Part shown: positions 1 through 42,110 of the stretch, one piece after another
Layout: every line of letters begins with the position of its first letter
How positions within the stretch are numbered: the first letter of the stretch is position 1
Source of the DNA: Polyangiaceae bacterium
GTDB taxonomy: Bacteria; Myxococcota_A; Polyangia; Polyangiales; Polyangiaceae
Reading direction: 5' to 3'
Assembly: GCA_020848455.1 (NCBI GenBank)
Contig: JADLAB010000153.1
Span: forward strand, 1-42,110
DNA: 42,110 nt
Made by a program: the position numbers and the translations under genes
Notes under the pieces: model-generated
What the model saw: only the letters and a program-made list of their open reading frames with translations
The model's database searches: none
What the model was told of the DNA's origin: nothing

Positions 1-558
1 CCCCATGCCTTGCTGCATGCCTGGCTGCATCCCCGCCATCGGGCCCGGCATGCCCTGGTGCATCCCGGGCACCGGGCCCGGCATGCCCTGGTGCATCCCG
101 GGGACCGGCCCCGGTCGCTGGCCCTGCTGGGGCGGCGGTGGCGGTGGCGGCGGCGGCGCGGCGGCTTGGGCCTGCGGCGCGGGCGCGGCGGCGGCCATGG
201 CCCAGGGCGACAGCCCGCCTCCGCCCGGTCCCCCACCGCCGACGAAGGGAGCCGGACCGGGCGCGGGGGGCGGCGGCGCCGGTGGCATGCCGTAGCCGGC
301 GGCTGGCGCCGGGGGCGGGTAGCCCGCCGCCACCGGGGGTGGACCGTAGCCACCGCCTCCGCCCACGCGCGGCGGCGGTGCGCCGGCACCGACGACCGGT
401 GGGGGCGGCGGCATGCCACCGCCCATGCCCACGGGTGGAGGAGGCGGCGGCGCACCCATCCCCATCGGAGAGGGCGCCCCGCCGAGGTTCTCCCCGCACA
501 TGACGCACGTGGCGTCCGTGTCTTTGAGCATCCACCCGCACTTGGGGCACTGCTTCAT
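1..558 (-). CDS. Zinc-ribbon protein with long Pro/Gly-rich tail (C-terminus beyond left edge)
   Basis: Starts at ATG 558 with MKQCPKCGW and runs off the left edge, so only about 186 residues are visible. Cysteines 4, 7, 18 and 21 form two CxxC knuckles (CPKC, CVMC), a small zinc ribbon typical of proteins that start with a metal-binding head and continue as flexible tail. The rest is low complexity: proline runs, GGGGG runs and, near the edge, three copies of GPVPGMHQGMP-like units encoded by 33-bp DNA repeats. Such heads occur on myxobacterial proteins that carry a membrane or FHA-type domain further on, but none is visible here. It follows Lon on the same strand after a strong hairpin, so it is probably a separate transcript. 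Function unknown. Confidence 0.7.
   Translation of the reverse strand, partial: MKQCPKCGWMLKDTDATCVMCGENLGGAPSPMGMGAPPPPPPVGMGGGMPPPPPVVGAGAPPPRVGGGGGYGPPPVAAGYPPPAPAAGYGMPPAPPPPAPGPAPFVGGGGPGGGGLSPWAMAAAAPAPQAQAAAPPPPPPPPPQQGQRPGPVPGMHQGMPGPVPGMHQGMPGPMAGMQPGMQQGMG
15..113. repeat. Three tandem 33-bp coding repeats
   Basis: Units lie at 15-47, 48-80 and 81-113. The second and third differ at only a few bases, and the first is more diverged. Each encodes an 11-residue GPVPGMHQGMP-type unit in the tail of the minus-strand zinc-ribbon protein. The repeat may continue past the left edge. Confidence 0.75.
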
Positions 559-607
559 GGACGGGTGAGGCTACCAGATCCCTCGGCGCGAAGTCACACG
601 CGAGCCA

Positions 608-638
608 GCGCCGCGCGCCCTGCGAGGGCACGCGGCGC
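608..638 (-). terminator. Hairpin downstream of lon
   Basis: An 8-bp stem GCGCCGCG/CGCGGCGC, a C-A mismatch, a second 5-bp stem GCCCT/AGGGC and a 3-base loop lie 11 bases beyond the lon stop codon. No clear T-run follows, so it is either a GC-hairpin terminator without U-tract or an mRNA 3' stabiliser. Confidence 0.5.
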
Positions 639-648
639 GGCACGGCGC

Positions 649-3087
<2,439 letters not shown>

Positions 3088-3243
3088 TTTCTCTCGGACT
3101 CGTCGTGCGCTGGGTGGGCTCGACCCGCAGTTGGCGCGGGCCTTGCTGCATCCTAAGCACGCGCCTCCGAGCGCGCCAGTCCCAGCGTCTGGCCCCGACC
3201 CGCCCGGCGGGTCCCCGTGGCGCCCGGCGCGCTTCGGGCTACC

Positions 3244-4047
3244 ATGGGCGCCGTGGTCGATCCCTGGCTAGCCCTCGCCGCGTTCCTCGTGGAGCTCGCC
3301 GGCGGTCCGCCGCTCACGAGCCTCGACCCGGGTCCGAGCGCCGCATGCCCGGACGACATGCGGCTCGTCGACGGCACGCACTACGACAGCATGTACCACG
3401 TGTGCCTCGACGCGCGGCCGGGCGAGAAGAAGCGGAAACACTGCTTCGGGTACGCCGAGGGCATCAGCCTGCTCGAGGGTCCGGAGACGCCCATCCGCGT
3501 GTGCATGGATCAGTTCGAGTGGCCGAACCGCCGCGGCGCAGAGCCGGCGGTGCTCGAGTCCTTCGAGTCGGCCGACAAGCAGTGCCGCAAGATCGGCAAG
3601 CGCATGTGCAGCGAGCAGGAGTGGGAGCTCGCGTGCGAGGGTCCCCGTCACCAGCCGCTCGCCTACGGCTGGAGCGTGAACGTGAAGCTCTGCAACAGCG
3701 GCAAGGAGTGGCGCCCGGTCGATTTCGCCGCCTTCGACGGCGAGCGAGACCGGGCCCGGCGCGAGACCCGCAAGCTCTGGCAGGGCGCCAAGAGCGGGAG
3801 CTACGCCACCTGCGTGTCGCCCTTCGGCGTGTACGACCTCACCGGCAACGTCGAGGAGTGGGTGGCCACGCGCCCCGGCCGCAAGTTCCCGGGCGCGCTC
3901 ATGGGCGGGTTCTGGGCGAAGCCGTGGACCGGCTGCCGCGGCACCAACGACGCGCACCAGCCGGGCTTCGCCTTTTACGAGACGGGCTTTCGCTGCTGCA
4001 AGGATCCGTCCTCCGCCCCGAGCGCGCCGGCCGCTTCGGGCCGCTAG
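3244..4047 (+). CDS. SUMF1/FGE-fold protein
   Basis: A 267-residue protein from ATG 3244; an in-frame GTG at 3217 is possible. The N-terminus has a short hydrophobic stretch (about 7-20) that could be a weak export signal. The rest is an FGE-sulfatase (SUMF1) domain: CPDDMRLVDG, an RVCMDQFEWPN strand, KRMCSEQEWELAC, the family signature GVYDLTGNVEEWV and the end GFRCC. True formylglycine-generating enzymes need two active-site cysteines spaced C-x4-C; here the corresponding region reads GCRGTNDAH with no second cysteine. It is therefore more likely a SUMF1-fold binding protein than a sulfatase activator. Divergent from lon, and 49 bases upstream of fmt on the same strand. Confidence 0.85.
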   Translation: MGAVVDPWLALAAFLVELAGGPPLTSLDPGPSAACPDDMRLVDGTHYDSMYHVCLDARPGEKKRKHCFGYAEGISLLEGPETPIRVCMDQFEWPNRRGAEPAVLESFESADKQCRKIGKRMCSEQEWELACEGPRHQPLAYGWSVNVKLCNSGKEWRPVDFAAFDGERDRARRETRKLWQGAKSGSYATCVSPFGVYDLTGNVEEWVATRPGRKFPGALMGGFWAKPWTGCRGTNDAHQPGFAFYETGFRCCKDPSSAPSAPAASGR

Positions 4048-4096
4048 GGGCCGCGCCCGCCTCCCGCGCGCGCGCGGGCGGTGGTACACCCGGGGC

Positions 4097-5068
4097 GTGA
4101 GCGAGCCCTTTCGCGCCGTGTTCTTCGGGACGCCCGCCATCGCCGTGCCAGCGCTCGAGGCGCTGCATGCGCTCGCGCGGGTCGTCGGGGTCGTGTGTCA
4201 GCCGGACAAGCCCGCCGGGCGCGGGCTCACGCTCCAGGCGCCGCCCGTGAAGAGCCGGGCCCTCGCGCTCGGCCTGACGGTCGTGCAGCCCGAGAAGATC
4301 CGCACCCCCGACTTCGCTCGGTGGCTCCGCGACTGCCACGCCGACGTGGCGCTCGTGCTCGCCTACGGGCGCATCCTGCCGCGCGAGCTCTTGCTCGTGC
4401 CGCGCCGCGGGTGCGTGAACCTGCACGCCTCGCTCCTGCCGAAGCTCCGCGGCGCGGCGCCCATCAACTGGGCGATCGCCCGCGGGGAGACCGAGACGGG
4501 CATCTCGCTGATGCAGATGGACGAGGGCTGCGACACCGGCCCGATCTACTCGCTCCACCGCCTCGCCATCGGGCCCGACGAGACGGCGGGCGAGCTCTCC
4601 GACCGGCTCGCGGCGCTCGCCGCCGAGGTCGTGCGGACCGAGCTTGCGGCGGTGGTGCGCGGCGAGCGCACGCCGACCCCGCAGCCCGCCGAGGGGACGC
4701 TGGCGCCGAAGCTCACCCGCGAGCACGGCCTGGTCGACTGGGCGGAGCCCGCCGGTCGCGTGCACGACCGCGTGCGCGGCATGACCCCGTGGCCCGGTGC
4801 ACACACCTTCGTGGCGGGCAGCGGCAGTGGCCACGGCCGGCTCAAGCTGCTCGCGACCCGCCTCGCGGCGTCGGCGGGTCACGAGGGCTCGCCCGGCGAG
4901 ATCGTCGCGATCGGCCCGGCCGGGGCGCGCGTAGCCTGCGGCGCGGGCAGCGTGCTCGTCTTGCGTGCGCAGCTCGAGGGGCGCAAGGCGCTCGGCGCGG
5001 TCGAGCTCGCGAGCGGGCGCGCCATCGCCGTCGGCCTGCGGCTCGGCAGCGAGGACGCATCCGGGTGA
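4097..5068 (+). CDS. fmt: Methionyl-tRNA formyltransferase
   Basis: A 323-residue enzyme that transfers a formyl group from 10-formyl-THF to initiator Met-tRNA in the cytoplasm. The catalytic domain holds the hallmark SLLPKLRGAAPINWAI, with catalytic Asn108, His110 and Asp146 (in MDEGCDTGP), matching the N-H-D triad of the family. The C-terminal domain (about 205-315) has the expected LTREHGLVDW and the MTPWPGAHT motif. The start is GTG 4097; no strong ribosome binding site is visible. The usual partner def (peptide deformylase) is not adjacent. Its stop codon overlaps the GTG start of the next gene by four bases (GTGA), so the two are translationally coupled. Confidence 0.96.
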   Translation: MSEPFRAVFFGTPAIAVPALEALHALARVVGVVCQPDKPAGRGLTLQAPPVKSRALALGLTVVQPEKIRTPDFARWLRDCHADVALVLAYGRILPRELLLVPRRGCVNLHASLLPKLRGAAPINWAIARGETETGISLMQMDEGCDTGPIYSLHRLAIGPDETAGELSDRLAALAAEVVRTELAAVVRGERTPTPQPAEGTLAPKLTREHGLVDWAEPAGRVHDRVRGMTPWPGAHTFVAGSGSGHGRLKLLATRLAASAGHEGSPGEIVAIGPAGARVACGAGSVLVLRAQLEGRKALGAVELASGRAIAVGLRLGSEDASG

Positions 5069-5661
5069 GCCCCGCGGCGCAGCTCGCCGCGCTGCTCGCC
5101 GAGATGGAGCGCGAGTTCCCGCACTTTCGCATCGTCGACAAGCGCGGCCACCGGCTGTCCTGCGCCATCGACCTCGCGCTCAAGGTGGTGACGCTGGGCG
5201 GCCAGCGTCGCTACCTCACGCACTACCACACGGTGCTCGGCGACACCCTGTACGTGCCGCCGAGCTGGCACGCGACGGCGCCGCTCGCCAAGGTCGTCAC
5301 GCTGCGCCACGAGCGCGTCCACCTGCGCCAGCGTCGCCGTTACGGGCTCGCGGGCATGGTCTTTCTCTACCTCGTGCCCTGGCTCCCGCTCGGGCTCGCG
5401 TGGGGACGCGCGCGCATCGAGTGGGAGGCGTATACGGAGACGCTGCGCGCCACCTGGGAGCTCGAGGGCGAGGCGGCCGCGCGCAGCCCGGCCCTGCGCG
5501 CGCGCATCGTGGCGGCGTTCACGAGCGCGGCGTACGGCTGGATGTGGCCGTTCCGGCGCTCGGTCGAGCGCTGGTACGACGCGGCGCTCGAGGTGCTCGC
5601 CCGCGAGGCGGCGACGCGCCGCGCCCCGGCCGGCGGGGAGAAGTCGGGGCGGCCCGCGTGA
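5065..5661 (+). CDS. Unknown HExxH membrane-associated protein
   Basis: A 198-residue protein from GTG 5065, overlapping the fmt stop by GTGA; ATG 5104 is an alternative start. It contains HERVH at 82-86, the HExxH zinc-metallopeptidase signature, followed directly by a hydrophobic segment (about 97-115, GMVFLYLVPWLPLGLAW). A conserved-looking EWEAYTET at 119-126 could supply the third zinc ligand in gluzincin fashion (Glu121). It resembles the small stand-alone HExxH proteins of delta-proteobacterial genomes, but I do not recognise a named family and activity is only inferred from the motif. Translational coupling suggests co-expression with fmt, not necessarily a shared function. Confidence 0.75.
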   Translation: MSPAAQLAALLAEMEREFPHFRIVDKRGHRLSCAIDLALKVVTLGGQRRYLTHYHTVLGDTLYVPPSWHATAPLAKVVTLRHERVHLRQRRRYGLAGMVFLYLVPWLPLGLAWGRARIEWEAYTETLRATWELEGEAAARSPALRARIVAAFTSAAYGWMWPFRRSVERWYDAALEVLAREAATRRAPAGGEKSGRPA

Positions 5662-5700
5662 GGGTTGTGGCGCTTCCGCCGCAACGCTAGCTGTTGAGTC

Positions 5701-6708
5701 GTGGCAAGCCCTTTGCGCACGCTCACTGCCCTGGCGCTGCAGATCGGGGCGCGCCTGTCGCTCGAGGAGCTGCTCGGGCTCGTGGCGGATCACGCGGCGC
5801 TCATGCTCGCGGTGGAGCGCGCCAGCGTGCGCCTGCTCGACCCGACCGGGACGCGCCTCATCGCCGTCGCGCGCGCGGGCATGCCCCTGCACGACAAGAT
5901 CGAGGGCGCGTCCTTCGCGCTCGGCGAGGGGCTGCTCGGCTGGATCGCGTCGCACGCCGAGCCGATCCGCACCGGCGACGCGGAGCACGATCCGCGCTTC
6001 GCGGAGCGCAGCGGCAAGCTCGACCACCTCGGCTCCTTCGTCGGCGTGCCGCTCGTCGCCGGCGCGCGCTGCATCGGCGTGCTGAGCGCCGTCAGCGCCG
6101 AGCGCGACGCCTTCACCGTCGAGCACGAGGACATCCTGCTGCTGCTCGCCGCGATCGCCGCACCCCACATCGAGATCGCGCGGCTGTCGCGCCTGTCCCA
6201 GGTCGATGCCCTCACCGGCGTGATGAACCGGCACGGCCTCGAGGCGGCCCTGCCCGAGGCGAACAGCCCGGAGCGCGTGGCCGCCATGCCGTGCACGGTG
6301 GCCCTGATCGACATCGACGGCTTCAAGCGCGTGAACGACGAGCACGGCCACGCCGTCGGCGACGAGGTCCTGAAGCGGGTCGCCGAGGAGCTGAAGGGCA
6401 TGGTCAGGGCCAGCGACGCCGTGGTGCGCCTCGGCGGCGACGAATTTCTCATGGTGCTGACGCGCGTCGGCCTGGCGCGAGGGGCCGCCATCGCCGAGCG
6501 GGCCCGCGCGGCGATCGCGGCCGGGCCCCTGCACCTCGGTGGCCACGACGTGCACGTCACGATCTCGGCGGGCATCGCGCGACTCGCGGCCGACGACACG
6601 CGCGAGCAGGTGCTCGAGCGCGCCGACCAGGCGCTCTATTCGGCCAAGCACGCCGGCAAGAACCGCGTGGCCATGGCGGGCTACGCCACCCCGAAGCACG
6701 CCGGCTGA
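5701..6708 (+). CDS. GAF-GGDEF diguanylate cyclase
   Basis: A 335-residue cytoplasmic protein from GTG 5701. An N-terminal GAF sensor domain (about 10-160) is joined by a short helix to a GGDEF domain (about 165-330). The active site reads GGDEF at 245-249, fully canonical, so it should make c-di-GMP from two GTP. RASD at 236-239 lies exactly five residues before GGDEF, the spacing of the allosteric I-site, so product inhibition is likely. No transmembrane segment is seen, so the signal is probably a small cytoplasmic ligand or redox state bound by GAF. Only about 40 bases separate it from the gene before, so it may sit at the end of the fmt operon. Confidence 0.92.
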   Translation: MASPLRTLTALALQIGARLSLEELLGLVADHAALMLAVERASVRLLDPTGTRLIAVARAGMPLHDKIEGASFALGEGLLGWIASHAEPIRTGDAEHDPRFAERSGKLDHLGSFVGVPLVAGARCIGVLSAVSAERDAFTVEHEDILLLLAAIAAPHIEIARLSRLSQVDALTGVMNRHGLEAALPEANSPERVAAMPCTVALIDIDGFKRVNDEHGHAVGDEVLKRVAEELKGMVRASDAVVRLGGDEFLMVLTRVGLARGAAIAERARAAIAAGPLHLGGHDVHVTISAGIARLAADDTREQVLERADQALYSAKHAGKNRVAMAGYATPKHAG

Positions 6709-6739
6709 GGCGGCCAGCCGCACCGCGAGCCCACTCGGG

Positions 6740-7060
6740 TCACGGGCAGCTGCCGGGCCGCGTCGTGCACTCGTGGGCGGCGTCGCAGCGCTTCAGGGCC
6801 GGCACCTCGCGGCAGTCGAGCGCATCGGGCGGGCAGAGCGAGCACGGATCACCACACGCGCGGCCCTCGCACGGATCGTAGCGGCGCGCGGGCGGCTCGG
6901 GCGGCGAAGCGGCGGTCGGATCGAGCAGCGTCGCGCCGGGCACCCCGCCGTCGGGCAGCGAGGGCGTCGGAGGTGGCTCCGGCGGCGGCGCGACGGGTGG
7001 ACAGGCCGCCAGCGCGACGGCCGTCGTGCCGGTCAAGAGGACCCACGGGCGACGACGCAC
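6740..7060 (-). CDS. Small Cys-rich lipoprotein
   Basis: A 106-residue protein from ATG 7060. The signal peptide MRRRPWVLLTGTTAVALAAC ends in a lipobox with Cys20 (LAAC). Then come a proline-rich linker (about 21-58) and a Cys-rich C-terminal module (about 60-106: DPCEGRACGDPCSLCPPDALDCREV...) that probably forms disulfides outside the cytoplasm. No family recognised. It is convergent with the diguanylate cyclase, with 31 bases between the stops. Confidence 0.7.
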   Translation of the reverse strand: MRRRPWVLLTGTTAVALAACPPVAPPPEPPPTPSLPDGGVPGATLLDPTAASPPEPPARRYDPCEGRACGDPCSLCPPDALDCREVPALKRCDAAHECTTRPGSCP

Positions 7061-7149
7061 GGCGGGGAGTCTTGGCCCGGAGACGGCCCGCTGTCGAGGG
7101 CCGCGCGACCCGTGGCCCGGCAGCGGGCCGCGACGAGCCTCGGCATCGG

Positions 7150-7223
7150 CACGCCCGGAGGGATTCGAACCCCCGACATCTGGGTTCGAAGCCCAGCGCT
7201 CTATCCAGCTGAGCTACGGGCGC
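7150..7223 (-). tRNA. tRNA-Arg (anticodon TCG)
   Basis: A 74-base cloverleaf on the minus strand. The acceptor stem GCGCCCG pairs with CGGGCGT (first pair G-U). The D arm is GCTC/GAGC, the anticodon stem CTGGG/CCCAG, and the 7-base loop CTTCGAA gives anticodon TCG (reads CGA). The T arm GGGGG/CCCTC has loop TTCGAAT, and the discriminator is G. The 3' CCA is not encoded. The gene stands alone between a lipoprotein and a kinase gene. Confidence 0.95.
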
Positions 7224-7294
7224 AGGTGCTGGAACAGCGCGCCATTTGTCGCACGCGGCCGCGTTTCGGTCAAACACCGCGTGCGCTCCCGCGC

Positions 7295-9100
7295 TCAGGG
7301 CTCCTCGCAGGTCTCCACGACGCAGGGCGCCGTCACCTCGGCGCGCCGGTCGCCGCCACCGGCCATTCCGTCCTCTTCGAGGCGCACCCTGCACAGGGCC
7401 ACGGCCGCGCGGCCGGCGCGCTCGCGCGAGGCGTCGCGCCCCACGCCGGTCTCGGTGTGCTCGAAGCAGAGCCCGTCGGCATCGCAGCGCCGAACCGTGC
7501 CGCGGGCGGTGCAGCGGTGGCCGAGCGCGTCCTCGTCGAAGCACGGGCTCGCGCAACCCCGCGCCGCGCACGCGAAGAGCGCGCCGAGGCCGCGGTCGTC
7601 GGCGCAGTCGCGCGCGCCGGTGAAGCACCCGAGACAGCCTGGGACCTCGCTGCAGCGCCGCGCCTCGGCGCAGCAGGCGCGCGCCGCGCAGCGCACGCAG
7701 GCGTCGCTCGACTCCGGATCCAGCTCGCCGCAGCTCTCCGCCCCGGTGGCGCCCGCGTCGGGTGCACCGCCGGCGTCCGGTCCCGTGGTGGCGCTCGCTG
7801 CCGGCATGGCCCCGCCGGAGCTCGCAGGGCTCGACGGCGGCCCCGGCACGACCGCGCCGGGGCTCGAGCCGGGAGCAGCCGCGGCGCGCGAGCTCGTGGT
7901 CGGGGCCGAGCCACTCGGCGCGGATGCCGCGCCGCGGGGAGCGCGCGTCGCGAGGACGAGCCCGAGCGCGCCCGCGAGCGCGCCCACGACGAGCCCGAGC
8001 GCGCCGAGGGGGGCGATGCGTCGCCAGGTCGGGCGCGGCGCGAGCGCCGCGAGCAGGGCATCCATGTCGGGGAAGCGGGCCGCGGGATCGACCGCGAGCC
8101 CGCGCTCGAGCGTCCGCCGAAGCGCGCGCGGGAGCCGGGCGTGCGCGCGGGCGTCGCGGAAGCGTCCGGCGCGCACCTCGGCGCCGAGCGCCTCGAAGGT
8201 GTCCCCGGCGAAGGGTCGCACGCCCGTGAGCGCCTCGTAGAGCGCCACGCAGAACGAGAACTGGTCGCTCCGCGCGTCCACGCGGCTGCTCGCGTGCTGC
8301 TCGGGCGACATGTACACCGGCGTCCCGAGGACCGCTCCGACCCGGGTGAGCGGCAGCGTGAGCGCGACCGGCCGGACGTGCGACTCGACGAGGGTCGCGG
8401 CGGGGCCGGCGCCCGCACCGTGCCCGAGCTGCACGAGCCCGAAGTCGAGCAGGCGCACCCGGCCGTCGCGGCCCACGAGCACGTTCGCGGGCTTGAAGTC
8501 GCGGTGCACGAAGCCGGCGCGGTGCACGGCGGCGAGCCCGCGACCGGCCTCGGCGAACACGCGCAGGCAGGCGTCGCGATCGGGCCGCGTGGCCGCGAGC
8601 CACGCCTCGAGGGTCACGCCGTCCACGTGCTCCATCGCGATCCACACCTGACCGGCGAGCGTCCCGACGTCGTAGGCGGCGACGACGTTGGGGTGCGACA
8701 GCCGCGCGAGCGCCCGCGCCTCGGCCACGAGGCGCGAGCGCGCCTCGCCGCCGGCGGCGCTCGGGCGCACGAGCTTCAACGCCACGGCGCGGTCCATCTC
8801 GGGATCGCGCGCCAGGTAGACGATGCCCATGCCGCCCGACGCGATGGTGCTCACGATCCGGTAGCGCCCGACGCGGGCCCCCGGCGCGAGCTCGGCGGCG
8901 GCGCCGTGGGCGCGGGCGGGCAGCGTGTCGCCGACCGCCAGCTCGCGCCCGTAGGCCGCCAGGAGCGCGGCGCAGTCGGGACAGCCGTCCACGTGCGCCT
9001 CGAAGGCGTCGCGCTCGCCGTTCGCGAGCTTGCCCTCGACGAAGGCGGCCAGCACCTCCGTCGTGGGACATCCGCCCTCACCTTGCCTGCCTGCTGCCAT
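7295..9100 (-). CDS. Membrane Ser/Thr protein kinase with N-terminal anti-sigma-like zinc motif
   Basis: A 601-residue protein from ATG 9100 (GTG 9127 would add 9 residues; neither has a clear ribosome binding site). Residues 11-60 form a putative zinc-finger domain with His36-x3-Cys40-x2-Cys43 (HVDGCPDC), the HxxxCxxC pattern of zinc-binding anti-sigma factors. The kinase domain (about 75-350) has ASGGMG, Lys109 in AVALKL, the catalytic loop HRDFKPAN (HRD at 199-201) and DFG at 219-221, so it should be active. A transmembrane helix (about 362-383) follows, then an Ala/Ser/Pro linker and a C-terminal region with about 20 cysteines, probably a disulfide-rich sensor outside the membrane. It is divergent from a sigma-like gene 71 bases away, which suggests a regulatory pair. 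Confidence 0.92.
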   Translation of the reverse strand: MAAGRQGEGGCPTTEVLAAFVEGKLANGERDAFEAHVDGCPDCAALLAAYGRELAVGDTLPARAHGAAAELAPGARVGRYRIVSTIASGGMGIVYLARDPEMDRAVALKLVRPSAAGGEARSRLVAEARALARLSHPNVVAAYDVGTLAGQVWIAMEHVDGVTLEAWLAATRPDRDACLRVFAEAGRGLAAVHRAGFVHRDFKPANVLVGRDGRVRLLDFGLVQLGHGAGAGPAATLVESHVRPVALTLPLTRVGAVLGTPVYMSPEQHASSRVDARSDQFSFCVALYEALTGVRPFAGDTFEALGAEVRAGRFRDARAHARLPRALRRTLERGLAVDPAARFPDMDALLAALAPRPTWRRIAPLGALGLVVGALAGALGLVLATRAPRGAASAPSGSAPTTSSRAAAAPGSSPGAVVPGPPSSPASSGGAMPAASATTGPDAGGAPDAGATGAESCGELDPESSDACVRCAARACCAEARRCSEVPGCLGCFTGARDCADDRGLGALFACAARGCASPCFDEDALGHRCTARGTVRRCDADGLCFEHTETGVGRDASRERAGRAAVALCRVRLEEDGMAGGGDRRAEVTAPCVVETCEEP

Positions 9101-9171
9101 CGTCGTGCACCGGCGCGCCGCGGCCACCGCCGTCCGCGCGCGACGCCGCGGCCGCTTGTCGCTCGGAAGGA

Positions 9172-10122
9172 GTGCCTGTTACCATCCGGGACGCCAGCGG
9201 TCGAGGTAGCGCCACGTCCTCCCCAGCCACCCCCACCGACGCGCCGTCCTACCCGGACGGCCCGCTCGCGTGCCGGCTCCGCACCGATCCGGCGCTCCGA
9301 GAGGCCCACGCTGCCGGGCTCGCGGCGTGTCGCGCCGCGTGGCCGGGGGTCGCGCTCGAGGACGCGGCGTGGCTCCGCTACCTCGAGGCGCGCGTCGACG
9401 CCACCCTCGCCGACCCGCTCGGGCCGCTGTGCCTGACCGATCTCTACCTCGCGGCAGCGTGCGCCGCCGGCAGCTCGGCGGCCGTGCTCGCCTTCGAGCG
9501 CGAGGTGGCGCGCGAGATCGACGCCGGCCTGCGCCGCGTCGACCGTGCGGGTGTCCAGGCGGACGACGTGCGCCAGAGCCTGCGCGAGAAGCTCTTCACG
9601 GCCACGGCCGGGTGCCCCGCCAAGATCGAGGAGTACGCCGGGCGCGGCCGGCTGCGCAGCTGGGTGCGCGTGACGGTGCTGCGGCTGCGCATCGACGCCG
9701 AGCGACGCCACAAGGCGCGGCGCGAGGTGTACGACGAGCGCGCCGTCGGCGCCCTCGCCGCGGAGCTCGGCAACGAGCCCGAGCTCGCACCGCTCAAGCA
9801 GGCGTACCGCGCGGCGTTCCGCGCGGCGCTCGGGCACGCCTTCCGCTGCCTCACGCCGCGCCAGCGCAACCTCTTGCGCCACAAGCTCGTCGAGGGGCTC
9901 GGCACCGCGCAGGTGGCGGAGCTCTACCGCGTGCACCGCGCCACCATGAAGCGCTGGCTCGCCGAGGCGCGCGAGCTGCTCTGGCACGAGACCCGGGCGC
10001 GCTTCGCGGCCGCGGCGGGCGTGGACGCCGCCGAGCTCGAGAGCGCGCTCCGCCTCGTGCTCAGCAACTTCGACGTCAGCGTGAGCGCGCTCCTGCGGGG
10101 GGCGGCGCCCGAGGGCGAGTAG
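9172..10122 (+). CDS. Sigma-factor-like regulator (ECF type, kinase-associated)
   Basis: A 316-residue protein. A region-2-like helical domain (about 100-175) includes GRGRLRSWVRVTVLRLRID, which resembles the -10 recognition helix of ECF sigma factors. A region-4 helix-turn-helix lies at about 227-275 (LTPRQRNLLRHKL...TAQVAELYRVHRATMKRWL). An N-terminal extension of about 90 residues is not part of the ECF core. The start is uncertain: AAGGAG overlaps GTG 9172, which is too close for a ribosome binding site, so the true start may lie a few codons downstream at a non-ATG codon. The divergent kinase carries an anti-sigma-like zinc motif, suggesting the kinase controls this protein. It ends 3 bases from the convergent msr gene. 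Confidence 0.85.
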   Translation: MPVTIRDASGRGSATSSPATPTDAPSYPDGPLACRLRTDPALREAHAAGLAACRAAWPGVALEDAAWLRYLEARVDATLADPLGPLCLTDLYLAAACAAGSSAAVLAFEREVAREIDAGLRRVDRAGVQADDVRQSLREKLFTATAGCPAKIEEYAGRGRLRSWVRVTVLRLRIDAERRHKARREVYDERAVGALAAELGNEPELAPLKQAYRAAFRAALGHAFRCLTPRQRNLLRHKLVEGLGTAQVAELYRVHRATMKRWLAEARELLWHETRARFAAAAGVDAAELESALRLVLSNFDVSVSALLRGAAPEGE

Positions 10123-10125
10123 CGC

Positions 10126-11268
10126 TCAGTCGCGCAGGTAGTGACAGCTGTACCCGTCGGGGTGCTTCTCCAGGTAGTCCTGGTGGTAGGCCTCCGCGGG
10201 CGTGAACGGGCCGGCCTCCACGATCTCGGTCACCACGGGTGCGGGCCACTTGCCGCTCGCGTCGACGCGCGCCTTGACCTCGGTGGCGACTTCGCGCTGC
10301 GCCGACGAGGTCACGAAGATCGCCGAGCGGTACTGGCTGCCGACGTCGTGGCCCTGGCGGTCGCGGGTGGTCGGGTCGTGCATGCGGAAGAACCACTTCT
10401 CGAGCAGCTCGGCGTAGCTGAGCCGCGTCGGGTCGAACACGACGCGCACCGCCTCGGCGTGACCGGTGCGCCCCGTCGAGACCTCGGGGTAGGTCGGGTT
10501 GGGCGTCGAGCCGCCGGCGTAGCCGACGTCGGTGTCCACGACGCCCGGGATCTCGCGCAGGAGCCCCTCCATGCCCCAGAAGCAGCCGCCGGCGAGGATG
10601 GCCGTCTCGAGGGTGGCGCGGCAGCCCGGCCCCTCGTCCGAGGCGGGCACGGCGCAGGCCTCGGCCGGCTTCGACGGCGGAGCGGGCGCCGCCGCGTCCT
10701 CGAACAGCGCGCGGTACTCGCCGTAGCCCTCGGCCTCGAGCTCCGCGACGGGGACGAAGCGCAGCGACGCCGAGTTGATGCAGTAGCGCAGGCCCGTCGG
10801 AGCCGGCCCGTCGTCGAAGACGTGGCCGAGGTGCGAGTCGCCGTCGCGCGAGCGCACCTCGGTGCGCAGCATGCCGTGGCTGCGATCGCGCCGCTCGACG
10901 ACGTGCGCCGGGTCGAGCGGACGCACGAAGCTCGGCCAGCCGGTGCCGGAGTCGAACTTGTCGCGCGAGGCGAACAGCGGCTCGCCGCTCGCCACGTCGA
11001 CGTAGATGCCGGCGGCGTGGTTGTCCCAGTGCTCGTTCTGGAACGGCGGCTCGGTGGCGCCGTGCTGCGTGACCTCGTACTCGATGCGCGTGAGCCGGCT
11101 GCGCAACTCGTCCTCGCCTGGCTTGTGGTAGCTGCGTTGCCCCATGGTGGTCGTCCTTTCGCCGTGGGCCGGGACCGGGCCGGTGCCGCGCTCGCCTCGC
11201 GGCGCCACGGCACAGCCTGCGACTCCCAGCGCGAGGGACAGTATGGCGACGATGGCTCGGAGTTCCAT
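10126..11268 (-). CDS. msrBA: Exported bifunctional methionine sulfoxide reductase (MsrB-MsrA)
   Basis: A 380-residue lipoprotein from ATG 11268 (an upstream in-frame start at 11304 would spoil the signal peptide). The signal [19 protein letters not shown] puts the lipid on Cys19. The MsrB domain comes first (about 45-180), with [10 protein letters not shown] and catalytic Cys163 in [11 protein letters not shown]; it lacks the CxxC zinc ligands of zinc-type MsrB. Two linker cysteines (about 205 and 216) might act in recycling. The MsrA domain follows (about 220-380), with catalytic Cys229 in GGCFWGME and a resolving Cys375 near the end. It would repair both diastereomers of Met sulfoxide in periplasmic or outer-membrane proteins. 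It needs an electron donor, and none is encoded nearby except possibly the DsbA-like proteins further on. Confidence 0.95.
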
Positions 11269-11325
11269 GTCTCCCCGTACGCCGCGCCGCCGCTTCGGTT
11301 TCACCCGTGGCCCGGGTGGCGACCG

Positions 11326-14205
11326 TCAACCCTCGCGGAAGGTGCTCCTGCCCTGCAGAATGAGGCCGAAGAAGAGGCCCAGGAAGAGCGACAGGCTGCC
11401 CCACAGCACCACCTGGGAGGCGAGCGGAATCGGCGTGCCGCCCGGGCCGAGCCGGGTGGCGGTGCCGGCCAGGGTCGTCAACACCAGCCAGGAGATGAAG
11501 CAAGCGAGCGCGAAGGCGGCCACGAAGGTGGGCAGCACGCGGACGGCGCTCGCGAGCGCCCGGCGTCCCGCCGAGCCGCGCGGTGACCGCGGCATGAGCG
11601 ACACGACGCTGCCCGCGAGCACCAGCAAGGAGAGCGTCAGGGCGGCGCACACCGTCAGCACGTAACCGGTGCCGTGGCCCGGCAGGACGACCTCGTTCCA
11701 CGCCGTCCCCACGTCGAGGACGAGCAGCGTGCCGCCCGAGACGCCGATGAAGAGCGGCGCCACGTGCGAGACCGGCCCGGGCAGCTGCGCGCGCGCCTGC
11801 ACCCGGACGCGCAGCTTGGAGGCGGCCCGGTAGCGCAGGCGCAAGAGCAGGAAACGCGCGATGCGCCGCAGCTCCTCGGGTGGCAACAGGTCGAGCGTGA
11901 GGTCGTCGTCGCGCTCCACGAGCGCGAGCACAGCCTGGTCGTCGCCGCGGTCGAGGAGCCGCGTGACGCGCTCGACCTCGGCGTAGCGCCGGCGCGCCTG
12001 CTCGCGCCAGCGCTCGGAGCGCTGCTCCACGGCGCGGAGCACCTGCCGCACGACGTCGGCCTCGGGCCACGCCATCACGTCGAGCCGCAGGAGCAGCTCG
12101 TGGGTCGCGGCGTCGAGCTCGCGGCACTGCTCGAGCCCGACGAGCGCACCGGCCCCGTGCGCGGCCGCCGCGGCCGTCTCGAAGCGCTCCCAGGCCTCCT
12201 CGAGCCCCTCGGCCGGCGTGCCGAGCCAGCGCATCCAGCTGTGGAGGCCGCTGTCCTCGCGCGTGCCGAAGAGCGCGCCGCGCAGGGTCTCGAGCCAGGC
12301 GGCTCCTCCCACGTCCTCGCCCTCGAGGCTGGCGGCGCGCAAGAGCGCTTCGGCCACCGCCTCGACCATGCGCACCGACGGCGGACCGGGCTCCCCCGGC
12401 TCGTCTCCGCGCGACGCGTGGATGAGCGCGCGGGTCGCGCTGGCGAGCCGCGCATAGGCGGCGGCGATGGAGGCCGCGGAGCGGTCGGCGTCGCGCTCCG
12501 CGTCGAGCGCCCCGAGGGCCTCGACGACCGCGTGGAGCGGCGTCGCGCTGCCGCGCAACACGCGGCCGAGCTCGCGGAAGGTGAGCGTCGGAGGGTCGCG
12601 CTGCATGAGCCGCCACAGGAGCTTCGCCTGCGCCTCGCCGGGCGTCTCGGGGGCGGTCGCGCCCGAGGCGGCGCGCGCGCGGTCGCCCCCGCGCTGGCGT
12701 TCGGCGGCGGCGCGACGCAGCAGGCGCTCGATCTCGACCGCCACCTGCCGGGCCACGAAACCGTCCTGGCTCGCGGCCAGGTGCAGCACCACGCGCTCCT
12801 CGAAGCGGGCGTCGCGCACCAGCACCTTCGGGTGGTAGTCGCGCGCCGACAACAAGAGGGCGAGGTCGCTCTTGGCCACCTCGGCCGCAGAGCCGTCCTG
12901 TGGGCGGACGGTCGTGGTCGGCATGGCGCGACGGACGAGCGCCGCCCAGGGCAGCGCGGCCACCTCGGGGCGCTCGAGCAACAGGAGCAGCTCCGCGAGG
13001 AGCGTGGCCTGGCGCGCGCTCGAGGTCGTGTGCCACACGTCGGGGTCGAGCGCGCACGCGAGGCGCGGCAGCAGCGCCTCCACGGCGCTCGCCCCGCCAC
13101 CCGGCAGGATGCCGTCCAGGCACAGATGGAGCGCGGGCGCCGCCTCGGCGCTCGCGGCGCGCATCTCTCCGAGCGCCGCATGGTCGCCGCGCGCCTGGAA
13201 CCAGCGCGCCGTCGCGAGCCAGCTCGAGAGCGCGTCCAGGCGGGCGGCACCGCGCGTCGCCTCCCAGCGCGGCTCGCACAGGCGGCTCGTCACCGCGGCG
13301 CGGGTCTCGGCCGCCTCGTCGTCACCGCGGAGCGCGTCGGCGAGATCGCGCAGGGCGGCGTCCACGAGCGGGTCGCAGGGGGCTTCGCGGGCACGCGCCG
13401 GCAGCTCGCACAGCACCGCCGCGCGCGTGGCGGCGTCGTCGAGCAGCACGCCGAGGCCGAGCAGCACGACCGACGCGTCGGCCGCGTCGTGGCCGGGCAG
13501 AGGCATGCTCGCGAGCGCCGCCGCCGTGAGCCCGCCGAGCAGCGCGCCGTCGCCGCCCTCGGCGAGCCAGGCGCAGGCCAGATGCAGCGCGTGGCGCGCG
13601 GCGTGCGCGCTGCCCTCGTCGCCCCCCTCGGTCGACCGGCGGGGGCGACGCCGCGCGCACAGCCGGCCGTCGGGCCAGCGCTCGGGCAGGCCGCCCGGCA
13701 GGCCTCGTTGCCACGCGTCGCAGAGCGTGCCGAGCGCGGCCGCATCGCGGCGCGCGAGCTTGGCGAGCGCCGCGGACGCAGGCAGCCACAGCTCGCGCCG
13801 CCGCGCCCGGAACAGCACCGCCACGAAGGACCGTATCCGCTCGTCGACGATCACATGGCGCGCCACGCTGGGCAGCCACGCCGCCGCTTCGTCGTCGTCG
13901 ATGAGCAGCGGCGCGTCGAAGGGCCACTCGCCCATCGCCGGATCGCCGAGGAAGGGCCCGAGCGCGCCCACCAGACGCGGATCGCCGACCAGGCGCCCGA
14001 GCTCGGGAGGGCGCTGCTTCTCGTACGCCGAGCGCGCGATGAGGAGCGCGCGCTCGACCGGGGTCGCGGCCTTGTCGCGCTTGAGGGCGGCCGGCGCGAG
14101 CGCACGCACCGCGTCCCGCAGGCGCAGCCCGGAATCGGTCCGGCCATCCCAGCGGGCGAGCTCGGCGGCGAGCGTGTCGAGCGTGTCGAGCGTGGGCGCG
14201 GTCAT
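11326..14205 (-). CDS. Large unknown protein with four C-terminal membrane helices
   Basis: A 959-residue protein from ATG 14205 (MTAPTLDTLD); ATG 14223 adds six residues. Residues 1-800 are Ala/Leu/Arg-rich helical sequence without recognisable motifs, possibly HEAT-like, and include a stretch rich in Arg around 230-245. The C-terminus (812-959) has four hydrophobic segments at about 815-832, 848-871, 890-913 and 927-951, so the large N-terminal part is probably cytoplasmic and anchored at the inner membrane. The MsrBA start lies 57 bases beyond its stop on the same strand, so the two may share a transcript. No function can be assigned. Confidence 0.8.
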   Translation of the reverse strand: MTAPTLDTLDTLAAELARWDGRTDSGLRLRDAVRALAPAALKRDKAATPVERALLIARSAYEKQRPPELGRLVGDPRLVGALGPFLGDPAMGEWPFDAPLLIDDDEAAAWLPSVARHVIVDERIRSFVAVLFRARRRELWLPASAALAKLARRDAAALGTLCDAWQRGLPGGLPERWPDGRLCARRRPRRSTEGGDEGSAHAARHALHLACAWLAEGGDGALLGGLTAAALASMPLPGHDAADASVVLLGLGVLLDDAATRAAVLCELPARAREAPCDPLVDAALRDLADALRGDDEAAETRAAVTSRLCEPRWEATRGAARLDALSSWLATARWFQARGDHAALGEMRAASAEAAPALHLCLDGILPGGGASAVEALLPRLACALDPDVWHTTSSARQATLLAELLLLLERPEVAALPWAALVRRAMPTTTVRPQDGSAAEVAKSDLALLLSARDYHPKVLVRDARFEERVVLHLAASQDGFVARQVAVEIERLLRRAAAERQRGGDRARAASGATAPETPGEAQAKLLWRLMQRDPPTLTFRELGRVLRGSATPLHAVVEALGALDAERDADRSAASIAAAYARLASATRALIHASRGDEPGEPGPPSVRMVEAVAEALLRAASLEGEDVGGAAWLETLRGALFGTREDSGLHSWMRWLGTPAEGLEEAWERFETAAAAAHGAGALVGLEQCRELDAATHELLLRLDVMAWPEADVVRQVLRAVEQRSERWREQARRRYAEVERVTRLLDRGDDQAVLALVERDDDLTLDLLPPEELRRIARFLLLRLRYRAASKLRVRVQARAQLPGPVSHVAPLFIGVSGGTLLVLDVGTAWNEVVLPGHGTGYVLTVCAALTLSLLVLAGSVVSLMPRSPRGSAGRRALASAVRVLPTFVAAFALACFISWLVLTTLAGTATRLGPGGTPIPLASQVVLWGSLSLFLGLFFGLILQGRSTFREG

Positions 14206-14376
14206 CGGGCGCTCCGCGTGCATGGCACGGCCGGACGCGCGGGAGAAGATCGCTGCCAGTGCGCCGCGTCGAGCCGACGGGCGCTCCGGTCCCGGAGCGA
14301 CGCGAAGGCTCCGCCCGGCGCCCTTCCCTGCTAGGGTGCCGACGGATCGGGGACCTGGCGCGGAGAGGCAGACAGC

Positions 14377-14718
14377 ATGCGAACAGCGTGGATCGGTATC
14401 GTGCTCGTGGCTCTGACGGCGACGACGGGGTGCTCGAAGGGCAAGCGCGGCAAGTGCGAGAGCGCCTTCGACATGATGAAGGAGATGGCGACGGCGATGG
14501 CCAAGGCCTTCTTGAAGGACGAGGCCGACGGGTCGAAGAAGATCGCCGAGATGGAGGCCGATCTCGACAAAGGCAAGAAGGAGTTCCTCGACATGTGCGA
14601 GGGCCTCTCCGACGAGGCCGTCGCCTGCCTCGAGGACCCGATGAAGAGCGCCGAGGACCCGAAGTGCGTGGAGGTGCTCGGCAAGCTCAAGCTCGGCGCC
14701 CAGCGCAAGGGGCCCTAG
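14377..14718 (+). CDS. Small helical lipoprotein
   Basis: A 113-residue protein from ATG 14377. The signal sequence MRTAWIGIVLVALTATTGC has Cys19 as the lipidation site. The mature part is charged and helical, with three cysteines (CESAFDMM, DMCEGL, VACLED) and a further KCVEV, a pattern seen in small myxobacterial lipoproteins of unknown role. It is divergent from the large membrane protein, with 170 bases between the starts. Confidence 0.8.
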   Translation: MRTAWIGIVLVALTATTGCSKGKRGKCESAFDMMKEMATAMAKAFLKDEADGSKKIAEMEADLDKGKKEFLDMCEGLSDEAVACLEDPMKSAEDPKCVEVLGKLKLGAQRKGP

Positions 14719-14808
14719 GCCGAGAGCGAGCAACCGTGGGCCGTGGGCCATCGGCCCCCGGTCCGGAGCCTCGGGCCCGGAGCCTCGCGCGCAGCGCGAA
14801 CTGCGGGC
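14719..14808. other. Intergenic region with short hairpin and direct repeat
   Basis: Lies between convergent genes. It holds a 5-bp GGGCC-ATC-GGCCC hairpin (14745-14757) and an 11-bp direct repeat CCGGAGCCTCG at 14763-14773 and 14777-14787. It probably includes the terminator for one or both genes. Confidence 0.3.
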
Positions 14809-15369
14809 TCAGCCGGCGTCGGAGCGCCCCCGCACCGACGCCACGAGCGCGGCGGCGAAGGCGTCGAGCGCCTCGGGGTCCGTCCCCTCGCAGGCGGCCT
14901 CGGGCTCGCCGAGCCCGAAGCGCTCCATCACGGCGAACAGCTGATCGGCGCGCACCGCGAGCAGCGGGAGCGCGGGCCCCACGAGCAGCGCCACGACGGC
15001 GTCGTGGTGACCGCGGCCCGCCACCTCGAGCTTGCTCACCTCGTCGACGAAGACGACGTCCGCCCGCGGGGCGTCGGCGCGGAGCCACGCGCCCGCCCGC
15101 GCGAAAGCCTCGCCGTCGAACAGAAACGAGCAGAACGACTCCTCGCCGGCGCCGGGCTCGGCCCCGAGCCGCGCCAGGCGCAGGCTCTCGCCCTGACCGA
15201 TCCGGACCACGCGGTAGCCGACGCGCGCACCGTCCTCGCCGAGCACCGGCTCTTGCAGCACGCCGGCGACGCGCACGCCGCGCGCCACGAGCGCGTGCGC
15301 CACCTCCGCCGCGAGCGCGGTCTTGCCGCTCCCCCGGGCGACCGCGAGCAGGGCCCAGCGCGGCGCCAC
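14809..15369 (-). CDS. THEP1-like nucleoside-triphosphatase
   Basis: A 186-residue P-loop protein from GTG 15369. The Walker A is ARGSGKTAL (GSGKT at 13-17) and the Walker B is VVFVDEVSKLE (105-115), closely resembling the VIDEIGKME pattern of the THEP1/NTPase_1 family, which hydrolyses NTPs and in some members acts on nucleic acids. The first Walker A glycine is absent (A-x4-GKT form instead of G-x4-GKT). It starts 1 base after the stop of the upstream SUMF1 lipoprotein on the same strand, so the two are almost certainly one operon. The biological role of the family is poorly defined. Confidence 0.8.
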   Translation of the reverse strand: MAPRWALLAVARGSGKTALAAEVAHALVARGVRVAGVLQEPVLGEDGARVGYRVVRIGQGESLRLARLGAEPGAGEESFCSFLFDGEAFARAGAWLRADAPRADVVFVDEVSKLEVAGRGHHDAVVALLVGPALPLLAVRADQLFAVMERFGLGEPEAACEGTDPEALDAFAAALVASVRGRSDAG

Positions 15370-15370
15370 G

Positions 15371-16264
15371 CTACGGCCCCACGTCGCGACAGCAGCGAAA
15401 GCCCATCTCGTAGCTCCACTCGCCGGCCTGGTGCATGTAGTTCACGTACTCGCACGACGGGGTGTACGGCGGCCGGAAGCAGCGGGCCCAGTAGCAGCCC
15501 TTGACGACGTGCGAGTGGTTGGTGGGGTTCTTCTCGGTGCGCACCACCCACTCGGCGACGTTGCCGGTGAGGTCGAACACCCCCTCGCGCGAGCGGCAGC
15601 CCGCGCGCGCGCCGCTCGGCTCCGACTGATCGAGGCGCGCGACCTCGGCACTCGCGACCGGACCCGTGCGCGCGCGGATCGCGGCCCAGCGTGGCGGTCG
15701 GTACGCCTTGTCGTGGTTGCAGGCAGCGTTGTCGTAGGCCGTGCCATAGGGGTACGGCAGCCCCGCCGGGCCGCCGCAGGCGCGCAGCCACTCGCTCTCC
15801 CGGCAGAGCCGCTTGCCCCGCGCCTCGCACCACGCCTGCCCGTCGAGAGCGCTCTGCATGAGGAGCGGCTTCTGGCCGGCCACGTTCGGTGCCTCGTAGC
15901 GGTCGATGCAGGCAACCCCGACGTCGACCATGTCCGCCGGGCAGCGCAGCGGGGCCGCCGACGGGGCGGCCGACGCGCTCGCCTCCGGCGAGGAGCCGGC
16001 GAGCGAGTCGGCGGCGGCCGGGGCGGGAGCGCTCGGCGTGGGCGGTGCGCTCGCGCCGGCAGGAGGTGCAGGCGGGCCGGCCGACTTGTCCGCCGCCGCA
16101 GGCGGCACGCCTGGCCGGGAAGCGCTGGCGGAGTGTGCGCCCTCGCAGCCGAGCGCGAGCCCGAGCGCGGCGAGCGCGGCGAACGCGGCGAGCGCGGCGG
16201 AGCCTGGGACTCCCGGCCGGCGGCCGCTCGCGGGCGCCAGGGTACCCGACGCTCCCGCCCCCAT
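15371..16264 (-). CDS. SUMF1-fold lipoprotein
   Basis: A 297-residue protein from ATG 16264. A long N-terminal signal (hydrophobic 22-39) ends in ALGC with Cys40, a weak lipobox. A low-complexity Ala/Ser/Pro linker (about 45-105) leads into an FGE-sulfatase domain: CPADMVDVGVACIDRYEAPN, KRLCRESEWLRACGG, the GVFDLTGNVAEWV signature and the end MGFRCCRD. The C-terminal region reads SCEYVNYMH, so the C-x4-C active-site pair of true formylglycine-generating enzymes is missing. Probably a surface or periplasmic SUMF1-fold binding protein. It is the first gene of a two-gene operon with the NTPase and is a paralogue of the protein at 3244-4047. Confidence 0.88.
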   Translation of the reverse strand: MGAGASGTLAPASGRRPGVPGSAALAAFAALAALGLALGCEGAHSASASRPGVPPAAADKSAGPPAPPAGASAPPTPSAPAPAAADSLAGSSPEASASAAPSAAPLRCPADMVDVGVACIDRYEAPNVAGQKPLLMQSALDGQAWCEARGKRLCRESEWLRACGGPAGLPYPYGTAYDNAACNHDKAYRPPRWAAIRARTGPVASAEVARLDQSEPSGARAGCRSREGVFDLTGNVAEWVVRTEKNPTNHSHVVKGCYWARCFRPPYTPSCEYVNYMHQAGEWSYEMGFRCCRDVGP

Positions 16265-16372
16265 CAGCTGGCCTCGCGCTCCGGCATCGGCACTCCGATA
16301 GCACCGCGGCGGCGGGGCGCCGAGCTGCCAGCTACTTTCCACCTGCCCCGGGCGGGGCGTATCGTCGTCCGC

Positions 16373-17638
16373 ATGAAAGAGGCGCGCGCGGAGCTCGTCC
16401 GCATCGACGCGACCGGCCTCGCCCATCCCATCGGCATGGTGGCGAGCCAGCGCATGCGCTCGCGGGAGGGCGCGTACCGCGTCCTGCCGGGCCCCAAGCA
16501 CGTCGTGTTCATGCGCTACACGGGCGAGGACGGCCGGCGCGATCTCGAGGACGGGTCGGTGGTGCGGCTCGCGGGCGAGATCACCGCGCCGGCCGCGGTG
16601 AGCGACATCCTGTCGCTGGTCGGACAGACGGGCTGGCGCGGCGAGCTCGTCGTGATGGACGGCGAGTCCACGCGCTGCATCTTCGTCGACCAGGGCAACG
16701 TGGTCGGGGCCGAGACCAACGTGAAGCGCGAGTACCTCGGCGAGGTGCTCTACAAGTTCGGCGCCATCGGGCGCACCGAGCACGAGCGGATCGTCGCGCA
16801 GCTCGGCGGCGGCAAGCGCTACGGCGAGCTCGCGGCCGAGCTCGGCATCCTGACGCGCGACAAGGTGTACGAGTTCCTCGGGCGGCAGATCCAGGAGATC
16901 GTGTTCGCCTCGCTCACGGTCGGGGACGGGACCTTCTACTTCCTCGACGGCTTCGCCGAGACCCGGGTGGTCACCCACCACGCCATGAGCGCCAGCTCCC
17001 TGCTCATGGACGCCATCACGCGGCTCGACGAGATCCGCTACTTCTCGCAGAAGATCCCGACGCCGCTGCACATCCCGACCCGGCTCGAGGGGCGCACCGC
17101 GCCGGGGCCCGACCTCGGCTGGATCTACGCGGAGATCGACGGCAAGCGCAGCGTGGCGGACCTCGGTCGGGCGACGGGCCGCGGCGAGTTCGAGACCACG
17201 AAGGCGATCTTCGCGCTCGTGCAAGGCAAGCACGTCGTCATCCGCCCGCCGCCGCTCAGCGGAGGCCCGGTGGCGCTCGTGACGGCGGCCAACGACGCGC
17301 TCGCCGCCATCCTCGGTGCGGCCGACGCGGCGGGGCGCGGGACGGCGCTGCGCGCGAATCTCGCGGGCTTCGCGGGCGGAGCCGGGATCTACGACGTGCT
17401 GTTCCGCGGCGCGGGCCCCGACGAGCGCGGCAAGTTCAAGGCGGAGATCGTCGCCGAGAACGCCAAGCGCATCGCCGGCGGCGCCGACACCATCGACGAC
17501 CTGATGCAGCTGCTCCACGACTACGTGTCGTTCGCGCTCTTCAGCGCCGGCAGCACCCTCGGCTCGGCGAAGGAGGCGGAGCTCACGCGCGACGTGGGCG
17601 TCGCCCTGTCGCAGCTCCTGCCGCAGTCGTCCGCCTGA
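16373..17638 (+). CDS. DUF4388 (PATAN) domain protein
   Basis: A 421-residue cytoplasmic protein from ATG 16373. Residues about 66-193 form a DUF4388/PATAN domain: LAGEITAPAAVSDILSLVGQ, GELVVMDGES, FVDQGNVVGA and GTFYFLDG. This domain is common in delta-proteobacterial signalling proteins. Residues about 200-270 contain a second helical segment with a DGKRSVADL-type motif, as often follows DUF4388. No enzymatic motif is seen. It converges on the PEGA kinase with a hairpin exactly filling the 22-base gap, and diverges from the SUMF1 lipoprotein. A regulatory or scaffold role is likely but unproven. Confidence 0.85.
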   Translation: MKEARAELVRIDATGLAHPIGMVASQRMRSREGAYRVLPGPKHVVFMRYTGEDGRRDLEDGSVVRLAGEITAPAAVSDILSLVGQTGWRGELVVMDGESTRCIFVDQGNVVGAETNVKREYLGEVLYKFGAIGRTEHERIVAQLGGGKRYGELAAELGILTRDKVYEFLGRQIQEIVFASLTVGDGTFYFLDGFAETRVVTHHAMSASSLLMDAITRLDEIRYFSQKIPTPLHIPTRLEGRTAPGPDLGWIYAEIDGKRSVADLGRATGRGEFETTKAIFALVQGKHVVIRPPPLSGGPVALVTAANDALAAILGAADAAGRGTALRANLAGFAGGAGIYDVLFRGAGPDERGKFKAEIVAENAKRIAGGADTIDDLMQLLHDYVSFALFSAGSTLGSAKEAELTRDVGVALSQLLPQSSA

Positions 17639-17639
17639 G

Positions 17640-17660
17640 CGGGCGCACGCGGGGCGCCCG
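17640..17660. terminator. Bidirectional hairpin between convergent genes
   Basis: A 7-bp perfect stem CGGGCGC/GCGCCCG (17640-17646 and 17654-17660) with a 7-base loop sits in the 22-base gap between the DUF4388 stop (17638) and the kinase stop (17661). Confidence 0.55.
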
Positions 17661-19337
17661 TCAGCGCTTCGTGCGGATCCCCGGGTCGGTGGTCGTCGTC
17701 GCCGGCGGCGGCGGGGGCGGTGGCTTGACGGGCGGCACGTAGGGCGGCGGCGGGAGCACCGCGGTGCGGGCGCTCGCCGAGACGCTCGCCGAGACGCTCG
17801 CCGAGGCGCTCACCTGCGTGGCGCTGGCGGACGCCTTCGGGGCGACGGGCGTCAGGTTCGCCGTGACCATGAGGTCGCTCGCGAGCACGCCGGGCTGGAC
17901 CTCGTAGGGCTCGAAGCCGTCGAGCGCCACCATGAAGGTGCGCGGCCCGGCGTCGCTCGCGACGGCGACGGACAGGGGCGTCGTGCCGAGGACGCGGTCC
18001 TTCTCCTTGACGACCGCCCCGCCGGGTTTGCTGTCGATCTTCAGGGTGAAGCTGGTCGCGGCGGCGCTCGGGGTCGGGGCGGTGGCGGCGCCACCGCGGG
18101 TGCTCACGGCCACGAAGGCGCCGATGCCGAGGGCCACCACGGCGCCGGCGATCACCGCGACGCGCACGCCCTTGCGGTGCGTGGCGCTCACCTTCGTCTG
18201 GCCCTCGACCGTGAGCGAGGCCGCGGTCCCCGACCCCTCGGAGACGGTTCGCGGGCGCGAAGGCGTCGTGCTGGTGGGGCCGCTCATCGACGGTGTGCCG
18301 CTCGAGAAGCGCCCGGAGGGACCCGAGTCGTTCGAGAAGGTCGCCTCGAGCAGGGGCAGGTCGTGCTCGCCTTCGCCCTTCATCTGCTGCTCGATGATCG
18401 ACTGGATGCGCGCGCGCTCGTCGGAGAAGCGCTCGCTCACGAGCTTGCCCACCTCGCGGCAGCCCCGCCGGTCGGGCAGCGTCTCGACGAAGGCGTCGAT
18501 CTCGCCCTGGAGCTCGGCCGCCGTCTCGTAGCGGTCCTCGCGCTTGGTCGCGAGCGCCTTGTGGATGATGGTCTCGAGCCGGGGGTCGATGTCCGGCACC
18601 GACTCGCGCACCTTCGGGATGTCGCCGGCCAGGAGCTTCTGGATGACGGCGATGTCCGGAATGCCGCGGAACATGCGCTTGCCGGTGGCGACCTGCCACA
18701 GGATGACGCCCACCGAGAACAGGTCGGCACGGCAGTCGACGCGCTCGCCGAGCGCCTGCTCGGGCGACATGTACGCCACCTTGCCCTTGAGGACGCCGGT
18801 GCGGGTCTCCGAGGAGGAGTTGAGCGCCTTGGCGATGCCGAAGTCGACGACCTTCACCTGCCCGCTGTACGTGACGAAGATGTTGTGCGGGCTGACGTCG
18901 CGGTGCACGACGCCGAGCGGCGTGCCGTCGTAGTCGCACAGCTCGTGGGCGTGGTGCAGACCGCTCAGGGCCTCGCTCACCACGCGCAGCTGCATCGCGA
19001 GCGACAGCTCCTTGCCGACCTTGTTGTGGATGCGGTTGAGGGTCTGGCCCTCGAGGGACTCCATCGCGATGAAGTAGCGATGGCCGTCCTGGCCGACCTC
19101 GTTCGTCTGGACGACGTTCGGGTGGTTGAGGCGGGCCGCGAGCCGCGCCTCGTCGAGGAACATCGTGACGAACTCGGGATCTTCCGCGAGCTGCGCCTGG
19201 ATCTGCTTGATGACGACGAGCTTGTTGAAGCCGGCCGGCCCCTTGACGAGGGCCAGGAAGACCTTCGCCATGCCACCGCGTCCCAGCTCGGCGAGCAGGC
19301 GGTATTTGCCGAGGGACGTGCTCTCGCGCTCTTCCAT
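17661..19337 (-). CDS. Membrane Ser/Thr protein kinase with C-terminal PEGA domain
   Basis: A 558-residue protein from ATG 19337. The kinase domain (about 11-285) has GRGGMAKV, Lys44 in VVIKQI, the catalytic loop HRDVSPHN (145-152), DFG at 165-167 and the [10 protein letters not shown] activation segment. The usual Lys of HRDxKPxN is Ser149, a change that recurs in myxobacterial kinases, so it is probably still active. A transmembrane helix (about 391-412) leads to an extracytoplasmic PEGA domain (about 430-497), then [13 protein letters not shown] repeats and a Pro-rich tail ending in basic residues. It is divergent from a TonB-dependent receptor that also has PEGA-like repeats, with 142 bases between them. 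Confidence 0.94.
17771..17806. repeat. Three 12-bp coding repeats
   Basis: The unit CGCTCGCCGAGA occurs three times in a row (17771, 17783, 17795; the last base of the third differs). It encodes the Ser/Val/Ala repeat near the kinase C-terminus. Confidence 0.7.
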
Positions 19338-19479
19338 GGGTCTCGGACCGGCAACCGGCTCAGGTTATGACAGCCTAACAGCTCGTGCCGCGCAACTCCA
19401 ATCCCGCGGCGCGCGGCGGAGCTCGCCGCCTCGCCGCAAAGGTCGACGCTGGCGGTGCCCCTGTGGAAGAATCGCCGCC
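19338..19479. promoter_or_regulatory. Shared upstream region of kinase and TonB receptor genes
   Basis: A 142-base divergent intergenic region. The only AT-richer patch is at 19362-19379 (AGGTTATGACAGCCTAAC), 25 bases from the kinase start, which would suit a -10 region or an operator. No clear -35/-10 pair can be assigned. Confidence 0.25.
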
Positions 19480-22400
19480 ATGCGAGAGGGTCGTTGCCGA
19501 GTTCGCGTCCGCCCGGGCCGTCGTGACGAGGGCGCGGGTGCCGCAGCGCCGGCGCGACGCCGCCCGCTGAGCGCGCTCGCGCTCTTGCTCGCGGGCGGGT
19601 GCGCGGGGCTCGGTCTCGTCGCGCTACCCGGCGCGGCGCGCGCCGACGGGCTCGCGGACGAGGCGGATCTCCAGTTCGAGATCGCGAGCGAGCTCATCCA
19701 GAAGAACGACTACCGCGGCGCGCTCGAGCACTACCTCGCGTCGAACCGGCTCGTCCCCAACCGCAACGTCGTCTACAACATCGCCCGCACCTACGGCCTG
19801 CTCAAGCGCTTCCCCGAGGCGTACCGCTACTACGTCGACGCGCTCGAGGGCGAGACGGACCCGAAGACGCGCGCCGAGATCGAGGCGGCGATGCAGGCCA
19901 TCGCGCCCGAGGTCGCGGTGCTGCGCGTGGTGAGCGATCCGCCGGGGGCGACGATCTTTCTCGACCGCGAGGATCTGGGCTCGCGCGGCCGCGCACCGCG
20001 ACCGCTGGCGCTGCCGCCCGGCAAGTACCGGGTGATCGTGCAGCTCGACGGCTACCAGAGCCCGGAGCCGCGCGACGTCGAGATCCAGAAGGGCGGCGAG
20101 GAGCGCGTGGAGGTGTCGCTGAAGGAGATCCGCGGCACGGTCCACGTCGAGGTCGAGGGCGCGGCCGGAGCGACCGTGCACGTCGGCGACGAACGCGCCG
20201 CCTCGGCGTGCAGCGCGCCGTGCGACTTCACGCTGCGGCCCGGCACCTACCTGCTCTACTTCGCGCGCGACGGCTTCCAGGCGGCACCGCGTCAGGTGGT
20301 CGTGGCGGCGGGCGCAACCGCCAACACGGTGGCGCGCCTGACGCCGCTGTCGGGCTCCGTCGTGGTCGAGAGCGACGAGCGCGGCGCCATCGTGATGATC
20401 GACGGCAAGCCCTCCGGCTTCACGCCGGCGGTCATCCCGGGTGTCACCGTCGGCAAGCACGAGGTGAAGGTGGTGCAGCGCGGCTTCGCCCCGCTCGTGC
20501 GCGACATCGAGGTGAAGGCGAACGCCCAGGCAGAGCTGCTCGGGCTGCGGCTCGAGCCGCTGCGCCAGGTCCAGGCGGTGTCGCGCGTGACGGAGAACAT
20601 CGAGGACGCGCCGAGCTCGCTCAGCATCGTCGACGGGCAGGAGCTGCGCGCCTTCGGCTACCCGACCATCGCCGACGCCCTGGCCGGCGTGCGCGGCGTG
20701 TACGTGTCGAACGACCGCGCCTACCAGTCGGTGGGCATCCGCGGCATCGGCGAGCCCAACGACTACGGCAACCGCCTGCTCGTGCTCTCGGACGGCGCGT
20801 CGCTCAACGACAACCTGCTCAACAGCTCCTACGTGGGCAGCGACGGCCGCAACGACCTCGGCGACGTGGAGCGCATCGAGGTCGTGCGCGGCCCGGGGTC
20901 GCTGCTCTACGGCGCCGGCGCCTTCAGCGGCGTCGTGAACCTCGTGCCGCGCGCGCGCGACGAGCTCGACGGCGTGCACGTGGCGGCCGGCACCTACGGC
21001 CACGGCGTGGCGCGCGGGCGCGGCGGCTTCCACTGGAACTTCACCGAGGACGGGGGCGTCTGGGCGAGCGTGTCGGGCGCGCGCTCGGAGGGCTTCGACC
21101 TGCCCGTCGACCGCACCGACCCGGGGCGCGGCCCCATCGAGCAGATCGCCCACGGCACGGAGCGCTTCGACGCGGTCGGGACGGCCGGCCGGCTCTGGTA
21201 CGGGCCGCTGACGGCGCAGTGGTTCTATCACCAGCGCGACCAGTACCTGCCGCAGGGCCTCGCCGCGACGCAGTTCGACGACTCGCGCACCCTGTACGGC
21301 GACCGGCGCGCACTCGGCGAAATCCGCTTCGAGCCCAAGATCGGCGACATCGTCGACGTGTCCACGCGCGTGCACGCGAACCACTACCGCTTCCACGGCG
21401 TCTACTACCTGCCGGCGCCCGACTCGCCGCTGCTCGAGGACTACTACGGCAGCTGGCTCGGCGGCGAGGCGCGCGTCGTCGTCAAGCCCATCCCCGAGAT
21501 CCACATCACGGCGGGCGGCGAGGCGCAGTTCCACGTGGCCGCGACGCTCGAGGGCGCTTCGGTGAGCCGCGACGAGCAGCCGATCCCGGACGGCGTGTAC
21601 ATGGACGAGCGACAGCCCTACCGCTTCGGCGCCGCGTACGCGCTGCTCGACGCGACCCCCGTCGACTGGTTCAAGGTCTCGGTCGGCGCGCGCGTCGACA
21701 TCTACTCGACCTTCGGCGCCATCTTCGTGCCGCGCGGGGCGCTCATCTTCAAGCCCACCGAGGGCGGCGCGCTCAAGATCATGAGCGGCCGCGCGTTCCG
21801 CGCGCCGAGCATCTACGAGCAGCTCTACAACGACGGCGGCTTCTCGCAGGTGAAGGCGAGCGACCCGGACCGTGACCTGCAGCTCCAGCCCGAGTCGATC
21901 ATCTCGAACGAGATCGAGTACTCGCAGCGCTTCGAGGAGGACTGGGTCGCGGTCGGGGCGGTGCACACGAGCTACATCCAGAGCATCATCAACACCATCA
22001 ACGACACGCCGGGCTCGGACATCATCCGCTACGCGAACAGCGACTCGCCCGCGCTCACCGTGGGCGTCGAGGCCGAGCTGCGGCGTGAGTGGCGGCAGGG
22101 CTGGATGCTCGCGCTCTTCTACGGCTACGAGCGCGCGCAGTACCTGAACCCGACCGACCCGACGCTCGTCGACAACCCGCGCCTCATCAATGCGCCCGAG
22201 CACTCCGCGGGAGCGAAGGGTGTCGTGCCGATCGTCAACGAGGCGCTGGTGCTCGGCGTGCGCACCCGCGTGGAGGCGCCGCGCCGCATCGCGCTCGACA
22301 GCGACGAGGTGACGCGCCCGGCGGTCATCGCGGACGTGGCGCTGAGCGGCACGGCGACGCGCTACGGCATCCACTACGTGCTCGGGATCTACAACGCCTT

Positions 22401-22503
22401 CGACTGGAAGCACGAGGTGCCGATCTCCGAGTCGGCGGCGAGCCGCACCATCCGGCAGGACGGGCGGACCTTCCTGCTCGACGTGTCGGCGACGTACCCC
22501 TGA
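19480..22503 (+). CDS. TonB-dependent outer-membrane receptor with N-terminal TPR and PEGA-like repeats
   Basis: A 1007-residue protein from ATG 19480. A signal-like segment (about 30-56) ends in ARADG. A TPR-like helical pair (about 64-125: IASELIQKNDYRGALEHYLASNRL...) is followed by three PEGA-like beta modules (about 145-215, 217-287, 291-358), each ending in a GxYxxxVxxxGF-like strand. A TonB plug (about 370-490) contains RGIGEPNDYGNRLLVLSDG and VERIEVVRGPGSLLYGAGAFSGVVNLV. The rest (495-1007) is a 22-strand-type barrel. The C-terminus ends in TYP and not an aromatic residue, which is atypical. The substrate is unknown, and no siderophore or cobalamin genes are near. The upstream divergent kinase has the same PEGA fold. 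Confidence 0.92.
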   Translation: MREGRCRVRVRPGRRDEGAGAAAPARRRPLSALALLLAGGCAGLGLVALPGAARADGLADEADLQFEIASELIQKNDYRGALEHYLASNRLVPNRNVVYNIARTYGLLKRFPEAYRYYVDALEGETDPKTRAEIEAAMQAIAPEVAVLRVVSDPPGATIFLDREDLGSRGRAPRPLALPPGKYRVIVQLDGYQSPEPRDVEIQKGGEERVEVSLKEIRGTVHVEVEGAAGATVHVGDERAASACSAPCDFTLRPGTYLLYFARDGFQAAPRQVVVAAGATANTVARLTPLSGSVVVESDERGAIVMIDGKPSGFTPAVIPGVTVGKHEVKVVQRGFAPLVRDIEVKANAQAELLGLRLEPLRQVQAVSRVTENIEDAPSSLSIVDGQELRAFGYPTIADALAGVRGVYVSNDRAYQSVGIRGIGEPNDYGNRLLVLSDGASLNDNLLNSSYVGSDGRNDLGDVERIEVVRGPGSLLYGAGAFSGVVNLVPRARDELDGVHVAAGTYGHGVARGRGGFHWNFTEDGGVWASVSGARSEGFDLPVDRTDPGRGPIEQIAHGTERFDAVGTAGRLWYGPLTAQWFYHQRDQYLPQGLAATQFDDSRTLYGDRRALGEIRFEPKIGDIVDVSTRVHANHYRFHGVYYLPAPDSPLLEDYYGSWLGGEARVVVKPIPEIHITAGGEAQFHVAATLEGASVSRDEQPIPDGVYMDERQPYRFGAAYALLDATPVDWFKVSVGARVDIYSTFGAIFVPRGALIFKPTEGGALKIMSGRAFRAPSIYEQLYNDGGFSQVKASDPDRDLQLQPESIISNEIEYSQRFEEDWVAVGAVHTSYIQSIINTINDTPGSDIIRYANSDSPALTVGVEAELRREWRQGWMLALFYGYERAQYLNPTDPTLVDNPRLINAPEHSAGAKGVVPIVNEALVLGVRTRVEAPRRIALDSDEVTRPAVIADVALSGTATRYGIHYVLGIYNAFDWKHEVPISESAASRTIRQDGRTFLLDVSATYP

Positions 22504-22663
22504 GCGCTCGGCGCGCGCGGTCGGCCGGCGATCGGGCCCCCGCCGCGACGCTCGCCCCCGCGGCGCGGCGGGTCTATGACTCGCGGTTACCCGGCGACCC
22601 GGCTCGTGGGCCCACCGTGGGCACGCGAGCGACGATCGCGACGGCACCCAGAGGCGCACACTC

Positions 22664-24970
22664 ATGGCGAACGGCAACGGCGGATGGCAAGGCGGACCCG
22701 GCGGGCCCGCCCAGGGACAACCTGCGGGCGGGGCGGGCGGCGGCGGACCGCAAGCACCGGATCCCTACGGTCCGGGGGCGACGCAGCTGGCGGGTCCCAA
22801 CTTCGCGCCACCCGGGCAGGCACCCGGCTGGAAGCCCGTCGCCGCGACGGTCCTGCAGCCCGCCTACACGGGTGAGCCACCGCAGGCACCGCAGGCTCAG
22901 CCGCAGCCGCAGGGCTACCCGCAGCCCCAGGCCCAGCCGCAGCAGCCGCAGGGCTACCCGCAGCCCCAGGCCCAGGCGCAGGGCTACCCGCAGCCCCAGG
23001 CTCAGCCGCAGCCGCAAGCGTACGGTCAGCCGCAGCCGCAGGGCTACCCGCAGCCCCAGGCTCAGCCACAGCCGCAGGGCTACGCGCAGCCCCAGGCTCA
23101 GCCGCAGGCGCAGGGCTACGGCCAGCCGCAGCCGCAAGCCTATGGCCAGCCGCAGCCGCAGGGCTACCCACCACCCCAGGGGCCTGCAGCAGGGGCGCCC
23201 CATGCGCAGGGCCAGAGCTACGGCCAGCCCGGCTACCCGGCACCCCAGCCAGGCTACGGGCCGCAGCCGGGTCAGGCGCCCGCGAAGCCGGCGGCGAAGA
23301 AGTCGCGGCTGCCGCTCGTCGTCGGCGGCGTCGTCGGGCTCGGTGCGTTGATCGGCGCCGTCCTGCTCGTCGCGCGCTGCGGTGGGGGAGCGGCCGCGCT
23401 GCCGTGCGACCTCGCGAAGCTGCCGGCGCAGACGAAGGAGATCCGGCGCGAGTCGATGACGCGCGGCGTGGCGCGCTCGCTCGGCATGAAGGCGAGCGAG
23501 CTGCCGAATGCGGCGCGCTGGTCGTCCGCCGGACAGATCTTCTGCGGTGGGACCGACGTCTTCCGGGATCTCGTGCGCGCGCGGAGCTCGTACGCGCGCG
23601 ACGAGGTGGCCCAGGCACTCGCCAAGAAGGACGAGCTCACCGAGCTCGTGCGCTGCGGCAAGGCGGCGGCCGGCGAGCTCGGCAGCGACCCCATCTACTA
23701 CCGCGTGGCGTTCGCGAGCGGCGACAAGAAGGTGCGCGTCGGGCTCGTGAAGAGCGGCCTCGACAAGCTCGATCCGAAGCCCGCGCGCATGCAGGAGACG
23801 AGCGAGATCGCGGGTGCCAGCGGCTACTGCCGCCTCGGGGAGGGCGGCAAACCGGGCGACAAGTGCAGCGACGAGGCCAGCAGTCTCGTCAAGCTCGGCT
23901 CGGACGACCTGTGGATGGGCGGCGACCTCGGCGCTCTGCGCGCCTTCGCGGCCGCATTCTCGGCGGGCGGTAACAACACCGTGACGAACGGCGACGACCT
24001 CGGCGCGCTCGCCAAGACGCTCGCCGACTATGACGGCTACCGCATCGGGAGCCCGGAGTCCTTCGACCTTCCCCTGCCCGGCAAGGCCGCCGACGACGTC
24101 GAGAAGAAGCTCGAGGAGGCGACGAAGGCCGGTCTCAAGGTCTGGGGCTGGGGCGAGCGGGTCACGCCCACCGAGGCCGAGCTGCGCATCGAGCTCGTGT
24201 GCAAGGACGAGGCGGCGGCCAAGGGCATCGGCGAGGCGCTCAAGGCCTACGCGGCGTCGGTCGCCGAGGCGAACAAGAAGCGCGAGGCCGACAAGCCGCC
24301 GGCGCCTGCCAAGGGCGACGACACCTCGGTCGAGCAGCGCGAGGCCGAGCAGGCCGGCGAGGCGATGGGGCGCCGCATGGCGGACGCGGCCAAGGTGGAG
24401 GTCGACGGCACCAAGGTCCTGATGGTGGTCAAGGGCGAGGCGACCAGCGACGAGGTGAGCAAGCTCGAGGCGTACGCCAAGACGATGCGCACGCGCGCCG
24501 AGCAGGCCGCGAAGATCGTCGAGAAGCTCGCCGAGGGCGAGGCTCCGAGCGACGCGGACCTCGAGGCCCTCGGCGGCAAGGAGCTCGTCGAGGCGGTCAA
24601 GAACCCGAAGCCGAAGTGCGCGAAGGGCGATCCGTCGTGCGACCCAGACGCAAAGCGCCCGCCGCCGCCCGCGGCGGACGCGTGGGTCTTCGTACCGTCC
24701 GTGCCGGGTATGCGCGTGCCGGCGGGCGGCACGACGAGCACCATGAACGGCGACGGCTTCACGGCCTACGAGTACCGCTACGTGCCCTTCGACGCGCAGA
24801 TCGGGGCGCGCTTCCTCGGCGACGCGCGCGCGCAGGGCTGGACGCTCACCGAGCGCAAGGACGTACAGGGCGCGCTCGCCTACGAGATGGTGCGCAGCGG
24901 CGTCCGGTGCTTCGTGCTCATCAGCAAGGACACGAACGGCGCCCTCGTCTTCAGCTTCCTGCCGAAGTGA
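22664..24970 (+). CDS. Membrane protein with Gln/Pro/Gly-repeat cytoplasmic tail
   Basis: A 768-residue protein from ATG 22664. The first 210 residues are low complexity (PQPQAQPQPQGY-type repeats), presumably a disordered cytoplasmic tail. A single transmembrane helix follows at about 212-234 (LPLVVGGVVGLGALIGAVLLVA). The large C-terminal part (235-768), with scattered pairs of cysteines, is expected outside the cytoplasm. No known domain is recognised; it may hold two related alpha/beta segments (about 300-520 and 560-768). The stop TGA lies inside a perfect 10-bp hairpin shared with the convergent gene. Function unknown. Confidence 0.85.
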   Translation: MANGNGGWQGGPGGPAQGQPAGGAGGGGPQAPDPYGPGATQLAGPNFAPPGQAPGWKPVAATVLQPAYTGEPPQAPQAQPQPQGYPQPQAQPQQPQGYPQPQAQAQGYPQPQAQPQPQAYGQPQPQGYPQPQAQPQPQGYAQPQAQPQAQGYGQPQPQAYGQPQPQGYPPPQGPAAGAPHAQGQSYGQPGYPAPQPGYGPQPGQAPAKPAAKKSRLPLVVGGVVGLGALIGAVLLVARCGGGAAALPCDLAKLPAQTKEIRRESMTRGVARSLGMKASELPNAARWSSAGQIFCGGTDVFRDLVRARSSYARDEVAQALAKKDELTELVRCGKAAAGELGSDPIYYRVAFASGDKKVRVGLVKSGLDKLDPKPARMQETSEIAGASGYCRLGEGGKPGDKCSDEASSLVKLGSDDLWMGGDLGALRAFAAAFSAGGNNTVTNGDDLGALAKTLADYDGYRIGSPESFDLPLPGKAADDVEKKLEEATKAGLKVWGWGERVTPTEAELRIELVCKDEAAAKGIGEALKAYAASVAEANKKREADKPPAPAKGDDTSVEQREAEQAGEAMGRRMADAAKVEVDGTKVLMVVKGEATSDEVSKLEAYAKTMRTRAEQAAKIVEKLAEGEAPSDADLEALGGKELVEAVKNPKPKCAKGDPSCDPDAKRPPPPAADAWVFVPSVPGMRVPAGGTTSTMNGDGFTAYEYRYVPFDAQIGARFLGDARAQGWTLTERKDVQGALAYEMVRSGVRCFVLISKDTNGALVFSFLPK
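22890..23175. repeat. Imperfect tandem coding repeats (Gln/Pro/Gly/Tyr)
   Basis: Repeated units around CAGCCGCAGGGCTAC and CAGCCCCAGGCTCAG encode the PQGYPQPQAQ tail of the membrane protein. Copies are near-identical in DNA, so the array is recent or homogenised. Confidence 0.75.
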
Positions 24971-24989
24971 GCCCGGGGCGGGCTCACTT
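24965..24989. terminator. Bidirectional hairpin containing both stop codons
   Basis: A perfect 10-bp stem AAGTGAGCCC/GGGCTCACTT with a 5-base loop GGGGC. The plus-strand stop TGA (24968-24970) lies in the left arm and the minus-strand stop (24984-24986) in the right arm. Both genes end in Lys-stop. Confidence 0.7.
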
Positions 24990-26957
24990 GCGCGCCGGGC
25001 GACGGCGCTCGGCGAACCAGCTGCGGTACTTCAGCATGCGATCGACCTGATCCTTCGGCGCGTGGCGCCGGCAGGTGGCGAGCTCCGCGCTCCCGGCCGG
25101 CGCACCCCAGCGCACCTCGGGGCAGTCGTTCGGGTTGTAGGCCATCTCGAGCTGCTTCGAGCGCGCGAGCACGTCGGCGAGGGACAGCTCGAAGGAGCTG
25201 CCGTCGCTGCGCACGTAGCTCACGCGACGCGCGGCGGCGTCGCGGGCGAGCAGCGCCTCGAGCTCGGCGCGCACCGCGTCGACGCTCTTGCCGGCGGGCA
25301 TCGCGAAGCGCTCGGGGCGACGCGCCACCCGCGCCGGGAAGCCCGTGACGACGTCGATCGCGATGAGCAGCCGCAGATCGCGCGACGGCGTCGAGAAGTC
25401 TTCCCAGGGGCCCTCGGTCTCGAAGATCCTCGGCCCCTCCGGCATGTCGATGCGCCCGGCGCCCTTCTTGAAGTGGTCGTCGCCGTTCTTGACGCTGAGC
25501 ACGCGACCGCGCACCTGCTCCTCGAGGGCCTGCAGGGTCTCGCGCAAGGCGCGCTCGGGGTCGAGCGGCTCGGGCGAGAGCGCGTCGTCCATCGCGTCGT
25601 AGAAGGCCTCGACCGAGAGCTTGGCGAGCTCGGGCCAGAAGTCGCCATGGCCGGGCGCGCCCGCGATCTCGTCGTTCCCGAGGGGCCGAGCGCCACCCTG
25701 CCCCGTGAACACGATGGGGCGGAAGCGCTTGAACCCGGGGCTGCCGAGCAGGGGGTTGTCGTCGAAGAGGAAGTTGCCGCGCCAGAAGCGCCGCCGCGCC
25801 ACGGTGCCGTCGGGCTGCCCGTCGACGGCGAGCAGGATGCCCCCCGACTCGGGGGTCTGCGCGACGCGGCGCACGATGACGAGCACGTGCCCGTAGGGAT
25901 CGGCATAGATGCGGCCCGGGCGGAGCGAGTCGGCAGTGAGCGGCACCGGGTAGTAGTCGCCTCCGTCCTTGTCGGCCACGGCGCGCGCCGAGCCCGAGTG
26001 CACGCGGTCGGCCATCGCCACGCGCACGAAGTTGCCGAAGCCGCGCGGGCCGCCGTCGCCGCGCGCCTCGGCGAGCACGGAGTACCAGCGCTCGCAGCGC
26101 GGTGGGCCGGCGGGGCCGCCGCGGGTGCAGCGCGAGAAGCCGAAGGGCAGGCCGAGCTTGTAGGCGAAGTAGGCGCGCAAGGCGTACGGCAGGTCGGCGC
26201 AGTCGGGCTCGAGCGCGGGCGCGTGCCCGCCGCCCTCGGGTGGGTCGTCCTCGCGCGCCCCGAGGTGGTCGTGCAGGAAGTTGCGCCCGGCGTCGCGCAG
26301 CACGTCCTGCAGGGCCGGCCACGCCGGCTGGCGGTCGAGCGGATCGTCGAACAGGCGCTCGAGCCAGGCAGAGAACAGGTTCTCCAGGTCGGGGGTCCAC
26401 TCGGCCACGACCGGCCACACGCCCCAGGCGAGCACCTTCGGGGCGGCCGCGCGCGCCGTCGTCACGGCGACGTCGCGACACGCGTGCACGCCCGGGCCGC
26501 GAAAGCGCACGGCGTAGCGGCCCTCGCGCGCTCCGTCGACGCGGACGAGCCAGCTGTACGGCGGGCCGCCCCCGCGCTCGGTGGACGCCTGTGGCGCGTC
26601 GCCGCCCGGACCGACGACCTCGAGCGCACCCTCGAGCGGGCGCTCGCTCACGGCCACGATGCGCAGCGTCGCGCCGGGCGCGGGGTCGCGCGGCGCCGCG
26701 AACAAGAGGAGCCCGTCGACCGGGCCGCAGGCGTCCGGCACGGGCGCCGGAGCCGCGCTCGCGACCGCGGGCGCGCTGCCGGCGGGTGGCGCGGCGACGG
26801 CGGCTCCGGTCGTGGCACCGGAGCTCGTCCCGACCGCGGACCCGCTCGCGGCCGCGGCGAGCGTGGTCGCCTGCGCGACGTCGCTCGAGGCCCGGGGATT
26901 GCAGGCCGCGAGCGCGAGCGCGGCCGCGAGCAGCAGGGCGCTGGCACCTCGGGTCAC
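24984..26957 (-). CDS. Lipoprotein with putative Cys/His catalytic pair (NlpC/P60- or transglutaminase-like)
   Basis: A 657-residue protein from GTG 26957 (MTRGASALLLAAALALAAC), chosen because it gives a clean lipoprotein signal with Cys19; a longer in-frame reading upstream lacks one. After an Ala/Ser-rich linker come a beta-rich region (about 75-170) and a central domain with EPDCADLPYALRAYFAYKLGLPF (Cys253) and, about 100 residues on, IYADPYGHVLVIV (His357, Asp354). Cys followed by a His on a beta strand resembles papain-fold amidases and transglutaminase-like peptidases, but no family can be named with certainty. The C-terminal half (about 400-657) is unassigned. It could act on peptidoglycan or protein in the envelope. 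Confidence 0.8.
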   Translation of the reverse strand: MTRGASALLLAAALALAACNPRASSDVAQATTLAAAASGSAVGTSSGATTGAAVAAPPAGSAPAVASAAPAPVPDACGPVDGLLLFAAPRDPAPGATLRIVAVSERPLEGALEVVGPGGDAPQASTERGGGPPYSWLVRVDGAREGRYAVRFRGPGVHACRDVAVTTARAAAPKVLAWGVWPVVAEWTPDLENLFSAWLERLFDDPLDRQPAWPALQDVLRDAGRNFLHDHLGAREDDPPEGGGHAPALEPDCADLPYALRAYFAYKLGLPFGFSRCTRGGPAGPPRCERWYSVLAEARGDGGPRGFGNFVRVAMADRVHSGSARAVADKDGGDYYPVPLTADSLRPGRIYADPYGHVLVIVRRVAQTPESGGILLAVDGQPDGTVARRRFWRGNFLFDDNPLLGSPGFKRFRPIVFTGQGGARPLGNDEIAGAPGHGDFWPELAKLSVEAFYDAMDDALSPEPLDPERALRETLQALEEQVRGRVLSVKNGDDHFKKGAGRIDMPEGPRIFETEGPWEDFSTPSRDLRLLIAIDVVTGFPARVARRPERFAMPAGKSVDAVRAELEALLARDAAARRVSYVRSDGSSFELSLADVLARSKQLEMAYNPNDCPEVRWGAPAGSAELATCRRHAPKDQVDRMLKYRSWFAERRRPARK

Positions 26958-27033
26958 GTGCCTTGTCTGAACGCTCGGCGGCCCCCCGGCAAGTTTTCCG
27001 ACCGCGCGGGGGCACGCGCGCATCGGCGCGGGC

Positions 27034-28008
27034 TCAGCCCGGCGGCGCGCCGAGCCGCCGCCAGGCCGCCTCGAGCCGGGCCGCGCGCGCCCTGCCCGCG
27101 ACCGCGAGGAGCGCACGGTCGCGCTGCCAGTAGCCGGCGACCACCGCCTCGGCCCGAGGCCACTCGGTGTCGAGCGCCGCGATGTCGCGCGCCGCCTGGG
27201 CGAGCACGCCGCCGAGCGCCACGTGGGTGGCGGGCGCGCTGGGATCCGCGAGGGCGAGCGTGCGCACGGCGCAGAAGCTCGCGCACAGCCCCTCGACGAG
27301 CGGCCGCCCGAAGCCCGAGCGGCGCCCGACCCCGACGAGCCAGCCCAGCAAGGCGGCGTGGACGGCGCAGTCCTCGACGGTGCGAAAGGGCTTCAGGTAG
27401 CGGTCGTAGCCGTCGCCGGGGGCGAGCTCCTCGGGGGCGACGCGGACGGCCCGGAGCACGAGCGCCGCATGGGGGATCTCCGGGACGAACGGCGCCTCCG
27501 GCAGCGGAGCCACGACGACGCCGGCGCGCTCGCGCGGGATGCGCACCAGACGCAGACGATTGCGCCCGTCCCGCTCGCCCTCGCTCGCGACGACGAGGAG
27601 CTCCGCCGCGAAGCTCCCGAGCGTGACGAAGGTCTTCTGCCCGTCGAGCCGGAGCGCGCCGTCGGGCGCGCGCACGAGGCGCGTGCGGATGGCGCGCGGC
27701 GCGGCACCACCCTCCTCGGTGGCACACAGCGCGAGCGGCCGGGCTGCCGCGACCGAGGCGCCCTTCGGTCCGAGCGCCGCGACCAGCGTGGCGCCGGCCG
27801 CCTGGTAGCCCGAGGCGAAGGCGTAGCCCGGCCGGTCGGCCGCGAAGCCCGCCGCGAACGCGAGATCGATGGGCAGCCAGAAGCGTGCGGCGAACAGGAG
27901 GTGCCCGCGCCACCAGCTCTCGAGACCGTCGAGCGGCGCCGGAGCCGCCGGGGCCGTGAGCACGTGCTCGAGGACGGCGTCGGCCGACGGCAGGTCGGCG
28001 GCGGCCAC
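27034..28008 (-). CDS. Acyl-CoA-dehydrogenase-like protein
   Basis: A 324-residue protein from GTG 28008. The middle beta region (RTRLVRAPDGALRLDGQKTFVTLGSFAAELLVVA...) and the C-terminal helical part (RTVEDCAVHAALLGWLVGVGRR...) match the acyl-CoA dehydrogenase fold. It is shorter than the usual 380 or so residues, and the first helices seem reduced. I see no convincing catalytic Glu. ATG 28040 lies just upstream in another frame (MPTEVEVR) at a better distance from the preceding gene, so a small frameshift in this copy or in the sequence is possible. It is last in a probable operon with the M23 and DsbA-like lipoprotein genes. Confidence 0.75.
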   Translation of the reverse strand: MAAADLPSADAVLEHVLTAPAAPAPLDGLESWWRGHLLFAARFWLPIDLAFAAGFAADRPGYAFASGYQAAGATLVAALGPKGASVAAARPLALCATEEGGAAPRAIRTRLVRAPDGALRLDGQKTFVTLGSFAAELLVVASEGERDGRNRLRLVRIPRERAGVVVAPLPEAPFVPEIPHAALVLRAVRVAPEELAPGDGYDRYLKPFRTVEDCAVHAALLGWLVGVGRRSGFGRPLVEGLCASFCAVRTLALADPSAPATHVALGGVLAQAARDIAALDTEWPRAEAVVAGYWQRDRALLAVAGRARAARLEAAWRRLGAPPG

Positions 28009-28052
28009 CGGGTGGTCCGCACCTCGACTTCGGTGGGCATGGGCTCGGCGCC

Positions 28053-28640
28053 TCAGTGGAGCGCGTCGGCCACGACGCGGGCGAAGGTCGCCTGGTCCTG
28101 GCGCCCGCGCAGCTCCTCGGCGCCGATCCACAGGCGCGGCACCCCCGTGCCGCCCACGGCCTCGAAGAGCGCGAGATCGGCGGCGATGTGGGCCTCGGTC
28201 GCGGGGTTGTTCACGCATGCCTCGAGCAGGCTCGGGTCGAGGCCGACCGAGGCGCCGAGCTTCAGGATGCCCTCGGGACCGATGTCCTCGAGCGGGGCCT
28301 GCGCGAGTGCATCCGCCATGGCGTCGCCACGCTCGAGCTTGTCGGCGCACACGGCGGCGCGCGCCGCGGGCCGGGCCATGGGGTGCTTGTCGAGCGGCAC
28401 TTGCTTACGGACGAGCCGCACGCGCTGGCGATACGGCTCGAGCGCCGCCCGCAGCGCCAGGTGGTTCTCGCGGCAGTACGGACACTCGAAGTCCACGAAC
28501 TCGACGATGAGCAGCTGGCCCTTCGGGGTCTTGTCGGCCTCGGGGCGCAGCGCCTCGGGCAGCTTCGGGCCGCAGCCGAGCGCCGCGCCGGCGGCGAGCG
28601 CGACGGCGGCGAGGGCGAGAGCACGTCTCGGAAGGGACAT
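28053..28640 (-). CDS. DsbA-family thioredoxin-fold lipoprotein
   Basis: A 195-residue protein from ATG 28640. The signal MSLPRRALALAAVALAAGAALGC lipidates Cys23. A DsbA/thioredoxin fold follows, with active-site CPYC at 53-56 (VDFECPYCREN) and the cis-Pro loop GGTGVPRLWIG near the end. CPYC with FxC context is typical of DsbA-like oxidoreductases and DsbG/ScsC relatives. It acts on the periplasmic side, forming or isomerising disulfides; many Cys-rich secreted proteins here would be clients. It lies between the M23 gene (56 bases upstream) and the acyl-CoA-dehydrogenase-like gene (44 bases downstream). Confidence 0.93.
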   Translation of the reverse strand: MSLPRRALALAAVALAAGAALGCGPKLPEALRPEADKTPKGQLLIVEFVDFECPYCRENHLALRAALEPYRQRVRLVRKQVPLDKHPMARPAARAAVCADKLERGDAMADALAQAPLEDIGPEGILKLGASVGLDPSLLEACVNNPATEAHIAADLALFEAVGGTGVPRLWIGAEELRGRQDQATFARVVADALH

Positions 28641-28696
28641 GGCCCGCGAGCTTAGCAGCGGGACCTCCGCCAGGGCAGGCCCCCGCGCGCCACGCC

Positions 28697-29725
28697 TCAG
28701 TCTCCCGACCCGAGCAGCACGGCGCGGAGCGCGGCGACGGGCGCGCTCGGGGCACGTGCGGGCGCTGGCGGGGCCGCACGGCCGAGCTCGACGTCGAAGC
28801 CGCTCGCGGCGTACACCTCGCTCCACGGCATGGACGCACTCCCGACGGGCCAGCGCGCCGTCGTGGGCGACGGCTTGCCGAGGGTCAGGCAGGTGAGCGC
28901 GACGAAGGGGTCGACGCGCCGCCCGCACCGCGCCGGTGCCTTGCGGGCGCCGAAGCCCGCCGGGGCGAGGCACCGAGCCTCGAGCGCCGCGAAGAAGCGC
29001 TCGGCGGCGGGCTCGTCGGAGACGTCGTCCGGCGCGTGACGCTCGGCGAGCGCCGCCGCCTCGCTCGCGTGCGCGATGAGCTCGAGGTGCAGGTGCGGCG
29101 CGATGTACGGCCCCTCGGCGCCCGACTTGCCCACGCTGCCGAGTGCGGCGCCCGCGGCCACGAGCTCGGGGCCCGCGCCGACGTCCTCGGAGCCGAGGTG
29201 CGCGAAGAGGAGCGACGCGTGCAGCCCGGCGCCGAGCGCCTCGGGCACCGGGCACACGAGGTGAACCCAGAGGCCGAGGCCGTCGGTGGTGCCGGCGTGC
29301 GCCTGTCCGGCGCAGGGGGCGAGCACGCGCGTACCGAGCGGGGCCAGGAAGTCGACGCCGGTGTGGCCACCCCGTGCCCGCGGGGCGCCGAAGTAGCCCT
29401 TGCCGCCGAGGTCCCAGCGCATGCCGTGATCGACCGGCAGCACGTAGCCCCAGGGCGAGCCGAGCGCGAGCGCGCCGCGGGCGTCGGAGGAGGCGCCGGT
29501 CGCGGGTCCGAGCTCCGGCAGCGGGGCGAAGGGCGCCCGTGCCGCGGAGGCCGCGGGGAGCAGGGCCGTCGCCCCATCGCCGTCTGGGAGGTGCGCCCCC
29601 GAGGGCGGCGCGGGTGTCGGGACGCTCGCAGGCACGACCGGCGGCGCGGCGACGGCGCCCGCGCGGCCGCACCCGAGCGCCACCAGCGGCCCCAAGCACA
29701 AGCCGAAAAATCGAACGCCGCTCAC
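28697..29725 (-). CDS. M23-family metallopeptidase lipoprotein
   Basis: A 342-residue protein from GTG 29725, chosen for the signal MSGVRFFGLCLGPLVALGC with Cys19. After a proline/alanine linker, the M23 (LytM) domain carries the zinc ligands His121 and Asp125 (GGHTGVDFLAP) and the HLH motif with His211 and His213 (APHLHLEL). His176 in FAHLG is the second conserved His, so the enzyme should be active. It cleaves peptide cross-bridges of peptidoglycan in the envelope or, in a predator, those of prey. First gene of a probable operon with the DsbA-like lipoprotein. Confidence 0.93.
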   Translation of the reverse strand: MSGVRFFGLCLGPLVALGCGRAGAVAAPPVVPASVPTPAPPSGAHLPDGDGATALLPAASAARAPFAPLPELGPATGASSDARGALALGSPWGYVLPVDHGMRWDLGGKGYFGAPRARGGHTGVDFLAPLGTRVLAPCAGQAHAGTTDGLGLWVHLVCPVPEALGAGLHASLLFAHLGSEDVGAGPELVAAGAALGSVGKSGAEGPYIAPHLHLELIAHASEAAALAERHAPDDVSDEPAAERFFAALEARCLAPAGFGARKAPARCGRRVDPFVALTCLTLGKPSPTTARWPVGSASMPWSEVYAASGFDVELGRAAPPAPARAPSAPVAALRAVLLGSGD

Positions 29726-29856
29726 ATGGAATTGGTAACGACGCGCCGGCGACGGGGCCAACAAACCCCGGGGAAAAGCAGCAATGTGCCTGCGAGCGCG
29801 CTACGCGCTTTCGGCCGCGAGCGCGTAGCGGCGTGCGCGCCTCGGCCCCGTTGCGC
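29726..29856. promoter_or_regulatory. Probable promoter region of the M23 operon
   Basis: A 131-base region between the VanW stop and the M23 start, noticeably AT-richer than the surroundings (AAAAATCG, TGGAATTGGTAAC, AACAAACCCC, GGAAAAGCAGCAATG). No confident -35/-10 pair; it may include a VanW terminator. Confidence 0.3.
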
Positions 29857-32106
29857 TCACTCGACCGGGCGCTCTTCGCCGGGTGTCGTCTCGCCACCGC
29901 CCGGGGGCAGCTCGAAGGGGATGAGCTCCTCGGCCGATTTCGGTGCGTCCGTGGCGCCGGGCTCCTTCTCGTCGGGCTCCTTCTCGGGGCAGCGCTCGCC
30001 GGTGTAGCCCTCCTCGCCCTCGGGGATCTTGCACGGGTGCACCTGCACGCGCCGGGTCTTCGGCTTGTAGACGACCTTGCGCTTCTCCTTCTTCGAGGTG
30101 CCGTCCGGCAGCGTGAGCACGCGCGACACCCAGACCGACCAGCCAACCGCACCGCGCTCCTCGAGCTTGTGATCGTCGGGCTCGAGGCGCGGGTTCGGGA
30201 CGAGCTTCACCGGCGGCTTGACCACCTCGAGGATGGCGGAGCGCTCGGCCTGCACCTTGCGGCCACCGTTGTTGCCGAAGAACTTCACGGTGATGGCGGT
30301 GGCCGTGTAGCTGGTCTTGATGAGCAGGCCCGCCTCGGTGTCGTTGTGGATGACGAGGTCGGGCTTGGGGTAGCTCAGCGTCGCCTCGTGCCCCATCGGG
30401 TAGCGGTTGAAGTAGTAGCTGTGGGGCGTGCGCTCGACGATGTCGTAGCCGCCGTAGAACGCGGCGTTGAAGAAGGTCGTGGCGAACTGGCTGATGCCGC
30501 CGCCGATGGTGTCCACCATCTCGCCTTCCTCGATGCTCGGCGCGGGCACGAAGCCGTGCGCCTCGGTGCGCCGGCCCACGAGCTCGTTGAGGCTGAGCGT
30601 GGCGCCCGGCTTGACGACCGTGCCGTCGAGCAGCTCGGCGATGCGGTGGATGTTCTTCACCCGCGGCTGACAGCACGGGTGGTGGGTCGTGAACTCGCTC
30701 ACGAAGTGGGTGATGCCGAGCGCGAGCGCCTGCTCGGTCGTGAAGGCAGGGGCAGGCCCGGGGTCGAGCGGCAGCGCGCCGCGCCGCTCGGGGCGCTCCG
30801 CCGCCGCGTAGAGCGCGGCCGCCACCTTGGCGGCGTCCACGGAGAAGCCCCCCTGGCTCGGGACGATGCGCACGATCTCGTCGTCGCCGACGACGAAGCG
30901 CGCGTCCACCGTGGGGCGGTCGAGCTTCTGGCGGAGCGGCGCCAGGAGCTTCTCGAGGCCCTCGGGTGCGAACGCGAGCTCGAGCCGGTCCGCCTCGCCC
31001 GCGCCGCGCACCCAGCGGCTGCGCAGCGTCTCGGCGAGCTCGCGCGCGGAGACCGTGAGCTCCACGCGCTCGATCGGGGGCGCGGCCGGCGGCGGCTCGG
31101 CGTCGGGCGCCTTCGGACCCTTCTTCCTCGGCTTCGGCTTCGGCGGGGGCCTGCGCGGCGCGGGCCCCTTGCGCCCGGCCGGGGGCGACTTGTCGGGGCC
31201 GACGGCCCCCGGCTGCTCGACCGTCGCGGGCGGCGGTGGGATCTCGGCCGCGAGCACGATGACCCCGGCGGTGAGCTTGCGGGCCCGCCCGAGCGCGTCG
31301 TCGACGGCGCCTCGGTCGCGGGTCGCGTCGCGGACGGCCTCCGGCAGCTCGAGCGCGGCCCGCGTCTCCTGCATCAGGGCCGCGAGCAGCGCGTCGGCCC
31401 CGGCCCCGCGGTCGAGGCCCTTGCCGGCGCGCGGATAGTCGGCGGCGACGGCCCCGTCGCGCGCCACGATCGCGCCGTCGAAGGGTGGGTCCGGAATCGC
31501 GTCCGCCTCCCAGCGCGCCTCGAGCGCCTCGAGCCTTTCGCGGTCGAGCGCCGCGCTCGGCGTCACCTCGACGCGCGAGGCGAAGCGCCCGAGCCAGAAG
31601 CCGAGCTCGGCGAGCGGCCCGCCCTGCCGACCCGCGGCGAAGGCGCGATCGAGCGTGGCCTCGACGTCGAGCGCGAAGCCGACCTCGCCGGGAGCGAGCG
31701 TGTAGCTCTTGCCGCGCACGCGCACCTCGAGCGGAGCCGCGGCGAGCCCCGCCGCGAGCTCGTTCACGAGGGCGCGGGCCGCGACCCGGTCGAGGCCCGA
31801 GAGATCGCGCCCCGCGAGGGTCACGCCCCGGAGCACACAGCCGGTCTTCAGCGCCCGATCGACGCCGAAGGCGAGCAGGAGGGCGAGGAGCGGCGCGAGC
31901 GCGAAGAGCCCCACCTTGAGCGCGCGGGCGCGGCGGCGGCGTGCGGACGGCCGCCGGGGCGGCGCGCTCGTACGAGAGCGCTCGGCGCCGGCGCCCGCGG
32001 CGTCCGCCGGTGCGGGCTCGGACGGACTCGCGGCAGGGGGCTCCGACGGCGCGCCCTCTCGCTCTGGCTCGCTCTGCGGGATCTCGGTATCGCCCATCGT
32101 TGCCAT
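29857..32106 (-). CDS. VanW-family protein with YoaR-like repeats
   Basis: A 749-residue protein from ATG 32106. The acidic/Pro-rich N-terminus (1-60, cytoplasmic) is followed by a transmembrane helix at about 63-82. Two YoaR/PG_binding_4-like regions (about 85-285 and 345-445) are separated by a Pro/Lys-rich insertion (290-345). The VanW domain (about 470-610) has TLSLNELVGRR, GGGISQFATTFFNAAF and ERTPHSYYFNRYPMG, typical of the family. A C-terminal G5-like strand region and acidic tail end the protein. VanW proteins are linked to peptidoglycan but their activity is not established. Neighbours include an M23 peptidase, which fits envelope work. Confidence 0.92.
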   Translation of the reverse strand: MATMGDTEIPQSEPEREGAPSEPPAASPSEPAPADAAGAGAERSRTSAPPRRPSARRRRARALKVGLFALAPLLALLLAFGVDRALKTGCVLRGVTLAGRDLSGLDRVAARALVNELAAGLAAAPLEVRVRGKSYTLAPGEVGFALDVEATLDRAFAAGRQGGPLAELGFWLGRFASRVEVTPSAALDRERLEALEARWEADAIPDPPFDGAIVARDGAVAADYPRAGKGLDRGAGADALLAALMQETRAALELPEAVRDATRDRGAVDDALGRARKLTAGVIVLAAEIPPPPATVEQPGAVGPDKSPPAGRKGPAPRRPPPKPKPRKKGPKAPDAEPPPAAPPIERVELTVSARELAETLRSRWVRGAGEADRLELAFAPEGLEKLLAPLRQKLDRPTVDARFVVGDDEIVRIVPSQGGFSVDAAKVAAALYAAAERPERRGALPLDPGPAPAFTTEQALALGITHFVSEFTTHHPCCQPRVKNIHRIAELLDGTVVKPGATLSLNELVGRRTEAHGFVPAPSIEEGEMVDTIGGGISQFATTFFNAAFYGGYDIVERTPHSYYFNRYPMGHEATLSYPKPDLVIHNDTEAGLLIKTSYTATAITVKFFGNNGGRKVQAERSAILEVVKPPVKLVPNPRLEPDDHKLEERGAVGWSVWVSRVLTLPDGTSKKEKRKVVYKPKTRRVQVHPCKIPEGEEGYTGERCPEKEPDEKEPGATDAPKSAEELIPFELPPGGGETTPGEERPVE

Positions 32107-32360
32107 CGGTTCCGCGCGTGTCCACCGGGCGCCGTCCCCGCGGGGGCGCGGCGCTCGTCCGGCAGACGCCGCTAGCGCTACGCCATGACGACGGCAAGTG
32201 CCAGGCCCTTGCGCCGCGCGCCGCGCACGGGCGCGTGCCGGGCTCGCCCGCGACGCGCCCTTCGGGCCCCAACGCCCGGCCGGCGCGCGGCCTTCCCGCC
32301 CCCGGGGCCGCGGGCGCTTGAGTCCGGCGCCGGGACGTGCGTGTCTCGGCCCGAGGCCCC

Positions 32361-33440
32361 ATGCACATCGAGCACGTCGACCACCGGAAGGATCCCGCGG
32401 CCTGGGCCCGCGCCCTCGGCATCTCGCGCGAGGCCGTGGAGCTCTACCTCGCGAGCGAGGTCATCGATCTGCACGTCGACTCGTTCATCTGGACGCGCAT
32501 CTTCGGCTACGACCTGTTCAAGCGGCACGGCCACGGCCTCTTCGGCGCGCGCTTCTACAGCCAGGTCGACTTCCCGCGCGCGCTCGAGGCCGCGCTCTCG
32601 GGCGCCATCTGGGTCATCACCACGAACCCGGCGCGCAGCGCCGCCGGGCGCGCGCGCGCCTTCGTGCGCAACCAGGCGCGCCTCCGGGCCGTGTTCGCCG
32701 AGGCCGCCGAGCAGTTCGCGCTCGTGCGCAACCTCGGCGAGTACCAGAGGGCGCGCGCCGCCGGCAAGCACGCGGCCTTCGTCGGCATCCAGGGCGGCAA
32801 CGCCCTCGACCGCGACCTCGCGGCGCTCGACCTCATTGTCGACGATCTCGTCATCCGCATCACGCTCGTGCACCTGTCGAGCTCGCGCATCGGGTCGACG
32901 AGCTCGCCGATGCGCGGCCCGGACGACGACGGCCTGTCGAGCTTCGGGCGCGACTACGTACGGCGCCTGAACGACAAGAAGATCCTGGTCGATCTGGCGC
33001 ACATCTCGAAGCGCGGCTTCTGGGACGCCGTCGCGGTCCACGACCGGAGCCAGCCGCTCATCGACACGCACACGGGCGTCTCGGGTGCCTTCGAGCACTG
33101 GCGCAACCTCGACGACGCCCAGCTCCGCGCCATCGCCGACACGGGCGGGACCATCGGCGTCATGTACCAGTCGAGCTTTCTCGGCGACGGCCTCCTCGGC
33201 GGCAAGGCCGAGAGCATCGTGCGCCACCTCGAGCACATCGTGCGCACCGTGGGCGACGACCACGCCTCGCTCGGGAGCGACTTCGACGGCGCGATCACGC
33301 CGCCGCGCGATCTGCCGACCTGCCTCGAGCTGCCGCGCCTCGTCGAGCTCATGCTGCGGCGCGGCTTCGCGCCCGACACGGTGCGGAAGATCCTCGGCGC
33401 GAACTTCCTCCGCGTCGTCGGCCACCTGCGCGGTGCCTGA
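32361..33440 (+). CDS. M19 membrane-dipeptidase homologue with altered metal site
   Basis: A 359-residue protein from ATG 32361 (GTG 32337 adds eight). It has the amidohydrolase-type barrel of peptidase M19 (renal dipeptidase). Metal ligands His38 and Asp40 (DLHVD), His214 (DLAHIS), His237 (DTHTG) and Asp307 (GSDFDG) are present. The bridging glutamate of the family, usually in GIEGGH, is Gln144 (GIQGGN), and the following His is Asn147. It could bind one metal or have changed specificity, or be inactive. No signal peptide. Divergent from VanW and convergent with the ExbD-like lipoprotein. Natural substrates might be D-amino-acid dipeptides. Confidence 0.88.
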   Translation: MHIEHVDHRKDPAAWARALGISREAVELYLASEVIDLHVDSFIWTRIFGYDLFKRHGHGLFGARFYSQVDFPRALEAALSGAIWVITTNPARSAAGRARAFVRNQARLRAVFAEAAEQFALVRNLGEYQRARAAGKHAAFVGIQGGNALDRDLAALDLIVDDLVIRITLVHLSSSRIGSTSSPMRGPDDDGLSSFGRDYVRRLNDKKILVDLAHISKRGFWDAVAVHDRSQPLIDTHTGVSGAFEHWRNLDDAQLRAIADTGGTIGVMYQSSFLGDGLLGGKAESIVRHLEHIVRTVGDDHASLGSDFDGAITPPRDLPTCLELPRLVELMLRRGFAPDTVRKILGANFLRVVGHLRGA

Positions 33441-33459
33441 GCGCGGCGCGGGCCTCAGG
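33436..33459. terminator. Weak inverted repeat at convergent stops
   Basis: A 6-bp stem CCTGAG/CTCAGG with a 12-base loop includes the stop codons of the M19 gene (33438-33440) and the ExbD-like gene (33455-33457). Confidence 0.3.
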
Positions 33460-33988
33460 GCGCGCGCTCGGGGGTGAGCGACACGGCCGTCACGCCGGCC
33501 TTGCGGAGCCCGTCGAGCAGCGCCACCACCGTCGCGTGCGGGGTGTTCGGGCCCGCCGAGACGACGACCCGAGGCATCACGCTGTCGAAGCGAGCGAGCG
33601 CGATGCCCACGAGCTCGGCGTAGCTCGCCGGCGGCGCGTCGGGCAGCAGGAGATAGGGCGCGTGGGGGTAGTCGAAGCTCACGCTCACGCGACCGTCCGG
33701 CCCGGTGCGCAGCTCCAGGCGGACGACGGGCTCGGTGTCGGCGGCGGCGGAGCTCGATGCGCTCGAGCTCGGCACGCCGACGGCGCTCGGCGCTGGGGCA
33801 GCGCGCCCGGACGAGGTCGCGGGGCCCGGGGCGCTCGAGCGCGCGGCGCTCGGGGCCGTCGCGGAGCTCGGGCCGTCGGCGCCACACGCCCCGAGCGCGC
33901 CCGTCGCGAGCACGACGCCGAGCACCCGACCGACCCGACCGCGGGGCCGCACGCCAGGCGCTCGGGCGAGCTCACGACGACGACTCAC
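33455..33988 (-). CDS. Lipoprotein with ExbD/TolR-like domain
   Basis: A 177-residue protein from GTG 33988, preceded by GGGGAG at a good distance. The signal (LGVVLATGALGAC) puts the lipid on Cys35; a twin-arginine-like basic N-terminus is also present. After an Ser/Ala/Pro linker, the C-terminal part (about 85-177) resembles the periplasmic domain of ExbD/TolR: RVVVSAGPNTPHATVVALLDGLRKAGVTAVSL. Unlike ExbD, it has no transmembrane helix with the key Asp, so it cannot use proton flow itself. It may act as a binding domain at the membrane. No partner exbB or tolQ is near. Confidence 0.75.
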   Translation of the reverse strand: MSRRRELARAPGVRPRGRVGRVLGVVLATGALGACGADGPSSATAPSAARSSAPGPATSSGRAAPAPSAVGVPSSSASSSAAADTEPVVRLELRTGPDGRVSVSFDYPHAPYLLLPDAPPASYAELVGIALARFDSVMPRVVVSAGPNTPHATVVALLDGLRKAGVTAVSLTPERAP

Positions 33989-34176
33989 GGGCGTCTCCCC
34001 TCTCCTCATCGGCCTCATCCTCGGCCGAGACTCTCACGGAGGCTCGCGCGGAGGAACCGCCGAGACGCGCGGGCGCACCGTGCCGTGCTCGGGCCTCGCG
34101 GCCGCCGCACCGCGGTGCTACGGCGGGTGCGGCTCTCGCAGCTCGCGGGGGTGGTGGCACGACGGAGGGTGGCGTG

Positions 34177-36465
34177 ATGCAACTTCGATCCTTGGGCTTG
34201 GCTGGTGTGCTCGTGAGCGCTTCGCTCGTGGGGGCGGGCTGCAACGAGGACACCACGACGGACTTCCCCACGACGACGACGACCACCTCGAGCACGACCT
34301 CGAGCACGACCTCGAGCACGTCGACCGGCGGCGGTGGCCAGGGCGGCGACGGCGGCCAGGGCGGCGTCGCGAACGTGTGCGGCGACGGCAACGTCGCCGG
34401 AAGCGAGGACTGCGACGACTCGGGCGAGAGCGCCACCTGCGACGCCGACTGCACCTTCGTCACCTGCGGCGACGGCACCCAGAACACGGCCGCGAGCGAG
34501 GAATGCGACGACGGCAACACGGCGGACGACGACGGCTGCGATGCCGTCTGCGTCGACGAGTTCTGCGGCGACGGTCTCGTCAACGACGTGACCGAGACGT
34601 GCGACGACGGCAACGCCGTGGCCGCCGATGGCTGCGATGCAGCCTGCGCGGTCGAGGCGGACTTCGTGTGCTCGGGCGAGCCGAGCGTGTGCCTGGCGCG
34701 CGACGGCTCGTGCGCGGCGCCGCTCTTCATCGACGTCGTGGGCGGAACGGGCACGGCGACGGGCGACACGACCGGCGCGGGCAACGACGTCGCGGCCGCC
34801 GTCTGCGACGGCTTCACGAGCGGCGCGGGCGCCGACCTCGTCTACGAGGTCTCGCTCCCGGGCGGGGAGGACGTCCTCATCGAGCTCGCCCCGAGCCACG
34901 ACGGCGTCGTGCGCCTGCTCACGGCGCCGTGCGACCTCGCCACCGAGGTGAGCGAGCCGGGCGAGCCCGAGGGCTGCGCCGACTCCGTGGGCCCCGGCGG
35001 CACCGAGACGCTCGAGTACGTGAACCTCCCGGCCGGCACCTACTACCTCGTCGTCGACGGCTACGTCGCGGCGAGCGAGGGCGCCTTCGCGCTGACCGTC
35101 ACGACGACGGCCACGCTGTGCGGCAACGGCGCCATCGAGGCACCCGAGGGCTGCGACGACGGCAACGCGGCGGACGGCGACGGCTGCAGCGCGCTCTGTC
35201 AGGAGGAGCCCGGGTACAACTGCGCCAACGAGCCGTCGGTGTGCGTTTCGACCTGCGGCAACGGCGCGCTCGACGATGCCTCGGAGCAGTGCGACGACGG
35301 CGACGTCGCGGGCGGCGACGGCTGCGACGCGACCTGCCAGATCGAGCCGGGCTACAAGTGCTCCGGCACGCCCTCGACCTGCGTCGTCGCGTGCGGCGAC
35401 GGCATCGTCGACACGAGCCCGGCCGAGGAGTGCGACGACGGCAACGCCCTCGACGGCGATCGCTGCTCGGCCACCTGCATCCTCGAGTCGACGGTCACCG
35501 AGACGGAGCCGAACGGCACCGTCGCCGAGGCCGACCCCGTCGCAGCCGGCGACATCGTGCGCGGCTCGATCACGGCGGGCGACGTCGACGTGTTCGTCCT
35601 CACGCTCGCGGCGCCCTCGCTCGTCGACCTCGAGATCTACACGACCATCGACGGCAACGCGGGCAACTACGGGGGCCTGGGCACCCTCGATCCGCTGGTC
35701 GACTGCACCGCCGACCCCGATCTGCGCATCTTCGACAGCACCGGCGACGTCGCCGACGACGCGACGGCGCTCGCCTACGACGACTTCGACGGCGACGGGC
35801 TCTGCCCCTACCTCGGCCCGTCCGAGGACACGGCCATGATGCTGCAGCCGGGCACCTACTACATCAAGGTCAACGGCTTCACCGCGAGCGATCTCGTCGC
35901 GCTCTACGCCCTCGACATTCACGTCACGGCCGCGGCGCCGCCGGCGGTCGACGGGCTCATCATCAACGAGTTCCTCGCCAACGACTCGACCTTCGACGCG
36001 AACTGCGACGGCAGCACCGTGCAGGAGCAGGACGAGTTCGTCGAGCTCGTCAACGTGACGGCGAGCTTCGTGGACCTCACGGGCGTGCAGATCTTCGACG
36101 AGACGCTCGTCACCCCGAAGCACACCTTCGCCCCGCTCGGGCTGCGCCCCGGTGAGGCGGTCGTGGTGTTCTCGGGCGGGACGGCGAGCTGCGCGAGCTT
36201 CGCGGGTGTCACCGTCCTCATCTCGCAGAACGCCCTCAGCTTCAACAACACGAATGCCTCGATCACGGTAGAGGACGCCGCCTCGGCGACGCTCGCCACG
36301 GTGTCGTATGCGACCTCGACGGCAGGCGTGTCGAGCAACCTCACGGCCGATGCGACCGACACGGTGGTCGGCACGACCTGCGGCGCGTTCGTGAACCACA
36401 ACCTGGTCGTCGGCGCCGTCGGCAACTTCTCGCCGGGGACCCGCGCCGACGGGAGCGCGTTCTAG
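34177..36465 (+). CDS. Cys-rich DUF4215 / lamin-tail surface lipoprotein
   Basis: A 762-residue protein from ATG 34177 with GGAGGG upstream. The signal MQLRSLGLAGVLVSASLVGAGC lipidates Cys22, followed by a Thr/Ser-rich stalk and a Gly linker. Six DUF4215-type repeats (CGDGxxxxxEECDDGNxxDGDGCxxxC) come in two blocks of three. A PPC-like beta domain sits between the blocks (about 175-310), and a second after them (starts ETEPNGT, about 445-585). A lamin-tail (LTD) domain ends the protein (about 590-700: LIINEFLANDS...EFVELVNVTASFVDLTG). All are extracellular binding folds, so it is a large surface protein of unknown ligand. Acidic, Asp-rich repeats may bind calcium. Confidence 0.92.
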   Translation: MQLRSLGLAGVLVSASLVGAGCNEDTTTDFPTTTTTTSSTTSSTTSSTSTGGGGQGGDGGQGGVANVCGDGNVAGSEDCDDSGESATCDADCTFVTCGDGTQNTAASEECDDGNTADDDGCDAVCVDEFCGDGLVNDVTETCDDGNAVAADGCDAACAVEADFVCSGEPSVCLARDGSCAAPLFIDVVGGTGTATGDTTGAGNDVAAAVCDGFTSGAGADLVYEVSLPGGEDVLIELAPSHDGVVRLLTAPCDLATEVSEPGEPEGCADSVGPGGTETLEYVNLPAGTYYLVVDGYVAASEGAFALTVTTTATLCGNGAIEAPEGCDDGNAADGDGCSALCQEEPGYNCANEPSVCVSTCGNGALDDASEQCDDGDVAGGDGCDATCQIEPGYKCSGTPSTCVVACGDGIVDTSPAEECDDGNALDGDRCSATCILESTVTETEPNGTVAEADPVAAGDIVRGSITAGDVDVFVLTLAAPSLVDLEIYTTIDGNAGNYGGLGTLDPLVDCTADPDLRIFDSTGDVADDATALAYDDFDGDGLCPYLGPSEDTAMMLQPGTYYIKVNGFTASDLVALYALDIHVTAAAPPAVDGLIINEFLANDSTFDANCDGSTVQEQDEFVELVNVTASFVDLTGVQIFDETLVTPKHTFAPLGLRPGEAVVVFSGGTASCASFAGVTVLISQNALSFNNTNASITVEDAASATLATVSYATSTAGVSSNLTADATDTVVGTTCGAFVNHNLVVGAVGNFSPGTRADGSAF
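34285..34320. repeat. Three exact 12-bp repeats in the Thr/Ser stalk
   Basis: The unit ACCTCGAGCACG occurs three times without mismatch (34285, 34297, 34309), encoding the TSST stalk of the DUF4215 lipoprotein. Confidence 0.85.
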
Positions 36466-36479
36466 GACCGCCTGGCCAG

Positions 36480-36518
36480 GCAGCGGGGAGCGCGCTCGGC
36501 TACGGCCGGCGCGCTCCC
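36480..36518. terminator. Terminator-like hairpin, copy 1 of a repeated element
   Basis: GGAGCGCGC, a bulged T and CGG pair with CCG and GCGCGCTCC around a 6-base loop CTACGG. One further G-C pair extends the stem. It follows the DUF4215 stop by 20 bases. The same arms and spacing recur at 40493-40530. Confidence 0.55.
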
Positions 36519-36528
36519 TCGCAGTGGC

Positions 36529-36593
36529 GCGGAGCGGAGGCCGACGACCACGTACTTTCCGTACGTCGAGGAGGCCGAGCGAGCACGCTCCGC
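36529..36593. repeat. Second inverted repeat in the same intergenic region
   Basis: An 8-bp outer stem GCGGAGCG/CGCTCCGC (36529-36536 and 36586-36593) encloses a 6-bp inner stem ACGTAC/GTACGT (36550-36566 with loop TTTCC). It may terminate the minus-strand FadL gene. Confidence 0.35.
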
Positions 36594-36632
36594 AGATCCG
36601 GATGCATCGTTCGCCGCAGCAGGGCGCGTTGC

Positions 36633-38057
36633 CTAGCGCCCCACCAGGGTGTTCAGCTGCTTCTGCAGCGCGACCCAGTCTGCGGTGAGCGACCGCGTGA
36701 AGCTGAGGACCGCCGTGCCCGTGGTCTGCTGCGCGCTCCCCGGCTCGCCTCGCCCGAGCGCCCCGTCGCGCCACGCGAGCGAGTCGATCTTGCCCGCGCC
36801 CTGCCGCGCGGCGAGCGCCAGCGTGAAGGTCCCGGCCTCGGACACGTAGCGGGCGCCCACCGTCGCGCCGACGAACGTCATGGTCGTCGCGCCGGCGACG
36901 TCGAACGCCGTCGCCGAGGGGAGCGCCGCCGTGTCGGCCCGCGCTCCCATCAGCAGCGACACCGAGTCGACCAGGAACACCTCGAGCCCGAGGGCGACGT
37001 TCGCCGCGAAGCCGCTCTCGGGGACGGCGAGTGTCGGGTCCCACGGCTCTTGCGCACCGCCGGCGCCGAGCTCGCTCGCGCCGCCGAACAGGTCGTAGCC
37101 CAGCATCGGCAGGTAGCCGGTCACGTCGAAGGCCACGGTCATGCGGCGCGCGCGATAGCCGGCACCCAGCCCCAAGCCGAAGGGGTGCGGGTAGCGCATG
37201 GTGCCCTCGACGTCGTGCAGCGTCGTCTGCCTCGAAGCCACGCCGCCTTTCGTCTCGCTCTCGACGAAGGTGTGGGTCGAGGTCGAGTACACCGGCAGGT
37301 TGGGGAAGCGCAGCCTGAGCCCGCCGCTCCAGTGCTCGTCGAAGCGCACGAGCGCGCCGAAGATGCCCGTCAGCCCGACCTGCTCGCCGCTGCTGCGGCG
37401 CGTGCGGTGGAGCTCGTAGCGCCCACCGAGGGCGGCGGGCGCCGCGACCACCTGCAGGCTGTCGAGCCCGATCGACGCGTACTCGACGTAGAGGGTCGCG
37501 CCGAAGAAGGCCGGCCCGGCCCGGACCGCAAAGCTCGGACCGAGGAGCAGCTCCTTGTCCGTGATGTCCGACTCGACGATCACGTCGACGGCGTCGCCGG
37601 CCGAGCGCAGGCCCTGGCCATGGCTCACGTCCGAGATCACCGGCGTGACCAGGCTGAACCCGAGCGTGCCCGCGGCACCAAGAGGAAACGAGTACGCCGC
37701 CGACGTCGAGAGCGCTCCGAACGAGGTCGTGGAGGCGGGCGCCGTCGCTCCGTCCACGCGCACGAGCCCTTCCTCCGCGTTCACCACACCCCCCAGGCCC
37801 TGCACCGAGAGCGCGAGGATGTCGACGTCGAGCTGGGCGAGCCCGGCCGGGTTGTAGAAGGCGGCGGAGGGCTCGTCCGCCAGCGCGATGGCCGCACCGG
37901 CCATGCCGCTCGCGCGGCCACCGAACGCGACGTGCTCGTAGCTGCCGCGCTGCGCCGCGGCTTGCCTCGCGCTCGAGAGCACCGCCAGGACGACGCACGC
38001 GCGGAGGATGCGGGCGCCACCGCCGACCCCCGAACCGCGTTGCTTATCGGCTCCCAT
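36633..38057 (-). CDS. FadL/OMPP1-family outer-membrane transporter
   Basis: A 474-residue protein from ATG 38057. A signal peptide (about 1-35, ending ARQAAAQ) is followed by the FadL signature AFGGRASGMAGAAIALADEPSAAFYNPAGLA. The rest alternates polar and hydrophobic residues as expected for a 14-strand barrel. The family moves long-chain fatty acids and other hydrophobic compounds across the outer membrane. It begins 3 bases after the stop of the patatin gene, so the two are co-transcribed. The C-terminus (LNTLVGR) is not the usual aromatic end. Confidence 0.93.
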   Translation of the reverse strand: MGADKQRGSGVGGGARILRACVVLAVLSSARQAAAQRGSYEHVAFGGRASGMAGAAIALADEPSAAFYNPAGLAQLDVDILALSVQGLGGVVNAEEGLVRVDGATAPASTTSFGALSTSAAYSFPLGAAGTLGFSLVTPVISDVSHGQGLRSAGDAVDVIVESDITDKELLLGPSFAVRAGPAFFGATLYVEYASIGLDSLQVVAAPAALGGRYELHRTRRSSGEQVGLTGIFGALVRFDEHWSGGLRLRFPNLPVYSTSTHTFVESETKGGVASRQTTLHDVEGTMRYPHPFGLGLGAGYRARRMTVAFDVTGYLPMLGYDLFGGASELGAGGAQEPWDPTLAVPESGFAANVALGLEVFLVDSVSLLMGARADTAALPSATAFDVAGATTMTFVGATVGARYVSEAGTFTLALAARQGAGKIDSLAWRDGALGRGEPGSAQQTTGTAVLSFTRSLTADWVALQKQLNTLVGR

Positions 38058-38060
38058 GGC

Positions 38061-40439
38061 TCAGAACGGGCTGTTGAGCTGGATGCCCACCATCGGGCGC
38101 ACGCCGAAGCGATGCGACTGCTCGGCGTGCATGCGCGGCATGAAGACGCCGGCGACGTGCAGCCGCACGATGCCGACGAACGTGCTCGCGACGTAGGCCT
38201 CGGTCAGGAAGCGCGAGCACGGCAGGGTGTCCTCGTCGTCGAAGTCACAGGCTTCGCGGGTGAACGAGTCCGCGGTGGAGAACTGGTAGCCGGCGCGAGC
38301 ACCCAGGCGAAGCTGCGCATGGGCGCCAGCGAGCACCTCGAACTCGAGGCCCGCCTTGGGCCGCAGCCCGAGGTAGTTGTCGTCGGAGTCGAGCAGCGAC
38401 GAGAAGCCGTCGAGCTCGAGGGCCGCCGTGAAGCGCATCCACGAGGCGTCGGGATCGTCGATGCCCACGCTGTAGCCGAGCTCGGCGCCGAGCCCGAGGC
38501 TCATGTGCAGGATGTGCACCGGCGGCACGTAGCCGAGCGCCAGATCGACGCCGACGCGCCCGAGCACGCCGAGCGGCAAGCCGTTCTCGGGCTGGCCCGC
38601 CGCCAGGTGCGACACCATGTCCTGCGCCAGGCGCAGGAGCACCCAGCGCGCGTCCTCGGCGTTGTCTCGATCGAGGCCGAGGTCGTGAAAGTAGAAGTGG
38701 TAGGCCCCGAGCAGGCGCAGGAGGTAGTCGAGGTCGCTCTCTGCCTCCGCACGCAGCCGCTCGCCGTCGGGCAGCGCCGTCACGCCGGGGACCCTCCGCG
38801 TCGCGGCGTCGCTGCCGCAGTCCGGGTGGTCGGCGGCGGCGGCGCGGCAGAGATCGAGCTGCCGGTCGAGCGTCACCTGCGCGAGGATGCGGAAGTCCTC
38901 GAGCGCCTCGCCGCTGCAGCGGTCGGCCGGGTCGCCCTCGCCATCGAAGACGGCGCGGAGACAGCCGAAGGGTCGCCAGCCCTCGACGGCCGCGGCGTCG
39001 CCATCGGCCGTGAAGACGTCCTCGGGAAAGCGCGTCAGCGGCCCGAGGGCGCCTCGTCGCGCCGCGCGCGCGGCGTCGTACATGCCGAGGTAGAAGTCGA
39101 ACTCGCGAAACGACCGCTCGAGCAGGCCGCCGAAGGTGCTCGAGATGTGCGGGAAGCGGCGGCTCGTCAGCACCAGCCGGTCGCGGATCTTCGGCTCGCG
39201 CTCGAAGACGCCGAGCAGCTCCGACGAGAAGGCGCTGTCGACCATGCCGAACATCTCGGCGAGCACGCCGAAGACGCCCGTGACCGGGGGTGCGTCGCTC
39301 GCTGCCGGCAGCGGGAAGGTGCTGACCCGCGGATCGACGTAGTAGAACTTCGACTCGGGCAAGAAGCTCGCGCGCGGCGTGTCGGCGATGGCGAGGGCGC
39401 CGTCCGGGCCACGCGTCACGCCGCGCATGGCCTGGAGCGACAGGCCGAGCGGCTGGTTGTCGAAGACGCCGCCGTCGACGAACTGGGCCGAGACGGCCTC
39501 GCCGGGCGTGCAGCGGGGCGGCTTGCCGGGCTCGCTCAGGCAGTGCGCGACGTCGACCGGCATGAAGCCGACCGGGAAGGCCGACGACGCGAAGACGAGC
39601 GCCTGGAGCGCCTCGAAGGGCCGGGCGTCGTCGCCGTCGAGGGGCAGGATCATCTGCGGGACGGCCTGCACGGGATCGACGTAGTTACGCAGCTGGGGGG
39701 GCTTGCCGGCGCCCCGCCCGGTGATCCTCAGGAGCACCTTCTCCACCGTCCGCGGCAGGCTGGGGAAGCCGGGCATGAGCTCGACGATGCGCGGCCGCAG
39801 ACGGCTGACGGCGATGCCGACGAGCACGTCGCAGCTCTCGGGCAGGCCTGCGCTCCAGCGCCGGGCGAGCTCGGCGAGGGCCGGCTCGAAGCCGTGGCGC
39901 GAGAGCAGCGCGGTCTCGCCCTGGCGGTCGGGCTCGTAGAGCTCGCGCAGGCCGACGGGGATCCACACGCCCCACTGGACGCTCGCGCGAGGCGAGCGCG
40001 CCATGGGCCCGCAGTCTGCGAGCACGGAGATCAGCGTGTTGATCGCGCCGGCCGACGCGCCCGTGTACACGCGCGGCTCGGCGCCGGTGTCCGAGAGGCG
40101 CAGCGCGTGCTCGGTGTAGTAGAGCTGCCCGGCCATGTAGGCGCCCTTGGCGCCGCCGCCGCTGATGGTGATCGACATCGGCGCGCGTCCGGCCGCGGGC
40201 TCGACGACCGCCGGCGGCGGGGGTCCGTCGTCGCCCGCGGGTTGCCCATCGCCCGCGGCTTGCCCGTCGCCCGAGGCCGCCTCCTCGGGCGGAGCCTCGG
40301 CGGTGGACGGCTCGGGCCCGCCCCCACCGGCGAACGCGTGGCGCGGGAGCAGCGAGCACGTCAACGCCAGCGCGGCGAGTCGGCCCCAGGCGCGAACCGC
40401 GCCGCGAGGTGCCGCCTCTTCGAGAGGTCTTCGAGACAT
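38061..40439 (-). CDS. Patatin-like phospholipase with barrel-like C-terminus
   Basis: A 792-residue protein from ATG 40439. A signal peptide (about 12-38, ending HAFAGG) and a Gly/Asp/Pro linker with GDGQ repeats precede the patatin domain (about 88-400). The oxyanion loop is SGGGAKGAY (93-101), the nucleophile Ser129 lies in GASAG, and the catalytic Asp322 lies in VDGGVFDNQ, so the Ser-Asp dyad is complete. A middle helical domain (about 400-620) follows. The last 160 residues have alternating strands and end in NSPF, the terminal Phe of an outer-membrane barrel. This suggests a PlpD-like surface phospholipase, though I see no POTRA domain. Operon with FadL. Confidence 0.9.
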   Translation of the reverse strand: MSRRPLEEAAPRGAVRAWGRLAALALTCSLLPRHAFAGGGGPEPSTAEAPPEEAASGDGQAAGDGQPAGDDGPPPPAVVEPAAGRAPMSITISGGGAKGAYMAGQLYYTEHALRLSDTGAEPRVYTGASAGAINTLISVLADCGPMARSPRASVQWGVWIPVGLRELYEPDRQGETALLSRHGFEPALAELARRWSAGLPESCDVLVGIAVSRLRPRIVELMPGFPSLPRTVEKVLLRITGRGAGKPPQLRNYVDPVQAVPQMILPLDGDDARPFEALQALVFASSAFPVGFMPVDVAHCLSEPGKPPRCTPGEAVSAQFVDGGVFDNQPLGLSLQAMRGVTRGPDGALAIADTPRASFLPESKFYYVDPRVSTFPLPAASDAPPVTGVFGVLAEMFGMVDSAFSSELLGVFEREPKIRDRLVLTSRRFPHISSTFGGLLERSFREFDFYLGMYDAARAARRGALGPLTRFPEDVFTADGDAAAVEGWRPFGCLRAVFDGEGDPADRCSGEALEDFRILAQVTLDRQLDLCRAAAADHPDCGSDAATRRVPGVTALPDGERLRAEAESDLDYLLRLLGAYHFYFHDLGLDRDNAEDARWVLLRLAQDMVSHLAAGQPENGLPLGVLGRVGVDLALGYVPPVHILHMSLGLGAELGYSVGIDDPDASWMRFTAALELDGFSSLLDSDDNYLGLRPKAGLEFEVLAGAHAQLRLGARAGYQFSTADSFTREACDFDDEDTLPCSRFLTEAYVASTFVGIVRLHVAGVFMPRMHAEQSHRFGVRPMVGIQLNSPF

Positions 40440-40492
40440 CGCGCCGGTGACGCTATTACGCGCGGCCCAAGGTCCGCAACCGGATCGGGAGT

Positions 40493-40530
40493 GCAGCGGG
40501 GAGCGCGCTCGGTCAGGTCCGGCGCGCTCC
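40493..40530. terminator. Terminator-like hairpin, copy 2 of a repeated element
   Basis: The left arm (20 bases) and right arm (12 bases) are identical to the element at 36480-36518; only the 6-base loop differs (TCAGGT). It lies 5 bases beyond the stop of the GDPD gene and upstream of the patatin start. Confidence 0.55.
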
Positions 40531-40534
40531 TGCG

Positions 40535-41530
40535 CTACGGCCGCCTCGCGCGCGCGCGCCGCGCCGCGAAGAGGGCGAGCCCGAGCCCGGAGAGCCCTGC
40601 CGCGAGCCACCCGCTCGCGCCGCGGCCGCCGACCGAGCAGCCGCTCGTCTCCTCGGCCGGCGCGGGGCACTCTGCGGCGCAGGCCTCGGCCCGCAGGCTC
40701 GCGACGAGACCGGGCTCGTCCGAGATGATGCCGTCCGCTAGGCCGAGCATCTTGCCGATCGAGGCCGGATCGTCGACCGTCCACGCGTTGAGCGTGAGCC
40801 CGGCCGCGTGTACGTCGGCGGCGAGCGTCGCGTCGACGGCGAGGTAGAACGGGTGCAGGGCGTCGAAACCGCGGCTCGTGGCGACGGCGAGGTCCGCCGG
40901 ATCGACGCCGAGCAGGCCCACCGGCACGGACGCGTCGAGCGCCTTCACCAAAGTGAGCACCTCGGCGTCGAAGGAGCTCACCAGGAAAGGCCGGCTCTTC
41001 GCGTCGGCATGGATGGCCGCGACGACGTCGGCCGCGAGCAAGGAGCGGTCGGACGCGGGGCAGCTCCCGCCGCTCTCGATCTTGATCTCGATGTTGACGC
41101 CGACGTCGACGGCCGCGAGCACCTCGTCGAGCGTCGGGATGGTGACGCCGGTGCCCGCGAGCGGCGTGCCCGCGGCCGCGTCGAGCGCCGCGAGCGCTGC
41201 GAGGTCGAGAGCGCCGGCGCAGCCGGTGCCGTCGGTCGTCCGGTCCACGGTCTCGTCGTGCAGCACGACGAGCGCACCGTCGGCCGAGTGCTGCACGTCG
41301 AGCTCGATCCAGTCCGCCCCCTCGGTCACGCCCTGCTCGAAGGACGGCAAGGTGTTCTCGGGCCACGGATTGGCGGGGCCGTTGGTGCCCGTGCCGCGGT
41401 GTCCCATCACGACGACCGCGGCCTCTCGGCAGGAGCAGTCGGCCCGGGCCTCGCCCGACATGAGCACCGTCGAGCCGAGGGCGAGCCCGAGCGCGGCGAG
41501 CGGGCGGAGCGGGCGGGCGGGGAGCTTCAT
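40535..41530 (-). CDS. Glycerophosphodiester phosphodiesterase with MYXO-CTERM tail
   Basis: A 331-residue protein from ATG 41530 (a start at 41566 would spoil the signal). The signal peptide (about 1-30) ends in GEARA. The GDPD barrel has His44-Arg45 (GHRGTG), Glu58 (PENTLPSF), Glu76 and Asp78 (WIELDVQ) and His91 (VLHDETVDRTTDGTG), the complete catalytic set for hydrolysing glycerophosphodiesters to glycerol-3-phosphate and alcohol. The C-terminus reads SGCSVGG (Cys298), a hydrophobic helix and RRARARRP, the MYXO-CTERM pattern processed by myxosortase, which anchors the mature protein at the cell surface. It precedes the patatin and FadL genes on the same strand. Confidence 0.95.
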   Translation of the reverse strand: MKLPARPLRPLAALGLALGSTVLMSGEARADCSCREAAVVVMGHRGTGTNGPANPWPENTLPSFEQGVTEGADWIELDVQHSADGALVVLHDETVDRTTDGTGCAGALDLAALAALDAAAGTPLAGTGVTIPTLDEVLAAVDVGVNIEIKIESGGSCPASDRSLLAADVVAAIHADAKSRPFLVSSFDAEVLTLVKALDASVPVGLLGVDPADLAVATSRGFDALHPFYLAVDATLAADVHAAGLTLNAWTVDDPASIGKMLGLADGIISDEPGLVASLRAEACAAECPAPAEETSGCSVGGRGASGWLAAGLSGLGLALFAARRARARRP

Positions 41531-41600
41531 GCCCCCGATCAGTACGCCTGCCGGGCCGGTGCGCAAGAGCCGTTGACGGGCACCCGACGCGGCCTCGGCT

Positions 41601-42110
41601 TCATCGCGACCCTCGCGCCGGCCGAGGCGCCGGCGCAGGCGCAGGCGAGACGAGCGCCACCTTGAGCTCGAAGTGCCGGCCCGACGGCAGCGTGAAGTAC
41701 GCGCGGCCCGGCCGGTCGGGCGTCGGGAGCTCGTGGCCGAGCTCGATCTGCTCCTGCGGCTCGCGCTGCTCGAGCGACAGCTCGAGCGCGAGGGTCTCGG
41801 TGCCGGCGATGCTGTCGCCCCAGAACGCGAACTGCCCGGCCTGGAGCAGGATGCGCGCGCTCTCGAGCATGGCGCGCACGAGGGGGCGCGCGTCGGCGGG
41901 ATAGGCGAGGTCGGTGAGCTTGCCGTCCGCGTCGACCGTGATGCGCACCGTGAAGGTGCCGAGCTTGCCGAGCGGTTCCGTCGCCCAGCCGGTGTGGCCG
42001 CTCGTCGCCGCCGGGATGACGCGCGTGAAGGCCTTGGCGACGTTCTGGAAGCCGGCCGGCGCGTCGAGCGCGCCGTGCCGGCCCGAGCCGGCGCCCGGAC
42101 CCGTGCTCCG
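41601..42110 (-). CDS. TonB-C-terminal-like protein (N-terminus beyond right edge)
   Basis: At least 169 residues, open to the right edge. The visible part begins GPGAGSGRHGALDAPAGF and holds a TonB/TolA-like beta region: GTFTVRITVDADGKLTDLAYP, then a helix (PLVRAMLESARILLQAGQF) and a long strand pair. It ends in a Pro/Ala/Arg tail. In myxobacterial genomes such domains are on energy-transducer TonB-like proteins with a single N-terminal membrane helix, which would lie outside this window. No exbB or exbD partner is visible. Confidence 0.65.
   Translation of the reverse strand, partial: RSTGPGAGSGRHGALDAPAGFQNVAKAFTRVIPAATSGHTGWATEPLGKLGTFTVRITVDADGKLTDLAYPADARPLVRAMLESARILLQAGQFAFWGDSIAGTETLALELSLEQREPQEQIELGHELPTPDRPGRAYFTLPSGRHFELKVALVSPAPAPAPRPARGSR

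Follow-up and report, generated by a model that had tools for sequence, protein, structure and literature searches.

A patatin gene and a FadL-fold gene as a candidate two-gene outer-membrane lipid module beside a resident glycerophosphodiesterase gene in a Polyangiaceae bacterium

The window analyzed in the present study, a 42,110-nucleotide contig of a Polyangiaceae bacterium, carries three consecutive genes on the minus strand, which a preliminary description, the coordinates of which we confirmed, had assigned to a single phospholipid-scavenging cassette at the cell surface. Sequence comparisons indicate that the unit consists of two of these genes, namely, a patatin gene (38061-40439, 792 aa; PF01734 match and predicted structure) and a gene for a FadL-fold outer-membrane protein (36633-38057, 474 aa; weak Toluene_X match and predicted fold), which are gained or lost together in one block, and that the glycerophosphodiesterase (GDPD) gene (40535-41530; PF03009 match) is a fixed neighbor that ends at its own hairpin. 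We propose with moderate confidence that the pair represents a module for the uptake and processing of lipids in the outer membrane, located in an indel block between the resident GDPD gene and a convergent gene.

Regarding the layout of the locus, only three bases separate the patatin and FadL-fold genes (TGA GCC ATG), as previously described, and 95 bases lie between the GDPD and patatin genes. The hairpin reported in the latter gap is real; it is located 4 bases past the GDPD stop codon (copy A, 40493-40530, minus strand) at -34.3 kcal/mol with a z score of -5.4, and no shuffled sequence was equally good. A direct repeat of this hairpin (copy B, 36480-36517, minus strand), identical at 34 of 38 bases, lies between the FadL-fold gene and the convergent gene on the plus strand (34177-36465), the product of which contains DUF4215/myxo_disulf_rpt repeats and a lamin-tail domain. 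Past the FadL stop codon, a further possible hairpin with the loop GGAAA (36530-36590) was not significant (z score of -1.2), and no consensus sigma-70 promoter or U-tract terminator was found at the locus, which is weakly informative at such a GC content.

The limits of the unit emerged from a comparison with a sister genome of the same genus (G001; completeness of 86%), the closest sequenced relative, which is 91-96% identical to the window from position approximately 19.6 kb up to the window end. In this genome, the GDPD gene is followed by a single hairpin and then by the DUF4215-repeat gene, which is resident in both genomes. Window positions 33457-36522 and 40497-41590 meet at positions 2371-2409 of the sister locus (L069) with an overlap of 39 bases in blastn alignments. 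The segment that is absent (36523-40496, minus strand; the ends are approximate to within one repeat length) contains the patatin and FadL-fold genes only, neither of which was found in whole-genome searches of the sister assembly at its completeness of 86%. The breakpoints fall in hairpin copies A and B, one of them between GDPD and the patatin, and the loop of copy B is identical to that of the single sister hairpin. Since the two genes are jointly missing between hairpin repeats, they appear to have been gained or lost as one block next to a resident GDPD gene, and this joint absence is an observation in favor of the module. A deletion in the sister genome by recombination between the repeats and an insertion in the genome of the window (G000) both fit the junctions, and, thus, we claim no direction. 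No DUF4215 homologue was found near the GDPD genes of more distant relatives (approximately 45-55% identical), so that this neighborhood does not polarize the change.

A mobile element was rejected as the origin of the segment because it has no recombinase of its own, comprises the patatin and FadL-fold genes only, and ends in a repeat without further genome copies. A genome-wide repeat family behind the hairpins was also rejected because the 38-bp repeat with the shared right arm occurs at only these two places in the genome. Few stretches of the window resemble the host more closely than this segment (tetranucleotide distance rank of 132 out of 153; GC of 72.9% vs. 74.1%); this host-typical composition lends no support to a recent transfer from a compositionally foreign donor, and any transfer would have come from a similar genome or be old. 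Searches for phage families gave no matches for the patatin or FadL-fold protein, and no plasmid homologues of the patatin were found.

Just upstream of GDPD, an additional gene is present on the opposite strand in the sister genome (L069, 534-1311), and encodes a secreted protein of approximately 250-270 aa with a beta-barrel-like appearance and no Pfam match. The window keeps just the 3' end of this gene at approximately 41590-41640 (GFIATLAPAEAPAQA), such that the two genomes differ on either side of GDPD. A frameshift is present in the sister GDPD gene (L069, approximately 2050-2095), with the C-terminal part in another frame, due to either a sequencing error or true decay. Elsewhere in the window, the internal repeats (22880-23180) of the 22664-24970 ORF gave several overlapping alignments to the sister genome, which suggests a difference in copy number between the genomes.

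The GDPD protein matched its family over the full length (PF03009, 145.7 bits, E 3e-42), and an alignment to a bacterial GDPD (PDB 2pz0) recovered the catalytic HRG...E...ExD...HD pattern, with intact HRG, PENT, ELDVQ, and HDETVDRTT motifs. It is otherwise ordinary and differs from such enzymes in its MYXO-CTERM-like tail. In the earlier assignment of a MYXO-CTERM GDPD, the enzyme family and its motifs were upheld, and the tail was borderline, scoring 19.3 bits where the cut-off is 20. By eye, the tail is tripartite, with SGCSVGG, a hydrophobic stretch, and an Arg-rich end; the MYXO-CTERM tail has been described as a C-terminal Cys motif, a transmembrane stretch, and an Arg-rich tail (PMC11980579).

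In the cassette as first conceived, the patatin would strip phospholipids outside the cell, the FadL protein would import the fatty acids, and a surface GDPD would cleave the deacylated remnant, which was suggested to suit a predator that digests prey membranes. The three genes are adjacent and co-oriented, the chemistry fits, and the GDPD carries the borderline surface-sorting tail described above. However, the sister genome has GDPD at this site and lacks the other two genes, a breakpoint separates GDPD from the patatin gene, a strong hairpin follows the GDPD stop codon, and a periplasmic location is the most likely one for the patatin domain, as discussed below. Conserved synteny, the absence of which had been set in advance as a refutation, was also searched for, and the GDPD-patatin-FadL order was kept in none of 97 relatives and at none of the approximately 30 patatin loci examined; no GDPD was found near any of these patatin relatives. 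We consider this three-gene arrangement to be very improbable as a functional unit.

The patatin matched PF01734 at 56.3 bits (cut-off of 27.7, E 7e-15), and its catalytic motifs are as intact as originally stated, with an SGGGAKG oxyanion loop, the nucleophile in GAS129AG, and Asp322 in DGG. A signal peptide (AFA cleavage site) and a low-complexity linker up to approximately residue 80 precede the patatin domain (84-470), which is followed by a helical domain with conserved cysteines (approximately 480-636) and an eight-stranded barrel (approximately 638-791) with a terminal Phe. The barrel-like end in the preliminary description was confirmed in an AlphaFold model (23 sequences, pLDDT 81, pTM 0.81), in which residues 638-791 matched OmpA, OprF, and NspA over the entire barrel (Z of approximately 14, rmsd of 2.0-2.3 Å) and residues 84-470 matched CapE and PlpD (Z of 18-20). 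A search of PDB sequences with the patatin profile gave no match. In an alignment of 23 patatins, several cysteines were conserved family-wide; most of these proteins have SGGVSLGAYEAG for GGGxxG in the oxyanion loop, and the proteins of the window and of NORP301, a Nannocystaceae MAG, have the classical SGGGAKG.

The side of the membrane on which the patatin works depends on the barrel. DSSP assigned eight strands, the first two of which are split by a single residue; the barrel may, therefore, have seven strands, with the patatin domain then outside, which counts against the proposed module. At this junction, homologues often have turn-like residues (NRP, TSP, and NNV) and two have an insertion, which favors a hairpin between strands 1 and 2. 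Since an even number of strands and the OmpA/OprF topology would place the N-terminal catalytic domain on the side of the C terminus, the modeled patatin domain most likely faces the periplasm and not the surface, which makes the initial placement of all three proteins at the surface doubtful.

A comparison with the type Vd patatin-Omp85 proteins PlpD (Pseudomonas aeruginosa) and FplA (Fusobacterium) is informative in this respect, as they share with the window protein a signal peptide, a patatin domain (Z of approximately 18 for PlpD), and a C-terminal outer-membrane barrel. PlpD consists of a POTRA domain and a 16-stranded Omp85 barrel besides its patatin domain, whereas the window patatin has the cysteine-bearing helical domain and an eight-stranded OmpA-type barrel instead. 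Its classification as a type Vd autotransporter was rejected because a Pfam scan at E<=1 recovered the patatin domain only and eight strands are too few for a 16-stranded barrel. The patatin domain of PlpD was experimentally shown to be periplasmic, and its loss increases endogenous phospholipids (PMC11116518); periplasmic catalysis is likewise likely for the window patatin.

Members of the FadL family form a 14-stranded barrel plugged by an N-terminal hatch with an NPA motif. The window protein has a signal peptide, an N-terminal hatch with NPA at 69-71, and approximately 14-15 strands, and the best matches of its model (7 sequences, pLDDT 73) were all FadL/TodX hydrophobe transporters (Z of 31-36; E. 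coli FadL, Z of 35), with BamG/PorV at Z of 27-32. It differs from FadL/TodX in its identity of only approximately 13% and in the location of its gene 3 bases downstream of a patatin gene, and its match to Toluene_X (PF03349), which covers residues 25-156 only, scored 24.1 bits, below the gathering cut-off of 29.7. The FadL transporter of the preliminary description was thus supported in its fold and not in its sequence score, and we regard the protein as FadL-fold by predicted structure, not as a confirmed FadL. The missed cut-off and the presence of the non-transporters PorV and BamG in the superfamily argue against the module. Matches to PorV/PorQ and BamG were weak (NCBIfam E 2e-5 to 1e-3) and far below the equivalog cut-offs, and no partner gene of the type IX secretion or BAM machinery was recognized beside the window gene.

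Patatin relatives of such a length were patchy, with hits in 7 of 97 relatives (E<=1e-10), 17 of 379 genomes of the phylum draw (E<=1e-20), and 19 of 318 class genomes (E<=1e-90). The predicted architecture of a patatin domain, cysteine-bearing helical domain, and eight-stranded OmpA-type barrel may mark a class of patatins, approximately 30 relatives of which were found, mostly in Myxococcota with a few in neighboring phyla. The patatin-FadL pair was present in 2 of the 318 class genomes, the other being NORP301 (locus L019, by coordinates the same contig as G502:C109), in which the order is the same, the gap is 4-7 bases, and the patatin and FadL-fold proteins are 51 and 44% identical, respectively. 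In a maximum-likelihood tree, the two patatins were joined at 100/100, apart from those of the family to which the window belongs, which fits a transfer between families. The recurrence of the order and tight spacing across family lines argues for a module and, together with the joint presence or absence of the genes, sustains the pairing originally proposed.

On the other hand, the pair occurs in two genomes only, and no FadL lies downstream of a third closely related patatin, an end fragment of 99 residues (G342) that is 54-60% identical to the other two. These points, and the occurrence of both families in many unrelated settings, would also be expected if the two genes were chance neighbors with unrelated roles that are linked by shared transfer only. 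We regard this as quite unlikely because a spacing of 3-7 bases was kept in two lineages at 44-51% protein identity and each of the genes encodes an outer-membrane protein from a lipid-related family. The neighbors of other patatin relatives varied, no patatin was found beside distant FadL relatives (27-31%), and we found no description of a patatin-FadL operon in the open literature. Patatins of different families in the order (L027, 2265-3845; L028, 3328-5442) each follow a large same-strand ORF, which may encode a sensor protein.

According to the module that we favor, the patatin and FadL-fold genes would be co-transcribed on one transcript. The FadL-fold protein would take a hydrophobic acyl substrate from the outside and pass it sideways into the outer membrane, as FadL-type ligand release is lateral (PMC9329746), and the patatin, anchored by its predicted eight-stranded barrel with its catalytic Ser-Asp domain facing the periplasm, would hydrolyze acyl-ester lipids at the inner leaflet and provide fatty acids for use. 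With lateral release and an inward-facing anchored patatin, import would come first and cleavage second, in the reverse order of the cleavage outside before import that was initially suggested. The fit of the two models and the precedents of PlpD (PMC11116518) and FadL (PMC9329746) are consistent with this sequence of events. In M. xanthus, FadL is required for fatty-acid uptake, and a fadL mutant, which fails to import an analogue of palmitate, continues to form lipid bodies (PMC4048283), which makes FadL-dependent feeding plausible in this group and not essential for development.

The increase in endogenous phospholipids after the deletion of PlpD (PMC11116518) and the service of the FadL-fold proteins BamG and PorV to protein machines suggest another role, namely, PlpD-like envelope maintenance, in which the patatin trims the cell's own or misplaced phospholipids at the inner leaflet of the outer membrane, with a FadL-fold partner that either has a structural role or transports the products, and no nutrients are imported. 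We consider this role unlikely; the pair is accessory in the class (2/318 genomes), for which a niche function is more suitable than upkeep, and the FadL-fold model is slightly closer to FadL/TodX than to BamG/PorV.

The patatin architecture is uncommon, and the contrast between presence and absence is clean. A broader proposal, in which an undescribed class of outer-membrane patatins and a dedicated FadL-fold channel provide import-then-cleave lipid feeding and pass as a block of two genes from one myxobacterial family to another, is possible, but tentative. Even if the module is incorrect, the locus will still represent a clean case in comparative genomics in which a neighbor, GDPD, was distinguished from a true gene pair. 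If it is correct, the locus would provide a defined lipase-channel pair for studies on lipid uptake in myxobacteria, with a near-identical sister genome lacking the pair as a natural comparison, and a patatin on the smallest kind of barrel would raise the question of the side of the outer membrane on which such lipases work.
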